From Hyphomicrobiales bacterium (lineage in GTDB: Bacteria > Pseudomonadota > Alphaproteobacteria > Rhizobiales > Beijerinckiaceae), in NCBI GenBank assembly GCA_003963405.1, contig RXIY01000021.1:1-64000 (forward strand): a stretch of 64,000 bases of DNA, in the 5' to 3' direction. How positions within the stretch are numbered: position 1 is the first letter of the stretch; each line of letters starts with the position of its first letter. Under the pieces are notes generated by a model. That model searched no databases. It was not told the DNA's origin and worked only from the letters and a program-made list of their open reading frames with translations. The translations under genes were made by a program, and so were the position numbers. Positions 1-64,000 of the stretch are shown here, piece after piece.

Positions 1-153
1 CGAAAATTCGGCGTGCCAACGAGCGGCATTGTCGGGTGGATGAAGATCGCGAAAATGAAAATTCCCGAGGAATATTCCAAGCCCCGCCGCGAGCGATCCG
101 ATACGCCGCTTTCCGCCGCCGCAATGGGAAGGCGCAGCGAAACAGACCGCTGA
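1..153 (+). CDS. C-terminal end of an unidentified protein (partial)
   Basis: An open frame enters at the left edge and ends with TGA at 151-153, giving the last 50 residues of a protein whose start lies outside the window. The tail is basic, with Lys/Arg-rich stretches around residues 15-31 and again near the end. Third codon positions are fairly G/C-rich, which favours real coding. I do not recognise the family. It could also be the decayed end of a gene, since the next 1.6 kb contains gene remnants. Confidence 0.35.
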   Translation, partial: RKFGVPTSGIVGWMKIAKMKIPEEYSKPRRERSDTPLSAAAMGRRSETDR

Positions 154-262
154 AGCCGAGACATCCACCAAGATCGCTAGTTCGCGGGCGCACACGAACG
201 AATTTAGCTGGCGCACCCTCGCAAAACCGCTTCCTTTGAAAGCGCTCTGCGAGGGTAGCTCT

Positions 263-469
263 TTATCTGCTTACAACTCTGACGTCCAAGGTGCTGTTGT
301 CAACGTCGACATGTCCGACGACGTTACATGGATCAAGAGCGCTTCCGCATCCGTCACCTATCGCTGAGGCTGGCCCGATAAGGCCCTTTATCGCTATTAC
401 AGACAAAGCAATTGCTATGACGGTAAGAACCGCCTTCGTATATGCATCCAGTTGCATTCGCGTCTCCAT
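263..469 (-). CDS. Small exported or membrane-anchored protein, 68 aa
   Basis: The protein starts with a short polar segment and a hydrophobic stretch at about residues 10-34 that could be an uncleaved membrane anchor or signal peptide. A short tail follows with two cysteines, in GDGCGSALDPCNVVGHV, which may form a disulfide in the periplasm. I recall similar short proteins, with a 'YTKAVLTVIAIAL' segment followed by a Cys-containing tail, in many Hyphomicrobiales, but their function is not known to me. The surrounding DNA is visibly more A/T-rich than the rest of the window. No operon partner is apparent. Confidence 0.55.
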   Translation of the reverse strand: METRMQLDAYTKAVLTVIAIALSVIAIKGLIGPASAIGDGCGSALDPCNVVGHVDVDNSTLDVRVVSR

Positions 470-891
470 TGCAAAATTTTGAGCGGGCCTGGGACTTTCT
501 ATTTGTGCCCCGGCAGCAATCCTACAGTATGGCGATCATCCCGGCTGGCAGGAAGCAATGCGCAAATGTTCAGCTGAAGTTTTAGTTCCCACAGCCAAAA
601 CTTTCGCAGAGAGCCGGAAAATCGCATTACCGGCAGGACGCGTTTAAATAATTCGAGCCGCCAAAATTTTGGAGGGTGCTACTTTGCGGAAGAAACCCGG
701 AATGTTTTTGTCCTGAAATTCTAAAATTAGGGGCCGAGTGTTTGAGAGGATGACTTGTGCGGGGCCAGCAGGAGACTGTGGAACCGTTTGCGAATTTCCG
801 GCGCCACCCATACCCCCACCCCCTCTCGCGCCAGGAGAGCCCGACCATCCGGCCGCGCGACCACGTGGACCCACGGCCGGCCAGCCAGCGA
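470..891. other. Intergenic stretch without a convincing gene
   Basis: About 420 bases of relatively A/T-rich sequence. The open frames here have poor codon use, no ribosome binding site and no recognisable protein. It probably contains the promoter of the small protein at 263-469, but I could not pick out clear -35/-10 boxes. Confidence 0.4.
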
Positions 892-1302
892 TCAGCCTGG
901 CAGGTAGGGGAGCGCAATCACCTCGGGGAGGGCCGGCGCTTCTTCGCCAGGCGCTTTGAGGCCAGGGATCGGAACGGCGACGAGACTAGGGTGTGGAAGC
1001 AGCGCCGGAGGATGAGCGAAGCGACGTGGCGTGCTGCTCCGATAATGGTTTGTAATGGGAGGGATCAAATCATCATCACAAACAAGGAAGATCAAACCCC
1101 CGAGAGCGCCGAGCATGCTCGACAAGCTCATGTTCCCGAAGTTCTTGTTGTAGCCTTTTGCAAACAGCTTTGTTGAATAGCCCGAGGAAAGCCCGGCCGC
1201 GTCATCGAGCGCCAGACAGGTCAGTCCGAGCGACCTCCGGCGCACATCCAGCAATCCTGCAATCTGGCTCAGGTCATTGGCGGCTCCAACGATTTTCAGC
1301 AT
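892..1302 (-). CDS. Small regulator-like protein with a worn C-terminus
   Basis: Residues about 15-85 resemble a family of small alphaproteobacterial proteins with a helix-turn-helix-like region: an arginine-rich helix, 'LGLT..ALDDAAGL', then 'GYSTKLF' and 'MSLSSMLGALGG'. Such proteins are usually about 90-110 residues long. Here the frame runs to 136 residues, and the last 45 are Pro/Arg-rich with no family resemblance, so the natural end has probably been lost by mutation. DNA binding is inferred from resemblance only. It lies in the decayed strip at the left of the window, next to a transketolase remnant on the same strand. Confidence 0.5.
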   Translation of the reverse strand: MLKIVGAANDLSQIAGLLDVRRRSLGLTCLALDDAAGLSSGYSTKLFAKGYNKNFGNMSLSSMLGALGGLIFLVCDDDLIPPITNHYRSSTPRRFAHPPALLPHPSLVAVPIPGLKAPGEEAPALPEVIALPYLPG

Positions 1303-1422
1303 GGCGCGCTCCGTTCGAGGACGACGCGAAGCTACTCCCGGCCCGTTTCCGCGTCCAGATTGTAGGCGAAACTGTGGGGTAAGCTAAGCATTAGCCATGC
1401 AATACTTAAGTGAAACAGTAGC

Positions 1423-1674
1423 TTATTGCATAAATATCGCCGCATAGACCGCCGCGCCGGCATGGCCCTTGGACAGGATGAAGCGGTCTCGGTCGGGCTT
1501 TTGCGGCTGGGCCGGATCGACATGGAGCGCCGCGCCGTAGAGCGTGGCGACAATGTCGGCGATGGAAAGCGCGGAGCCCACATGCGAGCTTTTTCCGCGA
1601 TTGGTCATGCGGACGACATCGAGACGGATGCGCTTGGCGAGCGCGGCCGTGTCGCAGTTACGGGGCAGGGGCAA
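1423..1674 (-). pseudogene. Truncated transketolase (N-terminal thiamine-binding part)
   Basis: About 70 residues match the beginning of the N-terminal transketolase subunit: 'AKRIRLDVVRMTNRGKSSHV' followed by GSALSIADIVATLYG and then 'DRDRFILSKGHAGAAVYA'. The invariant SKGHA segment, which takes part in binding thiamine diphosphate and substrate, is intact. The frame stops four codons after VYAA, so roughly three quarters of the subunit is missing. There is no ATG at the front; the frame opens after a TAG and could only start at TTG. No other part of a transketolase is visible nearby. It is a gene fragment, not a functional enzyme. Confidence 0.75.
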
Positions 1675-1730
1675 GGGCGAGGCTCCGGGCGCGTCTTCGA
1701 ATCGATCTATAAAGCCTAGCTACAGCTCGT

Positions 1731-2123
1731 TTAGAAAGCGTTGACCATGCCGCCCTCCAGCGTGAAGGCGTTCTCGACATGGCGCGGCAGCCGGCCGCGG
1801 GCGATGAAGATCGCGTCCGCGCGCAGCGTGAAATCCGCCGCCCAGGGATGGGTTGCGAGCCAGCGGTTGGCGGCGCGTCGGAATCGACGCTGTTTTTGCG
1901 GCGTGATGGCGATGGCGGCGTCTTCGAGCGCGCCGCGCGCTTTCACCTCCACGAAGGCGATCGTGCGGCCGCGCCTGGCAACGATGTCGATTTCGCCGCC
2001 CTGAACGCGATAGTTGCGGTCGAGGATCGCGTAGAGCTGCGCGCGCAGCCACAGGGTCGCGACTGTCTCGGCCTGGATCCCATAGGCGTAGGCGGCGCGG
2101 CGATTTTCTTCTCTCGTCTCCAC
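1731..2123 (-). CDS. YraN family endonuclease-like protein (UPF0102)
   Basis: 130 residues with the YraN signature: 'ILDRNYRVQGGEIDIVARRG' followed by 'IAFVEVKARG', the Glu-Asp...Glu-x-Lys arrangement of a PD-(D/E)XK nuclease fold. Family members are small cytoplasmic proteins with no firmly established substrate, although a role in Holliday-junction or DNA processing has been suggested for this fold. The start is GTG at 2121-2123. It lies 29 bases downstream of rsmI on the same strand. The trio yraM-yraN-rsmI (yraL) is a widespread neighbourhood in proteobacteria, which supports the call. Confidence 0.9.
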   Translation of the reverse strand: METREENRRAAYAYGIQAETVATLWLRAQLYAILDRNYRVQGGEIDIVARRGRTIAFVEVKARGALEDAAIAITPQKQRRFRRAANRWLATHPWAADFTLRADAIFIARGRLPRHVENAFTLEGGMVNAF

Positions 2124-2152
2124 GCCGCCTCCCTGGCCCTCAAGGCGTCAGC

Positions 2153-3109
2153 TTAGCCTTTCTCGCGCTCGGCCGCCAGTTGCAGCGCCCGCGCATAGAC
2201 CTGCCGGCGCGGCTGGCCCGTGGCCGCGGAGACGACGCTGGCCGCGTCCTTCACGGAATAGGACGCGAGCGCCTCCCCGATCCTCGCGTCGAGATCGGCC
2301 TCTGCGACCGCCGCCGCGCCTTCTTCGGGCGGCGCCACGAGCAAAACGATTTCGCCTCTCGGCGGCTCCTCGCCGGAGAGCGCCTGCGAGAGTTCGTCCA
2401 ACCGCCCGCGCCGGACGGACTCGTACATCTTGGTGAGTTCGCGGGCGATGGCGGCGTTGCGGGAGCCGAGCACGGCCGCGCAATCGGCGAGCGTCTCGGC
2501 GAGGCGACGGGGACTTTCGAAGAAGACCAGCGTGCCGGGAACTTGCGAGAGTTCGGCCAGCCGGGCGCGGCGGGGTCCGCTCTTGTGGGGCAGGAAGCCC
2601 TCGAAAAAGAAGCGGTCGGTCGGCAGGCCGGCGACGACGAGCGCCGCCAACACGGCCGAGGGGCCGGGCACCGAGGTGACATGGAAGCCCTTTTCCAGCG
2701 CCTCCTGAACCAGCTTGAAGCCAGGGTCGGAGACGAGCGGCGTGCCTGCGTCGGAAACCAGCGCCAACGCCGCGCCCGATTCGAGCCGCGCGAGGAGATG
2801 GGGGCGAATCTGCCGGGCGTTGTGTTCGTGATAGGCGATGAGGGGCGTCGCGATCCCGTAATGCGCAAGGAGCGTCTTTGTGACGCGCGTATCCTCGGCG
2901 ATCACGGCGTCGGCGGCGGCGAGAGTCGCGAGGGCGCGGAAGGAAATATCCTTGAGATTGCCGATGGGCGTCGCCACCACATGCAGACCGGGCTCGATTT
3001 TCTCGGCCTCGGCGCGCAGGCCGAAGGCCGTATAGCCTGCCGCCGGAAGAGGAAGCTCGTCGATGGCCATGGGCTGCGCCTTTCGCATTTCGTTCGTTAT
3101 GACGTCCAT
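2153..3109 (-). CDS. rsmI: 16S rRNA (cytidine-1402-2'-O)-methyltransferase
   Basis: RsmI transfers a methyl group from S-adenosylmethionine to the ribose 2'-OH of C1402 in 16S rRNA, fine-tuning the ribosomal P site. The 318-residue protein shows the tetrapyrrole-methylase fold in order: 'GLHVVATPIGNLKDISFRAL' near residue 40, 'DAVIAEDTRVT', 'LVSDAGTPLVSDPG' and 'TSVPGPSAVLAAL'. These form the SAM-binding and catalytic pocket. Length is slightly above the usual 280-300 because of an N-terminal extension, and a start at the internal Met-Arg-Lys a few codons in is also possible. It is divergent from the lipoprotein gene at 3263, so the 150 bp between them must hold both promoters. Confidence 0.95.
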   Translation of the reverse strand: MDVITNEMRKAQPMAIDELPLPAAGYTAFGLRAEAEKIEPGLHVVATPIGNLKDISFRALATLAAADAVIAEDTRVTKTLLAHYGIATPLIAYHEHNARQIRPHLLARLESGAALALVSDAGTPLVSDPGFKLVQEALEKGFHVTSVPGPSAVLAALVVAGLPTDRFFFEGFLPHKSGPRRARLAELSQVPGTLVFFESPRRLAETLADCAAVLGSRNAAIARELTKMYESVRRGRLDELSQALSGEEPPRGEIVLLVAPPEEGAAAVAEADLDARIGEALASYSVKDAASVVSAATGQPRRQVYARALQLAAEREKG

Positions 3110-3262
3110 TTGTTCGGAATATGGAACGGCCGCGGCCGCTCCGGCAAGGCCTCAATTCACGCCCGTTTGGGGGTCTATTGACTTTCGGGCCTGAAAACGG
3201 ACCCTATGCATAGCTTAACGCGCGCGCGAGGCCGTCTGGCCCGCCGCAGGGGGTTAATCTGA

Positions 3263-4486
3263 ATGAGTCATTACCCGGCAGGCCGTTCCGGCGTCTTCAA
3301 ACGCGCCCGCGCATGGGGCCTCTTGACGGGCGTCGCGGCGCTCGCGCTCGCCGCCTGCAATCCCGCCGGAATGCGGGGAGCCAAGAATATCAATGTCGGC
3401 GCGCCTGGTCCGGCCGGTCAGGTCGCTGTGGCCGACGCCAGCGAGACGATCGGCACCGGCGCGGTCAAGGTCGCCCTCATTGTCCCGCTGACCGGCCCGA
3501 ACGGCCCTTCCGCGGTCGGCGCGTCGCTGCGCAATGCGGCGAAGCTCGCTTATGCCGATAGCGGCACGAGCGACGTCACGATTCTCGTCAAGGATGACAA
3601 ATCTACGCCAGCCGGCGCCGCCGCGGCCGCGCAATCGGCGCTCAATGAAGGCGCCGAGATCATTCTCGGCCCGGTCTTCGCGCCGGACGTGCGGGAGGTC
3701 AGCCGGGTTGCGCGCTCGGCGGGCAAGCCCGTCATCGCCTTTTCGACCGATTCCTCCGCGGCGGGGCACGGGAATTACCTGCTGTCCTTCCTCGTCGAGG
3801 GCCATGTCGACCGGGGCCTGTCCTACGCCGCCCAGAAGGGCAAGAAATCCGTCGCGGCGCTCGTGCCGGAGAATGATTACGGCACGCTGGCCATGGCCCA
3901 GTTCCAGCAGAGCGCGGCTACCGCCGGCCTGCGCGTGCCGCTGATCGAGCGATACAAGCCGGGCGCCTCGGCAGAGTCGGTTCAGCGGCTCGCCGCCGCC
4001 CGCGACCAGTTCGACGCGCTCTTCATTCCCGAGCAGGCCGACGCCATGTCCGCCCTGTCGAAAGATCTGTCGGCGAACGGTCTCGACTCCAAGAAGGTGC
4101 AGATCATCGGCACGGGCCTGTGGAACGACTCGCGCACCCTGAGCCTGCCGGCCTTGCAGGGCGCCTGGTTCACGGCGCCGGAGAACGCCGGCTTCAACGC
4201 CTTCGCGCAACGCTACAAGGCGAAGTTCGGGTCTGATCCTGCCCGCATCGCCACGCTCGCCTATGACGCCGTGTCGCTCGCAATCGCGCTGTCGCGCTCG
4301 CAGGGCTCCCAGCGTTATTCCGAAAACGTGCTCACCAACCCCTCGGGCTTCAACGGCGCCGACGGCGTCTTCCGCTTCAAGCCCGACGGGACCAATGAGC
4401 GTGGGCTCTCGATTCTGGAGATCGGCGGCGGTTCCGCCAAGATCATCTCGCCGGCGCCGCGCAATTTCACAGGAAATGGCGCCTGA
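3263..4486 (+). CDS. Penicillin-binding protein activator (LpoA/YraM-like lipoprotein)
   Basis: 407 residues with a lipoprotein signal peptide: Arg/Lys, a hydrophobic core, then LALAAC with the lipidated cysteine at residue 32. The rest is a type-1 periplasmic binding fold, 'VKVALIVPLTGPNGPSAVG' near residue 70 and 'ILGPVFAPDVREVSRVA' further on. In gamma-proteobacteria the related LpoA binds and stimulates the peptidoglycan synthase PBP1a from the outer membrane. Alphaproteobacterial members have only this binding-protein-like domain and are less studied. The divergent yraN-rsmI neighbourhood supports this assignment over an amino-acid transporter subunit, as no ABC transporter genes are adjacent. 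Confidence 0.8.
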   Translation: MSHYPAGRSGVFKRARAWGLLTGVAALALAACNPAGMRGAKNINVGAPGPAGQVAVADASETIGTGAVKVALIVPLTGPNGPSAVGASLRNAAKLAYADSGTSDVTILVKDDKSTPAGAAAAAQSALNEGAEIILGPVFAPDVREVSRVARSAGKPVIAFSTDSSAAGHGNYLLSFLVEGHVDRGLSYAAQKGKKSVAALVPENDYGTLAMAQFQQSAATAGLRVPLIERYKPGASAESVQRLAAARDQFDALFIPEQADAMSALSKDLSANGLDSKKVQIIGTGLWNDSRTLSLPALQGAWFTAPENAGFNAFAQRYKAKFGSDPARIATLAYDAVSLAIALSRSQGSQRYSENVLTNPSGFNGADGVFRFKPDGTNERGLSILEIGGGSAKIISPAPRNFTGNGA

Positions 4487-4805
4487 GGCGAGGGGAGAGA
4501 CTCCGGCAAGGAGCCGAATGAAGCAATCCGGAGCTGGCTCTGGATTGCTTCGACCTGTTGCTGGAAACCCGACCGGTTTCGACGTGAATCGCATTGCATG
4601 AAGAGGCGGCTCCCTCTGCGAGCCGCTTCAATCGCTGACAAGCAGGCGAGCCGACGAGGCTTCGAGCCACTTGCCGCGCAAGCTTCCTCTTGATCCAAAC
4701 ACCGCCAGAGCCACGAGCCTCCCCAGGGCCGCTCGGAACGGCGTCCACAAACGGAAACGACGCCCGTGGGCGCCGCTCCTGCTTTGTCTCGTGGACCAAG
4801 CTCTT
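4487..4805. other. Intergenic region between convergent genes
   Basis: About 320 bases separating the convergent lipoprotein and amtB genes. It holds two hairpin-forming inverted repeats, one listed separately at 4520-4551 and a weaker one at 4606-4626 (GCGGCTC/GAGCCGC with a 7-base loop). I see no credible gene on either strand. Confidence 0.5.
4520..4551. terminator. Long hairpin downstream of the LpoA-like gene
   Basis: A perfect 10-bp inverted repeat, GAAGCAATCC / GGATTGCTTC, encloses 12 bases that can themselves pair (GAGC/GCTC). It begins 33 bases after the stop codon at 4486. There is no T-tract, so it may act as an mRNA 3'-end stabiliser or as a factor-assisted terminator rather than a classical intrinsic terminator. 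Confidence 0.45.
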
Positions 4806-6278
4806 TTAGTAATTGTAGGCGCGTTCGCCGTGATCCGCGATGTCGAGGCCCTCGCGCTCCTGCTCGGGCGCCGGACGCAGGCCGACGATGATGTCGACGA
4901 TTTTGTAGAGGATCGCCGACCCGATTCCGGAGAAGAGCAGGGTCGCGACGACGGCGATGGCCTGCGCCTTCATCTGCGTGGCCATTTCATAGGTCCCGGC
5001 GTAGTTTTCGAGGTTGGTGTAGTCGGTGATGCCGACGCCGCCGAAGGCCGGATTGACCAACAGGCCGGTCGCCAGAGCGCCGGTGATGCCGCCGATGCAG
5101 TGCACGCCGAAGACGTCCAGCGCGTCGTCGTAGCCGACCCGGTGCTTCACAAATTCAACGAAGAACAGGCAGATCGGCGAGACGGCGAGGCCGAGAACGA
5201 TGGAGCCCATCGGGCCCGCGTAGCCCGAAGCCGGAGTCACGGCGACGAGACCCGCCACCGCGCCGGTGATCAGGCCGAGCAGCGAGGGTTTGCCCTTCAC
5301 CAGCCACTCGGTGAACATCCAGGAGAGGCCCGCCATGGCGGTCGCGACCATCGTGTTCACGAAGGCGAGGGCGGTCGCGCCATTGGCTTCGAGGTTGGAG
5401 CCGGCGTTGAAGCCGAACCAGCCGACCCAGAGAAGCGAGGCGCCGACCATCGACAGGGTGAGCGAGTGCGGCGCCAGGATTTCCCTGCCGTAGCCGATGC
5501 GCTTGCCGACCATGATGGCGCCGACCAGACCCGCGATGCCCGCATTGATATGCACGACCGTGCCGCCGGCGAAGTCGAGCGCGCCCTTGCCAGCGAGCCA
5601 GCCGACATTGCCTGCGATTTCGTCGATCTTCGCCTGCGCCGCCGCCTTCGCCGCCTCATCGTTCGCCGCGGCAAGCTGGGTCGCGGCGTCGACGAGCGCG
5701 TTGGGATCGGCCACGCCCCAGACCCAATGGGCGACGGGGAAGTAGATGAAGGTGACCCAGAGCGCCACGAAGAGCAGCACCGCCGAGAATTTCATGCGCT
5801 CGGCGAAGGCGCCCACGATCAACGCGGGCGTGATCATGGCGAAGGTCATCTGGAAGGTCAGATAGACATATTCCGGAATGACCTTGCCGGGCGTGAAGGT
5901 CGGCGCGTTGCTCGCGGCGGTGACGCCCTTGAGGAACAGCTTGTTGAAGCCGCCGATGTAATGATTCAGCGCGCCGCCGTCGCCGAAGGCCAGCGAATAG
6001 CCGTAGATCGACCAGATCACGCCGACGAGACAGACGATCGCAAAGGTTTGCGTGAGGATGGACAGCATGTTCTTCGTGCGCACGAGGCCGCCGTAGAAAA
6101 GCGCCAGGCCGGGGACGGACATCATCAGCACGAGCAGCGTCGAGGTCAGCATCCAGGCGACGTCGCCCGGATGCGGCGTCGGGTCATTGCCGGCGAAGGC
6201 CGGCCCGGCCAAGGCGATCAGCGCCGCTCCCGCGAGGGTCGAAGCCGCGAACGCGCTTCGAGGCGAAGGAAATTTCAT
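4806..6278 (-). CDS. amtB: Ammonium transporter AmtB (copy 1)
   Basis: An inner-membrane ammonium channel of 490 residues. It has a cleavable signal peptide ending near AFAG (residue 30), about eleven hydrophobic spans, and the two pore histidines in VVHINAG (His 243) and GVHCIGG. The signature 'DFAGGTVVHINAG' is intact. Compared with typical members, a roughly 40-residue Ala/Lys/Glu-rich segment is inserted at about 190-228, just before that signature. The gene is 33 bp downstream of a PII gene on the same strand, the classical glnK-amtB operon in which uridylylation-controlled GlnK plugs the channel. A second pair lies at 24.8-26.5 kb. Confidence 0.95.
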   Translation of the reverse strand: MKFPSPRSAFAASTLAGAALIALAGPAFAGNDPTPHPGDVAWMLTSTLLVLMMSVPGLALFYGGLVRTKNMLSILTQTFAIVCLVGVIWSIYGYSLAFGDGGALNHYIGGFNKLFLKGVTAASNAPTFTPGKVIPEYVYLTFQMTFAMITPALIVGAFAERMKFSAVLLFVALWVTFIYFPVAHWVWGVADPNALVDAATQLAAANDEAAKAAAQAKIDEIAGNVGWLAGKGALDFAGGTVVHINAGIAGLVGAIMVGKRIGYGREILAPHSLTLSMVGASLLWVGWFGFNAGSNLEANGATALAFVNTMVATAMAGLSWMFTEWLVKGKPSLLGLITGAVAGLVAVTPASGYAGPMGSIVLGLAVSPICLFFVEFVKHRVGYDDALDVFGVHCIGGITGALATGLLVNPAFGGVGITDYTNLENYAGTYEMATQMKAQAIAVVATLLFSGIGSAILYKIVDIIVGLRPAPEQEREGLDIADHGERAYNY

Positions 6279-6311
6279 GTGGAAGCTCCAGATTGATCGG
6301 GGAGGAAAGGA

Positions 6312-6753
<442 letters not shown>

Positions 6754-6760
6754 GCGCCTC

Positions 6761-6781
6761 TTGCTTTCAAATGCCGTGCCA
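6761..6781 (-). promoter_or_regulatory. Imperfect sigma-54 promoter candidate for glnK-amtB copy 1
   Basis: Read on the minus strand, the site has TGGCACG, four bases, then TTGAA. The -24 element is perfect, while the -12 element has GA instead of the near-invariant GC. It lies about 110-130 bases before the glnK start. The equivalent promoter of the second glnK copy is a full match, so this one may be weaker or non-functional. Confidence 0.4.
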
Positions 6782-6949
6782 GTCGGCCTCGTCTCTGAAA
6801 AACAAGCGGATTACCGGCGAGAGGCCGATGCGCGGGAGGTCTGGCCGGCGCGGCGCAAATCCCCCGGTCGTAGCCGGAGCCCGGCAATTGCTTGGGAAAT
6901 AGGCGGCGCTCGGCCGAGCCCAGCAGGCGCCTGCTCTTTAGGCGGGCGC

Positions 6950-7813
6950 CTAAACTTTGGTACGGAGACGGATCAGCCCTTCCTGCGCTACCGAGGCGAG
7001 CAGGTGCCCGTCGCGGGCGTAAATCCGTCCGAAGGTCAGCCCGCGCGCGTGGGCGGCGGCGGGGCTCTCCTGCGCGTAGAGCAGCCAGCCATCGACGCGC
7101 GGCGCTTCGTGTATCCAGAGCGAATGGTCGAGACTCGCCACCTGGATGGCCGGGTCGAAAATGTTGCGGCCGTGGACCACGAGCGCCGTATTGAGCAGCG
7201 TCATGTCGGAAAGAAAGGCGAGCAGCGCCGCGTGGACGGCCTCCGCCTCGGGCAGGGGACCCTGCACGCGAAACCAGATCAATTGCCCCATTTTATTGGG
7301 CGAAATGAGCGTCTCCGGGGCCACGACGCGCATGTCGAGCGCGCAGGCGCGTTGCATCCAGGGCTCGGAGGGCGCCGGCAGAAAGGCGCGAAAACGCTCG
7401 ATCAGCTCGTTGATCGGCGCGAGATCCTCCGGCGGCGGCGTCTGCGGCATATCGGCCGCATGGGCGAGGCCGGGCTCGCGAAGCTGAAAGGAGGCTTCGA
7501 GCGAGAAGATGGTGCGCCCGCGCTGGGTCGCGACGCAGCGCCGCGTCGTGAAGCTGCGGCCGTCACGAATGCGCTCGACCTCGAAATCTATGGGCGTCCG
7601 CGGATCGCCAGCGAGCACGAAATAGGCGTGCAGAGAATGCGCCGGCCGGTCGGGCGACACGGTGCGGGTCGCGGCCACCAGAGCCTGAGCGACGACCTGT
7701 CCGCCATAGAGGTGGTTTCCCGCCGAAGCGGGGCTATAGCCACGAAAGCGGTCGTCTCCGAGGTTTTCTATGTCGAGCAGCGCGAGAAGCTCGCGAGCGG
7801 GTCCGTCGCCCAT
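6950..7813 (-). CDS. tesB: Acyl-CoA thioesterase II
   Basis: The enzyme hydrolyses medium and long acyl-CoA to free fatty acid and CoA in the cytoplasm. The 287 residues form a double hot-dog fold. The first half has 'GNHLYGGQVVAQALVAA' near residue 30; the second has 'LSDMTLLNTALVVHG' and 'ASLDHSLWIHEAPRVDGWLL', containing the Asp and the SLDHSLW segment characteristic of TesB. Length matches the family (about 285-290). The upstream neighbour on the same strand, 80 bp away, is a Trm112-like protein; no pathway link is obvious. Confidence 0.92.
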   Translation of the reverse strand: MGDGPARELLALLDIENLGDDRFRGYSPASAGNHLYGGQVVAQALVAATRTVSPDRPAHSLHAYFVLAGDPRTPIDFEVERIRDGRSFTTRRCVATQRGRTIFSLEASFQLREPGLAHAADMPQTPPPEDLAPINELIERFRAFLPAPSEPWMQRACALDMRVVAPETLISPNKMGQLIWFRVQGPLPEAEAVHAALLAFLSDMTLLNTALVVHGRNIFDPAIQVASLDHSLWIHEAPRVDGWLLYAQESPAAAHARGLTFGRIYARDGHLLASVAQEGLIRLRTKV

Positions 7814-7891
7814 GCCGAAACCGCCCTTTGTGGGAGCCGGAAGCGCAGAACCGCTCCCAGAGAAGGAGCGATTCTGCGACGTTGCAAAGCT

Positions 7892-8119
7892 CTAGTCAAT
7901 CTGCCGCGCTTCCTCCGGCAGCATGATCGGAATGCCGTCGCGGATCGGATAGGCGAGGCGGGCCGAGCGGGAAATGAGCTCCTGCCGGTTACGATCATAG
8001 TCCAGCGACGATTTCGTCAGCGGGCAGACGAGGATCTCGAGCAGGCGCGGATCGACTTTCGTGCCCTCTGGGGCGGCGCTCTCAGTATTTTCCGCGCCGG
8101 CCGCGACGTTCTCGCTCAT
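7892..8119 (-). CDS. Trm112 family protein
   Basis: A 75-residue protein. The core '[20 protein letters not shown]' followed by '[18 protein letters not shown]' is the Trm112/UPF0434 signature. In eukaryotes and archaea Trm112 is an activating partner of methyltransferases; the bacterial role is less clear. Of the usual zinc-binding cysteines only the one in VCP is evident. I chose the ATG at 8117-8119 because GAGGA precedes it at a good distance; a start ten codons earlier would overlap the preceding gene. It follows the LON-domain gene by about 20 bp on the same strand. Confidence 0.85.
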
Positions 8120-8139
8120 ATATTCTTCCTCTGCTTCAA

Positions 8140-8805
8140 TCAGTGCCATTGTTGACCTTCGCCGTCGCGCTGCGCAAGATCGAGCTTCGCAAGGGCGACG
8201 AGCGTTTCGGCTCGCGTCTTGAGATCGATGGCCTCGATCAGCGCCTGCTTTTCATTGGCGCCGAACGGGGACATCATCGCCAGCGCATTGACCAGCGTTT
8301 CGGTTGGGGCCGCGTCGATGCTGGCCCAATCGACCTCGAGTTTCGAGGATTCGGCGAAGCTGCGCAACATGGCGACCATGCTTTCGCGATCCACCGCGTT
8401 CTCGCCGGCGCCCGGCAGCAAATCGGCCTGGAACCCCTCGTAATTCACCCGAAACAGCCGATAGGGCGAATGTTCGGTGACTTCGGCGGCGATGCGGAAG
8501 CGCGTCACGCCCGTGAGGGTAATGAGATAGCGCCCGTCGCCCGTCTCTGCGAAGCGGGTGATGCGCCCGGCGCAGCCGATCTGGAAGAGCGGCGGCGGCG
8601 TTCCGCCATTGCCGCCCTGTAGCGGCTGGATCATGCCAATGAGGCGCTCGCCCGAAATGGCTGCGTCCACCATGGCGACATAGCGCGGCTCGAAAACATT
8701 GAGCGGCAGCTCGCCGCGCGGCAGGAGCATTGCGCCGGCGAGTGGAAACACCGGAATAATCTCCGGTAACTCCCTGATGTCCGTGTAAGGGCAATTCAGG
8801 CTCAT
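8140..8805 (-). CDS. LON peptidase substrate-binding domain protein
   Basis: 221 residues matching only the N-terminal domain of Lon protease, without the AAA+ or protease domains. The start is '[20 protein letters not shown]' followed by [10 protein letters not shown]; then GCAGRI and '[13 protein letters not shown]' further on. These single-domain proteins are common and their role is unsettled; substrate or adaptor binding is inferred from the Lon domain. I placed the start at ATG 8803-8805, because the open frame extends much further upstream but there overlaps the CnoX gene and loses all similarity. It lies 25 bp after cnoX on the same strand. Confidence 0.85.
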
Positions 8806-8830
8806 GTGGGTCGGCGTGACGCCTCTCCCT

Positions 8831-9724
8831 TTACGAGAAGAGCATCGTGGAGAGGCGGCGCCGCGCCGCGATGGTCGCCTTGTCCATCGGTCCCCACGCC
8901 TCGAAGAACTGGACGAGCTGTTTTCTCGCTCCGTCATCGTTCCAACTACGGTCGCGCCGGATGATTTCAAGAAGCGCATGGGCCGCTTCCTCGCGCCGGT
9001 CCTTGGCGTTGAGCGCGAGCGCCAGGTCGAAGTAGGCCTGAAAATCGTTGGGGTCGAAATTGATCCTCGTTCTGAGGTCCTCGATTCCTCCGAGATCCTG
9101 CGCGGCGGCGGCGTTTTCGACCGCTGCGACGGCGGCCGCGACATCCGGGTCCTTGCGCGCCGATTCGGGCAGGCGATCGAGCAGGGTGCGGGCAGAATCG
9201 AGCTGCCCCGCGGCGACATAGAGCCGCGCTAGCATCGCCACGGCCTTGGGGTTGACCGGCTCCTCGCTGGCGAGTTCGGACAGAAGCTCGTGGGCGCCCG
9301 CGACGTCGCCGGAATCGATCAGCGCCTGCACCGCCTCGAGCGCGTCCCCGGCGTCCTCGATCGGGCCGACGAGGCGCTCCAGAAAGCCCTTGATCTGGCT
9401 CTCGGGCAGGGCGCCGACGAAGCCGTCGACGGGCCGCCCGCGCTGGAAGGCGACCACGGCCGGGATCGACTTGATCCCGAGTTGCCCCGCGACCTCCGGC
9501 TCGGCGTCGATGTTCATCTTGACGAGCTGGACCTTGCCGCCCGTCGCCGCCACGACCCGCTCGAGCACGGGGGCCAGCTGCTTGCAGGGGCCGCACCAGG
9601 GCGCCCAGAAATCGACCAGCACGATCGTGCGCATCGAGGGTTCGAGCACATCCGCGCGAAAACGCTCCACTGTCGTCTCGACCGTCTTCGTCGAACCGAC
9701 CGCCGTATTCGCCAAATCGACCAT
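8831..9724 (-). CDS. cnoX: Thioredoxin-TPR co-chaperone (CnoX/YbbN family)
   Basis: 297 residues. The N-terminal thioredoxin fold carries the redox motif 'FWAPWCGPCKQLAPVLE' (CGPC) and the cis-proline segment 'GIKSIPAVVAFQRGRPVDGF'. The C-terminal half is made of TPR-like helices ('ALEAVQALIDSGDVAGAHEL' and beyond). CnoX proteins hold unfolding proteins under oxidative stress and hand them to chaperones. In E. coli the CxxC site is degenerate (SQHC), whereas here both cysteines are present, so oxidoreductase activity is plausible, as described for some alphaproteobacterial members. It is between trmB and the LON-domain gene on the same strand. Confidence 0.9.
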   Translation of the reverse strand: MVDLANTAVGSTKTVETTVERFRADVLEPSMRTIVLVDFWAPWCGPCKQLAPVLERVVAATGGKVQLVKMNIDAEPEVAGQLGIKSIPAVVAFQRGRPVDGFVGALPESQIKGFLERLVGPIEDAGDALEAVQALIDSGDVAGAHELLSELASEEPVNPKAVAMLARLYVAAGQLDSARTLLDRLPESARKDPDVAAAVAAVENAAAAQDLGGIEDLRTRINFDPNDFQAYFDLALALNAKDRREEAAHALLEIIRRDRSWNDDGARKQLVQFFEAWGPMDKATIAARRRLSTMLFS

Positions 9725-9744
9725 CCCGCGCTCCCTCTGCCGTA

Positions 9745-10425
9745 TCAGCCGGCCTCTCTGATGAACGTCAGATAGACCGGGCGGCGTCCCGCCGCCATCG
9801 CTTTGGCCTCATATTTGGTCTGCGTCCAGCCCTCCCAGGGGCGTCGCCAATCTTGCGCCGTCTGCGCCCGCCAGCGAAATGCGTCGCAAGCGCGCAGCCG
9901 CGCCAGCGTCCAGGCCGCGTAATCGTCGATGTCCGTGGCGAAGCGCAGTTCCGCCCCCGGCCGCAGGACGCGGGCAAGCCGGTCGATATTCTCCGGCGAC
10001 ACGAATCTGCGCTTGCGATGGCGCCGCTTGGGCCAAGGGTCGGGGTAGAAGAGATAGATCCGGGAGAGGCTCGCGTCCGGAAGCCGGTCCAGCGCCTCGG
10101 CCGCGTCGCCCTGATGGAGGCGGACATTGTCGAGCCCGCGCGCCTCGATGCGGGACAGAAGTTTCGCCATGCCGTTGACGAAAGGCTCGCAGCCGAAGAA
10201 ATCGACATCCGGCTCGCGCGCCGCCGCCTCGATGAGATGCTCGCCGCCGCCGAAGCCGATCTCGAGTCTGGCTTCGCGGCCGGGGCGCAGGGGCAGGGGG
10301 CCGGACAGATCGAGCGCGAGCTTCGGCAGCAGCGTGGCCATCAGCTCGGTCTGATGCTGGCGCAACGCCTTGCCCTTGGAGCGGCCATAGAGCCGTCGCC
10401 GGGCCGGATGAGCCTCTTCGGTCAT
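9745..10425 (-). CDS. trmB: tRNA (guanine-46-N7)-methyltransferase
   Basis: The enzyme methylates N7 of G46 in the variable loop of tRNAs with S-adenosylmethionine. The 226-residue protein shows 'YGRSKGKALRQHQTELM' at the front, the SAM-binding 'LEIGFGGGEHL', FFGCEPF, then 'IYLFYPDPWPKRRHRKRR' (the family's catalytic PDPWPK motif) and RFATDIDDYA. I placed the start at ATG 10423-10425, since the extra upstream frame has no family similarity. It sits 73 bp downstream of metK on the same strand, which suits its need for SAM. Confidence 0.95.
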   Translation of the reverse strand: MTEEAHPARRRLYGRSKGKALRQHQTELMATLLPKLALDLSGPLPLRPGREARLEIGFGGGEHLIEAAAREPDVDFFGCEPFVNGMAKLLSRIEARGLDNVRLHQGDAAEALDRLPDASLSRIYLFYPDPWPKRRHRKRRFVSPENIDRLARVLRPGAELRFATDIDDYAAWTLARLRACDAFRWRAQTAQDWRRPWEGWTQTKYEAKAMAAGRRPVYLTFIREAG

Positions 10426-10498
10426 GTCTTGCCGTTTGATGAAAGCCAATGGCCGGGACGCGCCCGGCCATCGATATTTCGCGCGTTTCGACTGGCGA

Positions 10499-11689
10499 TC
10501 AGCGGAAATGCGACCGCAACTGATCGACGAGGTCCGTCTTCTCCCAGGAAAAACCCCCGTCGGCGTCGGGCTGACGGCCGAAATGGCCATAGGAAGAGGT
10601 GCGCGCATAGATCGGGCGATTGAGCTGGAGATGCTCACGAATGCCGCGCGGCGTCAGACGGACAAGCTGCGGGAGAACGGCTTCGAGCTTGTCCTCCGGC
10701 ACCTGGCCGGTGCCGTGCAGATCGACGTAGATCGACAGCGGCTCGGCGACGCCGATGGCGTAGGAGAGCTGAAGCGTGCAGCGATCGGCGAGGCCGGCGG
10801 CGACGACATTCTTGGCCAGATAGCGGGCCGCATAGGCGGCGGAACGGTCCACCTTGGTCGGGTCCTTGCCCGAGAAGGCCCCGCCGCCGTGCGGCGCCGC
10901 GCCGCCATAGGTGTCCACGATGATCTTGCGGCCAGTCAGTCCGGCGTCGCCATCGGGGCCGCCAATGAAGAACTTGCCCGTCGGATTGACGTGCCAGACC
11001 GTCTTGTCGGTGATCCATCCCTCGGGCAGCGCCTGGCGAATGTAAGGCTCGGCGATGCGGCGGATGTCAGCCGGCGCCAGGGTCTCGTCGACGTGCTGGT
11101 GAGACAGCACGATCTGGGTCGCCTCGACCGGCTTGCCATCCACATAGCGGACGGTGACCTGGCTCTTCGCGTCTGGCCCAAGCCCCTTCTCCTTGCCCGA
11201 GTGGCGGGCCTCGGCGAGGAGCTCCAGAATCTTGTGGGAATAGTAAAGCGGCGCCGGCATCAGATCCGGGGTTTCCCGCACGGCGTAGCCGAACATGATG
11301 CCCTGGTCGCCCGCGCCCTCGTCCTTGTTGCCCGAGGCGTCGACGCCCTGCGCGATGTCGACCGACTGCTCGTGCAGCAGCACCTCGACATTGGCCGTGT
11401 TCCAGTGGAAGCCGCGCTGCTCGTAGCCGATGGCGCGGATGGCGTTGCGGGCGATCTCGATGATGCGATCGAAGGAGATGTGCGGGCCGCGGACTTCGCC
11501 CGCGATCACCACGCGGTTCGTGGTCGCGAGGGTCTCTGCGGCGACGCGAATGGCGTACGGGTCGATCCCGGCCTTGGGGCCTTCACGGAAGAACTCGTCG
11601 ACGATCTCGTCCGAAATGCGGTCGCAGACTTTGTCCGGATGGCCTTCTGAAACGGACTCGCTGGTGAACAGATAATTCTTACGGGTCAC
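10499..11689 (-). CDS. metK: S-adenosylmethionine synthetase
   Basis: Makes S-adenosylmethionine from methionine and ATP. The 396-residue protein begins '[20 protein letters not shown]' and contains the loop [17 protein letters not shown] with the family hexapeptide GAGDQG, then '[20 protein letters not shown]' with the P-loop-like GGGAFSGKD. Length is typical. The start is a GTG. It lies between an XRE-type regulator gene (frameshifted here) and trmB, a gene order conserved in Hyphomicrobiales. A stem-loop in the leader at 11744-11766 is noted separately. Confidence 0.98.
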
Positions 11690-11743
11690 TTCGAATCTCC
11701 CGATGGCCCCCGACGAAATATTCGCGCGCTTTACGCGACGATT

Positions 11744-11766
11744 GCGGCTGGTTGTGTGCCAGCCGC
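11744..11766. promoter_or_regulatory. Stem-loop in the metK leader
   Basis: A perfect 8-bp inverted repeat, GCGGCTGG / CCAGCCGC, encloses seven bases about 55-75 bases upstream of the metK start codon. It may be a leader hairpin or a terminator of the upstream regulator transcript. I looked for the conserved cores of known SAM-binding RNAs and did not find one. Confidence 0.3.
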
Positions 11767-11850
11767 TGTTCGTTACGTCAAGCCAGAACGGCGCAAATCG
11801 TTCGTTTTAGAGAACTGCGGCCCTTGAGGACCGGCCGAGCGTCCAGCCCG

Positions 11851-12259
11851 TCAGTTTCCCGCCTCCTCCTGCTCGGCAAGCGTCGCGACAAGATCGAGAA
11901 CCCTCTTGCGGACTTTCGGGTCCCTGATCCGCGCGAAGGCGCGGTTCAGGTGCAGTCCCTCGGCGGTCGATAGGAAATCAACCACATATTGCGAGGAACT
12001 GTCCTCGGCGAACCCGTCCGCCGGGCTCAGGTTAGGCGCCCCCTCGAAGAAAAATGAGGGGGGGGACATTGAGGGTCTTGGATATCTGCTGGAGCCGGCT
12101 CGCGCCGATGCGGTTCAGTCCCTTCTCGTATTTCTGGACCTGCTGGAAGGTGAGGCCGAGGGCCTCACCGAGCTTCTCCTGACTCATCTTCATCAGGATG
12201 CGTTGCATACGTACACGGCTGCCCACGTGACGGTCGATCGGATCTGGCGTCTTCTTCAC
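11851..12259 (-). pseudogene. XRE-type transcriptional regulator, split by a frameshift in a G8 tract
   Basis: The N-terminal part, read from GTG at 12257-12259 behind a good AGGAGGG site, gives a helix-turn-helix domain: 'VKKTPDPIDRHVGSRVRMQR' then 'KMSQEKLGEALGLTFQQVQK' and RIGASRLQQISKTLNVPP. It then shifts into a short wrong tail. The C-terminal part resumes in another frame as 'SFFFEGAPN' and ends 'VVDFLSTAEGLHLNRAFARI' followed by RDPKVRKRVLDLV. Removing one G from the run at 12058-12065 restores one continuous protein of about 135 residues, the usual size for this regulator between lnt and metK. It may be a true mutation, slippage-based on/off switching, or a sequencing error. Confidence 0.85.
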
Positions 12260-12488
12260 GTTCAACCACCCTCCTGCCACGTTTTAGCCTAAGACCGTCC
12301 AAATGCAAACAGGATTAATGATTTAGCGGGCAAAAACCGCAAAAAACTCATATCTCTCCAGTAGAAATGAAACATAGGGGCGGCTCCGCCGCATCGCTTT
12401 CAGGCATTCGCCTGAAGTCGCGCCCGGCTAATCATTTGCGGAAGCCCGAAGAGCTTGTTCCCTTAAACTCAAGGTAGATGGATACATT

Positions 12489-14123
12489 TTACCCCCGCCA
12501 TCGCCTGGCGGCGGCGACCGCCAGGACCAGCGCCAGCAGGACAGGAAAAACATATGCGCCACGCCGGGCAAAAAACGTTTCCGGGGCGGGGCGGGGCAGA
12601 CGCCCGTCAATGATCCCGTTCTCGCCGAGCGGCAAGGCCTCGAGGATGCGTCCGTAGGGGTCAATTATGGCCGAAATCCCAGTATTTGCGACGCGAACGA
12701 GGGGCAGCCCCTCCTCGATGGCGCGCAGTCGCGACTGTGCGAAATGCTGATAGGGGCCGGTCGTTTTCCCGAACCAGCCGTCATTGGTGAGATTGAGCAG
12801 GAGCCCGGGGCGCAGCCCGTCAGGGCCTTTCGGCGCGGCCTCGCCGGAGAAGACCGCTTCATAACAGATGAGCGGCGCGATTGGCGGGAGGCCGGGGGCC
12901 ATGAGCGTGCGCGGCCCTTCTCCCCGATCCCAGATTCCCGGCACGAGCTGGGAGACGCCGAATGGCCGCAGCAGGTTTTCGAGGGGAAGATATTCCCCGA
13001 AAGGGACGAGGTGGGTCTTGTCGTAGAACGCAAGAATGCGGTCGCCGTGCAAAACCTCGATCGAATTGAAAATCTTGCCTCGCCGCCCGCCGCCGTCGTT
13101 TTCGATCCGCGCGGCGCCCGTGATGAGAATTTTTCCCTGCAGCGCCCGCGCGATCGCCGAAAGCGCCTGCGGCTCGCGCGAGAGAATGTAGGGAAAGGCC
13201 GACTCCGGCCAGATGAGATGGGTGGCGTCGGCGATCCCCGTGCGATCCGGCGCGGCGGCGCGGTCCGAGAGTTCGAGGTAATCGCGCAGAATGCGCGGGC
13301 CGTTCTCCGGACGGAATTTCGCGTCCTGCGGGAGGTTCGGCTGCATCAGCCTCAGCTTCACGCCGTCGACATATTCGGTGGGGCTCCCCGCGAGCCGCAA
13401 GGCGCCATAAAGGGCGAGGGCGCCGAGCAGGATCGCCGCCGTCGCGGCCCCGGCGTTGGCGTGGAAGCGGCGGCCCGGCGCGCGGTCGACCAAGGTCGCC
13501 GGCGCGGCGAAGATCAGGATGGCCACGAGGTCGAGCCCGTTGAGCCCGAGAAGGGCCGCCCCCTGTCCGAGCGGCCCGGCTTGCGCGAGCGCCATCCCGA
13601 AATCATTCCAGGGGAAGCCTGTGAGGATGTGCCCGCGCAGCCATTCGGCGGCGCCGAGGCCGGCGGCGAGCGCGAAGATGCGCAGGCTTCCCGAAAACCA
13701 GAGCGCGCGGGCGAGGGCGAAACCAAGCGCGGGAAAGAGCGCCAGGACAGCGGGCAGACCGAGGACGGCGAGCGGCAAGGCCCAGGCGAATTCGTCGGCC
13801 TCCACGAGCATGGCGGCTCCGAGCCACCAGAGGCCAGCGAGAAAATAGCCGAAACCGAGCCACCAGCCCGCGCCGGCTGCCGCAAAGAGCGCCCCGTTGC
13901 GCCAGCCCCCGCCGCGTCCGGCGGCGCCGTCGATGAGCCAGACCGCCGTCGTGAGGGGCGCGATCATGGCCGGCGCGAAGTCGAAGGGCGGCAGCGCCAG
14001 CGCCCCGAGCGCGCCGGCGGCGAAGGCGATGAGGCGGCGCGTCCAGCCGTCAGCGAGAATGATGCGCTGGGGGAGCGGGATCAGCCCCGCCCGCGCGCCA
14101 GTCGATTGGGAAATCTGAGCCAT
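12489..14123 (-). CDS. lnt: Apolipoprotein N-acyltransferase
   Basis: An inner-membrane enzyme that adds the third acyl chain to the N-terminal cysteine of lipoproteins. It has 544 residues: several hydrophobic spans in the first 220, then a nitrilase-like catalytic domain with 'THLIWPESAFPYIL' (catalytic Glu), 'YDKTHLVPFGEYLPLENLLR' (catalytic Lys region) and 'PLICYEAVFSG' (nucleophilic Cys), so the triad is present. Length is typical. It is the last gene of the ybeY-corC-lnt run. A small hairpin (TTCAGGC/GCCTGAA at 12399-12416) lies some 75 bases beyond the stop codon. The window's own lipoproteins (LpoA-like, TPR protein, Pal) would be substrates. Confidence 0.95.
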   Translation of the reverse strand: MAQISQSTGARAGLIPLPQRIILADGWTRRLIAFAAGALGALALPPFDFAPAMIAPLTTAVWLIDGAAGRGGGWRNGALFAAAGAGWWLGFGYFLAGLWWLGAAMLVEADEFAWALPLAVLGLPAVLALFPALGFALARALWFSGSLRIFALAAGLGAAEWLRGHILTGFPWNDFGMALAQAGPLGQGAALLGLNGLDLVAILIFAAPATLVDRAPGRRFHANAGAATAAILLGALALYGALRLAGSPTEYVDGVKLRLMQPNLPQDAKFRPENGPRILRDYLELSDRAAAPDRTGIADATHLIWPESAFPYILSREPQALSAIARALQGKILITGAARIENDGGGRRGKIFNSIEVLHGDRILAFYDKTHLVPFGEYLPLENLLRPFGVSQLVPGIWDRGEGPRTLMAPGLPPIAPLICYEAVFSGEAAPKGPDGLRPGLLLNLTNDGWFGKTTGPYQHFAQSRLRAIEEGLPLVRVANTGISAIIDPYGRILEALPLGENGIIDGRLPRPAPETFFARRGAYVFPVLLALVLAVAAARRWRG

Positions 14124-14202
14124 GAACGCCCCTGCGAATCAGCCGGCCAACTGTAACGGCTTCCGCTTGTTATAATGAGGCGATAGCTTGACCGTGACGA
14201 CC

Positions 14203-15138
14203 CTACGGCCGCAGGCGCGCACGCACGCGCAGCTTGCGGACCCGGCGCGGATCGGCGTCGACGATTTCGAACTCATAGGCCTCGACCGGCGTCGCGATGA
14301 TCTCTCCGCGCATCGGCACGCGGCCCGCGAGCCAGGCGACGAGGCCGCCGATGGTCGTGACCTCGGCGGGCGTATCCTCCAGGCGGAAGTCGACGCCGAG
14401 GCGCGCCGTCACCTCGTCGAGATCGGCTCGGGCATCCACGAGGAAATCGCCATTGTCGAGCTCGACGATTTCGGGCGGCTCGGCCACGTCGTGCTCGTCC
14501 TCGATGTCTCCGACGATCATCTCCATGATGTCTTCGATCGTCACCAGGCCGTCTGTGCCGCCATATTCGTCGATCACCAGCGCGAGATGCGTGCGCGTGG
14601 TCTGCATGCGAATCAGCAGGTCGAGCGCGGGCATGGAGCGCGGCACGAACAGCACGGGCTTCAAAAGCTCGGCCTGAAGCAGCGGCGCGTCGAAGTCGAT
14701 GATCCTGTGCGTGGCTGCCCTGTCGGCGGCCTCGCGCTTTTCCTCGCAGAGCGCGATGTGGTTCACGAAATCGCGGATGTGAACCATGCCGCGCGGATCG
14801 TCGAGCGTCTCGACATAGACCGGCAGGCGGGAATGGCCCGCGTCCCGGAACAAGGCGAGCGCCTCGCGCAGCGTCGCGTCCTGAGAAATCGCGACGATGT
14901 CGGCGCGCGGGATCATCGCGTCCTCGACCCTGAGATCGTGCAGCCCGAGCACATTCTTGAGCAGCGCGCGCTCATGCGGCGTCACGTCGCCGGCGGCTTC
15001 CTCCAGCGCGTCCTCGATGTCCTCGCGCACGGACGCGGGCGCGAGACCAAGAAGCCCGCGCAGGCGGTCGAGCAGATTGCCGCGCGCCTCCTGGCTGCGT
15101 CTTAACGGCTCCTCTGCATTTTCAGATCGTATCGACAT
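14203..15138 (-). CDS. HlyC/CorC family CBS-domain protein
   Basis: 311 residues. After an acidic/basic N-terminal region come two CBS domains, with 'DAMIPRADIVAISQDATLRE', 'AGHSRLPVYVETLDDPRGMV' and 'YGGTDGLVTIEDIMEMIVGD', and a C-terminal CorC_HlyC domain with 'TIGGLVAWLAGRVPMRGEII'. There is no membrane domain, so it is cytoplasmic. The family is often annotated hemolysin C or magnesium/cobalt efflux factor, but direct functional proof is thin; nucleotide sensing by the CBS pair is the safest inference. Its place between ybeY and lnt is the standard neighbourhood. Confidence 0.9.
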   Translation of the reverse strand: MSIRSENAEEPLRRSQEARGNLLDRLRGLLGLAPASVREDIEDALEEAAGDVTPHERALLKNVLGLHDLRVEDAMIPRADIVAISQDATLREALALFRDAGHSRLPVYVETLDDPRGMVHIRDFVNHIALCEEKREAADRAATHRIIDFDAPLLQAELLKPVLFVPRSMPALDLLIRMQTTRTHLALVIDEYGGTDGLVTIEDIMEMIVGDIEDEHDVAEPPEIVELDNGDFLVDARADLDEVTARLGVDFRLEDTPAEVTTIGGLVAWLAGRVPMRGEIIATPVEAYEFEIVDADPRRVRKLRVRARLRP

Positions 15139-15147
15139 GACCTTCGT

Positions 15148-15648
15148 TCAGTTCGCCCGCTCACCCGCTTCGTCGGCCGCCTCGCCGGCGTAAGGGTCGC
15201 GCAAGCCCAACCGCGACGCGATCCGTCTTTCGAGGCCCTCCATCACTTCGGCCTCGGCGGCAGTCTCGTGATCATAGCCGATCAGGTGCAAAAATCCATG
15301 GACGACCATGTGGACAGTATGTTCGCGCAGGGTCTTTTCCTGCTCGGCGGCCTCGCGCGCGACCGTTTCATAAGCAATGACGATGTCGCCCAGAAGCGGC
15401 CGGGCGGCGAGAACTCCAGGCGTGGGGAAGGAGAGGACGTTGGTCGCCTTGTCCTTGCCGCGCCATTGCGCGTTAAGCTCCCGGATCTCGGCGTCGTCGC
15501 AAAAAGTGACGCTCATCTCGCAGCCTTCGATGAGCGTGGCGCCGCTCTCGGCGAGGCTCGCATCGACGCTTTCGCGGGTGAGGCTGTCGAGCCCTTCCAA
15601 GCCCTCCCAAGGCTCGGCGGCGACGATGATGTCGATCTCGACGGTCAT
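15148..15648 (-). CDS. ybeY: rRNA maturation endoribonuclease YbeY
   Basis: A zinc-dependent single-strand endoribonuclease that acts in 16S rRNA 3'-end maturation and ribosome quality control. The 166-residue protein has the metal motif H-x3-H-x5-H in 'MVVHGFLHLIGYDHETAAEA', and 'NAQWRGKDKATNVLSFPTPG' upstream, both typical of the family. It overlaps the end of phoH by four bases (ATGA), so translation is likely coupled. The order phoH-ybeY-corC-lnt is conserved across proteobacteria. Confidence 0.96.
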   Translation of the reverse strand: MTVEIDIIVAAEPWEGLEGLDSLTRESVDASLAESGATLIEGCEMSVTFCDDAEIRELNAQWRGKDKATNVLSFPTPGVLAARPLLGDIVIAYETVAREAAEQEKTLREHTVHMVVHGFLHLIGYDHETAAEAEVMEGLERRIASRLGLRDPYAGEAADEAGERAN

Positions 15649-16685
15649 GCTTCGCCGCGCGGCTTGTTCTTCGCGCGGGCGGCGCGCTCATAGGCGCCCA
15701 CGATCTGGCGCACGAGGTCGTGACGCACGACGTCGCCTTCCGAGAAGCGCACGCGGCCGACGCTGTCGATTTCCGACAGAAGGCCGATCGCCTCGGAGAG
15801 CCCCGAGGTCTGGCCGGGGGGCAGGTCGGTCTGGGACGGATCGCCCGTGACGATCATGCGCGAGCCTTCGCCGAGGCGGGTGAGAAACATCTTCATCTGC
15901 ATCGAGGTCGCGTTCTGCGCCTCGTCGAGCAGGACGCAGGCGCGGGTGAGCGTGCGGCCGCGCATGAAGGCGAGCGGCGCCACCTCGATGATGCCCGTCT
16001 GCATGCCGCGCTCGACCATACGCGAATCCATGAAATCATGCAGCGCGTCGTAGATCGGCCGCAGGTAAGGGTCGACCTTCTCGCGCATGTCGCCGGGCAG
16101 GAAGCCCAGGCGCTCGCCCGCTTCGACGGCAGGGCGAGACAAGATCAGCCGCTCGACCGCGCCCTGTTCCATGAGTTGCACGGCGTGGCCGACGGCGAGC
16201 CAGGTCTTGCCGGTGCCGGCTGGCCCCTCGCCGAAGACGAGCTCATAGCGTTTCAACGCGCGCAAATACTGGTCCTGCGCAGCGTTGCGGGCGCGCACGA
16301 GTCCGCGCTTGCGGGTGATGAGTTGCTCGAAAGCGCCGCGCGCGGGTTCGGCGTCGGGAAAGAGGCTGCGTTGGCGCGCGGTCTCTTCGATCGCGCCGTC
16401 AACATCGCCGATCGCCACCGTCTGGCCCTTGGAGATGCGCTCGTAAAGCGCCTCCAGCACGCGCCGCGCATGTTCGCAGGCCTCGGCCTTGCCTTTCAGG
16501 GTGACGTGATTGCCGTTTGCGAAAGACGCGATTTTCAGCCGGCGCTCGATCTTGGCGAGGTTCTGGTCGTAATGGCCGAAGACAAGAGACGCATATTTGT
16601 TGTTTTCGAAGGCCAGGGTGATTTCCGCATCGGGTTCGGCCGCCTCCTCCCGGCGCCCGAGCCGCAGGTCGTCAATCGTCGTCAA
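15645..16685 (-). CDS. PhoH family ATPase (YbeZ-like)
   Basis: A cytoplasmic P-loop ATPase of 346 residues. After an N-terminal domain of about 120 residues it has Walker A '[20 protein letters not shown]', then '[20 protein letters not shown]' and Walker B '[20 protein letters not shown]'. PhoH2-like proteins act as RNA helicases; this shorter type works with YbeY in ribosome metabolism, as the neighbouring gene suggests. The start appears to be TTG at 16683-16685, whose TTGA overlaps the miaB stop codon, giving a tightly coupled junction. Confidence 0.92.
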
Positions 16686-18196
16686 GCCTTCGCCTCCTCG
16701 CCCTCGCCCACAAGCCGACCCGCCAGCGAGTTCGACCCCGCGGCGACGATCGCGACGCGCGCCACGCCGCCGATCATGCCGGCGGGACCGCTGACATGCA
16801 CAGCCTGCATATAGGGAGTCTTGCCACCGATTTGACCCTCGTGGCGGCCGGGTTTTTCAAACAGCACGTCGAGGGTCTTGCCGACGGTCGCGGCGTTGAA
16901 TGCCTGCCGCTGCTCCTCGAGCAGCGTTTGCAGGGCGGCGAGGCGGGCGCGCTTGAGCTCCTCGTCGATCTGGTCGTCCCGTTCGGCGCCGGGCGTTCCG
17001 GGACGCGGCGAATATTTGAAGGAGAAGCTGGAGGCGAAGCCCACGGCGCGTATCAGGGCCATGGTATCCTCGAAATCGGCGTCGGTCTCGCCGGGAAAGC
17101 CGACGATGAAATCGGAGGACATGGCGACATCGGCGCGCGCCTTGCGCAGGCGGGCGATGATGTCGAGATAGTCGGCGGCCGTGTGCCTGCGGTTCATCGC
17201 CTTGAGCACGCGGTCGGAGCCCGACTGCACGGGCAGATGGACATAGGGCATGAGCTTTTCGATCGACTCATGCGCATCAATCAAATCCTGGGCCATGTCG
17301 ACAGGATGACTGGTCGTGTAGCGAAGCCGGTCGATCCCGTCGATTCCAGCGAGATGTTCGAGCAGGCGGGCGAGGCTCCATTCGCGGCCCGTCTCGTCCG
17401 CGCCGCGATAGGCGTTGACGTTCTGCCCGATGAGCGTGATCTCGCGCACCCCGGCGTCGACGAGGCGCTGCGTCTCGGCGAGAACATCGGCGACGGGCCG
17501 GGAGACTTCTGCGCCGCGCGTATAGGGCACGACGCAGAAGGAGCAGAATTTGTCGCAGCCTTCCTGCACGGTGACGAAGGCGGAGACGCCGCGGGCGCGG
17601 ATTTGCGCCCGGCTCGGCTTGGGCAGGGCGTCGAACTTGTCTTCGACCGCGAAGTCGGTGTCGGCGAGGCGGCGCCCTTGCCGCGCCTGTTTCAACAGGT
17701 CGGGCAGGCGGTGATAGCTCTGCGGGCCGACGACGAGATCGACGGCGCGCTGCCGCTTCAAGACTTCCTCGCCCTCGGCCTGCGCCACGCAGCCGGCGAC
17801 GACGATCTTCATCTCGCGGCCCTCGGCCTCGCGCGCGCGCTTCTCGAGCGCGAGCTTGCCGAGTTCGGAATAGATCTTCTCGGCGGCCTTCTCGCGAATG
17901 TGGCAGGTGTTCAGGATGACGAGATCGGCGTCGGTTTCCTCGGCGGTCTCCGCATAGCCTTCACGGCCGAGCAAATCCGCCATGCGGGTCGCGTCATAGA
18001 CATTCATCTGGCAGCCGTAGGACTTGACCAGAACCTTGCCTCTCGTCGAGGACGCCTCGGGCGCCGCGTCGAGCGTCTCAGCCGCAGTCGAAACCGGTGT
18101 GGAAATCTTACTCGCTCCCTGGGGCCGCCCCGACTCGGGCGGCGCTTGCCGACTGGCGGGCATTATAAGCGCGTTTGCCGGCCGCGCCGAATCCAT
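16682..18196 (-). CDS. miaB: tRNA-2-methylthio-N6-dimethylallyladenosine synthase
   Basis: A radical-SAM methylthiotransferase that adds the 2-methylthio group to i6A37 of tRNAs reading UNN codons. Three domains are clear: the UPF0004 domain with '[20 protein letters not shown]' and cysteines in NTCHI and AGCVAQ; the radical-SAM core with '[20 protein letters not shown]' (CxxxCxxC cluster); and a C-terminal TRAM domain. The N-terminal leader is long and low in similarity. I placed the start at ATG 18194-18196, but TTG 18248-18250 and ATG 18161-18163 are also possible. It follows rimI on the same strand and its end overlaps phoH. Confidence 0.96.
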
Positions 18197-18259
18197 AATT
18201 TGCGTGCGTGGAGAATGGGTCCTTCGCGGCCCGTGATCATCATGCTTCAAAGCAGGTTG

Positions 18260-18748
18260 TCACATCTCCAGCCGCAAATTGACCGCCGCGCGCCGGGTCC
18301 CGTCGGCGCGCTGGTAATAATTTTCCCGCCGGCCGATCTCCCTGAAGCCGGCGCGGCCATAGAGCTTCAGCGCCGCCTCGTTGTCGTCTGCGACCTCCAG
18401 AAACACGAGCCGGGCTCCGCCGCGCTCCAGATTTTCGATGTGTCGGTCGAGGATCATCCAGCCGAGGCCCGCGCCGCGCCGGGCCGGATCGACCGCGAAG
18501 GTCAAGATTTCGGAATCGGGCGGCAGCAGCCGGGAGAGGATGAAGCCCCCGAGCCTGCCCTTGGCGCCTTCCGTCACGGCGCCGTCGGCGATGACATGCG
18601 GGTCGGTGAGATAGCTCTCGAAATCGATCTTGGACCAGCCGAAGGCGAAGGAGGCGCCGTGCAGCGTCTCGCAGTCTTCGGCGCGCTCGGCGCCGATGGG
18701 CTGAATGATGAAGTGCGGCTTGGCGAAGAAGCTCGTCAGGAGGCTCAT
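18260..18748 (-). CDS. rimI: Ribosomal-protein-alanine N-acetyltransferase
   Basis: A GNAT-fold acetyltransferase of 162 residues. The acetyl-CoA pyrophosphate-binding loop is 'LTFAVDPARRGAGLGWMILD' (R-x-x-G-x-G/A), followed by 'GGARLVFLEVADDNEAALKL' and YGRAGFREIGRRENYY, all typical of RimI. The usual reaction is N-terminal acetylation of ribosomal protein S18. It lies nine bases downstream of tsaB on the same strand. The tsaB-rimI pairing is common in bacteria and supports the name over a generic GNAT call. Confidence 0.9.
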   Translation of the reverse strand: MSLLTSFFAKPHFIIQPIGAERAEDCETLHGASFAFGWSKIDFESYLTDPHVIADGAVTEGAKGRLGGFILSRLLPPDSEILTFAVDPARRGAGLGWMILDRHIENLERGGARLVFLEVADDNEAALKLYGRAGFREIGRRENYYQRADGTRRAAVNLRLEM

Positions 18749-18757
18749 GACGAAAGA

Positions 18758-19522
18758 CTACGCCTGCGCGGGCTCGGAGGCGAGGGCCTCTGACGCCGGG
18801 CTTTCCGGCGCAGCGTCGCCCCCGGCCTCCGCCGAGCGCGCGGGCGCGGCCTCCTGCGGCTTGCCCGCAACCGTCACGTCCGGCTCCTTGAGATAGAGCG
18901 GCCGCGCCGGCGCGGTGTCGGGCCGGGCGGCGAGACCGAGGCGGGCCACATAGGCGATGTCGGGCGAGGCGCGCTCGCTGACGATCTTGTGGGCAAGGCC
19001 GTTCGCTCGCGCCTCGCTGGCCAGAAGCTCGGCGCCCGATCCGATGAGCAAAAACGGCCCGTCGCCAAGGGCCCGCAGCGCCTCGTGCGCCCCGGCGCGG
19101 CGCGGGGTCAGCAGCGCGCGGCCATCGGGGCCGAAGGCCGCGACATAGACCTTGCCGTGGCGCGCGTCGATGGCGGCGGCGGCGACGCCGTCGAAGTCTT
19201 CGAGAATAAGGGGCGCGGCGAGCGCCGCGAGCGTCGAAACCCCCACCACATCCGCCTTGCAGGCGAGCCCGATCGCCTGTCCGGCGGCGAGGCCGATGCG
19301 GATGCCGGTGAAGGAGCCGGGACCGACCGTGACCGCGACCCGGTCGATGGTGGAGAAACCGCCCTCGACCTTGCGCATGACCCGCTCGATGAGCGGCATG
19401 ATCTCCTCCGCGTGGCCGCGCTCCATGGCGATGGTCTCGGCGGAGATGGGCTCCTCCGTGTCGCTGTCGAGCACGCAGGCCGAGACGGCGGGGAGGGCGG
19501 TGTCAATCGCAAGGATTCGCAT
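18758..19522 (-). CDS. tsaB: tRNA threonylcarbamoyladenosine biosynthesis protein TsaB
   Basis: TsaB is the non-catalytic ASKHA-fold partner of TsaD in making t6A37 on ANN-decoding tRNAs. The protein begins MRILAIDTA, and contains 'ERGHAEEIMPLIERVM' and 'VAVTVGPGSFTGIRIGLAAG', the family's hallmark. I chose the ATG at 19520-19522, which gives the usual N-terminus; the frame is open 13 codons further. The C-terminus carries an extra Ala/Glu/Pro-rich tail of about 40 residues that is not part of the fold. It is followed closely by rimI. Confidence 0.94.
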   Translation of the reverse strand: MRILAIDTALPAVSACVLDSDTEEPISAETIAMERGHAEEIMPLIERVMRKVEGGFSTIDRVAVTVGPGSFTGIRIGLAAGQAIGLACKADVVGVSTLAALAAPLILEDFDGVAAAAIDARHGKVYVAAFGPDGRALLTPRRAGAHEALRALGDGPFLLIGSGAELLASEARANGLAHKIVSERASPDIAYVARLGLAARPDTAPARPLYLKEPDVTVAGKPQEAAPARSAEAGGDAAPESPASEALASEPAQA

Positions 19523-19586
19523 GATCGGAGAATATGACCCTTTTGAGAGCCCGAGCAACAAAGGGCGGCGCTCGGAGGCCCCAGGC

Positions 19587-20147
19587 TCAGGCCGGCTCGA
19601 CGGCCTTCACCTGCGGCAGAAAGTGGCGCAGAAGGTTTTCGATGCCGTTGCGCAGCGTCGCGGTGGAGGAGGGGCAGCCCGAGCAGGCGCCTTTCATGGC
19701 GAGATAGACCACGCCGTCGCGGAAGCCGCGGAATACGATGTCGCCGCCGTCCCCGGCCACCGCCGGACGCACGCGGGTCTCGATCAGCTCCTTGATGGTC
19801 GCGACCGTTTCGGCGTCGGCGGGATCGTAGAATTCGCCGTCGTGATCCTCCACGGCCGCGCCGCCCTCGGTGAGGAGCGGCGCGCCGGAGGCGAAATGCT
19901 CCATGATCGTGCCGAGAATCGCGGGCTTGAGATGCGCCCAGTCGGCGCCGTTCTTGGTCACGGACACGAAGTCGCCGCCATACATAACCGCCTCGACGCC
20001 GTCGATGGCGAGCAGAGCCTGCGCGAGCGGCGCATTGGCCGCGGCTTCGGACGAGCGGAACTCCATGGCGCCCTGGCCGAGAACGGCCTGGCCGGGGAGA
20101 AACTTCAGCGTGGACGGATTGGGGGTGGCTTCGGTCTGAATGAACAT
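19587..20147 (-). CDS. NifU/NfuA-like iron-sulfur cluster carrier
   Basis: 186 residues with two domains. The first is an Nfu N-terminal domain, 'MFIQTEATPNPSTLKFLPGQ' with a later FRSSEAAANAPLAQALLAIDG. The second is a C-terminal NifU domain with 'IKELIETRVRPAVAGDGGDI' and the cluster-binding CxxC in 'KGACSGCPSSTATLRNGIEN'. Such proteins carry 4Fe-4S clusters to targets; MiaB, encoded nearby, is one possible client, though this is only inference. I set the start at the ATG giving the family's standard beginning. It is a single gene just upstream of tsaB. Confidence 0.92.
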   Translation of the reverse strand: MFIQTEATPNPSTLKFLPGQAVLGQGAMEFRSSEAAANAPLAQALLAIDGVEAVMYGGDFVSVTKNGADWAHLKPAILGTIMEHFASGAPLLTEGGAAVEDHDGEFYDPADAETVATIKELIETRVRPAVAGDGGDIVFRGFRDGVVYLAMKGACSGCPSSTATLRNGIENLLRHFLPQVKAVEPA

Positions 20148-20312
20148 GGATGGGCCTCCTGCGCCCGGTTCAAGGCCGGGGAATTGGCGCGTGCTTAGCA
20201 CGGTTTCGGTCTGGACGATATGGAACGCCCTCTAAGATAGGCATTGCCGCGCGGCGGCGAAACACCCGGATCGCGTTTGCAAGCCGGGCGCAAATGTGAC
20301 CAAGCTCTCCCA

Positions 20313-20708
20313 ATGGACGAAGACGCCCTCCTCGCCGCCAACGCAGCCTATTACCGCGCCTTCGCCGCCCGCGACCTCGCCGCCATGGAGGCGGTCTGGG
20401 CCGAGGATGGCGTGACCTGCGTGCATCCCGGCTGGCCGGTCCTCATCGGCCGCGCCCCGGTGCTCGGCTCTTATCGCGATATTTTCCGCAATACCTCGCA
20501 GGAGGCGGTGACGGCGCGCGAGGAGCGGCTCGTCATCGACGGCGCGGACGGCCGGGTCTTTTGCGTGGAGGAAGTCGGCGGCGGGCTCCTGCTCGCGACC
20601 AACTGGTTCAAGCGCGCGGATGGGCGCTGGCGGCTCTCGCATCATCAGGCGAGCCCGCTCGCTCCGCCGGCCCCGACGCGGCAGGACGCGAAGCGGTCGT
20701 TCCACTGA
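20313..20708 (+). CDS. SnoaL-like/NTF2-fold protein
   Basis: 131 residues with the small alpha+beta barrel of the SnoaL-like family: 'AANAAYYRAFAARDLAAMEA' then VWAEDGVTCVHPGWPVLIG, and 'ATNWFKRADGRWRLSHHQAS' at the end. Such proteins range from isomerases and cyclases to catalytically silent subunits, so no reaction can be assigned. It is the only plus-strand gene for several kilobases and converges with the small secreted protein at 20717, eight bases away. Confidence 0.8.
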   Translation: MDEDALLAANAAYYRAFAARDLAAMEAVWAEDGVTCVHPGWPVLIGRAPVLGSYRDIFRNTSQEAVTAREERLVIDGADGRVFCVEEVGGGLLLATNWFKRADGRWRLSHHQASPLAPPAPTRQDAKRSFH

Positions 20709-20716
20709 GGCGAAGT

Positions 20717-20923
20717 CTAATAGTCGCCGCTTCCGACCAAGGGATGAATGCCACCGGAGTTGACGCCGCCGCGACCCTCGCGCTGCGCCGGCGCCTTGCT
20801 GCGCTTGGCGGCCTGGGTCGCGTCGCTCTTCGAGGAGGCTGGGTGAGACGCGGCCGCGGGGCGGGCGGACGCCGTCGGCGCGGCGACCGCGCAGAGGAGG
20901 ATCGCGGCAAGAACGTAACGCAT
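20717..20923 (-). CDS. Small secreted protein, 68 aa
   Basis: It begins 'MRYVLAAILLCAVAAPTASA', a clear signal peptide with a likely cut after ASA. The mature part is about 48 residues, rich in Ser, Ala, Lys and Gly, ending GGIHPLVGSGDY. GGGAGGGAC-type Shine-Dalgarno sequence (GGGAGGG) precedes the ATG at 20921-20923. The mature portion looks unstructured. Function unknown; periplasmic or extracellular location is inferred. Confidence 0.6.
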   Translation of the reverse strand: MRYVLAAILLCAVAAPTASARPAAASHPASSKSDATQAAKRSKAPAQREGRGGVNSGGIHPLVGSGDY

Positions 20924-21003
20924 CTGGTCCCTCCCTACAGCCGACAGGCCGGCCGCTTCGCAAGGTCGCGATAGCGCATATTTAGGGCGGGCTCGGCAGG
21001 GCG

Positions 21004-21837
21004 TCAGCTCTCCGCCTCTTCCGTCAGCTTCTTTCGCCGCCAGACCTTCTTGGGGTCGCGGCGGGGGCCTTCGACGAGCCGCACCACCATGCCCCACAGC
21101 GTGCGCACGTCCTGCTGCGTCAGCCCCATGCGGTGGAACATGTTGCGCAGATTGCGCGACATCACCGGCTTCTTGTCCAGCGGCCGGAAGAAGCCGCGCT
21201 TGTCGAGCTCCTCCTCCAGAAAGTCGAAGAAGGCGAGCGTCATTTCGCGCGTCGCGGGAGGCGATCGCTCCTCGATCTCGTAGGGGATGGCGTCGCCATG
21301 GGCGGCGCGGAACCATTCGTAGCCCACCAGCAGCACCGATTGCGCCAGATTGAGCGAGGCATAGGCGGGGTTGACGGGGAAGGTGAGGATCGCGTCGGCG
21401 AGCGCCACGTCGTCATTGTCGAGCCCGGTGCGCTCGGGGCCGAAGAGAAAGCCGTGGGCCTCCCCGGCCGCCATCCGCGCGGCCGTGTCAGGAAGGGCCT
21501 TTCCCGGCGTGAGCACGGGCTTCATCTGCCCCCGCCCGCGCGCCGTGGTGGCGTAGACGAAATTCAGGTCCGCGATGGCCTCGCGCACGCTGTCATAGAG
21601 CTTCGCGCCCTCGAGCAGATGCGTGGCCCCGGCGGCGGCGGCGTAGGCGCCCTTGCGATAGGCGCCGGTGCGCGGCCACCCCTCGCGCGGCGATACGAGC
21701 CGCAGATCGGAAAGGCCGAAATTGGCCATGGCGCGCGCGCACATGCCGATGTTCACGGCGAGCTGCGGGCGCACCAGAATGATGGCCGGCCCGCCCGTGA
21801 GCGCCTGTTTGGTGTGATCCGTCCCCGCTCCAACCAA
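21004..21837 (-). CDS. trmJ: tRNA (cytidine/uridine-32-2'-O)-methyltransferase TrmJ
   Basis: A SPOUT-class methyltransferase of 277 residues. The motifs are 'AIILVRPQLAVNIGMCARAM' (motif 1, with N and R), 'LFGPERTGLDNDDVALADAI' (motif 2) and 'PVNPAYASLNLAQSVLLVGY' (motif 3, knot region). A C-terminal extension with 'MFHRMGLTQQDVRTLWGMVV' is typical of TrmJ rather than TrmL. It modifies position 32 in the anticodon loop. No ATG is available at the front; TTG at 21835-21837, preceded by AGAGG, is the likely start. Confidence 0.88.
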   Translation of the reverse strand: MVGAGTDHTKQALTGGPAIILVRPQLAVNIGMCARAMANFGLSDLRLVSPREGWPRTGAYRKGAYAAAAGATHLLEGAKLYDSVREAIADLNFVYATTARGRGQMKPVLTPGKALPDTAARMAAGEAHGFLFGPERTGLDNDDVALADAILTFPVNPAYASLNLAQSVLLVGYEWFRAAHGDAIPYEIEERSPPATREMTLAFFDFLEEELDKRGFFRPLDKKPVMSRNLRNMFHRMGLTQQDVRTLWGMVVRLVEGPRRDPKKVWRRKKLTEEAES

Positions 21838-21962
21838 TTCCGCATCCTCTCGCCAGGAAGAGGCTAATTAGGCGAAAAGCGCCGCGCGGGGAAAGGGGCT
21901 TTGCTTGGCCGACGCAATCCTGAACCACAGGACCTTGCCTGAATCAAAGGACCTTGGGATTT

Positions 21963-23342
21963 TTATCTCTTCCCACCCGGAGCGCCCTGCGACGCCTTGG
22001 GCCCGGCCATGACTGCGCGTGAAAACATGTGGCTAGCTTCATAGGCGTAAAAACCGACGATGAGGGCGAGGCCCGCGGCCAGGGCGCGCCGCCGCCAATC
22101 CGCTTTGACCAGCGCGGAAAGCCGCCGGTCGCGCAGCCATGAGATCGCAAGAACCATCAGCGACAGGGCTCCCAAATCGCCTCTCCCGGCCGTGGAAAAC
22201 ATGGCCTCCCCGGCTGTGGCCGATGACTTCGAGACGGCATTGCGTTCGCCCGCGCCAAAGATCGCGTCGAGGACCGGTTCGGCGTCCGAACTGCCTTTCT
22301 GGATGAGGGAATAGGTATTGAAGCACAGGAGAACCGCCTTGAAAAAAACCAGCAGGCCGAAGGCCAGGAACGAGTCGATGCGCCACGCCGGCGCAGCCAG
22401 GTCCAGCGCGAATATCGCAAGCGCCGAAAAAGCGGGCCCGGCGAGGCTGATCGCGCCAGCCTCGAAGGCGCTTGCTTCGTCGCGCGGACAGAAGGGCTCG
22501 TGGTTCTGGATCGAGACAATGCTCAACCTCTTCGCGCGGCGTCGGAAGGCCGCCGAGGCCAGCGCATGGCCGAATTCGTGAATGGCCCATGCTGCGACGC
22601 CCATGAGCAGCAGCAAGAATATGAGTGACGCGACCACGCCGAAGGCTAAGGGAATGTCCGAGGCTCCGTGGGCGTCGGCGAGACGCCGAACGGGCGCCCA
22701 CTCCCGCGCCAGATAGCCGGCCAGCGTCATGGCGGAGGTCGCCATGACAGACGCGCCCAGGGCGCGCAGCAGGGCGAGCCGCCAGCCGAAAAAGCGAAAC
22801 AGCGGAAATTCCGCCTCCCCGGCGGTCGCGTCATGCGCGAGTTCGAATAGATCGCGAGCCAGAAAGAGCCGGGTCCGCTCATAATCCCACAAGCCGGAGA
22901 CGGGTTTCTCATAGGTCGCCGAAATCTGCGTTCCGTCGCCTGCGGCTGTCAGCTCGACAAGCGAGCGCACGCCGCCGCCGTCGAGGATGAGCCGCCCCGC
23001 CGCTCGATCCACAAGGCAATCTTCCTCGATGATGTCGAAAAGGCGCTCAGCGCCGCGCGGGCGGCGGGCCAGCGAGAGCCGCAGCGGTGATCGAGAAATG
23101 ACTCTGACGTCGCGCGCCTCGTCGACCAGCCGCCGGCCGCCGCCCGGACCGAGCGGGTCAAGCAGGCGCCAGACCGCGTCGGCCGGCGCGGCGATCACGA
23201 TGTTGCGGGTGAAGCGCCTGCGGCCCAGGGGCATGCGGAACCCAAGCCACCAGACCGCGAGAACGGGCGCTGAAAAGAGCAAAAGGACAAGGTGGACCGT
23301 CTGAAAGGAGGATGGAAGAAGAGCGGCGAGAGAATCGGGCAT
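21963..23342 (-). CDS. Membrane protein joining an SRPBCC-like domain to an HExxH (M50-like) peptidase region
   Basis: 459 residues. One membrane span (about 17-35) is followed by 'FTRNIVIAAPADAVWRLLDP', the opening strand and helix of an SRPBCC/polyketide-cyclase-like domain extending to about 150. Then come further hydrophobic spans, one of which contains the zinc-protease motif HEFGH at 255-259. Downstream are SLAGPAFSALA (about 299-309) and 'FNTYSLIQKGSSDAEPVLDA' (about 341-360), reminiscent of the second metal-ligand region of site-2 proteases, where an Asp completes the site. I do not know a named family with this architecture. The start is ATG 23340-23342; the frame extends 17 codons further to a TTG. 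Confidence 0.6.
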   Translation of the reverse strand: MPDSLAALLPSSFQTVHLVLLLFSAPVLAVWWLGFRMPLGRRRFTRNIVIAAPADAVWRLLDPLGPGGGRRLVDEARDVRVISRSPLRLSLARRPRGAERLFDIIEEDCLVDRAAGRLILDGGGVRSLVELTAAGDGTQISATYEKPVSGLWDYERTRLFLARDLFELAHDATAGEAEFPLFRFFGWRLALLRALGASVMATSAMTLAGYLAREWAPVRRLADAHGASDIPLAFGVVASLIFLLLLMGVAAWAIHEFGHALASAAFRRRAKRLSIVSIQNHEPFCPRDEASAFEAGAISLAGPAFSALAIFALDLAAPAWRIDSFLAFGLLVFFKAVLLCFNTYSLIQKGSSDAEPVLDAIFGAGERNAVSKSSATAGEAMFSTAGRGDLGALSLMVLAISWLRDRRLSALVKADWRRRALAAGLALIVGFYAYEASHMFSRAVMAGPKASQGAPGGKR

Positions 23343-23554
23343 TCGGGCCTTGCTGTTCTGCGGGTGGCGTAACCTGAACAGTTTCGACCTCAAATCCTTT
23401 CGGCGACATTAGGCGAGGCAGCGCGAAGGCGGCGCGCAGCAGCATCAGGGCGAAGGGCAGAAGCGTGAGGGCGGTGGCCAGCGCCGCGACCGGCGCAGGA
23501 GCGTGAGCAGCAATTCCCGGCAAGGCAATTCATGGCATGTTCAATCGTACGTAA

Positions 23555-23581
23555 CAAAAAAGCCAGGCGTAGCCTGGCTTT
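23555..23581 (-). terminator. Intrinsic terminator (second of two) after rpsI
   Basis: AAAGCCAGGC / GCCTGGCTTT form a perfect 10-bp stem with a 3-base loop at 23559-23581. On the minus strand it is followed by a run of six T residues. This is the strongest intrinsic terminator in the window and ends the rplM-rpsI operon. Confidence 0.9.
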
Positions 23582-23601
23582 GATGTGCTCTTTATTTTGA
23601 G

Positions 23602-23625
23602 AAAAGCGCCTGTTGCGGCGCTTTT
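23602..23625 (-). terminator. Hairpin directly after rpsI (first of two)
   Basis: AAAAGCGCC / GGCGCTTTT form a perfect 9-bp stem with a 6-base loop, starting five bases beyond the rpsI stop codon. Minus-strand transcription ends the stem with TTTTC, so it works as a terminator in tandem with the stronger one at 23559-23581. Confidence 0.75.
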
Positions 23626-23630
23626 GCTCG

Positions 23631-24113
23631 TTAGCGCTTCGAGAACTGGAACGACCGGCGGGCTTTCCGCTTGCCGTATTTCTTGCGCTCGACCACGCGC
23701 GAGTCGCGGGTGAGGAAGCCTTCCTTCTTGAGCGGCGAGCGCAGCTCCGGCTCGTAGTGGGTCAGCGCCTTGGCGAGGCCGTGGCGCACCGCGCCGGCCT
23801 GTCCCGAGAGACCGCCGCCGGCGACCGAAACGACGAGGTCGTACTGGCCGGTGCGCTTGGCGACGCCGAGCGGCTGCTGCAGGATCATGCGCAGAACCGG
23901 ACGCGCGAAATAGACTTCGATGTCGCGGCCATTGACGGTGATCTTGCCGGAGCCGGGCTTGATCCAGACGCGGGCGACGGCGTTCTTGCGCTTGCCGGTG
24001 GCGTAGGCGCGGCCGTATTTGTCGAGCTTCTGCTCGTATTTCGGCGCTTCGGCCGCAGCGGCGACGGCCGCCTGATTGAGGTCAGAGAGCGAGGAAAGGG
24101 TGGTCTCGGCCAT
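23631..24113 (-). CDS. rpsI: 30S ribosomal protein S9
   Basis: 160 residues. The conserved core runs '[20 protein letters not shown]' then [17 protein letters not shown], and ends '[20 protein letters not shown]', the basic tail that reaches the P-site tRNA. The 30-residue N-terminal extension rich in Ala is usual in alphaproteobacteria. It lies two bases after rplM, in the universal rplM-rpsI operon, and is followed by tandem terminators. Confidence 0.98.
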
Positions 24114-24115
24114 AA

Positions 24116-24586
24116 TCAGGCGCTCCGGCTATTCTTGGCGTTCAGGGCGGCGACGTCGAGCGTCTGCGGATTTTGCGCCGCATGCGGATGCTCGGCGCCC
24201 TTGTAGACGCGCAGATTGCCGAGCTGCTGGCGGCCGAGCGGCCCACGAGGCAGCATACGCTGCACGGCCTTCTCCAGAACGCGCTCCGGGTAGCGGCCTT
24301 CGAGCAGGAACTTGGCCGAGCGCTCCTTGATGCCGCCCGGGAAGCCGGTGTGGTGGTGATAGACCTTCTGGTCGCGCTTGCGGCCGGTCAGCACGACCTT
24401 GTCGGCGTTGATGACGACGATATTGTCGCCGTCGTCCATATGGGGGGTGAAGGTGGCCTTGTGCTTGCCGCGCAGGCGCAGCGCGATAATCGTGGCCAGG
24501 CGGCCGACGACGAGCCCGGAGGCGTCGATCAGCACCCATTTCTTTTCGATGTCGGCGGGCTTCGCCGAGTATGTCTTGCCGTACAT
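24116..24586 (-). CDS. rplM: 50S ribosomal protein L13
   Basis: 156 residues with the L13 core: '[20 protein letters not shown]', '[20 protein letters not shown]' then '[20 protein letters not shown]' and [19 protein letters not shown]. It is one of the early assembly proteins of the 50S subunit and autoregulates its operon in some bacteria. A near-consensus sigma-70 promoter lies at 24628-24656, about 40 bases upstream of the start codon. Confidence 0.98.
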
Positions 24587-24627
24587 GGGATCTCGAATTC
24601 CGTCTGAACGAACTGTTCGGATGCGGG

Positions 24628-24656
24628 TGGATAGGGGATGCGGGACGAGCCGTCAA
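24628..24656 (-). promoter_or_regulatory. Sigma-70-type promoter of rplM-rpsI
   Basis: On the minus strand TTGACG and TATCCA are separated by exactly 17 bases. Transcription would start near 24620, leaving a leader of roughly 35 bases before the rplM ATG. Position and spacing are as expected for a strong ribosomal protein promoter. Confidence 0.7.
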
Positions 24657-24771
24657 GTGCTTTCGTAGGATATCGCCGGGCTCAAAGGGCCAGAAAACCG
24701 GGCGACTCGCGCTTGTGGTGCTATTTTACCCCATAATCCGAGCAGGCGCCGTCAACGATGATTGGATGCAA

Positions 24772-24800
24772 ATCCTCCCCCCGCCAGTCGGGGAGAGGAT
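24772..24800 (-). terminator. Stem-loop after amtB copy 2
   Basis: ATCCTC-C-CCCCG pairs with CGGGG-A-GAGGAT: eleven pairs with one mismatch and a 5-base loop, starting about 20 bases beyond the amtB stop codon. The trailing T-run on the minus strand is short (TTT), so termination strength is uncertain. Confidence 0.5.
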
Positions 24801-24818
24801 CTGCCCGATCGCGCCCTC

Positions 24819-26117
24819 TTACTGATGTAGCGCTTCCCCGTGCAGCGCGATGTCGAGGCCCTCGCGCTCGTCGTCGCTGGTGACGCGCAGCTTCGTGAAG
24901 AAGGAGACGATCTTCAGCGTGATCAACGTGCCGATGACGCACCAGACGATCGTCACGCCGACGCCGATAGCCTGCACCACGAATTGATGGGGGTCGCCCT
25001 CCAGCAGGCCGGCGACGCCGGGGCTGTCGTTCGAGGCCGTGACGGCGCGGGTCGCGAAGACGCCCGCGAGCAATGTGCCGATGATGCCGCCGACGCCGTG
25101 GACGCCGAAGACGTCGAGCGTGTCGTCGTAGCGGAACTTGTGCTTCGCCACGGTGCAGAACCAGTAGCAGACGGCGCCCGCGATCAGGCCGATGATGACG
25201 CCGTGCCAGGGCAGGACATAGCCCGAGGCCGGGGTGATGGTGCCGAGCCCCGCGACGGCGCCGGAGACGACGCCGAGGACGGAAGGCTTGCCGCGCTCGA
25301 TCCATTCCAGCCCGCTCCACACAAGCGCGCCCGAGCAGGCGGCGAGATGGGTGGCGATGATCGCGAAAACGGCGCGCGAATTGGCGCCGAGCGCCGAGCC
25401 GCCGTTGAACCCGAACCAGCCGACCCACAGGAGGCCCGTGCCGACGACGGCGAGCGACAGGTCGAAAGGCGACAGGTTCTCGCGGCCAAAGCCGACGCGG
25501 TTGCCCAGCACCAGCGCGCAGACGAGGCCTGCGACGCCGGCGTTGATATGCACGACCGTGCCGCCCGCGAAGTCGAGCACGCCCATCTTCTGGAGGAAGC
25601 CGCCGCCCCACACCCAATGCGCCGAGGGCACATAGACGATGAAGAGCCAGACGACGCAGAAGAGGATGAAGGCCGAAAACCTCATGCGCTCGGCCACCGA
25701 GCCACCGACCAGGGCGCAGGCGATGACGGCGAAGGTCATCTCATAGGCCATGAACAGCATTTCCGGAATCGTGCCGGCGAGGGGGCTCACCGTGTCCATG
25801 CCGATGTCGCGCAGCAGGACGCGCGCCGTGTCGCCGATCAAGGCCCCGTCGCCCGAGAAGGTCAGGCTGTAGGCGACGGCCATCCACAAAAGCGAGACGA
25901 TCGCTGTGGCGATGAGGCTCTGCGCCATGGTGGCGAGCACATTCTTCTTGCGGACCATCCCGCTGTAGAAGAGCGCGAGGCCGGGCAGGGTCATCATCAG
26001 CACCAGCGCCGTGGCGACGATCATGAAGGCGGTGTCGGCGCCGTCGATCTTCGGCGCGTCCTGCGCGAGGGCGGGGGTGGCGAGGAGGGCGGCGAAAGCC
26101 GCAACTATCATTCGCAT
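24819..26117 (-). CDS. amtB: Ammonium transporter AmtB (copy 2)
   Basis: 432 residues, without the insertion seen in copy 1. There is a signal peptide ending at TPALA (residue 18), eleven or so membrane spans, and the pore histidines in 'DFAGGTVVHINAGVAG' and GVHGVGG. The C-terminal tail, 'DEREGLDIALHGEALHQ', is the region that contacts GlnK in the E. coli complex. It lies 70 bp downstream of a second PII gene on the same strand, forming a second glnK-amtB operon behind a near-perfect sigma-54 promoter. Copy 1 and this copy differ clearly in sequence, so this is not a recent duplication. Confidence 0.95.
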   Translation of the reverse strand: MRMIVAAFAALLATPALAQDAPKIDGADTAFMIVATALVLMMTLPGLALFYSGMVRKKNVLATMAQSLIATAIVSLLWMAVAYSLTFSGDGALIGDTARVLLRDIGMDTVSPLAGTIPEMLFMAYEMTFAVIACALVGGSVAERMRFSAFILFCVVWLFIVYVPSAHWVWGGGFLQKMGVLDFAGGTVVHINAGVAGLVCALVLGNRVGFGRENLSPFDLSLAVVGTGLLWVGWFGFNGGSALGANSRAVFAIIATHLAACSGALVWSGLEWIERGKPSVLGVVSGAVAGLGTITPASGYVLPWHGVIIGLIAGAVCYWFCTVAKHKFRYDDTLDVFGVHGVGGIIGTLLAGVFATRAVTASNDSPGVAGLLEGDPHQFVVQAIGVGVTIVWCVIGTLITLKIVSFFTKLRVTSDDEREGLDIALHGEALHQ

Positions 26118-26187
26118 CCGAGGGAGCGTCCAGTGTCGCTTGTGGGGGTTCGGCCGGCGGTTCGCGGGGGGCAGGGGTCAGCCGCCG

Positions 26188-29453
<3,266 letters not shown>

Positions 29454-29474
29454 CGCCCTTGCGCGCCGTCGCCA

Positions 29475-31583
29475 TCAGGCGGCGCGCGTCCGGCGTTCCA
29501 GTCGGCGGGCCTGATCGGGATCATAGAGGCGCAGGCCCGCGGCGTCGGTCTTGTTGAAGATGACGCCGGCCGGAGCCACGTCGAGACGATCCAGCGCCAT
29601 CGCGGCGTCGTCGCGATGCGTCTTGTTCCACTCGACGATGAAAAGGAGCCTGTCGGCCTGTGCGGCGAGGAAGGGCGCATGAGGCCCTTCGAGCGCCGGC
29701 GGCCCGTCGATGACGACGACATCGAACCACCGGCGCGCGACTTTCAGCAGCGCGCGCAGGGTCGCGCCGCTCATCAGCGCGCCGATATCGGTCCGCTCCG
29801 CCGCGCGGGGCCCGCCGTAAGGCAGGAGCGTGTAGCCGTAGGCTGATTGCGGGGTCAGGACGGATTTGAGGTTTTCCTTCGCCGCCAGAATGTCGAGGAG
29901 GCCACGGGCCGGCTTTTTCATCTCGTCGGCGTGGTCGGCCTCGATCAGCAGGACGCGGTAGCCGCCGCGCGACAGAAACGCCGCGAGATTGATGGCGACG
30001 GTGGAGCGTCCCTCGCCTCGGAGCGATGAGGAAACCAGAATGACCATGCCCTCCTTGCTGGCGCTGGGCGAGGCGAGGCCGCGGCAGATTTCTGGCAGCC
30101 ACGGGGTCAGATCGGGCGCCTCGGCGTCGGCGGGATCGTCCTTCGACGGCGTGGACGCCACCGGGAGATAGGCGAGCGCCTCGACGCCGCCCAGTCTTTC
30201 CGCCTGCGCGCCTGTCCTCAGCGTCGGCAGTCGCCACTCTCGAAAAGCCGCTGAAGCGAGGCCGATGGAAAGGCCGATCCCCAGGCTGACGAGCATGAGG
30301 ACGATCTTGCCGGGCGAAGGGCTCGCCGGCGGTTCGGCGAGGGAGACAATGCGCACGTCGCTCGGTTCAAGGCCGTTGATCTGGGCCAATTCTCTCTGCC
30401 GGCTGAGCAGCTCCTCGAAAACCGCACGCTCCGCCTTGGCTTCACGCTCGAGCGCCGTGAGTTTGACCATTTGCGGCCCCAGCTCGCCGCTTTCCGCCTG
30501 TGTCGCCTCGAGCTGGCGCCTCAGCTCGGATTCTCGAGCCTCGGCTTCGAGGAAACCACTCTTCGAGCCGGAAATCATGCGGCTGACTTCGCTGCTGATC
30601 TGCCGCCGCATATTTGCGATCTGGGCGTTCAGGCTGCTGACGTCCGGATGGCGCGGTCCAAGAACCGTCGCCTGATCCGCGGATTGCCGGTAAAGGCGCG
30701 CAAATTCGGCGCGCAGCGCCGTGAGGACGCTCGACTGGATTTCCTGCGGCAGGCTTTCGCCGGCATTGGCGCCCGCCTTGCGCAGCAATTCGTAGCGCGC
30801 CCGCGCCTCGGCCGTGCGCGCGGCTGCAAGCACCAATTGCTGATTGAGTTCTGCGAGACGCCGTTCGAGCAGCGTATTGCCCTGTCCTGCGTCGGTTATC
30901 CGGATCTTGGTTTTGAAATCCGCGACGGCGCGCTCGGCGTCGTTGACTCTTACGCGCAACTCGGTCAGCCGCTTCTCGATCTCGCGGGCGGTCGTGGCGC
31001 TGAGGCCCGAGCGCAGGGTCGCCTGATCGTCGAGAATCCTCTGGGCGACCCCATTGGCCACTCTGGCGCTTTCGGCGGCCGAGGGCGACTTGACGGTAAC
31101 GTCGATGACATAGGTCGTGCCGCGGCGCGCGACGCTCAGGCGCGACGCAAGTTTCTTGATCGTGGATTGCCGCAGAAGCTCTTCCGTCGCGCCTTTGCCG
31201 GCGAAAACGGGATTATGGGTGAGTTCGAGCTGGTCGACGGCGGCGCCGACGAACCCGTCGGATTTCGCGACCTGCACGATGCTTTCGATCGCGTTGAGGT
31301 CCGCGCCTATATTGGCGAGCACGCCGGCCTTCTCCGTCACGCGCGCGGCGCGCGGATCGATCATCACCACCGCCGTCGCCGAATATTCCCTCAAGAAGAA
31401 GACGGATAATCCGAAGGCGAGGGCGGCGATCGGAAGTCCGGTCGCGATAATCCGGCGGATGTTGCGGCCAGCGAAAAGGAGAAGCGCGCGCGCCAGAGCG
31501 CGGGGCGTCGGCGGCCCGGCCGCCCGGCCCGCCCGCGCGTCCGGCGATCCTGTCGAAAATTCCTGCTCTGTCACGGGTTTCAC
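29475..31583 (-). CDS. Wzz/BY-kinase-like polysaccharide chain-length regulator (ExoP type)
   Basis: 702 residues. A Wzz domain with a first membrane span is followed by a long coiled-coil/GNVR region, a second span near residue 410, and a cytoplasmic P-loop domain. The Walker A segment is 'VSSSLRGEGRSTVAINLAAF', where the usual GK[ST] lysine is Arg; Walker B is VVVIDGPPAL. The ExoP-type family sets chain length and export of exopolysaccharide and autophosphorylates on C-terminal tyrosines; here the tail has only one Tyr, so kinase activity is doubtful. I chose GTG at 31581-31583 because it overlaps the GH5 stop as GTGA; an ATG eleven codons upstream is the alternative. Confidence 0.85.
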   Translation of the reverse strand: MKPVTEQEFSTGSPDARAGRAAGPPTPRALARALLLFAGRNIRRIIATGLPIAALAFGLSVFFLREYSATAVVMIDPRAARVTEKAGVLANIGADLNAIESIVQVAKSDGFVGAAVDQLELTHNPVFAGKGATEELLRQSTIKKLASRLSVARRGTTYVIDVTVKSPSAAESARVANGVAQRILDDQATLRSGLSATTAREIEKRLTELRVRVNDAERAVADFKTKIRITDAGQGNTLLERRLAELNQQLVLAAARTAEARARYELLRKAGANAGESLPQEIQSSVLTALRAEFARLYRQSADQATVLGPRHPDVSSLNAQIANMRRQISSEVSRMISGSKSGFLEAEARESELRRQLEATQAESGELGPQMVKLTALEREAKAERAVFEELLSRQRELAQINGLEPSDVRIVSLAEPPASPSPGKIVLMLVSLGIGLSIGLASAAFREWRLPTLRTGAQAERLGGVEALAYLPVASTPSKDDPADAEAPDLTPWLPEICRGLASPSASKEGMVILVSSSLRGEGRSTVAINLAAFLSRGGYRVLLIEADHADEMKKPARGLLDILAAKENLKSVLTPQSAYGYTLLPYGGPRAAERTDIGALMSGATLRALLKVARRWFDVVVIDGPPALEGPHAPFLAAQADRLLFIVEWNKTHRDDAAMALDRLDVAPAGVIFNKTDAAGLRLYDPDQARRLERRTRAA

Positions 31584-32572
31584 TTGATCAATGCATCGAG
31601 GAGAGGCTTGTTCCATTCGCGCGTTACGGCTTCCGTCAAGGAGAAGTCATGGTCGAATTGCCAATAGGCCCAGCCCCATCCCAGGCTTTCGGCGGTGCGG
31701 GCCACATGGCGCGTCCAGTCCGCTCTCGAGAGAGGCGGCGCCGTTTCCATCGCGCCGAACTCGCCCAGATAGACCGGTCGGTTTTCCGCCTCGCTCCAGC
31801 GCGCGACCACGGCGAAATCGTCTGCAATCTTCTGGCGTGACGCGTCGGCGCCCCAGGCGACGTTGCGCACCTTGGAAAACTCCTCGCTCCAGCTCGCTCC
31901 CTGAAAAGTGAAGCGATACGGATCGTAATAATGCACCGTCACGATCAGCCGCCTGTCTCCGGCGGGGAGTGCGAGCTTTCCGACAGCCGCCATATCGCTC
32001 GTATTGAGAGCTCCGACGATGACCAGCCGCTCCGGCTCTTTTGCCCGAATAGTGGCAAGCGCCTCGGCGAGGGCGTCATTCCATTGCGCATGGCTCATGG
32101 CGCCGCCAGGCTCGTTGAGAATCTCATAGACCAAGCCCGGCCTCTTGCCTTTGTATCGCGCCGAGATTTGTCTCCAGAAGGAGGCGAGACGAGTCTTGCA
32201 GCCCTCGGGCTCGATCTGGCAGCCTTCATTGTCATGCTGGTCGAGCACGACCCAGAGACCTTCGGCGTTCGCGTGGTCGAACACGCTGTCCAATATGCCG
32301 AGCACGCGCTCGTCGAGCGCGCCTTTCTTGTCGAAGTAGCGGAAGCCGAAGAAATTAACCCGGACGTGGTCGAAGCCCGCCTGACGTATGCGCTTGAAAT
32401 CCGACATGCGAAACGGATTGTCGGCGCCGCCCTCCCATATGCCGTCGTAACCCAGAATGTTCACGCCTCTTCTCAAATGGGTCACGTCTGGCGAGGGGTC
32501 GGAGGCGAGCGCCCAGGCGCCGGCTGCGAAGAGCGAAGGCAGGACGGCGACTGACTTGTAAATCCGGCGCAT
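31580..32572 (-). CDS. Secreted glycoside hydrolase family 5 (endoglucanase-like)
   Basis: 330 residues with an N-terminal signal peptide (to about residue 23). The (beta/alpha)8 barrel shows 'GFDHVRVNFFGFRYFDKKGA', the acid/base glutamate in 'GLVYEILNEPGG' (Glu 154), HYYDPY, and the nucleophile glutamate in 'PVYLGEFGAMET' (Glu 271), so the active site is complete. GH5 enzymes cut beta-1,4-glucans, mannans or related polymers. Its place between a polymerase/ligase gene and a chain-length regulator suggests a periplasmic glycanase trimming the polymer being exported, like other EPS-operon hydrolases. Its ATG overlaps the upstream stop as TGATG. Confidence 0.87.
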   Translation of the reverse strand: MRRIYKSVAVLPSLFAAGAWALASDPSPDVTHLRRGVNILGYDGIWEGGADNPFRMSDFKRIRQAGFDHVRVNFFGFRYFDKKGALDERVLGILDSVFDHANAEGLWVVLDQHDNEGCQIEPEGCKTRLASFWRQISARYKGKRPGLVYEILNEPGGAMSHAQWNDALAEALATIRAKEPERLVIVGALNTSDMAAVGKLALPAGDRRLIVTVHYYDPYRFTFQGASWSEEFSKVRNVAWGADASRQKIADDFAVVARWSEAENRPVYLGEFGAMETAPPLSRADWTRHVARTAESLGWGWAYWQFDHDFSLTEAVTREWNKPLLDALIK

Positions 32573-33948
32573 CAGCCCATCCCTCCGAGCGCCCCCGCGC
32601 GCGTGGCCTGGCGGCGTCTCTGGGCGCCGAGGCAGATCGTGGCGTCCGGCGCGGAGGCCTGCGAAGCGGTCGTGGGCCGTGCAAATACAAAGGCCATGAC
32701 CATGATGATTTGCGTCGCCGCGATGTTCGTCGAGCGCAGGAAATATGTTTCCGTGAAGTCGATGACGAAAACCAGGAACAGGTAGCCGACGCAAAATGAA
32801 ATCTCGCTCATCGAAACGCGAGGGCTTCGGCTCAGCTCTTCAACGCGGAAAGCAAAGGAAAGATTGGCAAGCAGAAAGAGTGCATAGCCGACGACCCCTG
32901 TCTCCATGATGATGGCGATGTAGCCGCTATGATAATTGTCGAGGAACCACTTGTAGCGTTCCGTGAACAGATCTCTGACGACGTCTTGCGTCCAAAAGCC
33001 GTTGACGCCGGCTCCAAACCACGGAAAGCGCCCTAAAAAGCTCAATGCGTGATGCCAGATGAACGTTCGTTCGGTGATGTCGAGATTCGAGCCGAAAACC
33101 ACCAGATAGCGGTTCTGCGTATAAAGCAGATAGGCGATGACGCCAGTTGCCGCGACTCCCATGACGAAAGGCGCAAAAGCCAGGGCGCGCGCGAAGGAGC
33201 GCCATTTGCTCATGAGATAGATTGCTGCGATCGCTGTGACGGCCACGACGCCGCCGCCTCGCGAACCCGAGGCGAGCAGGCAGAGAACCGAGACTGCGAC
33301 GGAAATCCAGCCGTATGGAACAAATCGCGCCGCGTGCATGAGCTGGAATCCCGAGAAAAAGAGCAGCATTGCGGCGCAAATTCCCAAAGTCTGCTTGGAG
33401 GAAAAAAGACCGCTCCACTGCCCGCCATGCATGTAATCGCTCAACACGCCGATGCTCGGGACGAAGATCGCCGTCGCCGCCGAGAGGGCGCAGATCGCGA
33501 AGAGTCCGAGCTGTATGCAGTTCGTGATCTCAGGCCACGGAAATGTGAGTACGAGACGCCACGCGCCGATGAGGATGATGAGTTGCGCGACGGACTTGAG
33601 CAAGCTGGTCTGCACCTCTTCCGCCCAAAAGGCCGAGGCCATCGCCAGTCCGAAAAAGGCAAAAACGACGTAAAGCCCGGCGCTCCACTCGATTTCGAGA
33701 ATCGGCGTCAGGAAGAAGCTGCACGCAAGGATCACGAGCCAAAAGGCGAGGCCCATTGTTTGCTGCGAATTCGGGTCATGGCCGGCGGGGATGAGGTTGG
33801 GATGGAAATCGCCGTTGAGGAGAAAAGCGATAAGGACCAGCGACAGCCGCATGAGGAGCGTTGCGCGCGCTTCCATGCGCGCCCGCGAGGACCTGGCGAT
33901 CAGCATGCGTCTCGAAGACATGGCGTCATTCACGGAAACGCCCCCCAC
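32572..33948 (-). CDS. O-antigen ligase / Wzy-type polymerase family membrane protein
   Basis: About 458 residues with ten or more hydrophobic spans and a large periplasmic loop. The Wzy_C/ligase region includes 'LASGSRGGGVVAVTAIAAIY' and, in the loop, 'FPWFGAGVNGFWTQDVVRDL' followed by 'DNYHSGYIAIIMETGVVGYA', the His-containing loop expected of this fold. Ligases and polymerases cannot be told apart by sequence alone; the linked chain-length regulator and hydrolase favour an exopolysaccharide polymerase. The start is uncertain: GTG at 33946-33948 or 33931-33933, or ATG at 33919-33921. It is the first gene of a three-gene coupled run. Confidence 0.85.
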   Translation of the reverse strand: MGGVSVNDAMSSRRMLIARSSRARMEARATLLMRLSLVLIAFLLNGDFHPNLIPAGHDPNSQQTMGLAFWLVILACSFFLTPILEIEWSAGLYVVFAFFGLAMASAFWAEEVQTSLLKSVAQLIILIGAWRLVLTFPWPEITNCIQLGLFAICALSAATAIFVPSIGVLSDYMHGGQWSGLFSSKQTLGICAAMLLFFSGFQLMHAARFVPYGWISVAVSVLCLLASGSRGGGVVAVTAIAAIYLMSKWRSFARALAFAPFVMGVAATGVIAYLLYTQNRYLVVFGSNLDITERTFIWHHALSFLGRFPWFGAGVNGFWTQDVVRDLFTERYKWFLDNYHSGYIAIIMETGVVGYALFLLANLSFAFRVEELSRSPRVSMSEISFCVGYLFLVFVIDFTETYFLRSTNIAATQIIMVMAFVFARPTTASQASAPDATICLGAQRRRQATRAGALGGMG

Positions 33949-34061
33949 AGCGACTGAAGCGTAGCAATAAGGAGCTATGGCTAACGATCGGTAAAGAGGG
34001 GGCGCCGGGGAGCGCGGTCGCTGCTGAACGGAGAGGCGGATTGCAGGAAAGACGGCCCGGC

Positions 34062-34874
34062 CTATCTTGCCGCGCCGTACTTCTTCCCGGCTCCAGCCTG
34101 GATCTCGCGCCAGGCGTCCGATTGCGAGATCATCTCGCGGATGGCGGCGACGTTGCGCGCCGCGTCAGCGGGCGACAGGTCGCGTTGCGACCATTCCTCC
34201 GCCTCGGAGAATTTCCCCTGAAGGGCGAGCACCAACGCAAGATTTTGGCGCACGCGCACATCCGCGGCAGGCTGGCTCACGGCGAGACGCAGCGTCTCTT
34301 CGGCGCGCGGCAAGTTCTTCGACAAGGCGTAGGAGAGCCCGAGATTTGACAGGACATGAGGATCGTTCGGGCGAATTTTCAGCGCGGCTTCGTAATATCT
34401 TCGGGCGCCGTCGTGGTCGCCGAGTTGATCGGATATCGAGCCCTGGACCGACAGAATGGACCAGTCGGGCCGCTCTGGCGTATGCGCCTTCTCCAGCACT
34501 TCGGCCGCCTGGGTCAGCCGGCCTGCATCCGCAAGCGCCTTGCCATAGGCGCCAAGCACCTTCATATCCTCGGGATAGGCGATCGCCAGCCCCTGCATCA
34601 CGGCGACGGCCTGCGCGTTCTGGTCCAGAGCGTGCAGCGCCCTGGCGTAAGTCATCGCGGTGGTCTTGTCCCGAGGGTTTCTGTCATAGCGACGCCCCCA
34701 TTCCTCCGCGAAGCGTCGCAGCGCCGTTTCGTCCTGTGGAAGAGTGGCGGAATCTCGGCTGATGGAGCCGGTAATGTCGCCAAGTGAGGGTCTGTTGCAG
34801 GCTGAAAGGCAAAACGATGCGGCGAGCGCCAGAGCGCAGACGACGCGGGACGGGGCGGGGGGCGCCTTTGTCAC
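34062..34874 (-). CDS. TPR-repeat lipoprotein (TadD-like)
   Basis: 270 residues beginning at GTG. The signal peptide ends LSAC with the lipidated cysteine at residue 26. At least four TPR units follow, for example 'PEDMKVLGAYGKALADAGRL', 'QGSISDQLGDHDGARRYYEA' then 'ALKIRPNDPHVLSNLGLSYA'. TadD-type lipoproteins support pilus assembly, but no other tad gene is present; here a role in envelope polysaccharide assembly beside the adjoining operon is equally possible. It is on the same strand as, and upstream of, the ligase gene, with a gap of about 110 bp. Confidence 0.75.
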   Translation of the reverse strand: MTKAPPAPSRVVCALALAASFCLSACNRPSLGDITGSISRDSATLPQDETALRRFAEEWGRRYDRNPRDKTTAMTYARALHALDQNAQAVAVMQGLAIAYPEDMKVLGAYGKALADAGRLTQAAEVLEKAHTPERPDWSILSVQGSISDQLGDHDGARRYYEAALKIRPNDPHVLSNLGLSYALSKNLPRAEETLRLAVSQPAADVRVRQNLALVLALQGKFSEAEEWSQRDLSPADAARNVAAIREMISQSDAWREIQAGAGKKYGAAR

Positions 34875-34964
34875 GGGCGGGGCTGCTCCATAAATGATAC
34901 GATGCGTAAGCTCGGCAATAAAGCGTTAACCCTAACGGAAGCTTAACGGAGGCTGTAAACGCCG

Positions 34965-36359
34965 ATGACGACGAAGCTCGAGGACTGGTCCGCCGACGCG
35001 ATTCCAGTCGATTTCGTGGACAAGGGCCGCTGGCCGGAGGTGAGTGTCGGACTGCCGGCGGCCGTTTTGGCGATGGCCGAGGCCGCGCGCTTCGACGGCA
35101 AGCCGGGCAGCCTCCTTCTTGCACCCGCATTCGACGGCGCCGCCGCCCGCGCCTTCTTCGGCGTCGAGGACGCAGAGGCGAAAAAGCGCGACGCCTTTCT
35201 GGCCGGCAAGCTCGCGGCGGCGCTGCCGCCGGGGCTCTACCGGCTGGGGGAGGGCGTCGCCGATCCCGAACAGGCGGCGCTCGCCTTTCTTCTCGCAAGC
35301 TACGCCTTCACCCGCTATGTCACGCCCAAGGGCGACGCGCCGCGCCTTTGCGCGCCCGAGGGAGTGGACCGCGCGCGTGTGGAACGCATCGCCGCCGCCG
35401 TGGCGCTCGGCCGTGATCTCGTGAATACGCCGGCGAACGACATGGGGCCCGAGGCGCTGGCGGAGGCTGCGCTGACGCTCGCCGCGAAACACGGCGCGCA
35501 GGCGCGCGCGATCGTCGGCGACGCCCTGCTTGCCGAAAATTTCCCGCTCATCCACGCGGTCGGCCGCGCGGCCGCGCAAGCGCCGCGCCTGGTCGAATTC
35601 ACGCATGGACCCGAAGACGGGCTAAAGGTGACGCTCGTCGGCAAGGGCGTGTGTTTCGACTCGGGCGGCCTCGACATCAAGCCGTCGTCCGCCATGGCGC
35701 TCATGAAGAAGGACATGGGCGGCGCGGCGACCGCGCTGGCGCTGGCCGCCATGCTCATGGACGCCGCCATTCCCGTGCGGCTGCGCGTGCTGCTGCCCAT
35801 CGTCGAGAATTCGATCTCGTCGAACGCTTTCCGCACGAGCGACATCTACCGTAGCCGCAAGGGACTCACCGTCGAGATCGGCAACACCGACGCGGAGGGG
35901 CGTCTCATTCTCGCCGATGCGCTCGCCTATGCGAGCGAGGATCAGCCAGACCTCCTCTTCGACTTCGCGACGCTCACCGGCGCCGCGCGCGTGGCGCTCG
36001 GACCGGAATTGCCGCCCTTCTACACGGGCGACGACGCGCTCGCCGAGGCGATTTCCGCGCACGGCCGCGGGGCGAATGATCCCGTCTGGCGCATGCCGCT
36101 CTGGGAGAATTACGACAGCGGCCTCGACGGCAAGATCTCCGATGTCGTGAGCGTGACGAGCGGAGGATTCTCGGGCTCCATCGTCGCGGCGCTGTTCCTG
36201 CGCCGCTTCGTCGCCGATCCGGCGCGCTGGGCGCATTTCGACGTCTATTGCTGGAACCCCTCGACGAAGCCGGGCCGTCCGGAGGGAGGCGAGGTGCAGA
36301 GCGCACGGCTGCTCTATGACCTCATCGAGAAGCGCGCGAAGGAAAGGGCGACGGCATGA
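34965..36359 (+). CDS. Leucyl aminopeptidase (M17 family)
   Basis: A cytoplasmic two-metal aminopeptidase of 464 residues. The metal and catalytic motifs are present: 'VTLVGKGVCFDSGGLDIKPS' (Lys and Asp ligands), MKKDMGGAAT, and the family signature 'NTDAEGRLILADALAYASED' (Asp, Glu and the catalytic Arg). It removes N-terminal residues from peptides during turnover. ATG 34965 follows a GGAGG site. It overlaps the next gene by four bases (ATGA), forming a coupled operon with an NlpC/P60 hydrolase, a pairing known from alphaproteobacteria. Peptides delivered by the nearby Yej importer could be substrates. Confidence 0.94.
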   Translation: MTTKLEDWSADAIPVDFVDKGRWPEVSVGLPAAVLAMAEAARFDGKPGSLLLAPAFDGAAARAFFGVEDAEAKKRDAFLAGKLAAALPPGLYRLGEGVADPEQAALAFLLASYAFTRYVTPKGDAPRLCAPEGVDRARVERIAAAVALGRDLVNTPANDMGPEALAEAALTLAAKHGAQARAIVGDALLAENFPLIHAVGRAAAQAPRLVEFTHGPEDGLKVTLVGKGVCFDSGGLDIKPSSAMALMKKDMGGAATALALAAMLMDAAIPVRLRVLLPIVENSISSNAFRTSDIYRSRKGLTVEIGNTDAEGRLILADALAYASEDQPDLLFDFATLTGAARVALGPELPPFYTGDDALAEAISAHGRGANDPVWRMPLWENYDSGLDGKISDVVSVTSGGFSGSIVAALFLRRFVADPARWAHFDVYCWNPSTKPGRPEGGEVQSARLLYDLIEKRAKERATA

Positions 36360-37207
36360 CGGATGTTTTCGACCGGCGCCTGACCCCCGCCCGCGCCGAC
36401 CTGGCCGCCGCCTATCTGAAGGGCCGCGTCGCCGCCGACCGCTATGTCGAAGGCGTCGTTATGGAGGTCAAGGAGGGCGTCGTGGACATGCGGCGCGAGC
36501 CGCGGCCGGACTCGCCCATCGACACGCAGGCGCTCTATGGGGAGCGCGTGACCGTTTATGACGAGGAGGAGGGCTGGGCCTGGGCCCAGCTTGCGGGCGA
36601 CGGCTATGTCGGCTGGATCGCCGCCAACGCTTTATGGAGCGAAGTGAGCGCGCCGACGCATCGCGTCTGCGTGCCGCGCACTTTCGTCTATCCCGCCGCC
36701 AGCATCAAACAGCCGCCGCTGTTGGCGCTGCCGCTCGCCGCCGAAGTCTCGATCGTCGAGGAGTGCGACTCGTTCCTCGTGACGCGCGACAGGGGCTTTG
36801 TCTGGCGCACGCATCTCGCGCCGCTCGACGCCCCGGCCGACGATTTCGTCGCGGTCGCGGAAGGGCTGATCGGCGCGCCCTATCTCTGGGGCGGCAAGTC
36901 CTCGATCGGCGTCGATTGCTCGGGGCTCGTGCAGATCGCGCTCGCCGCCGCGGGCCAGAACGCGCCGCGCGACAGCGACATGCAGGAGGCGCAGCTTGGC
37001 GCGCCCATTGCGCTCGGCGCGCCCTTGATGCGCGGCGATCTCGTCTTCTGGAAAGGTCACGTCGGCGTCATGCGCGATGAGGCGACGCTCCTTCACGCCA
37101 ATGGAACCCATATGCTCGTGTCGAGCGAGCCGCTCGAGCGGGTGCGCGCGCGCAATCTCGAGGTCGGCGCCGGCGACATCACCGGCGTTCGGCGACTGTC
37201 CCGGTAA
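36356..37207 (+). CDS. NlpC/P60 family peptidase with SH3-like domains
   Basis: 283 residues. An SH3-like region ('MRREPRPDSPIDTQALYGER' onward, about 45-150) precedes the NlpC/P60 catalytic domain: 'GAPYLWGGKSSIGVDCSGLV' with nucleophile Cys 188, then His 235 in KGHVGVM and a polar His 247 in LLHANGTHM. Such enzymes cut gamma-D-Glu to diamino acid bonds in cell-wall peptides. There is no signal peptide, so it probably works in the cytoplasm on recycled muropeptides. It overlaps the leucyl aminopeptidase gene, suggesting stepwise breakdown of wall peptides. Confidence 0.9.
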   Translation: MTDVFDRRLTPARADLAAAYLKGRVAADRYVEGVVMEVKEGVVDMRREPRPDSPIDTQALYGERVTVYDEEEGWAWAQLAGDGYVGWIAANALWSEVSAPTHRVCVPRTFVYPAASIKQPPLLALPLAAEVSIVEECDSFLVTRDRGFVWRTHLAPLDAPADDFVAVAEGLIGAPYLWGGKSSIGVDCSGLVQIALAAAGQNAPRDSDMQEAQLGAPIALGAPLMRGDLVFWKGHVGVMRDEATLLHANGTHMLVSSEPLERVRARNLEVGAGDITGVRRLSR

Positions 37208-37213
37208 CGACCC

Positions 37214-37702
37214 ATGAGCAAGACCATCTATTTCGAGGATCTCCACGTGGGGATGCGTTTCGTCTCCGAGCCCGAGGAGATCGGCGAGACGGAAATCATC
37301 GCCTTCGCGCGCGAGAACGATCCGCAATATTTTCATACCGATCCGCAGGCCGCGCGCGACAGCATGTTCGGCGGGCTCATCGCGAGCGGCTGGCAAACGG
37401 CGGCGTCGACCGTGCGTCACCTGCTTTACCGCTGCGGGGTGACATTCGCGGGCGGCGCCGTCGGCGTGGATACGCGCATTTCGTGGAAGCGGCCCGTGCG
37501 GCCTGGAGACCGTCTGCACATCGAGGGCGAGATCACACATCTGCGCGTGTCGCGCTCGCTGCCCGATCGCGGCCTCGTGTCGTTCGAGGGCCGCACCTGC
37601 GACTCCGCCGGACGGGTGGTGCAGATCATGGAAGCGACGATGCTGGTCTGGCGTGATCCTCGTCGCGCCGGGTCGCCCGAGGCCGTCAGCCACGCATCCT
37701 GA
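37214..37702 (+). CDS. MaoC family hydratase
   Basis: 162 residues with a single hot-dog fold: 'YFEDLHVGMRFVSEPEEIGE' then 'IIAFARENDPQYFHTDPQAA' with the D-x4-H hydratase motif (Asp and His), and 'FGGLIASGWQTAASTVRHLL'. These enzymes hydrate 2-enoyl-CoA, but the substrate cannot be read from sequence. It begins six bases after the NlpC/P60 gene. Its last 17 bases overlap the end of the converging nucleoside phosphorylase gene, so the two cannot be fully transcribed without antisense overlap. Confidence 0.9.
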   Translation: MSKTIYFEDLHVGMRFVSEPEEIGETEIIAFARENDPQYFHTDPQAARDSMFGGLIASGWQTAASTVRHLLYRCGVTFAGGAVGVDTRISWKRPVRPGDRLHIEGEITHLRVSRSLPDRGLVSFEGRTCDSAGRVVQIMEATMLVWRDPRRAGSPEAVSHAS

Positions 37703-38471
37703 GAAAGGCGCGCGCGAGTCGCTTCGCCGCAACGACGCCGGCCGCGGGCGGACCATTGCCGACACAGGCGGGCGGCGGCTCGGTGAGAACTGCGACTGCC
37801 GCATAGGCAAGGCCGTAGCGGCGCGCGAGAATAGCCTCCGGCGCGATTGTCCAGCCGACGAGATCGGCCCCGAACTGCCGCGCGACTTTCATTTCTGACG
37901 GTGTTTCGAAGCTCGGTCCGGAAAACCACATGAAGACGCCTTCCAGAAGCGAGACGCCGGCGGCGGCGGCGGCCATCTTCATGCGGCGAAGCTGCCGCCG
38001 GTCGTAGGCCTCGCTCATGTCGATCATCGCCTTGCCGCCGGCGGCCGCGCCAATCAACGGGTTGAGGCCGGTGAAATTAATATGGTCGGTCACGGCCACG
38101 ATGCTGCTTACGGGGAGATGGCTATGCGCCGAGCGCGCGAGTCCCGCGCAGAGCACGCTATGCGCCCCGAGAATAGACAGAGTCTCGATAGGCGTCGCCA
38201 TGAGGCTGGGGTCGCCCGTCTCATAAAAAGTCGTGCAGCCCTTCAGGATCGCCGTCGGCGCGCCATCGACGAGCGAGACGATCAGCTCCCCGTCTTCGAC
38301 GCCTTCGCAGACCGGAAAGCCGGGGAGGCGCGCATAGGGGATCGCTGCGACGCGATCGCCGATCTCGCTTATGCCGTAAAAGGCGCTGCCGAGAATCAGC
38401 GCGTTTTCGATGGGGCCGGAGGCGCCGAGCGAGCGGATCGCGGCGGCTGCCTCCTCGGCGGGCGCTGTCAT
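37686..38471 (-). CDS. Purine nucleoside phosphorylase
   Basis: 261 residues in the trimeric PNP/MTAP family. Landmarks are 'ILGSAFYGISEIGDRV' (phosphate loop, GSG in many members but GSA here), 'AVTDHINFTGLNPLIG', and 'YDRRQLRRMKMAAAAAGVSL' with FMWFSGPSFETPSEMK, the purine-binding region. It splits purine nucleosides with phosphate. The family also holds methylthioadenosine phosphorylases; the 'DHINFTGLNPL' segment favours PNP. It converges with and overlaps the MaoC gene by 17 bases. It is on the same strand as yejABEF but separated by 75 bp. Confidence 0.85.
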   Translation of the reverse strand: MTAPAEEAAAAIRSLGASGPIENALILGSAFYGISEIGDRVAAIPYARLPGFPVCEGVEDGELIVSLVDGAPTAILKGCTTFYETGDPSLMATPIETLSILGAHSVLCAGLARSAHSHLPVSSIVAVTDHINFTGLNPLIGAAAGGKAMIDMSEAYDRRQLRRMKMAAAAAGVSLLEGVFMWFSGPSFETPSEMKVARQFGADLVGWTIAPEAILARRYGLAYAAVAVLTEPPPACVGNGPPAAGVVAAKRLARAFLRMRG

Positions 38472-38546
38472 GTGCTGCTCTTGAACCGCGAAGATCTTGC
38501 AGTTGGGGTTTGATGCAGATCGTAGCCGGGCAGCTTTACAATTTGC

Positions 38547-40184
38547 TTAACCTGCGCCGTTGACGGGCTCGGCCTGATTGCGGAAGGCGGCGGCGAACAG
38601 CGCCCGCGTATATTCGTTCTGGGGATGAGCAAACACTTCCTCGGCGGGCCCGGCCTCCACCACTTTTCCGTGCCGCATGACGATGAGCTGGCCTGCGAGC
38701 GCCTTCACGACGCGCAGATCGTGGCTGATGAAGAGATAAGCGAGCGAGCGGCGCCGTTGCAGGTCGCGCAGCAGGTCGATGATCTGCGCCTGCACGGACA
38801 TGTCGAGCGCCGAAGTCGGCTCGTCCAGCACGACGAATTTGGGCTCCAGCACCATGGCGCGGGCGATGGCGATGCGCTGGCGCTGACCGCCCGAGAATTC
38901 ATGCGGATAGCGATCCATCGTCGCCGGATCGAGGCCCGTTTCCTTGAGCGCGCGGGCGACGATCTCGCGCCGTTCGTCGAGCGACAGCTCGGGCCGTTGC
39001 ACGGTGAGGCCCTCGGCGACGATCTCGGCGACCGACATGCGCGGGGAGAGGGAGCCGTAGGGGTCCTGAAACACGATCTGCATGTCGCGTCGCAGCGGAC
39101 GCATCTCGGCGACGCTCTTGCCGTCGATGCGCGAGCCGAGGAAGACGATCGGCCCCTCCGAGCGAATGAGCCGCAGCATGGCGAGTGCGAGCGTCGTCTT
39201 GCCCGAACCGGATTCGCCCACGACGCCGACCGTGCCGCCTGAGCGGACCTTCAAAGTCACGCCGTCCACGGCCTTGATGTAATCCACCGTCCGGCGCATG
39301 AAGCCGCGCTTGATGGGAAACCAGATGCGCAAATCGTCGGCGGAGATGACGACAGGCGCATTCTCGTCCTCGACGATGGGGTCGCCCTTGGGCTCGGCGG
39401 TCAGCAGCGCCCTGGTGTAGGGATGCTGCGGGGCGTTGAAGACCTCGCCCACCTCGCCGCTCTCGACGATGCGGCCCTTTTGCATGACGCAAACCGTATC
39501 GGCGAAGCGGCGCACGAGGTTGAGATCGTGCGTGATGAAGAGGATCGCCATGCCGTAGGTCTGTTGCAGGCGCTCCAGCAAGGCGATGATCTGCGCCTGC
39601 ACCGTCACGTCCAGCGCCGTCGTCGGCTCGTCGGCGATGAGCAGATCGGGCTTGTTGGCGAGCGCCATGGCGATCATCACGCGCTGGCGCTGCCCGCCGG
39701 AAAGCTGATGCGGATAGGCGCCGAGCCGCGCCTCGGGATTGGGAATGCCCACCTCGCCGAGAAGCTCGATCACGCGCGGGCGCGTCGCTTCGCGGCCGCG
39801 CATCCCATGAAGTTCGAGTATCTCGGCGATCTGCTGCTCGATGGTTTGCAGCGGATTGAGCGAAGTCATCGGCTCCTGAAAGACCATGGTGATGCGCGCG
39901 CCGCGGATCGCGCGCAACTGCCGCTCGTTGATCGTAAGCATGTCCGCGCCCGCAAAGAGCGCCTTGCCCGTGGCGAGAGCGCCCGGCGGCAGGAGCCGAA
40001 CGATGGAAAGCGCACTGATCGACTTGCCGGAGCCCGATTCGCCGACGAGCGCGAGCGTCTTCCCGCGTTGGAGCGAGAAGGAGACATTGTCGACCGCAAC
40101 GGTTTCCTTGCCTCCCTGCAGGAAGGAGACGGAGAGATTTTGTACGTCCAGGAGGGGCGTGGCGTGGGTCTTGTCGTCCGTCAC
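38547..40184 (-). CDS. yejF: Peptide ABC transporter, double ATP-binding subunit YejF
   Basis: 545 residues holding two fused ABC domains. The first has Walker A GESGSGKS, signature '[20 protein letters not shown]' and DEPTTALD; the second has GESGSGKTT, '[20 protein letters not shown]' and DEPTSALD. Both are intact. The start is GTG at 40182-40184, overlapping the yejE stop as GTGA. It powers the Yej importer, which takes up peptides including the microcin C antibiotic in E. coli and host peptides in Brucella. It is the last gene in the yejABEF operon. Confidence 0.95.
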
Positions 40185-41347
40185 CGGAAATTCTTTCTCG
40201 GATCGAAAGCGTCGCGAACGGCCTCGCCGACGAAGACGAGAAGCGACAGCATCAGCGCAATGATGGCGAAGCCTGTCAGCCCCAGCCAGGGCGCCTGGAG
40301 GTTGGACTTGCCCTGAAGCAGCAACTCGCCGAGCGATGGCGAGCCCGGCGGCAGACCAAAGCCGAGAAAGTCGAGCGCGGTCAGCGTCGTGATCGACGAG
40401 TTGAGGATGAAGGGCAGGAAGGTGAGCGTCGCCACCGTGGCGTTGGGCAGCAGGTGCTTGAGGATGATGCGGAAATTCGTCAGGCCCAGCGCCCGCGCGG
40501 CGTTCACATATTCGAAATTGCGGGCGCGCAGGAATTCCGCTCGAACGACGTGAACGAGAGACACCCAGGAAAAGAGCAGCAGAATGCCGAGCAGCACGAA
40601 AAAGCCCGGCGTCAGGAAAGATGAAATGATGATGAGCAGATAGAGCTGCGGCAGCGAGGACCACACCTCGATGAAACGCTGGAACACGAGGTCGACGCGC
40701 CCGCCGAAATATCCCTGCACCGCGCCTGCCGCGACGCCGACGACCGACGAAATGCTCGCGAGAATGAGGCCGAAAAGGACGGAGATGCGGAAGCCATAAA
40801 GAAGGCGCGCGACCACGTCGCGGCCCTGATCGTCCGTGCCGAGCCAGTTCCATTCAATGTCCGCGCAGCCCCGGTTCGGCTCGCCGGGCTTGATGAGCTT
40901 GGCCGCCGCCGCCTCGCATTGCGCCTTCGTCAGCAGCCATGTCGGCGGCGACGGCGCGGGCGTGGGGAGGTCGAGATTATGCGTGTCGTAAGAGTAGCGG
41001 ATCGGCGGCCACAGCATCCAGCCATGGGCTCTGATCTCGTTCTCGATCGTCGGATCGCGGTAATCCGTGCGCGCCAGGAAGCCGCCGAACTTCTCCTCCG
41101 GATAGGAGACGAAAGCAGGGAAGAGCAGCTCGCCCTTGTACCAGGCGAGAATGGGACGGTCATTGGCGAGGATATTGGACAGAAGCGACATGACGAAGAG
41201 CGTCATGAAGATCCAGAAGGACCAGTAGCCGCGCCGGTTGGCCTTGAAATTGGCGAGGCGGCGCTGATCGAGCGGCGACAGGCGCAGGAGCCCGCTGCGG
41301 ACGATTGGAGGCGCGAGCCGCGCGCCCGCGTCGGTTACGGCGTCCAT
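40181..41347 (-). CDS. yejE: Peptide ABC transporter permease YejE
   Basis: 388 residues. A first span near 45-65 is followed by a periplasmic loop of about 100 residues with 'WNWLGTDDQGRDVVARLLYG', the OppC-type signature. Then a five-span permease domain with the EAA loop 'RNFEYVNAARALGLTNFRII'. It begins two bases after yejB. The partner permease is YejB and the ATPase YejF. Confidence 0.95.
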   Translation of the reverse strand: MDAVTDAGARLAPPIVRSGLLRLSPLDQRRLANFKANRRGYWSFWIFMTLFVMSLLSNILANDRPILAWYKGELLFPAFVSYPEEKFGGFLARTDYRDPTIENEIRAHGWMLWPPIRYSYDTHNLDLPTPAPSPPTWLLTKAQCEAAAAKLIKPGEPNRGCADIEWNWLGTDDQGRDVVARLLYGFRISVLFGLILASISSVVGVAAGAVQGYFGGRVDLVFQRFIEVWSSLPQLYLLIIISSFLTPGFFVLLGILLLFSWVSLVHVVRAEFLRARNFEYVNAARALGLTNFRIILKHLLPNATVATLTFLPFILNSSITTLTALDFLGFGLPPGSPSLGELLLQGKSNLQAPWLGLTGFAIIALMLSLLVFVGEAVRDAFDPRKNFR

Positions 41348-41349
41348 CT

Positions 41350-42462
41350 CTAGACCTCGCGCGTTTCGAAATCGATCCGCGGATCGATCCAGGTATAGGT
41401 CAGGTCGGACAGAAGATTCACCACCAGGCCCACGAGGGCGAAAATATAGAGATTGGCGAAGACCACCGGATAATCGCGGTTGACGATGCTCTCGAATGAG
41501 AGATAGCCGAGGCCATCGAGCGAGAAGATGGTTTCGATCAGCACCGAGCCGGTCAGGAAGGCGTGAACGAAGGCGCCCGGAAAGCCCGCGATGACGATGA
41601 GCATCGCGTTGCGGAAGACGTGGCCGTAGAGAACCTGAGTCTCGGTCAGGCCCTTCATGCGCGCCGTCTGCACATATTGCTTGCGGATCTCATCAAGGAA
41701 GGAATTCTTGGTCAGAAAGGTCTGCGTCGCGAAGGCGCCGAGCGTCAGGGCGCTGACGGGCAGAACGATGTGCCAGAGATAATCCTTCACCTTGCCAAAC
41801 AGCGTGAGCTGGTCGAAATCATCGGAGGTCAGGCCGCGCAGGGGGAAAATCTGCCAGAATGAGCCCCCCGCGAAGAGCACGATCAGCAGCATGGCGAAAA
41901 GAAAGCTCGGAATGGCGTAGCCGACGATCACGACATTCGATGTCCACATATCGAAGCGGCTGCCGTCGCGCACGGCCTTGGCGATGCCGAGCGGGATCGA
42001 GATCAGATAGGAAAACAGCGTCATCCAAAGGCCGAGCGACATGGAGACGGGAAGCTTCTCGCCGATCAGCTTGATTACGCTCTCGTCACGAAAATAGCTG
42101 CGGCCGAAATCGAACATGGCGTAGTTCTTGACCATCAGCAGAAACCGCTCCCAGGCCGGCTTGTCGAAGCCGAACTGCTTTTCGAGTTCTGCGATGAATT
42201 TCGGGTCGAGCCCCTGCGCGCCACGATATTTGGAGGCGCTTTCCGCCGCCATGGGCCCGGTCTGCGACGCCGCACCCTGGCCGACGTCGCCACCGCCGCC
42301 GGAAAACCGCCCCGTCGCGCCAACGTCGAAGCCCTGAAGCTGCGCGATGATGCGCTCGACCGGTCCACCGGGCGCGAACTGGATGATGACGAAGGAAATG
42401 AGCATGATGCCGAGGATCGTCGGGATCATCAGCAGCACCCGGCGGGCAATATAGGCTCCCAT
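41350..42462 (-). CDS. yejB: Peptide ABC transporter permease YejB
   Basis: 370 residues starting 'MGAYIARRVLLMIPTILGIM', as in OppB/DppB permeases. It has about six membrane spans and the EAA loop 'QYVQTARMKGLTETQVLYGH'. An extended periplasmic loop after the first span includes 'GRFSGGGGDVGQGAASQTGP', a Gly-rich stretch seen in YejB but not in DppB. It starts three bases after yejA ends. Confidence 0.95.
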   Translation of the reverse strand: MGAYIARRVLLMIPTILGIMLISFVIIQFAPGGPVERIIAQLQGFDVGATGRFSGGGGDVGQGAASQTGPMAAESASKYRGAQGLDPKFIAELEKQFGFDKPAWERFLLMVKNYAMFDFGRSYFRDESVIKLIGEKLPVSMSLGLWMTLFSYLISIPLGIAKAVRDGSRFDMWTSNVVIVGYAIPSFLFAMLLIVLFAGGSFWQIFPLRGLTSDDFDQLTLFGKVKDYLWHIVLPVSALTLGAFATQTFLTKNSFLDEIRKQYVQTARMKGLTETQVLYGHVFRNAMLIVIAGFPGAFVHAFLTGSVLIETIFSLDGLGYLSFESIVNRDYPVVFANLYIFALVGLVVNLLSDLTYTWIDPRIDFETREV

Positions 42463-42465
42463 GCG

Positions 42466-44364
42466 TCAGCGCCCCGTGAAGTTGATCTTGCGGGCCTTTT
42501 CCTCGTCCCACCACCAGGTCCAGAGCACGCCCGTGTCGAATTTGGGCGGCCGCTCCGGCTGGCCGAAGAGATCCCAATAGGCGTAGCGGTGCACCGGATT
42601 GTACCAATGCGGCACCCAGTAACGCTGCGAGCGCAGCGCCCGGTCGAGCGCGCGGCAGCAGGTCACGAGCTCCTCGCGCGAATTCGCCTGTAGCGCCTTG
42701 TCCACGAGCGCGTCCACCGCCGGATGCGAAATCCCCGCGAGATTGCGCGAACCGTTCACATTGGCGGTCTGCGAGCTGAAATAGGCGCGAAGCTCCTCGC
42801 CGGGATTCCACGCCATCATCATAACGTCGTGAACCACGTCGAAATCGAAATCCTCGAGCCGCTTCTTGTATTGCGCGGCGTCGACGATGCGGATGCGGGC
42901 GGTCACGCCGAGAAGCTTGAGGTTCTTGATGAAGGGCTGCGTGTGGCGCTCGAAGACGTTCGAATTGTCGAGGAACTCGAACTCGAGCGGCGTCCCGTCC
43001 GGCAGGCGCAGAACGCCATCCTTGCGGGTGCAGCCGGCGGCGATGAAGAGATCGTTCGCCTTTTTGAGCATGGCGCGATCCTGCCCCGAGCCGTCCGAGA
43101 CGGGCGACGTGAAGGGCTCGCCGAAGACCTCGGCCGGCAGTTGGTCCCGCCAGGGCTCGAGCAGCGCCTTTTCGGCCTCGCTCGGCAGGCCCCGCGCCGC
43201 GAGTTCCGAATTCTCGAAATAGGACGAGATGCGCTTGTAGGCGTCATACATCAGATTGCGGCTCGTCCATTCGTAATCGAAGGCGTAGCCAATCGCCTCG
43301 CGCACGCGCGGGTCCCTGAAGATTTTCTTGCGCGTGTTGAACATCCAGCCCTGGATGTTGGGGATGTTGTTGTTGGGCATGGTCGCGCGCTTGACGCGTC
43401 CGTCCTTGAAGGCCGGAAAATCATAGCCCGTCGACCAGACGCGGGCGATGTTCTCCTCGCGCTCGGTGAAGGCGCCGGCCTTGAACGCCTCGAAGGCGAC
43501 CTGCGAATCGCCGAAATATTCGAAGCGGACGACATCGAAATTGCCCTGTCCCTTCGCGATCGGCAGGTCCTTCGCCCAATAGTCGGGCACGCGCTGGAAG
43601 GCGACGTAGCGGCCCTGTTCGAACTGCCCGACCTTGTAGGGACCGGAGCCGAGCGGCGGCTCGAGCGTCGTCGTCTCGAAGTCCCGGTCCTTGTAATAGG
43701 CGCGGGAGAAGATGGGCTGGCTCACGACATTGAGCGGCAAATCGCGCGTGCGGCCGGGCGCGAATTTCACGACGAGGACGTCGTCGGCCTCCGCCGTCGC
43801 GCTCTCGAGATCGCGCAGCATCTGGCTGATGACCGGATGCCCCTTGGACTTGAGAATATTGAGCGAGAAGGCCGCGTCATGCGCCGTAAGCGGCGAGCCG
43901 TCGTGAAAACGCGCCTCCTTGCGGAGCAGAAACGTGTAGGTGAGCTTGTCGGGGGATATGCGCACCTTCTTCGCGACGAGGCCGTAATAGGCGTCGCGCT
44001 CGTCGAGGCTCTGGTTCATCAGCGTGTCGAAGACGAGCGACATGCCTGTCGCGGGATTGCCGCGCAGCACATAGGCGTTGAACGTATCGAAGGTCGGGCT
44101 CGCCGGCGAGAGCGCAAGCGTGCCGCCCTTGGGCGCGTTCGGGTTCACATAGCCGAAAAATTTGAAATCCTCCGGCTCGGCCAGATCGCCGAAAGTCGAG
44201 AGGCCGTGGCTCTCGGTCTCGCCGGGCGCGGGGGCGACGGCGGTCGCCGCCTTTGCGCCATCCTTGGCCCAGGAGGGCCGTACGAAAGCAGCCGCGGCGC
44301 CGAGCGCCCCGACGCGAATCAGGCGGCGGCGGGAGAGCGGATAGACGAAGGGATGTTCAGCCAA
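42466..44364 (-). CDS. yejA: Peptide-binding protein YejA (SBP family 5)
   Basis: 632 residues. The N-terminus reads 'PLSRRRLIRVGALGAAAAFV', a twin-arginine-type signal that would export a folded protein. The mature part is a family-5 extracellular solute-binding protein with 'FGYVNPNAPKGGTLALSPAS' and 'TYTFLLRKEARFHDGSPLTA'. It captures oligopeptides in the periplasm for YejBEF. The apparent start is TTG at 44362-44364. It is the first gene of the operon; a 370-bp gap upstream should hold the promoter. Confidence 0.94.
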   Translation of the reverse strand: MAEHPFVYPLSRRRLIRVGALGAAAAFVRPSWAKDGAKAATAVAPAPGETESHGLSTFGDLAEPEDFKFFGYVNPNAPKGGTLALSPASPTFDTFNAYVLRGNPATGMSLVFDTLMNQSLDERDAYYGLVAKKVRISPDKLTYTFLLRKEARFHDGSPLTAHDAAFSLNILKSKGHPVISQMLRDLESATAEADDVLVVKFAPGRTRDLPLNVVSQPIFSRAYYKDRDFETTTLEPPLGSGPYKVGQFEQGRYVAFQRVPDYWAKDLPIAKGQGNFDVVRFEYFGDSQVAFEAFKAGAFTEREENIARVWSTGYDFPAFKDGRVKRATMPNNNIPNIQGWMFNTRKKIFRDPRVREAIGYAFDYEWTSRNLMYDAYKRISSYFENSELAARGLPSEAEKALLEPWRDQLPAEVFGEPFTSPVSDGSGQDRAMLKKANDLFIAAGCTRKDGVLRLPDGTPLEFEFLDNSNVFERHTQPFIKNLKLLGVTARIRIVDAAQYKKRLEDFDFDVVHDVMMMAWNPGEELRAYFSSQTANVNGSRNLAGISHPAVDALVDKALQANSREELVTCCRALDRALRSQRYWVPHWYNPVHRYAYWDLFGQPERPPKFDTGVLWTWWWDEEKARKINFTGR

Positions 44365-44734
44365 AAAAACGACCTCGAGGCAGGGGAGGGCGGCGGTCGC
44401 CGCGCAGCCTATGGTTCCCTTAAGATTATGTCGGTTTTTGGCGACTTGCCAGTGGGTTTGCGCAAGGTTCGTAGAGGGCGCTCAGGCTGCGACGCGTCTG
44501 GCTGCTCGCCCCTTTCGCGATGCGTCGGGTCAGTTCGCGGGCGGCGCAAGCAGTCGTGAGCGGCGACAAGCCGCTCGCGTAAGAGCTGTTCCCAACGCGA
44601 CGGGCTCGATCGACGCCCGGGTCATGGGCGCCTTGTTGGAGGTCGCTCTCCCCACCGGCTAACCACATTCGCCGATTGCCGTTGCGCGGCACAATGGCGC
44701 AGCTTAAGTCTCGCGGACTGGTAGGGATCATCCG
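44365..44734. other. Intergenic region between divergent yejA and flippase genes
   Basis: 370 bases between two genes transcribed away from each other, so both promoters must lie here. A ten-letter-spaced pair of consensus boxes could not be found with confidence. The short open frames inside have arginine-rich, family-less translations and I regard them as noise. Confidence 0.4.
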
Positions 44735-46114
44735 ATGCACGAGCGCCTCTCGACTTTGACAGGCTGGCTGAAATCACGACCGGCTGCGGCGGCTGTCGGC
44801 GGCATGTCGATCAGGGCCGGCGGCGCGCTGATGACGCTCGCTCTTTTCACTCTTGCGGCGCGCGCGATGACCGCCGACGAGTTCGGCCGCCTTGCCATCT
44901 GGTTCAACGCCATCGGATTTCTTGCAGTCGCCGCTGTCTTTGGACAAGACACGCTCATCGCGCGCTCATTCGGCGAATATGCTGGCGGAAACGATTATGC
45001 GCGGGCGTGGGGCGCCTACCGCTTCGGATGGTTGCTGACGCTGCTCTCGGGCGCCGTTTTCGTCGCAGGCATGATCGTTTTGACCCCGCTTCTTTTTACC
45101 GGCGTGTCGCAGACCGCGGTGCTGGCTGGCGCATTTTTCCTGCTCACACAAACGATCCTGCATTACTCGTCTCATTCGACCCGACCCATCGCTGGCTTCG
45201 TGGCCTCCGAGATCTCACGCGAGCTGATCTGGCGCGGTCTGCTGCTCCTCGTGATGGTCTGGTCGGTCTTCCATCACGATCTCACGCTCGCCGGGTTTTT
45301 CGGCGCCGCCGCCGTGGGTCAAGTTTTCTCCCTGGCGTTCGCGTTGATTTTTGTGCGGCGTGTCTATCGCATGCATGCAGTTCCGGCGACGAGCTGCTCT
45401 GACTGGCGCAAATGGCTCGCTCGCAGCTTTCCGATGTGGCAGTCGGCGGTGCTCGAAGCCGCGAGCATGTATTTCGACGTCATGCTGATCGGCTATGTCG
45501 CGTCGTCGGCCGCGGCAGGAGACTATTTCGCGGCGGCCCGCATCGCCAATGTCTTCCTCATGGCGATGTCGGGGCTCAACACCGTCACGATGGCGCGAAG
45601 CGCCAATCTCTATTTTTCCGGCCAGACATCCAGGCTCCAGGAAATGCTGCGGTCGATCGCGCTGCTGTCGATTGCGATGCTCGCTCCGCTTTGGCTCCTC
45701 ATTCTCTTTTTTGGCGGAAGTCTGTTGACCGTTTTCGGGGGACGCTATGCGGCCGATTATGCGACTCTCATCATCCTTGCGACCGGGTGCTTCCTGATGT
45801 CCGCCTGCGGTTCGGCGCCGGTGGTGTTGCTGACGACAGGCCAGGAAAAGCTCTATTCGCGGGTCATGGGCGTTGCGACCATCGCGCGGGTCGCGCTGAC
45901 CGCGCTTCTCGCCTGGCTTTTCGGGGCGCCTGGCGCCGCCTTGGGCTGGGCGCTGATCAATGTGCCGCTCTTCGTACTGCTTTCGGTGGTCTGCCGTCGC
46001 GAGACCGGCGTCGATCCCTCGATCATCAGCCTTATCGCGCCCCTGCGCACAAGTTTGCGTGCGGGTTTGCATGGCGCGGCCAGGCCTGCCGGGAGCAATC
46101 GCACGCCCGGCTGA
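44735..46114 (+). CDS. Polysaccharide flippase-like membrane protein (Wzx type)
   Basis: 459 residues with about twelve hydrophobic spans. The N-terminus is 'GGMSIRAGGALMTLALFTLA' followed by ARAMTADEFGRLAIWF, as in MATE/Wzx-like exporters (polysaccharide_synt family). These move lipid-linked repeat units across the inner membrane. The nearby converging glycosyltransferases and the polymerase/chain-length genes at 29-34 kb suggest one split exopolysaccharide pathway. It converges with the gene at 46118, which starts its stop codon three bases away. Confidence 0.82.
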   Translation: MHERLSTLTGWLKSRPAAAAVGGMSIRAGGALMTLALFTLAARAMTADEFGRLAIWFNAIGFLAVAAVFGQDTLIARSFGEYAGGNDYARAWGAYRFGWLLTLLSGAVFVAGMIVLTPLLFTGVSQTAVLAGAFFLLTQTILHYSSHSTRPIAGFVASEISRELIWRGLLLLVMVWSVFHHDLTLAGFFGAAAVGQVFSLAFALIFVRRVYRMHAVPATSCSDWRKWLARSFPMWQSAVLEAASMYFDVMLIGYVASSAAAGDYFAAARIANVFLMAMSGLNTVTMARSANLYFSGQTSRLQEMLRSIALLSIAMLAPLWLLILFFGGSLLTVFGGRYAADYATLIILATGCFLMSACGSAPVVLLTTGQEKLYSRVMGVATIARVALTALLAWLFGAPGAALGWALINVPLFVLLSVVCRRETGVDPSIISLIAPLRTSLRAGLHGAARPAGSNRTPG

Positions 46115-46117
46115 TCT

Positions 46118-47647
46118 TCACTTACCCGCCAGCCCGACGCTCGGCACACGATCGTCGATGCGCCGTCTCACGAGCCGGCGCAGGGGCAGGCTTTTCGGCG
46201 CCAGTATCGCGCCATCGATACATTCGAGTCGGCCAAAACGGTTGAGCGTATGCAGGCGCCCGCCGGGCCATGGCGCGCCAGGCGCCATGCGGCTGACCGG
46301 GGACTGCTGGAAAGTCTCGGGATCGAGACGGTCAATGCGCATGATCGACAGCGCCTTGCCATATCCTTTGGCGCAATCCTGCGCGGGGCGGTAGAGTCCG
46401 TGCGACGTTGTGACGACGGCGCCGGCGGGCCGCGCGAAGCGGGAATCTATGAGAACCGGCGAGAGCGCATGCGGTCGCCACGGACCGAAAAGGCTGCTGG
46501 CGTGGTGGATGGCCAGCGTATCGGAATAACCGCCATAGCCGTCGCGCACCACCGAGGTCATCCAGTAGCGCCCGCCATGTTGAAAGATCGTGGCGTCCGC
46601 GGCCTCGATCGTGTCGAGGAGCCTTGCGACGGGCTCCCAGCGATCCGGGAATCTCACGCAGCGATAGAGCGTGACGGCGCCCGACGCCGAGGCTTCCGGG
46701 ACCATGTAGAGGACGCCGCCCTCCTCGATGAGAAAGGGGTAGGAAAGATGCCACGGCTCCGACAGTGCGGTTACGGCCTCCCCGGTCGGGCCGTTCGGAC
46801 CGAAGGGCTGAAAACGGATCGACCCTTTTCCGCTGCGATAGTCCATCGACTCGAAAAAGACGCCCATACTCCCGCGCCACTCGATGGGAAAGGGATCGGC
46901 GGCGAAGCCCATGCCACTGTCGTAGAGAGGCGTCCAGGCGGGTCCCGCGAGCGTTCCCGTCTCGAGCGCGCCTGGACCGTCGTTGTAGCGCCACCCGACG
47001 CGCCAGTGGGGCGAATGGCAGCACAGGTGAAAAACTGCGCTCGCGGCGTGACGCGCAATCGACTTTGCGAAATAGCGGAACTGCGTCGGCGGACGACGCT
47101 GGATCGACGAATGACGCGGCGTCGAGGGGCCAGGATGCGCGATCGCCTGTTCGATCAGGAAGGAGATCCGCGAATAGACGGCGTCCAGACAATTGGTCAG
47201 GAAGGGCTCGCATTCGAAGGAGGGGAGGCCTTCCGCGACGATGCCGCCGGCGACCGCGTCCTCGACGGCAAGCGTCGGCGCGGCACCTGAGAGGATCGCA
47301 TCGACAGCCGCCTGATCGGTGTCGAATCCATCATAGAGCGGACGCAACGCTCTTGCGGCGCGGGTCACATCCGTCTTGCCTGTCAGGTCGATGATGATGT
47401 CGGCGTCGCCATCGTCGCCTGGATGCGGAGGCGCCGGGAGTCGATCACAAAGAGCCGGTCGGTCGCGCCGCAGAATCAGGCGCTCCAGCGTGAGAAGCTG
47501 TGTGATCGAGGCGGGCTCGTCGTCCGCCTGCAGGTCGAACCGGAAAGCGATTTCTGCGTCGGGCCAGCGTTTCGCGAGCCTTTCCCGTAGTCGTTGCTGC
47601 CAGCGCATGAATCGCGCCGGCGAGACGACGATGAGAATGCGCGTCAT
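46118..47647 (-). CDS. Two-domain glycan enzyme candidate: formyltransferase-like N-terminus and beta-propeller C-terminus
   Basis: 509 residues. The first 200 begin MTRILIVVSPARF and contain 'DADIIIDLTGKTDVTRAARA', resembling a Rossmann-type/formyltransferase-like domain. The second part has repeated propeller blades with WHLSYPFLIEEGGVLYMVPE and 'FQHGGRYWMTSVVRDGYGGY', like the family-43-type five-bladed propeller linked in plants to glucosamine inositolphosphorylceramide transferase N-termini. Bacterial members sit in surface-polysaccharide loci, as here, but their reaction is unclear. The ATG at 47645-47647 overlaps the stop of the upstream glycosyltransferase as ATGA. Confidence 0.6.
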   Translation of the reverse strand: MTRILIVVSPARFMRWQQRLRERLAKRWPDAEIAFRFDLQADDEPASITQLLTLERLILRRDRPALCDRLPAPPHPGDDGDADIIIDLTGKTDVTRAARALRPLYDGFDTDQAAVDAILSGAAPTLAVEDAVAGGIVAEGLPSFECEPFLTNCLDAVYSRISFLIEQAIAHPGPSTPRHSSIQRRPPTQFRYFAKSIARHAASAVFHLCCHSPHWRVGWRYNDGPGALETGTLAGPAWTPLYDSGMGFAADPFPIEWRGSMGVFFESMDYRSGKGSIRFQPFGPNGPTGEAVTALSEPWHLSYPFLIEEGGVLYMVPEASASGAVTLYRCVRFPDRWEPVARLLDTIEAADATIFQHGGRYWMTSVVRDGYGGYSDTLAIHHASSLFGPWRPHALSPVLIDSRFARPAGAVVTTSHGLYRPAQDCAKGYGKALSIMRIDRLDPETFQQSPVSRMAPGAPWPGGRLHTLNRFGRLECIDGAILAPKSLPLRRLVRRRIDDRVPSVGLAGK

Positions 47648-48762
47648 GCCGATTCCATAAGTGCGAGATACTGGTCGATCATTCGATCGAGCGGAAACCG
47701 CTGGCAGAGCCGCCGCCCGGCCCCCGTGAGAGAGTCGCTCAAAGCGCCGTCTTTCAGAACGCGCTCGACCGCGTGGGCAAAAGCCCTTGTGTCCCTCGCA
47801 TCGACGAAGAGTGCGCAACTGGCGTCGTCGATGGAAAGCACGTCGCGCAGAACAGGGAGATCATTGGCGACGACGGGGAGGCCCGCCTGGGCGGCTTCGA
47901 CCGGCGCGAGGCCGAAGCTCTCGGCGGCGCTCGGAAAAACGAAACAATCAAGCGCTGCGAGGAAAGCGCCCATCCGGCTGGCGTCGAGCTCGCCGAGAAA
48001 ATGCACGCGGTCGGAGACGCCAAGAGAAAGCGCCACGCCGCGCAGCCGCTCGAGATCGGCGCCCTGACCGGCGAGAGCGAGATGCTGGCCGGCGTTTTCC
48101 GCGAGCAGGCCGATGGCGAGATCGAGCTGTTTGAGCGGGTGGAGCCGCGCGGCGCAGCCGAGCAGAACCGCGTCCTGCGGCAGGCCGAGACGGCCGCGCG
48201 CCTCGGCCTTGGAGAGGTTCGAGGATTTGTCCAGAAAGCCGTGCTCGATATGCGCCAGGCGCCTGGCGTAGGGCGCGGGATAGGCGCGATAGGCCGCTTC
48301 CGTCTGCGCGGAATTCACGACGATTTTGTCATAGGCCCCGAGCGTTCCGAGAATTCTGTCGATGCGGGCGACGGCGCGCGGGATGACCTCGGGTGCGGAA
48401 AGCTGATTGGCGATGACGGTTTGCACGCCCGATAGTTTTGCGACCGGCGCGGCGATGATGTTCCCGTAATGCTGAAGGGTGACGACGACGGCCGGGTCGG
48501 CGCGGCGCAGCTCCGAGTAGAGCGCCGAGAGCAGCTTCAGCACACTGACGGGCGAAGCGGGGCGTTCGCGCGCGCAGAAGAAGACGTTGCTCTCGTCGTC
48601 GAAACTGTCGGTGCGGCGGTAGAAGAAAATCTGCCGCGTGCGCCAGCCCCGCTTTTCGAAGCCCGTGGCGAGTTGCCGCGCGATCTCCTGCGCGCCTGCG
48701 TTCTCCGCCTGCGTTTGGACGATGGCGACGGTTCTTTCTTTTCTTTCTTTTTTGGACGTCAA
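47644..48762 (-). CDS. Glycosyltransferase family 4-like
   Basis: 372 residues with a GT-B fold. The N-terminal domain has 'VAIVQTQAENAGAQEIARQL' (nucleotide-sugar acceptor loop), and the C-terminal domain has 'LLGCAARLHPLKQLDLAIGL' then 'FVFPSAAESFGLAPVEAAQA', with the E-x7-E motif typical of retaining GT4 enzymes. No ATG exists between the family's natural start and the divergent gabD gene. TTG at 48760-48762 is the best candidate. The first codons lie in a purine tract (AAAAAAGAAAGAAAAGAAAG on the minus strand). It is coupled to the next gene by an ATGA overlap. Confidence 0.85.
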   Translation of the reverse strand: MTSKKERKERTVAIVQTQAENAGAQEIARQLATGFEKRGWRTRQIFFYRRTDSFDDESNVFFCARERPASPVSVLKLLSALYSELRRADPAVVVTLQHYGNIIAAPVAKLSGVQTVIANQLSAPEVIPRAVARIDRILGTLGAYDKIVVNSAQTEAAYRAYPAPYARRLAHIEHGFLDKSSNLSKAEARGRLGLPQDAVLLGCAARLHPLKQLDLAIGLLAENAGQHLALAGQGADLERLRGVALSLGVSDRVHFLGELDASRMGAFLAALDCFVFPSAAESFGLAPVEAAQAGLPVVANDLPVLRDVLSIDDASCALFVDARDTRAFAHAVERVLKDGALSDSLTGAGRRLCQRFPLDRMIDQYLALMESA

Positions 48763-48898
48763 TCGCCGCTCTTCTATCTGACATGAGGCGGGGCGCCTGG
48801 GTTGAGCTTGACTGTAAGGCGGAGAGATAAATTCTTCCTGAAACGGCGTAAGGTGAGCTTGCCAGGGCCCTGGGCCGGAAGACCGGATCGCAAACACC

Positions 48899-50347
48899 AT
48901 GACCGACGCGCAGCCTTCCTTCATCGAACGCGCCTTCATTGGCGGCGCCTGGGTCGCGGCCGACAGCGGCGCAACTTTTCCGGTCCACAATCCCGCGACG
49001 GGCGTGACGCTCGGCTTCGCGCCGGACATGGGCGTCGCCGAGACGCGGCGGGCGATCGACGCCGCCAGCAAGGCGTTGCCGTCGTGGCGCGACCGCTCCG
49101 CCAGGGAGCGCGCGCAGATCATGCGGCGCTGGTTCGAGCTCGTCATTGCCGATCAGGAGCGCCTCGCGCGGATCATTACGGCCGAGCAGGGGAAACCCCT
49201 CGCGGAAGCGCGCGGCGAAATCGCCTATGGCGCCGCCTTCATCGACTGGTTCGCTGAGGAGGGGAGGCGCGTCTATGGCGACGTCATTCCCGGCGCTGTG
49301 GATCGCCGGCTGCTGGTGTTCAAGCAGGCGATTGGCGTCGCGGCGGCGATCACGCCGTGGAACTTCCCCTCCGCCATGCTCGCCCGCAAGGCCGCCGCGG
49401 CGCTCGGCGCGGGCTGCGCCATCGTCATCAAGCCGGCGGAGCTGACGCCCTTCTCGGCGCTGGCGCTCGCCGAACTCGCCGAGCGCGCGGGCGTGCCGGC
49501 CGGCGTCCTCAATGTGGTGACGGCCCTCGATCCGGCTCCCGTCGGGCAGGAGCTGACCCGCAATCCGATCGTGCGCAAGCTCACCTTCACCGGCTCCACC
49601 GAAGTCGGCCGCATCCTCCTGCGTCAGGCCGCCGACAATATTCAGAAATGCTCGATGGAACTCGGCGGCAATGCGCCGCTGATCGTCTTCGACGACGCCG
49701 ATCTCGACCGCGCGGTCGCAGGAGCCGTCGCCACGAAGTATCGCAATTCCGGGCAGACCTGCATTTCCGCCAACCGCTTCCTCGTGCAGCGGAGCATCGC
49801 CGAGGCTTTCGCCCGGCGCCTGGCGGAGGCGGCCAGCGCCCTGAAGGTTGGCGAGGGATTGGAGGAGGGCGTCGCCGTCGGCCCGCTCATCGAGGCGGCG
49901 GCTCTGGACAAGGTGGAGCGCCATATTTCGGACGCCGTCGCCCATGGCGCGACCATCCTGACAGGAGGCGCGCGGCACCGGCTCGGCGGGCTGTTCTTCG
50001 AGCCAACCGTCCTGGCCGACGTGCCCTCGGATGCGCTGATCTTCAAAGAGGAAACATTCGGCCCGGTGGCGCCCGTCTTTCCCTTCGATACGGAGGAGGA
50101 CGCCATCCGCCTCGCCAATGCGACGCCCTACGGTCTCGCCGCCTATTTCTACAGTCGAGACGTGGGGCGCATCTTCCGCGTGGCCGAAAGGCTGGAATTC
50201 GGCATGGTCGGCGTCAACGAGAGCCTCATCTCCACGGAGGTCGCGCCGTTTGGCGGGGTGAAACAATCCGGTCTTGGCCGGGAGGGCTCGCGTTACGGCC
50301 TCGACGACTATCTCGAACTCAAATACGTCTGCCTCGGCGGCATGTGA
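48899..50347 (+). CDS. gabD: NAD(P)-dependent succinate-semialdehyde dehydrogenase
   Basis: 482 residues of the aldehyde dehydrogenase superfamily. It shows '[20 protein letters not shown]' (cofactor binding), '[20 protein letters not shown]', the catalytic Glu in ELGGNAP, and the nucleophile in '[20 protein letters not shown]'. The '[20 protein letters not shown]' and '[20 protein letters not shown]' segments are closest to GabD. It oxidises succinate semialdehyde to succinate in the GABA shunt; other small aldehydes are possible. It is divergent from the glycosyltransferase gene and unlinked to gabT. Confidence 0.9.
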
Positions 50348-50363
50348 TCCACGCCGGAGCGGA

Positions 50364-50669
50364 TCACAGGACCTTGCGGCAGACCGTGCGAATCACCGTC
50401 CCGCGCACGCCATAGCCTTCGTCCGTCTCGACCGCGACCTCGCGGCAGTCCTGCCGGGCGGCCTCGGCTTTCGTCTCCGGCGCGGAGTCGAGCGCGAGGA
50501 TGAAGGGCATCACGCTGGAGACGCTCGTGGCGACCGACGCGGCGTCCGGCTTCGACAGGAGGGCCTTGGCCGCCGCAGCGCCGACATCCGCGCCGAGCCC
50601 GACCACGCCGACAATCGCCGCGACGCGCAGGAAGCGGATGGCGGATTTGCTGGAGAAGATGCGGTTCAT
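50364..50669 (-). CDS. Small exported protein of unknown function, 101 aa
   Basis: An N-terminal basic stretch is followed by a hydrophobic segment 'FLRVAAIVGVVGLGADVGAA', a signal peptide or anchor. The remaining 65 residues are Ala/Glu-rich with two cysteines (DCREV and TVCRKVL) near the C-terminus that could form a disulfide. AAGGGG precedes the ATG at 50667-50669 at a suitable distance. It ends 17 bases from the gabD stop, and an inverted repeat GTGATCC/GGATCAC at 50344-50367 joins the two convergent ends. I do not recognise a family. Confidence 0.55.
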   Translation of the reverse strand: MNRIFSSKSAIRFLRVAAIVGVVGLGADVGAAAAKALLSKPDAASVATSVSSVMPFILALDSAPETKAEAARQDCREVAVETDEGYGVRGTVIRTVCRKVL

Positions 50670-50924
50670 GGTCGGGCCCCTTCTTTCTGGTCGCGTTCGT
50701 CTTGCGAACAAGAAGGGATTTACGCCTCGCGTAGCCGGGAGTTTGTGCGCCGGCGCACAGGAGGCGCGTCGGGGTGGAAAGGCGTGGGTGGTCGGGACCA
50801 GCTCGGCCATGACGGGTTGGAGGCGCCGGTGGCTCTCACACCATCTGCGCGCTCGCCGGCATCCGCCCACTCTCCCGCCGCCGTCATGCCCGCGCTCGTC
50901 GCGGGCGCCCACGCCCAAAACAAA

Positions 50925-50946
50925 ACCCGCCGGTTTCCCGGCGGGT
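50925..50946 (-). terminator. Intrinsic terminator of the DUF2076 gene
   Basis: ACCCGCCGG / CCGGCGGGT form a perfect 9-bp stem around a 4-base loop. On the minus strand it is followed by TTTTGTTTTG. It starts about 20 bases after the stop codon of the gene at 50968-51732. Confidence 0.8.
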
Positions 50947-50967
50947 CTCTGTCGTCATGGCGTGGCG

Positions 50968-51732
50968 TCAGACGTCGAAACCGCCGTCGCCGCCATCGTC
51001 GAAGCCGCCGCCGTCATCGAAACCGCCTCCATCGTCGAAGCCGGGGTCGGTGCTGTAGTCGGCGTCGCTCACGCGCGACTGGTCGTCATAGCCCTGGTCG
51101 TAGCCGGCCTCCTGGCCGCCGGCGCCGGGGTCGTCGCCGTAATAGTTGTTCACCACGACCGTCTCGCTCGTCGGGGTGAAGCCCGAGCCGATGCCGAGAT
51201 TGGACATGCCCCCATAGCCCGAGCCATGGGAGAACAGGCTGCGGATGCCGTCCGCGAGCAGCACGCCGCCCGCGACGCCCGCGGCCGCGCCGAGCGCGCC
51301 CTTCAGGAAGCCGCCGCTATCAGGCCCGGCGGGAGCCTGCTGCTGGCCCCAGCCCTGGGGCGCATAGCCGCCCGCGACCGGATTACGGCCGCCCTGCGGC
51401 GCGCCGCCCCAGGGGCCTGACGGCGCCGCGGGAGCGGGACGCTGCGGGGGCGGGGCCTGGCGCTGGCCGGCGAACAGCCCCCCGAGAAAACCGCCAGCGG
51501 GCTTGGACTGCAAATTCTTCACCTGCGCTTCGAGCTCTTCGATGCGGGCGTTGGCGCCCTGCAAGGCCTGATCCTGCACGATGACGGTCTGCGCCAGAAG
51601 GTAAGGCGCGGCCGGCTGCTGCCTGATCTGCTCGTTGATGAAAGTTTCCGCCTCCTGGTCGCGCGGACCGTTGGCGGCGCTCTTCGTGCGCTCGAACAGC
51701 CCGACGAGCAGTTGACGTTCTTCCGGTGACAT
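50968..51732 (-). CDS. DUF2076 domain protein with Asp/Gly repeat tail
   Basis: 254 residues in the DUF2076 family: 'MSPEERQLLVGLFERTKSAA', 'ARIEELEAQVKNLQSKPAGG' (coiled coil, about 70-100), then a Gln/Pro/Gly-rich linker and 'GGFLKGALGAAAGVAGGVLL' as the hydrophobic core. The C-terminus carries near-perfect repeats of GGFDDGG, rich in Asp and Gly. The family is common in proteobacteria; its role is unknown, with membrane or vesicle association suggested by the Gly/Ala-rich segment. The ATG at 51730-51732 gives the family's standard start. An intrinsic terminator follows. Confidence 0.85.
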   Translation of the reverse strand: MSPEERQLLVGLFERTKSAANGPRDQEAETFINEQIRQQPAAPYLLAQTVIVQDQALQGANARIEELEAQVKNLQSKPAGGFLGGLFAGQRQAPPPQRPAPAAPSGPWGGAPQGGRNPVAGGYAPQGWGQQQAPAGPDSGGFLKGALGAAAGVAGGVLLADGIRSLFSHGSGYGGMSNLGIGSGFTPTSETVVVNNYYGDDPGAGGQEAGYDQGYDDQSRVSDADYSTDPGFDDGGGFDDGGGFDDGGDGGFDV

Positions 51733-51902
51733 CAGTCTCTCCCCATAGGAACCGGCCCATAAGGCGCGGCGACTGGAAATATGGGGGATATGCGGAATGG
51801 CGCCAAGACGGGGCGAAGGCTGCGCCGAGGTTAAAGTTTGGAAATCTGGCGGCAAGGGCGGGCGCGCCGGGCGGGCTGTATCGGGGGGCTCCAGCGACGC
51901 GC

Positions 51903-53033
51903 TTACTCTCCGGCGAGCGCCATGTCGTCCCGGTGGATGACTTCGTCCGGCCCCTTGAAGCCCAGAAGGCTCTCGATGTCCTTGGTCGAGCGGCCGAGGA
52001 TCTTCGCCGCGTCCACGGCGTCGTAAGTCACCAGGCCCCGGCCGATCTCGCCGCCCCGATGGTCGCGGATCACGATGCAGTCGCCCCGCGCGAAGGCGCC
52101 TTCGACGCGGGTGACGCCCGCCGGCAGCAGGCTCGCGCCGGAGGCGAGCGCGCGGGCCGCGCCCTCGTCGATATGCACCGCGCCCTTGGGCTCCAGCGAG
52201 CCGGCGATCCATTTCTTGCGCGCCGTCACAGGGTTCGAGGGCGTCAGAAACCAGGTGCAGCGTTCGCCCTTGGCGATGCGCTCGATCGGCGCCTCGGCGC
52301 GGCCGTCGGCGATGACCATATGGGCGCCGCCGGTCGTCGCAATCTTCGCGGCCTCAATCTTGGTGCGCATTCCCCCGCGAGAATATTGCGAGGCCGCGCC
52401 CCCCGCCATCGCCTCGATCTCCGCCGTGATGCGCGGCACGACGGGGATGTGCCTGGCGCTTGGATCGGAGGCGGGCGGCGCGGTGTAGAGGCCGTCCACA
52501 TCCGAGAGCAGCACCAGCAGATCGGCGCTCGCCATGGTTGCGACTCGGGCGGCCAGGCGGTCATTGTCGCCATAGCGGATTTCGGCCGTGGCGACCGTGT
52601 CGTTTTCGTTGATGACGGGCACGGCGCGCAGCGCGAGAAGGCGGGTGAGGCATTCGCGCGCATAGAGGTAACGGCGCCGCTCCTCCGTATCGCCGAAGGT
52701 CACGAGCACCTGGCCGGCGACGAGCCCCCGCGTATGCAGCGCCTCGGCCCAGAGCCGGGCGAGGGCGATCTGGCCGACGGCGGCGGCGGCCTGGCTGTCC
52801 TCGAGCTTCAGGGCGCCATGCGGAAAGCCCAGCACGCTGCGGCCGAGCGCCACGGCGCCCGACGAGACGACGAGCACATCCGCCCCGCCGCGATGAAGCG
52901 CCGCAATGTCATCCGCCAGCCTCGTGAGCCAGCTCCGCTTCGCCGACGCTTCCTGCGGATCGACGAGGAGCGAGGAGCCGACCTTGACGACGATGCGGCG
53001 GAAAGAGGCGATGGCGGGCGCAGGATGGGTCAT
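51903..53033 (-). CDS. proB: Glutamate 5-kinase
   Basis: 376 residues: an amino-acid kinase domain with '[20 protein letters not shown]', '[20 protein letters not shown]' and '[20 protein letters not shown]', then a C-terminal PUA domain ('[20 protein letters not shown]' onward). It phosphorylates glutamate in the first step of proline synthesis and is normally feedback-inhibited by proline. proA and obgE, its common neighbours, are not beside it in this window. The start is ATG 53031-53033. Confidence 0.97.
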
Positions 53034-53199
53034 GCGGTGTCGGGGGAGCCTGAAAGGTTGCAGGAGGGCGCGGGAGAGTTATCCCAGCGAAGGGGCGACT
53101 GCAAATCGCCCGGCGCCGCTTGCGCAAGAGGTGCGCGCGTCGCTTGCCTTCCGGCCCGCCCGCGTCAGCTATCCGTTCTCGAAGAGAAAGGATGAGCCG

Positions 53200-53316
53200 A
53201 TGCATCCGCAGGGAGAGATATTGCTCAAGGCCATGGCGGCGGCTTCAGTGACATTTTTCGTCGTAAAAATCGGCGCCGCGCTGCCCGCCCTGATGGCGGC
53301 TTTCGCCGGCAATTAG
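53200..53316 (+). CDS. Very small membrane protein, 38 aa
   Basis: MHPQGEILLK is followed by one hydrophobic helix of about 22 residues ending FAGN. An AAAGGA site precedes the ATG by seven bases. Short single-span proteins of this type are widespread; neither partner nor function can be named. The next open frame, at 53323, continues in the same reading frame just after its stop codon. Confidence 0.4.
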   Translation: MHPQGEILLKAMAAASVTFFVVKIGAALPALMAAFAGN

Positions 53317-53322
53317 CGCGAT

Positions 53323-53619
53323 TTGCGCGAGGGCGGCGCGCTTTCAGCCCTGGCGGCGGTCCTCGCCGCGTCGTCCACGATCCTGGCCGCAGGCCGGCTC
53401 GGCTACCCTGCGTGCAAAGACAAAGCGACCATTTCTCGGGCGCTGGAACTCTCGGACGAGGCTGATCCTCAGGCCGCGAGCGCGCTGATCCAGCGAGGCA
53501 TGAAGAGCGGAGACTGTCAGTTCATACCGGCCGACCAACGCGTCATAGCGCCGGGCCGCCCCGGAGCGGTTTCGCGCCGATCACGCCATCAGCATTCCCA
53601 GACCCAGTCGCCGGTGTAG
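53323..53619 (+). CDS. Small exported protein with two cysteines, 98 aa
   Basis: A hydrophobic N-terminal segment ('ALSALAAVLAASSTILAAGR') could be a signal peptide. The mature region has 'YPACKDKATISRALELSDEA' and 'ALIQRGMKSGDCQFIPADQR', resembling small periplasmic proteins of alphaproteobacteria with a conserved Cys pair. The only start candidate is TTG 53323 without a clear ribosome site, or it is read through from the preceding gene. Its 3' end overlaps the converging gene by 31 bases, which suggests the true end may be earlier in an ancestor. Confidence 0.4.
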   Translation: MREGGALSALAAVLAASSTILAAGRLGYPACKDKATISRALELSDEADPQAASALIQRGMKSGDCQFIPADQRVIAPGRPGAVSRRSRHQHSQTQSPV

Positions 53620-53810
53620 CTGTTGAAATACCAGCATACGCCGGGGTTCGCCGGATGGCCCGGCCGGCTCCAGTCCCTGTGCTGATAACGCCAGTGGGCG
53701 CCATAGGCCTGGATGTCCCCGTCATACGGAAAACGCCCCGAGGTCTGGGCCTGCGCGGATGCGGCCGCCATCAGAAGCGCCACGATCATCGTCGCCTTGA
53801 TCTTCGACAT
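53589..53810 (-). CDS. Small secreted protein, 73 aa
   Basis: MSKIKATMIVALLMAAASAQA is a clear signal peptide, cut after AQA near residue 21. The mature 52 residues are aromatic-rich: YGAHWRYQHRDWSR, then 'NPGVCWYFNSYTGDWVWEC' with two cysteines. A strong GGGAGG site precedes the ATG at 53808-53810. Function unknown. It is the last chromosomal gene before the tRNA-Trp fragment, so it would sit directly downstream of tRNA-Trp in an empty-site ancestor. Confidence 0.65.
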   Translation of the reverse strand: MSKIKATMIVALLMAAASAQAQTSGRFPYDGDIQAYGAHWRYQHRDWSRPGHPANPGVCWYFNSYTGDWVWEC

Positions 53811-53891
53811 GTTTCGCCTCCCTGGAGGTTGTTCATATCGGGCGAGCGAGGACAGCTTCCAGACGGGCCGGAAAAAGAAGCGTGGGAGCAA

Positions 53892-53935
53892 AGGCGGGAG
53901 TCGAGGGGCCTAACTCCCACCCCCGGTTTTGGAGA
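53892..53935 (-). repeat. Degenerate 3' half of tRNA-Trp (distal attachment-site copy)
   Basis: The stretch aligns with the real tRNA-Trp gene at 59463-59538 from the tRNA 3' end through the anticodon loop. Seventeen bases are identical (53919-53935 against 59492-59508), and the T-arm side shows several substitutions and a 2-base deletion. Similarity ends abruptly just past the anticodon loop. It is in the same orientation as the tRNA gene, so the two form direct repeats, as expected when an element integrates with crossover in the anticodon region. Confidence 0.8.
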
Positions 53936-53990
53936 TCTGTTGCGCGTCACGGAAAACGCCGGCGAGAGCCGACAGGCCGAGCGTGAGTTT

Positions 53991-54458
53991 TCAGGCGGGT
54001 TTCGCTGCACGCACCATTTTGATTTCGCGGTTGATTTCGTTCATGGACCAAAAGAACGCATATTTTGCATCCCTGTCGGGGAAATAGACAATCGCCTTGT
54101 CGCCTCGAAAGGTTGTGATCGCGCATTTTTGAATGCTGGAACTGTCATAAGAATAAATCACATAAATATCCGCGAGATCGAGAGTCCTGCGCAAAGGAAC
54201 GGGAAGCGGGAAGGATTTGAATAGCCGATAGGGAAAGGTAACGCTTCGAGCTGCAAGGGCTACTCCTCGCACCTCACTGAGAACGCACAAGACGAAGTAA
54301 GAAGAAAGCACGAGAACAAGGGTCCTGGCTTCGTGCGAGCGCATGAAAAGCGTCGCAACGATCAGGGCCAGAGCGACACTGGCCGACAGCATGACCCAGG
54401 GCCAAATGCAGCTTCGCCGGTAGAAAGTCGCGGTATCCGAGCGGTTAACGGTTGACAT
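53991..54458 (-). CDS. Membrane protein of unknown function, 155 aa
   Basis: Two hydrophobic spans near residues 16-40 and 45-66 are followed by a soluble domain with strands such as 'LADIYVIYSYDSSSIQKCAI' and 'FRGDKAIVYFPDRDAKYAFF'. The layout resembles small membrane proteins with a PH-like or YcxB-like cytosolic domain, though I cannot name the family. I chose ATG 54456-54458; a TTG nine codons upstream is the only other start. It is inside the element, close to its left end, pointing outwards. Confidence 0.55.
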   Translation of the reverse strand: MSTVNRSDTATFYRRSCIWPWVMLSASVALALIVATLFMRSHEARTLVLVLSSYFVLCVLSEVRGVALAARSVTFPYRLFKSFPLPVPLRRTLDLADIYVIYSYDSSSIQKCAITTFRGDKAIVYFPDRDAKYAFFWSMNEINREIKMVRAAKPA

Positions 54459-54673
54459 TGGGCGGTTCCCGTTGGGGCCATGCAAAGCCTGTTCAAGCGA
54501 GGCCCGTATGTCTTGAAAATGCTCGCAATCTTCGCTGTGAAGGCAAGGCCTGGCCGTTTCGAAGACGTTGCGATACGTTAGATTATGTTACTGCCCTAGA
54601 CGTACTGAAAGGTCAAGGCGCTGAATGAGAGAGTTGGCTGCGGCGCTGTGTCTCGTCGGCCGTCATCCACGCT

Positions 54674-54907
54674 ATGGAACACGCTACAATCCGAGGCTCA
54701 CACGACCTGATCGAAAAGCCAAGCTCAGAGAAGGGACGGGCGCGGGACCGCGTTCTCAACGATCCGGAGCTTCGCCGTGTTTGGCTGGCCAGCGAAAGCT
54801 TGGGATTTCCTTTTGGTCCGATGCTCAAGCTTCTGATTTTGACGGGTGCGCGCCGGGATGAAGTGCCACCCACGTTTCAAAACATGATTTTGAGGCTCTC
54901 GACATGA
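54674..54907 (+). pseudogene. Truncated tyrosine-type integrase
   Basis: Residues about 20-64, 'GRARDRVLNDPELRRVWLAS' then 'ESLGFPFGPMLKLLILTGAR' and RDEV, match the start of the catalytic domain of phage/island integrases, including the first catalytic Arg in LTGARRDEV. The N-terminal DNA-binding domains are missing, and after DEV the sequence leaves the family and stops at residue 77, so the rest of the catalytic core (H-x-x-R and Tyr) is absent. It lies near the distal end of the element, opposite the tRNA, which is unusual because island integrases normally adjoin the tRNA. Confidence 0.75.
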
Positions 54908-54920
54908 AACCCTCGATCAA

Positions 54921-55358
54921 ATGCAGCCAGCCGACCGTATTGCGTCGGCAAAATCTACAATGGAAAAAGTGGTCGACCATTTCCTTTATTCTCTGGAACT
55001 CCACGAGAACAACGCGATTATTGTCTATTCGCCCACACTCACCGATCAAATCCCCGCCTCCCACGCTGCAAGCGCGTTCGCTGTTTTTCAACGTGGATTG
55101 CATCAGCTAGAAATCATCCGGCTCTGTGCGTTGTGGGATAAGGCTGAACTCGACAATGAGTGTATCCCGACCGTCATTAGGCTGATCAACGATCCGGCTG
55201 TAATCGACGCGCTGGTTGAGGAAACGCGTGCACACCACGCAAACATCCAACCAGCACTGTTAAATCCACTCCCTGACGCCGCTACCGCGCCAAGGGCCTT
55301 GCGGCGGATGCGACCGGGATCGGGACGGGCCGCGTCATGCGGGGCGAATGGCATATAG
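54921..55358 (+). CDS. HEPN/AbiU2-like protein, C-terminus possibly disrupted
   Basis: 145 residues. Residues 1-110 are helical: 'SAKSTMEKVVDHFLYSLELH', 'SAFAVFQRGLHQLEIIRLCA' and LWDKAELDNECIPTVIRLIND, which resembles the AbiU2 branch of HEPN domains. AbiU2 occurs in abortive-infection or toxin-type systems, although many relatives have no tested role and I do not see an R-x4-6-H ribonuclease motif. The last 25 residues are Ala/Arg-rich without resemblance, so the 3' end may be a frameshifted remnant. It starts only 13 bases after the integrase remnant, as if deletion joined them. Confidence 0.5.
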   Translation: MQPADRIASAKSTMEKVVDHFLYSLELHENNAIIVYSPTLTDQIPASHAASAFAVFQRGLHQLEIIRLCALWDKAELDNECIPTVIRLINDPAVIDALVEETRAHHANIQPALLNPLPDAATAPRALRRMRPGSGRAASCGANGI

Positions 55359-55465
55359 CGATACGAGCAAGCGTTACCCGTTCGCACAGTCAAGCAAGAC
55401 TGGAAAATGCGTAGTGAAAACTACTTACCTGGAAAGGAGAATCTCGCAGGCGGGCGGAGTGGAAA

Positions 55466-55918
55466 ATGACTACAATGGATGCGCTTCGCCTAGAAGAACA
55501 GGCGCAGGATGAGCGGATGATCCAGAGCCAGCTAGGGAAAGCCATTCATCACTCGCTCAAAACGATCATCCAAGAACCGCTCCCTAACCGGATGGCGCTG
55601 CTGCTGCTGCGACTGGCGTTAGCTGAGTCGGCATACCCGGCGGATGGCGAAGAATGGAGGGGCCGTCTCTCAACGTTAATGGACGCACCCGAGACAGAAC
55701 TTGACAAGGCCACTCGGCATGTCGCCAAGGCGAGGCTAATAGTTAGTCGTCAGCGGGAGCGCATCGCCGAGCTTCAAGCAGAGCATCGCCCGACCGAAGA
55801 TGCTCTGCGCCTGATGGATACTTTCAGCAAAACGCTTGCGAACCTCGAATACCATCTACGCCTCTTGCGTGAAGAGGCCGAAGGCAAAGGCAAAATTCCC
55901 GAATGGATGCGCGCTTAG
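55466..55918 (+). CDS. NepR-like domain protein with coiled-coil C-terminal region
   Basis: 150 residues. Residues 19-51, 'SQLGKAIHHSLKTIIQEPLP' followed by NRMALLLLRL, fit the NepR pattern (two short helices around EP-[IVL]-P-[DN]-R). NepR is the anti-sigma factor of the alphaproteobacterial general stress sigma factor EcfG, released when phospho-PhyR binds NepR. The C-terminal half, 'HVAKARLIVSRQRERIAELQ' and 'LMDTFSKTLANLEYHLRLLR', is predicted coiled coil and not part of classical NepR (about 60 residues). It converges with an HWE kinase gene, which suggests one signalling unit. The NepR call rests on a short motif and is tentative. Confidence 0.55.
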   Translation: MTTMDALRLEEQAQDERMIQSQLGKAIHHSLKTIIQEPLPNRMALLLLRLALAESAYPADGEEWRGRLSTLMDAPETELDKATRHVAKARLIVSRQRERIAELQAEHRPTEDALRLMDTFSKTLANLEYHLRLLREEAEGKGKIPEWMRA

Positions 55919-55984
55919 AGGCCCGCTTTCCACTCGCCTAGGAATCGAACGAGCGCGAAGAATTACATCGCTTACGCCTGCTGC

Positions 55985-56104
55985 ATGCACACAACCACGC
56001 GGTGCGGTGCCGCTGAACTGCTGCGCCCTTTCGAGGAAATCCAAGAACTGCATGTCACCGACCGGGACTGGCTTCAGAAGGAGTTGAATGAGCTTAAAGA
56101 GTAG
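55985..56104 (+). CDS. Possible 39-aa open reading frame
   Basis: It begins MHTTTRCGAAELLRPF and continues to WLQKELNELKE, in the same reading frame as the NepR-like gene but after its stop codon. The last 25 residues are acidic and helical. It could be a small gene or the former C-terminal end of a longer protein cut by the TAG at 55916-55918. There is no clear ribosome binding site. Confidence 0.2.
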   Translation: MHTTTRCGAAELLRPFEEIQELHVTDRDWLQKELNELKE

Positions 56105-56126
56105 CCCCGCCAGTGGCCCATGAAAC

Positions 56127-57116
56127 TCACTGCCCCATCGGAATCAGAATTTCCACCTGTAAGCCTTCTGGTTCGAACCGCAGATTCGCTTCCCCTCCGC
56201 AGTTTTTCGCGCTGCTTTCAATGAGGGTAATGCCAAACCCGCGGTGATTGGGCGGCGACAAAACGGGGCCTCTCTCTTCCCGCCAATCAATCTGAAGGTT
56301 CTGGGGCTTGTCTTCGCCTATGGCGCGCCATCCCAAATGCACAAGTCCTTCTGGGCGCGACAACGCACCATACTTGATCGCGTTGGTCGTCAATTCGTGG
56401 AGGATCATGCGAATAGGTCGAACGTGTGCAGAGTCAAGCGGAATCGAGGGGCTGGGTTCCACTACGATCTGACGAGTGTTGGCGGCATGTAGTGCATCGT
56501 CCACAACAGCAGATAGGCTAACTTGGGCCTCGGCGGACTGCGCAAAAAGGTCTTTCGCGCTGATGAACGCCTCCAATCGACCTAGAAATGCGTCGCGGTA
56601 TTCTTTCGCCGATTTCCCTTCAACTCCCGTCTGGATGGCGAGCGCGTGCACGACGGTCAGCACGTTTTTTATTCGATGTTTGGCCTCGGCAAGTAGAAGG
56701 TCGTTATCGACGGCGCGCTTACGCGCACTCGTTACGTCGGCGAAAGCAATGACCAAGTTTGGGCTGTTATTATCTTCGCGGACCATGCGACGCGCGCTTA
56801 CCAGCATCACCCGACGCCCGATTGAAGGAAAGTCATAATTGACTTCAAATCCGACAACGGCTTGAGCTTTGGGTATCACTTCCTCGATCAACCTTCGTAA
56901 CTCAGGGATGTCCCACTGTCCGCTCCCGAGAGCAAACAGCGACACGCCCACCGTGCTGTCTGGGTCTACGTTGAACGTTTGATAGAAAGCTGGATTGGCT
57001 CTGATCACACAAAGGTTTTCGTCAAGAAGGAGCACGGGATCGGCTAAAGAATCCACGATCCCTTGGACTTCGATATGGGCGCTGCTTAGCGCCTGATAAA
57101 GACTTAAAAGCGCCAC
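56127..57116 (-). CDS. PAS domain HWE-family sensor histidine kinase
   Basis: 329 residues, no membrane span, so a cytoplasmic sensor. A PAS domain occupies about 20-130 ('IVDSLADPVLLLDENLCVIR'). The phosphoacceptor is His 147 in 'LLAEAKHRIKNVLTVVHALA', the HWE/HisKA_2 type H-box. The ATP-binding domain has the N-box 'HELTTNAIKYGALS' (240-253), the family's W-x-E in 'QIDWREERGP' (Trp 278, Glu 280) and the G-box RGFGITLI. HWE kinases are the usual inputs to PhyR in general stress response. It starts at GTG 57114-57116 and diverges from the response regulator gene at 57283. Confidence 0.88.
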   Translation of the reverse strand: MALLSLYQALSSAHIEVQGIVDSLADPVLLLDENLCVIRANPAFYQTFNVDPDSTVGVSLFALGSGQWDIPELRRLIEEVIPKAQAVVGFEVNYDFPSIGRRVMLVSARRMVREDNNSPNLVIAFADVTSARKRAVDNDLLLAEAKHRIKNVLTVVHALAIQTGVEGKSAKEYRDAFLGRLEAFISAKDLFAQSAEAQVSLSAVVDDALHAANTRQIVVEPSPSIPLDSAHVRPIRMILHELTTNAIKYGALSRPEGLVHLGWRAIGEDKPQNLQIDWREERGPVLSPPNHRGFGITLIESSAKNCGGEANLRFEPEGLQVEILIPMGQ

Positions 57117-57220
57117 GGTAGAGGCCCCGTTTTAACGGATCGAAAGATACCACGCTCTGTCTTCTTGCTCCACTTGCGAGCCTAGTAGAGACCGGTTGAA
57201 GCCGCCGTTTTTCGACTTCT

Positions 57221-57248
57221 GGAACCACGCAGATGACTGACGGGTTCC
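57221..57248. promoter_or_regulatory. Symmetric GGAACC-N16-GGTTCC element, possible bidirectional EcfG-type promoter
   Basis: GGAACC at 57221-57226 and GGTTCC at 57243-57248 form an inverted repeat. On each strand it reads GGAAC, 17 bases, GGTT, close to the EcfG general-stress promoter (GGAAC, 16-17 bases, CGTT). It lies 35 bases before the response regulator start and about 105 bases before the kinase start, so one site could serve both divergent genes. The first base of each -10 half differs from consensus. Confidence 0.4.
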
Positions 57249-57282
57249 GGCTGGCGCTCTTCCTGACGCTGGGGCCATTCTC

Positions 57283-57654
57283 ATGGTATCGCTTGACTAT
57301 TCGGGCCTCGCAAACCTCCGCGTCGTCATTGCCGAGGATGAAGAGATAATCGGCCAGTATATTGGGCGCATCCTCAGTGAGGCTGGCGCGATAATTGTTG
57401 CCGTTGCGCGAACCGTCCCCGAAGCGTTGGAACTTATCGAGCGGACACGGCCCAACGCCGTGACGCTGGATGGGAACTTAGGCGGGACGCTTTCAAGCGC
57501 AGTAGCGAAACGTCTGGATGAACTTGGCATACGCTACCTTATAGTCTCAGGAGCGCACCTCGCTTCAGACGCCCGCCTTTCTGCCGCGCCGCGATTGGCC
57601 AAGCCATTCACGCCAGAGACCTTGAGAGCCGCAGTCGCCCAACATCTTTGCTGA
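57283..57654 (+). CDS. Single-domain response regulator
   Basis: 123 residues consisting only of a receiver domain. The acidic pocket is 'LRVVIAEDEEIIGQYI' (Glu 18, Asp 19), the phosphoacceptor Asp 63 in 'NAVTLDGNLGG', the switch Ser 89 in 'LIVSGAHLAS' and Lys 107 in RLAKPFT. There is no output domain, so it works by protein contact, as do the single-domain regulators that tune PhyR phosphorylation. The divergent HWE kinase gene and the shared upstream element suggest they form a cognate pair. Confidence 0.88.
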   Translation: MVSLDYSGLANLRVVIAEDEEIIGQYIGRILSEAGAIIVAVARTVPEALELIERTRPNAVTLDGNLGGTLSSAVAKRLDELGIRYLIVSGAHLASDARLSAAPRLAKPFTPETLRAAVAQHLC

Positions 57655-57979
57655 GCGGGCCGATCAGCAAAAGCCAAAGCTAGACTGTCTTGCGCATCTC
57701 CGCCGAAGGCGAGCGCCGGGGCATGAGCGACGGACTCGCTCGCCTATCTGCAAAAGCCAAATCTCAACCGTAAAGCGAGGATCGCCAAGGGGCCATAGCG
57801 GCGGGGTGGTTGTTCTGCGTCTTTTGATTTTTGAATCGCTGGGAAATCCGGCCAAGCGCCGGGGCATGAGCGACGATGGTTTTTCGGACCGATGGCCAAA
57901 ACGGAAGCGGCCCCCTATGACAAGCTTCCGCATCCAGCGCCGGGGAAACACCCCGACGCCTGATACATGCGTGGGAGTT
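57655..57979. other. Intergenic stretch with a 21-bp direct repeat
   Basis: About 325 bases between the response regulator and the molbindin gene. A 21-bp sequence containing GCGCCGGGGCATGAGCGA occurs at 57712-57732 and again, identically, at 57855-57875. A shorter match, CAAAAGCCAAA, flanks both sides of the first copy. I see no gene; it looks like a locally duplicated, decayed segment. Confidence 0.5.
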
Positions 57980-58189
57980 TTAATCGACAGCGATCATCAC
58001 TTCGGAAGATTTGATCACTGCGTAAGCCTTCTTTCCAACCTGAAGGCCAAGCTCCTCCACGGATTCATTGGTAATCGACGCTGTGATGGTGGCACCCTTC
58101 ACGTCGAGCAGAACGTGCGAAGTGGTCGCGCCTTTTTTAATTTCCTTGATTGTGCCTTCGAGCACGTTGCGGGCTGAAATTTTCTTCAT
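57980..58189 (-). CDS. Molbindin-type protein (single Mop/TOBE domain)
   Basis: 69 residues forming one Mop domain: 'KISARNVLEGTIKEIKKGAT', 'VLLDVKGATITASITNESVE' and KAYAVIKSSEVMIAVD. Such proteins assemble into hexamers that bind molybdate or tungstate in the cytoplasm, as storage or homeostasis proteins for molybdenum or nitrogenase enzymes. A GGAGG site precedes the ATG. No mod transport genes are adjacent, and its presence inside the decayed element is unexplained. Confidence 0.9.
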   Translation of the reverse strand: MKKISARNVLEGTIKEIKKGATTSHVLLDVKGATITASITNESVEELGLQVGKKAYAVIKSSEVMIAVD

Positions 58190-58838
58190 ATGCGCCTCCG
58201 TTGGAACCCCAAGCGGTTGTGACTTTGGAACGACCCTGAGCTAATCCCCCGAGGAAGAACAGAAAAGGGACAACCGCTGGCGGTTCTGGCGTGGTGGATG
58301 ATCCAGCGCCATGGCACACTTGTCCATGGACCCGGGCCCCTGCACCATCATCCGGGCGGGTGGTCGAGGCCCCCAACAAGCCCCCCGACGCGCCCATTGC
58401 GGAGGGGCCATGGGATATGCCTCGCGGGTTGCTCGCGGCGATCCATGGGGCTCGGGCGAGGGATACGGGGCAGTCCGAACGGGGTAAGTTGCTCGCGAAT
58501 CACGTTTTCCGTCATGCCGGGGAGCCCCGCGAGGATCGCAGATTCGAACAATTCGCGAGCCCCAATCCCTTGGGCTAAGTCTTGACAATCAGTCTTTGTA
58601 GGTGCCGGATTTCCGGCGCCTACTGCAAACCGTTGTTTTGCATAGAACTTCAAGGCGCTGGCCACGCTTCCCGCCTGAGATGTGCCCATGCGGGATTTCC
58701 CGCATCACGAGCCCTTGCCCAGCTTCCGCCAAAGGTGCAGGAAATTTTACACCTTCGAACCCCCCAGCCCTCGCCCCTCACCTTGCCGCCGAGAGCGGGG
58801 AGGCGGGGGATGATCCGGGCAGATTAGCTAGGCCCTTT
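58190..58838. other. Non-coding stretch with two similar hairpins
   Basis: About 650 bases with no supported gene; several overlapping open frames are compositional. Two stem-loops share an ATTT loop: GTAGGTGCCGG/CCGGCGCCTAC at 58598-58623 (one G-T pair) and ATGCGGG/CCCGCAT at 58688-58705. They could be copies of a small interspersed palindromic element. The region upstream of 58250 should contain the molbindin promoter. Confidence 0.4.
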
Positions 58839-59024
58839 TCAGGCTTCATCCGCGCCGTTGGCAGCGCCGTCCCTGTCACTCGCGCTGTCGAACTCGGCCA
58901 GAATTGTGCGCGCCTCATTAATGGCTTCCCGAGTGGTTTCGCAGCTAATGAGCGCGTCGAACAGCACGACAAGAGCGTCCGCGGTAAGTGGCGCACTGTG
59001 CGTAAAATTTGCTCTTTGCGACAC
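58839..59024 (-). CDS. Small protein of unknown function, 61 aa
   Basis: It starts at GTG 59022-59024 behind a good GGAAGGG site. The sequence, with 'ADALVVLFDALISCETTREA' and INEARTILAEFD, predicts two amphipathic helices and an acidic end. There is no signal peptide. I recognise no family. It lies inside the element, near the tRNA end. Confidence 0.4.
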   Translation of the reverse strand: MSQRANFTHSAPLTADALVVLFDALISCETTREAINEARTILAEFDSASDRDGAANGADEA

Positions 59025-59462
59025 GGCCTGACCCTTCCGATAGATAGGAAAAGACGGCCCGCCCGGAGGCGTTCTAGGGGGCCGTCAACTCCCATTTGAA
59101 AAAAGGCCCTTTCAAACAAGAGGACGGTAGCCGTGCCCGCCATGCTGGCAAAGCGTGGCCGAGCGGCATGAACAATGTCGGGCGAAAACGTCAGGCGGTA
59201 GTTGCAAAAGAGCCACAGGCGCACGCGGGCGGCGATCGGAAAACAGCAGAATGATTCGGGGGCGGGGAATCGCGGCTGCTTGGCTGCTGCCTGAGCTTTG
59301 CATTTGCTCCGGTAGCCCAGCCCTCTCTGCTTCAACTTACCGCCGCGCACAGCGAGGCGGGGGGGCGGTCAAATTCGCGCCCAAGAGCCTCAACCGCATA
59401 CCTTGGCGCTTACCTCGGCCGGGGAGCGATTCTTGGGCTGTTGTGTAACTTCTTGATTTCAA
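59025..59462. other. Non-coding stretch beside the tRNA
   Basis: About 440 bases between the small open frame and the 3' end of tRNA-Trp. I found no integrase here, although this is where a tRNA-targeting integrase gene would usually lie. Open frames are short and lack ribosome sites. Confidence 0.4.
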
Positions 59463-59538
59463 TGGCAGGAGTGGAGGGGCTCGAACCCCCAACCCCCGGT
59501 TTTGGAGACCGGTGCTCTACCAGTTGAGCTACACTCCT
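59463..59538 (-). tRNA. tRNA-Trp (anticodon CCA)
   Basis: 76 bases on the minus strand, starting AGGAGTGTAGCTCAACTGGT. The anticodon arm reads CCGGTCTCCAAAACCGG-like, with CCA at the anticodon. The T-arm is GGGTTCGAGCCCC-like, and the acceptor strands AGGAGTG/CACTCCT pair fully, with an encoded CCA end. It is the integration target of the element to its left: its 3' half is repeated, in degenerate form, at 53892-53935. Confidence 0.97.
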
Positions 59539-59612
59539 GCGGGCGCCAAACGGCGCGCGCTTCTCATGCCGCAACAGCGCCGCCGACGCAAGGGGCGTTT
59601 GTCGATTTCGGG

Positions 59613-60158
59613 TCAGGAATTTCCGCCGGGCAGCAGAGTGACGGCGCGGCGGTTCTGCGACCAGCAGGAAATATCGTCGCAAACGGCGACCGGGCGCTCC
59701 TTGCCGTAGCTCACGGTCCGGATCCGCGAAGCGGCGACGCCGCGCGAAATCAGGTAATTCTTCGTCACCTCGGCGCGGCGGGCGCCCAGCGCGAAATTAT
59801 ATTCGCGCGTGCCGCGCTCGTCGGCGTGCCCCTCGATGGCGAAGCTGTAACGCGCGTAGCGATTCAGCCATTCGGCCTGTTTGTCGAGCGTCGACTGGGC
59901 CGCCGCCGTCAAGTCCGTCGAATCGGTCTCGAAGAAAATGCGGTCGCCGACATTGCTGGCGAAGTCCTGCGGGCTGCCGGGCGCGCCGATTCCGCCGCGG
60001 GCGATTCCGCCCCGGCCGCCGGGGCCGCCGGGACCGCCCACGCCGCCCGCGAGGTCGGCCGCCTCGTCCGCCGGATTCTTCGCGCAGCCCGCCATGGCCA
60101 GTACGGCCGTGAAAGCGAGGGCGAATCTGGCGCAACGGGCGCTCGCGGAAGACAGCAT
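59613..60158 (-). CDS. pal: Peptidoglycan-associated lipoprotein
   Basis: 181 residues with a lipoprotein signal ending MAGC (Cys 25) and a C-terminal OmpA domain: 'RIFFETDSTDLTAAAQSTLD', 'YSFAIEGHADERGTREYNFA' then LGARRAEVTKNYL, which contains the diaminopimelate-binding Asp and Arg. Pal links the outer membrane to peptidoglycan as part of the Tol-Pal system. Between the lipid anchor and the OmpA domain is an unusual Gly-rich linker of about 27 residues (GGVGGPGGPGGRGGIARGG). tolB, the normal upstream neighbour, is not in this window. Confidence 0.94.
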   Translation of the reverse strand: MLSSASARCARFALAFTAVLAMAGCAKNPADEAADLAGGVGGPGGPGGRGGIARGGIGAPGSPQDFASNVGDRIFFETDSTDLTAAAQSTLDKQAEWLNRYARYSFAIEGHADERGTREYNFALGARRAEVTKNYLISRGVAASRIRTVSYGKERPVAVCDDISCWSQNRRAVTLLPGGNS

Positions 60159-60429
60159 GGGGGAAAACTCCTGTCACGACTCCAAGACTGGGACAGTCCT
60201 AGCCGCGGGAAGGTTAAACGAAGGTTCCGTCAACCTTGACGAAGGGTGTGTGGAACCAGTCACATGCGAACGAAATTCGCTCGTCCTTAATAAAAGGTTA
60301 AACGGTTAACGAAAGATGAACGGCGACGCCCGCGGCGGCAGGCAGGCGCGGGCCGAGCGTATGGCCAAGCCTTGCGCGCCGCGCGTTCGCCACTATCATT
60401 AGGAGGCGGCGCGGGTTTGGAGAAACAAA

Positions 60430-60879
60430 ATGAACGAAGGCATTGCGCCGTTTTTGTCGCCGATCACGCTCTTTCTCGGCGGCGGCCTTCTGGCGATCGG
60501 CCTGCTTTCGCTGCTCGATCTTCACTTCTTCAAGACCAAGACGCAGGGCAAGGTGGCGCTGGCCTTGGGCCTCGTCTTCATCGTCGCGACCGAAGCCATG
60601 TTCGTCACGAGCGGCGCGAGCGGCCGCTATTTCGAAGGCATGAAGATGGACGTGACGGATTGCGAATATCAGGTCGAGCGCGACTTCCCCGCGGAGCGCC
60701 GGGACAATCCGAAGGTGATCGAGCAAAAGATCAGGGCTTGCATGGACACGCTCGGCTACGACTGGTCCGAGACGCATGAACATTGCCAGGAGGCGCGGCT
60801 CTCGACCAATGTCTTCTGCTACATTCCCCGCGCGGCCATGCAGCGCAGCATCGTCGCCTTCCAGATGCGCTTCGAATAA
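60430..60879 (+). CDS. Small membrane protein of unknown function
   Basis: 149 residues. Two hydrophobic spans at about 8-27 and 41-61 are followed by a soluble part with four cysteines ('DVTDCEYQVERDFPAERRDN', IRACMDTLGYDW, EHCQEARLS, NVFCYIPRA). The spacing suggests two disulfides, hence a periplasmic domain. I do not recognise the family. The stop codon directly abuts the xseA stop codon of the opposite strand. The start has a plausible GGAG upstream. Confidence 0.7.
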   Translation: MNEGIAPFLSPITLFLGGGLLAIGLLSLLDLHFFKTKTQGKVALALGLVFIVATEAMFVTSGASGRYFEGMKMDVTDCEYQVERDFPAERRDNPKVIEQKIRACMDTLGYDWSETHEHCQEARLSTNVFCYIPRAAMQRSIVAFQMRFE

Positions 60880-62427
60880 TCAGAACAGGGAGCCTTGGTT
60901 GGTTCCGCCCGCCTTTCGCGGCTTGCGCTTCGGCGCGGAGGGCGAGGAGGGCGGCGGTGGGACCTGCTCGGTCTCGCCAGCCCTCGCGGCGATGAGCCCG
61001 TCGGCGAATTCGATGGTGAGCGCCGTCCCGGCGGGCGCCTGCGAGACGCTGCGCAGCAGGTGGCGCTTCTCGTCTCGCACCAGCGCAAACCCCCGCGCCA
61101 GCACGGCCTTGTGGCTGAGCGAGTCCTGAAGCCGGGCAAGCCGCGCCAGCTTGTCCTTGCGCTGCCCGATCGAGGTCTCCATGGCGCGGGACATACGCGC
61201 GGCAATGGCCTCCAGGCGCTGGCGGTCCCCCCGCATCTGCTGGCGGGCGAGCGCCAGGCGGGTCACGAGCCCCTGTTGCAGCCTTTGGCCGAGCCCCCTG
61301 AGGCGCTCGGTCTTGCCCCGCAGCTCCGCCTGCGGGGAATGGCCGGCGAGCGCGTGGGCGAGACGCGACAGCCTAAGCCTGCGCCCGTCCTGTGCGCCCC
61401 GCAGGGCGGCGCGCAGCCGCTCGGCCCCGCGGTCGATCCGCTGGCGCGGCGTCTGAAGCAATTGCTCCGGCGTCGGCAGAAGGCGGGCGAAGGTCGCGAG
61501 CGTCGCCCGGCGCTGTTCGAGGGCGCGGGATTTCGCCAAGGCGAGGCGCCGCGCGCGCCCCGCGAGATGCTCCAAGAGCTCGGCGCGCACCGGCACGGCC
61601 TTTTCGGCGGCGCCGGTCGGCGTCGGCGCACGCAGGTCGGCGACATGGTCGAGCAGCGTGACATCCGTCTCGTGGCCGATCGCCGAGATGAGCGGAATGG
61701 CGCTTTCCGCCGCGGCGCGAACGACGACTTCCTCGTTGAAGCTCCACAAATCCTCGAGCGAGCCGCCGCCGCGCGCGACGATCAGCACGTCGGGGCGCGG
61801 GATCGGCCCGCCGGGCGGCAGGGCGTTGAACCCCGCGATCGCCGCCGCGACCTCGGCCGCCGAGGTTTCGCCCTGCACGCGCACCGGCCAGAGCAGCACG
61901 CGGCGCGGGAAGCGGTCGTTCAGGCGATGCAGAATGTCGCGGATGACCGCGCCCGTGGGCGAGGTCACGACGCCCACCACCTTCGGCAGGAAGGGCAGGG
62001 GCCGCTTGCGCGATTCGTCGAACAGCCCCTCGGCGGCGAGTTTCTTGCGCCTCTCGTCGAGCAGCGCCATCAGCGCGCCGACGCCGGCGGGCTCCATCGC
62101 CTCGATGACGATCTGGTAGGAGGATTTGCCGGGGAAGGTCGTGATGCGGCCGGTGGCGACGACCTCGAGGCCTTCCTGCGGGCGGGTGCGCAGGCGCAGG
62201 AAGGTTCCCTTCCAGATCACGGCGTCGAGCCGCGCGCCCTGATCCTTGAGGCAGAAATAGGCGTGGCCGGAAGCGTGCGGGCCGCGATAATTCGAGATTT
62301 CGCCGCGCACGCGCACGCGGCCGAAACGGTCCTCGACCGTGCGCTTGAGCGCATTGGCGAGTTCCGTGACGCTGAGCTCGGGGGCGTTGGTTCCTTGCGG
62401 AATTGTGAGGTCGTCTTCGGCCTGCAT
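60880..62427 (-). CDS. xseA: Exodeoxyribonuclease VII large subunit
   Basis: 515 residues. An OB-fold domain at the front, '[20 protein letters not shown]', is followed by the catalytic core with '[20 protein letters not shown]', '[20 protein letters not shown]' and '[20 protein letters not shown]'. A long coiled-coil C-terminal half follows. With XseB it degrades single-stranded DNA to oligonucleotides in repair. xseB is not in the window. It is divergent from infA. Confidence 0.96.
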
Positions 62428-62657
62428 GGGGCGGACTATGGCGCCTTTCGGCCGGGCGGGCGACTCCGCTTGGCGCCCCTGTCGGGAACCGGCGAGCTTG
62501 GCCTTCCGGGCAGGCCGCGCAAACTCTTTGGTTCACAAATGCGACTTTCTCGATTACGTTCCGCGCCGACTCCGCCGCCCGACCGGGCGAGCGGGCTTTT
62601 TGCTTTCCCGCGCTATGTGACCCTTTCGGCAGGGCCAGGGCGCTCAAAAGGAACCAC

Positions 62658-62876
62658 ATGGCGAAGGAAGAACTGCTCGAATTTCCCGGAATCGTCACTG
62701 AACTCTTGCCCAGCGCGATGTTTCGGGTAAAGCTCGAGAACGATCATGAGATCATCGCCCACACGGCGGGCAAGATGCGCAAGAACCGCATTCGCGTGCT
62801 CGAGGGCGACAAGGTGCTGGTCGAGATGACGCCCTACGACCTTACCAAAGGCCGAATCACCTATCGTTTCCGGTAA
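62658..62876 (+). CDS. infA: Translation initiation factor IF-1
   Basis: 72 residues, exactly the family length: '[20 protein letters not shown]' followed by [20 protein letters not shown], and '[20 protein letters not shown]' at the end. The OB-fold protein binds the 30S A site during initiation. It is followed 24 bases later by maf on the same strand, the usual alphaproteobacterial order infA-maf. Confidence 0.98.
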
Positions 62877-62900
62877 CTCCTTTTCGAGGCGGAGACTTTC

Positions 62901-63539
62901 GTGACTGCCGACCCCGCCGCTCCCAAGACCAAGCTCGTTCTGGCCTCGGCCTCGCCGCGGCGCCTTGCGCTTTTGCAGCAGGCGGGGCTAGAGGCCGACG
63001 CTTTGCTTCCCGCCGATATCGACGAAACGCCGCAAAGAGGCGAATCGCCCCGCGCGCTGGCTATCCGCCTTGCGAGCGAGAAGGCCGCCGCCGCCGCCAA
63101 GGTGCGCACGGTCCATCCGGATCTGAAGCATTCCTATCTCATCGCCGCCGACACGGTCGTCGCCGTCGGCCGCCGCAGCCTGCCCAAGCCGGACACGACA
63201 GAGGAAGCGGAGGAATGCCTCCAGCTTCTCTCAGGCCGCCAGCATCGCGTCTATACGGCGGTGAGCCTCATCAACCCGCGCGGCTACGAGCGCAAACGGC
63301 TCGTCGAGGCGCGACTGCGCTTCAAGCGGCTGAGTTCGCTCGAGGTCGACGCCTATCTCGCCTCGGGGGAATGGCGCGGCAAGGCGGGCGGCTATGCGAT
63401 TCAGGGTCTCGCGGGAGCCTTTGTCGTGAAGCTCGTCGGCTCCTACACGGCTGTTGTCGGCCTGCCGCTCTACGAGACCGTTTCCCTGCTGGCGGGCGAG
63501 GGCTATCCCGTCCTTCAGCCCTGGTTCGCCAAGGCCTAA
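62901..63539 (+). CDS. maf: Maf-like nucleotide pyrophosphatase
   Basis: 212 residues starting at GTG 62901. It shows '[20 protein letters not shown]' (substrate loop, S-x-S-P-R-R), '[20 protein letters not shown]' (with the catalytic Asp) and '[20 protein letters not shown]'. Maf proteins hydrolyse non-canonical or modified nucleoside triphosphates (for example dTTP/UTP or 7-methyl-GTP, depending on subfamily), cleaning the nucleotide pool. It belongs to the infA operon. Confidence 0.94.
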
Positions 63540-63566
63540 CGGCGCGCCTTCAAGGATCGTTGGCGG

Positions 63567-64000
63567 CTAACCGCCGACATACCGACGGGCATAGCGCCGC
63601 CCCAGACGCGTGAGCGCCTCATAACCGATGGTGCGGGCGCGGGACGCCAGCTCGTCCACGTCGATCGTATCGCCGAGCAGCTCCACCCAGGCGCCGCGGT
63701 GTGCGGCTTGCGCCGGTGCGTCGGTGACGTCGAGCACAATATAGTCCATCGACACCCGGCCAACGAACGGGCAACGCCGGCCGCCGACCACGGCCTCGCC
63801 GGCCGCCTTGCCGGGCGCGGCGGTGGCGGAAACCGGCAGGCCGTCGGCATAGCCGGCCCCGATGGTCGCGACCCTGGTCGGGCGCTGCGCCATGAAGACC
63901 CCGTCATAGCCGACGGTTTCCCCGGCGGCGAGTTCGCGAACGGAGAGGATTCGAGCGATGAGACTCGCCACGCGTCGCATCGGATTGGCTGCGCCGGGGG
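63567..64000 (-). CDS. alr: Alanine racemase, C-terminal part (runs off the window)
   Basis: The last 144 or so residues of a PLP-dependent alanine racemase, covering most of its C-terminal beta domain. Motifs are 'AGETVGYDGVFMAQRPTRVA' then 'TIGAGYADGLPVSATAAPGK' (with the catalytic Tyr in GYADG) and 'PFVGRVSMDYIVLDVTDAPA'. The enzyme supplies D-alanine for peptidoglycan. The N-terminal PLP-lysine barrel lies beyond position 64000. The frame is open at the window edge. It converges with maf, 27 bases away. Confidence 0.93.
   Translation of the reverse strand, partial: PGAANPMRRVASLIARILSVRELAAGETVGYDGVFMAQRPTRVATIGAGYADGLPVSATAAPGKAAGEAVVGGRRCPFVGRVSMDYIVLDVTDAPAQAAHRGAWVELLGDTIDVDELASRARTIGYEALTRLGRRYARRYVGG

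Follow-up and report, generated by a model that had tools for sequence, protein, structure and literature searches.

The gene at 55466..55918 (+) of the analysed window, the whole stretch of 64,000 nucleotides, encodes a 150-aa protein, P0001, in which a diverged NepR paralogue (residues ~14-55) is fused to a C-terminal domain (~78-140) predicted to be helical. Judged from sequence comparison, the family relationship of the N-terminal part is solid. NepR (PF18557) is the anti-sigma factor of the alphaproteobacterial general stress response, the canonical NepR binding EcfG, and NepR paralogues are known to tune this response. The fusion gene lies in an islet beside a tRNA gene, along with genes for a PAS-HWE histidine kinase, P0002 (56127..57116, -; 329 aa, GTG start), and a single-domain receiver, P0003 (57283..57654, +; 123 aa). 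We tentatively regard this islet as carrying both an accessory input to and a brake on the chromosomal general stress response of the host, with the fusion as a NepR2-type antagonist of PhyR, and hold this best explanation at slightly less than even confidence.

The three open reading frames were found where the preliminary description had placed them, and its calls of an HWE kinase and a lone receiver were borne out by Pfam matches above the cut-offs. P0002 matched HWE_HK with an E-value of 1.6e-14 (54.8 bits against a cut-off of 22.8) and also PAS above its cut-off, and an H-box, an N-box and a WxE-type motif were seen by eye. P0003 matched Response_reg above the cut-off (E 7.3e-9) and had the phospho-acceptor Asp and the Lys by eye, and its nearest NCBIfam models, PRK13435 and PhyR-family receivers, both scored below cut-off. 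A clear FATGUY receiver motif was not found in P0003; YLIVSGAH stands at its place, where the C73-type receiver, in the copy of a same-species genome, reads IFATGYD. P0002 and P0003 are the same protein classes, side by side, as Pak-SdrG of S. melonis and MrrA of C. crescentus, although P0003, unlike the SdrG and MrrA receivers, lacks a clear FATGUY motif and the gene order is divergent. MrrA and SdrG accept phosphate from HWE kinases (PMC5964349, in excerpt). At E <= 1e-40, P0002 matched 4 of the 39 Methylocystis genomes, namely its own, a piece in G062, a piece in G021 covering residues 3-135, and G036 at 36%. Plasmid matches at 1e-60 came from 29 records, the nearest full-length ones among the 12 listed of these 29 standing at 46-48%, and in one plasmid record the kinase plus receiver adjoin three tyrosine recombinases. 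A defence role was considered and rejected, as PADLOC gave no match for the fusion, the kinase and two other islet ORFs, and only one weak match for the receiver (E 0.0042).

The NepR-like domain of P0001 (55505..55630, +) carries the motif LG...EPLP...LLLLRLALAE and was delimited through a family alignment, with columns 14-53 aligned by hhalign. Pfam NepR did not match P0001 itself even at E <= 10, short of the curated cut-off, and NCBIfam gave no match either. The match to DUF7856, at E 0.00075 and 19.7 bits where 30.2 are required, was set aside with four weaker ones as chance matches of helical sequence. The search of the Methylocystis genomes with P0001 instead retrieved short NepR-like proteins (best E 1.8e-9, an E-value for one genome), and 11 of the 17 aligned family members matched Pfam NepR at E <= 1, the best at 3.6e-8. 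The Pfam model matched residues 17-47 of a full-length fusion in G061, with E 0.0013 and a sub-threshold 18.7 bits (cut-off 25.7), and the fusion homologue in G009 gave no Pfam NepR match at E <= 1. In hhalign, the three fusions aligned with six Pfam-positive NepRs of the P0001 genome at 96.3% (E 1.7e-9). The NepR profile check proposed earlier was therefore negative for P0001 itself and positive through its relatives and the profile-profile comparison. The missing Pfam match for the protein goes half-way towards the lack of a profile match that had been named as refuting the anti-sigma interpretation, but it is outweighed by these two results, and the motif stands above chance by the genus relatives, the Pfam-matching family members, the G061 homologue and hhalign.

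The comparison with known structures agreed with this assignment at the level of the family. A family profile run against the PDB sequences retrieved only four at E <= 1, all of them NepR chains (2lfw, 1.8e-4; 3t0y, 4.3e-4; 5uxx, 0.025; 4qic, 0.037). P0001 alone gave no NepR match among the PDB sequences, and a short NepR-like protein from the same genome matched NepR weakly there (0.11, 0.43), with a non-NepR chain at 0.4. The EPLP turn and the helix-2 leucines are retained in the family alignment. Compared with NepR of Pfam, P0001 shares the LG...EPxP...LL region, whereas it is missed by the model, has a longer and more hydrophobic helix 2 (RMALLLLRLALAE), carries the extra C-terminal domain and has neither ecfG nor phyR adjacent. 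NepR of S. melonis needs L32 and Y36 for activity (PMC6599016, in excerpt); by eye through the 2lfw_B alignment, P0001 has Ile27 at the place of Leu32 and Leu31 at that of Tyr36, the latter place being occupied by Leu in G009 and Phe in G061. The AlphaFold model of P0001 has a mean pLDDT of 58.5, mostly below 50 across the NepR part. In this low-confidence model the helices span residues 3-34, 39-54, 76-104 and 111-138, the first two flanking EPLP, which is consistent with, but no proof of, a NepR helix pair plus a hairpin. The fusion to a helical region, noted in the preliminary description, agrees with the helical prediction for the C-terminal part in the same low-confidence model.

The C-terminal domain (55697..55885, +; profile match 55694-55885) was placed by hhalign, as a diverged member, in a small-protein family without a name. 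Residues ~78-145 of P0001 matched an 87-aa stand-alone protein in G009, and the domain matched an alignment of 14 small proteins, taken from Methylocystis, other Hyphomicrobiales and plasmids of the Rhizobium type, at 97.0% over 64 columns (E 9.9e-11), the NepR half of P0001 reaching only 0.05% as a negative control. Such proteins, for example the 'hypothetical protein' WP_020919132.1 of R. etli CFN 42, stand alone at roughly 70-110 aa, whereas the domain of P0001 is fused. Pfam and NCBIfam held no fitting model for the family, giving scattered weak matches only. Directly downstream of the fusion, at 56009..56104 (+), lies a remnant of the C-terminal half of a second, stand-alone gene of the same family (match 56009-56101, E 2.4e-6).

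Using tblastn, the small family was detected in 48 plasmid records, and the full fusion and a short NepR-like protein gave no match against the plasmids. The gene neighbourhoods were sampled at 12 of the 40 listed plasmid matches, with at most 20 kb of flank at either end, and a homologue of an HWE kinase, a receiver, PhyR or EcfG lay within 5 kb in nine of these 12 loci. Seven plasmid matches were also viewed with 6-kb flanks; H23/L120, the only one of them outside the 12, had no such neighbour, which brings the count to 9 of 13. Genes of these signalling classes numbered 14 in 117.6 kb near the small-family genes against 12 in 347.2 kb far from them (binomial 0.0017, a value that ignores kinship among the loci, of which L124/L125 and L129/L132 look related). 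An EcfG-like promoter was found upstream of only 1 of 12 small-family genes, and the family therefore does not itself look EcfG-driven. As for its spread, of 289 alphaproteobacteria a three-row C-terminal profile matched the own genome alone, while five-row and 14-row profiles matched 3 of 81 and 5 of 121 genomes, respectively, the own genome included. By these searches, which scored limited numbers of candidates, the family appears thin outside Rhizobium-type plasmids.

The insert beside tRNA-Trp looks like foreign DNA. The tRNA-Trp gene (59463..59538, -) is the integration target and right boundary, and the left boundary is an att-like repeat at 53889..53935 (+), a 49-column, 86% copy of the tRNA 3' end. 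Upstream of the fusion are an integrase remnant (54674..54907, +; phrog_1 integrase at E 0.0013, no Pfam match) and a HEPN/AbiU2-like ORF (54921..55358, +; PF18734 at E 6.1e-6, 26.3 bits against a cut-off of 26.8). The GC content of the islet is 0.567, compared with 0.659 outside. When the proB regions of seven relatives were compared, G021 showed proB and tRNA-Trp with little in between, corresponding to an empty site; in G002, G010, G009 and G022 about 5 to 12.6 kb separated the two, without a blastn match to the interval of the window, and in L140 and L141 the far flank of the region lay beyond the 14 kb compared. The location within an island, as first described, is thus confirmed by the empty site, the duplicated tRNA 3' end, the integrase remnant and the GC contrast.

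Conservation of the three genes differed considerably. The fusion occurs in 4 of the 39 Methylocystis genomes, representing three lineages, and is full-length in all four; the homologue in G009 stands at 64%, and that in G061 is the third full-length fusion. The dN/dS ratio was about 0.3-0.4 in three pairs (0.25/0.81, 0.34/1.06 and 0.36/0.89), and the fusion is under purifying selection across the three lineages. The same-species genome G062 has the islet at the same place. Between window positions 55,000 and 58,200, it lacks three stretches of 201, 674 and 143 bp, has a single base inserted and differs by nine base changes. The largest of these deletions (56796-57469) removes the first 321 of 990 bases of the kinase gene, 187 of 372 bases of the receiver gene and the promoter motif between them, and the HEPN-like ORF is also cut, whereas the fusion is intact, differing at a single one of 450 bases. 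In two other species the surroundings of the fusion, about 7 kb at L038 and 5 kb at L080, showed neither kinase nor receiver. Fusion, kinase and receiver are not a conserved unit, so that the term module, used for them in the preliminary description, is not supported as it stands.

The core pathway is present elsewhere in the own Methylocystis genome. C48 carries a nepR-ecfG/phyR locus and C43 a second cluster with PhyR, NepR, EcfG and HWE, so that at least two PhyR and at least two EcfG-type genes exist outside the islet. The earlier statement that the genes occur without phyR or ecfG holds at the locus but not genome-wide, and the suggested link to the chromosomal PhyR-NepR-EcfG pathway of the host is supported as likely by these two loci. 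Seven Pfam NepR matches over the cut-off were detected in this genome, none inside the window. The family profile gave ten matches, one overlapping the fusion and one being a 45-aa frame with two stops, compared with 11 in the same-species genome; at least one match was found in 27 of the 39 genus genomes, and up to 11 NepR-like matches occur per genome in the genus. Pooling the Pfam, protein-search and family-profile matches gave 12 distinct NepR-family places in the own genome, including the fusion, which is therefore not alone in it. HWE domains occur at six places in this genome, three of them (window included) within 2.5 kb of a NepR-family match, and at C73 two NepR-like genes stand together with a receiver and pieces of HWE kinase.

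The search for GGAAC-N16..18-[CG]GTT in the window detected exactly two matches, on the two strands of one 28-bp near-palindrome (57221..57248), forming overlapping divergent EcfG-like promoter motifs of GGAAC-N17-GGTT on both strands (GGAACC-N16-GGTTCC). Both sit in the 166-bp gap between the divergent genes for P0002 and P0003. Two matches are as expected for 64 kb (mean 2.19; 64 of 100 shuffles), while the chance of a motif falling in this gap is ~0.6%, the palindrome making the second match nearly automatic. Across the NepR family, GGAAC-N15..18-[CG]GTT preceded 13 of 38 genes, several of them orthologues, by no more than 300 nt, against 0.73 expected, with distances taken from the matched stretch; 12 of these 13 motifs lay at 51-114 nt, and seven had CGTT and six GGTT. 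The motif was present at 12 of 26 family genes outside the own genome and at 1 of 12 inside it, the nepR of C48 having its motif at 344 nt, beyond the limit. Neither the P0001 gene nor its homologues in G009 and G061 had an EcfG-like promoter within 300 nt; the fusion gene and the G061 homologue share an upstream block by eye. The -10 box of the window motifs, GGTT, departs from the consensus CGTT printed in PMC7083833, which in the excerpt used also describes an EcfG-controlled HWE kinase in Sphingopyxis.

In the best explanation, the NepR-type helix pair of the fusion most likely binds the sigma-like domain of host PhyR, which would leave the true NepR free to hold EcfG. The C-terminal hairpin probably serves the fusion for dimerisation or for docking to a kinase or receiver, and the adjoining HWE kinase and receiver, possibly EcfG-expressed, may feed phosphate to PhyR or drain it. 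The sequences themselves establish the NepR homology, the domain fusion, kinase and receiver genes of full length, the promoter-like motifs, the islet and purifying selection on the fusion, whereas PhyR binding, the direction of the effect, the role of the hairpin, the use of the promoter and the pairing of kinase and receiver are all inferred. The explanation draws support from the NepR kinship, the host PhyR/EcfG loci, the promoters of the family, the HWE sites near NepR-family matches, the motif pair in the kinase-receiver gap, the match of the C-terminal domain, the small-family neighbourhoods, dN/dS and the precedents in M. extorquens, S. melonis and Sphingopyxis. Like the PhyR-binding paralogues NepR2 of S. 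melonis Fr1 and MexAM1_META2p0735 of M. extorquens, P0001 is a diverged NepR paralogue whose genome also holds a PhyR-NepR-EcfG core, and the EcfG-like promoters on related genes of other Methylocystis species add to the likeness. It differs from both in the fused helical domain, the location in a tRNA islet, the promoter without motif and the Leu at the key aromatic residue. The explanation is weakened by this missing promoter and the low motif count in the own genome, by the replacements at Leu32 and Tyr36, by the GGTT box and the chance-level number of window motifs, by the failure of P0001 alone to find NepR in the PDB together with the low-confidence model, by a kinase and receiver that do not travel with the fusion and are broken in G062, and by near/far loci that are not all independent.

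The preliminary description had proposed an orphan anti-sigma factor, in which the NepR-type domain would bind EcfG or an EcfG paralogue and the hairpin would add stability or dimerisation. This alternative, which we consider rather unlikely, agrees with the membership in the same two-helix family by hhalign, with the binding of EcfG by canonical NepR and with the retained EPLP turn and helix-2 leucines. Sigma binding is also stated for the two RsiA proteins of S. meliloti (PMC4814048). For M. extorquens, where three NepR paralogues were tested, the same paper found binding to PhyR for two and binding to EcfG for none, although the authors allow for missed interactions, and over-expression of one paralogue lowers stress resistance. 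NepR2 of S. melonis, itself EcfG-controlled, also binds PhyR, its EcfG-binding test being inconclusive (PMC6599016, in excerpt). At L038, L066 and L080 the genes beside the fusion included no recognisable EcfG homologue. Since the characterised paralogues, in the cited passages of both papers, favour PhyR, a PhyR antagonist appears more likely by analogy than an anti-sigma factor.

The hairpin might instead be the active part, an adaptor for kinase or receiver, with the NepR-type helices only tethering this scaffold to PhyR. The small-family genes near HWE, receiver and EcfG-like genes and the family remnant adjoining the fusion fit such a role, but the association is through neighbourhood only, such neighbours are missing at 4 of 13 small-family loci and two fusion homologues showed neither kinase nor receiver nearby, so that we rate it as quite improbable. 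A similarly low probability is given to a decaying islet of passenger genes of the tRNA-Trp element, with no present function in stress control: the remnants of the integrase and of the second small-family gene, and the cut HEPN-like ORF, kinase and receiver, speak for decay, but the fusion has its full length in all four genus genomes that carry it, is under purifying selection between three lineages and differs by a single base between the two same-species genomes.

Among the open-access papers listed, no fusion of NepR to another natural domain was found, the sole 'NepR fusion' being a two-hybrid construct. A methanotroph genus now shows NepR fused to another domain, with four genomes from three lineages carrying it, and inputs to the stress response are gained and lost there through a tRNA islet. 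It is conceivable, as a long shot, that the unnamed small helical family is a missing part of HWE-kinase and general-stress signalling whose hairpin docks to HWE kinases or receivers, in which case the fusion would physically couple a sensor to PhyR and provide a mobile element with a control of its own over the host stress response. The occurrence of the family near HWE kinases, receivers and EcfG-like genes provides the first concrete functional guess for such 'hypothetical proteins'.

The interval between proB and tRNA-Trp, which occupies 53034-59462 of the window, was found to differ in content among Methylocystis genomes. It was nearly empty in the relative G021, and in four of the seven fetched relatives it was filled with different DNA. 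Within the islet, an HEPN/AbiU2-like ORF was located at 54921-55358, with a Pfam score slightly under the cut-off, and this ORF was shortened by 201 bp in the same-species genome G062. Immediately 3' of the fusion gene, the remnant of a second gene of the small family related to the C-terminal domain of the fusion was detected at 56009-56104.

A relative of the window kinase (48%), together with a receiver, was observed on a conjugative plasmid of S. fredii GR64 (locus L131, 2633-7430), where they adjoined three tyrosine recombinases. A second replicon of G021 (contig C2; locus L143, 6810-15262) carried a truncated N-terminal kinase piece, 86% like the window kinase and flanked by further HWE kinases and a receiver. 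Elsewhere in the own genome, two NepR-like genes, a receiver and pieces of HWE kinase were clustered on contig C73 (locus L047, 2084-5520).

A tRNA gene was present in 9 of the 32 scanned loci, a count inflated by orthologous loci; on the basis of this proportion, NepR-like genes may have a preference for tRNA-linked islets.
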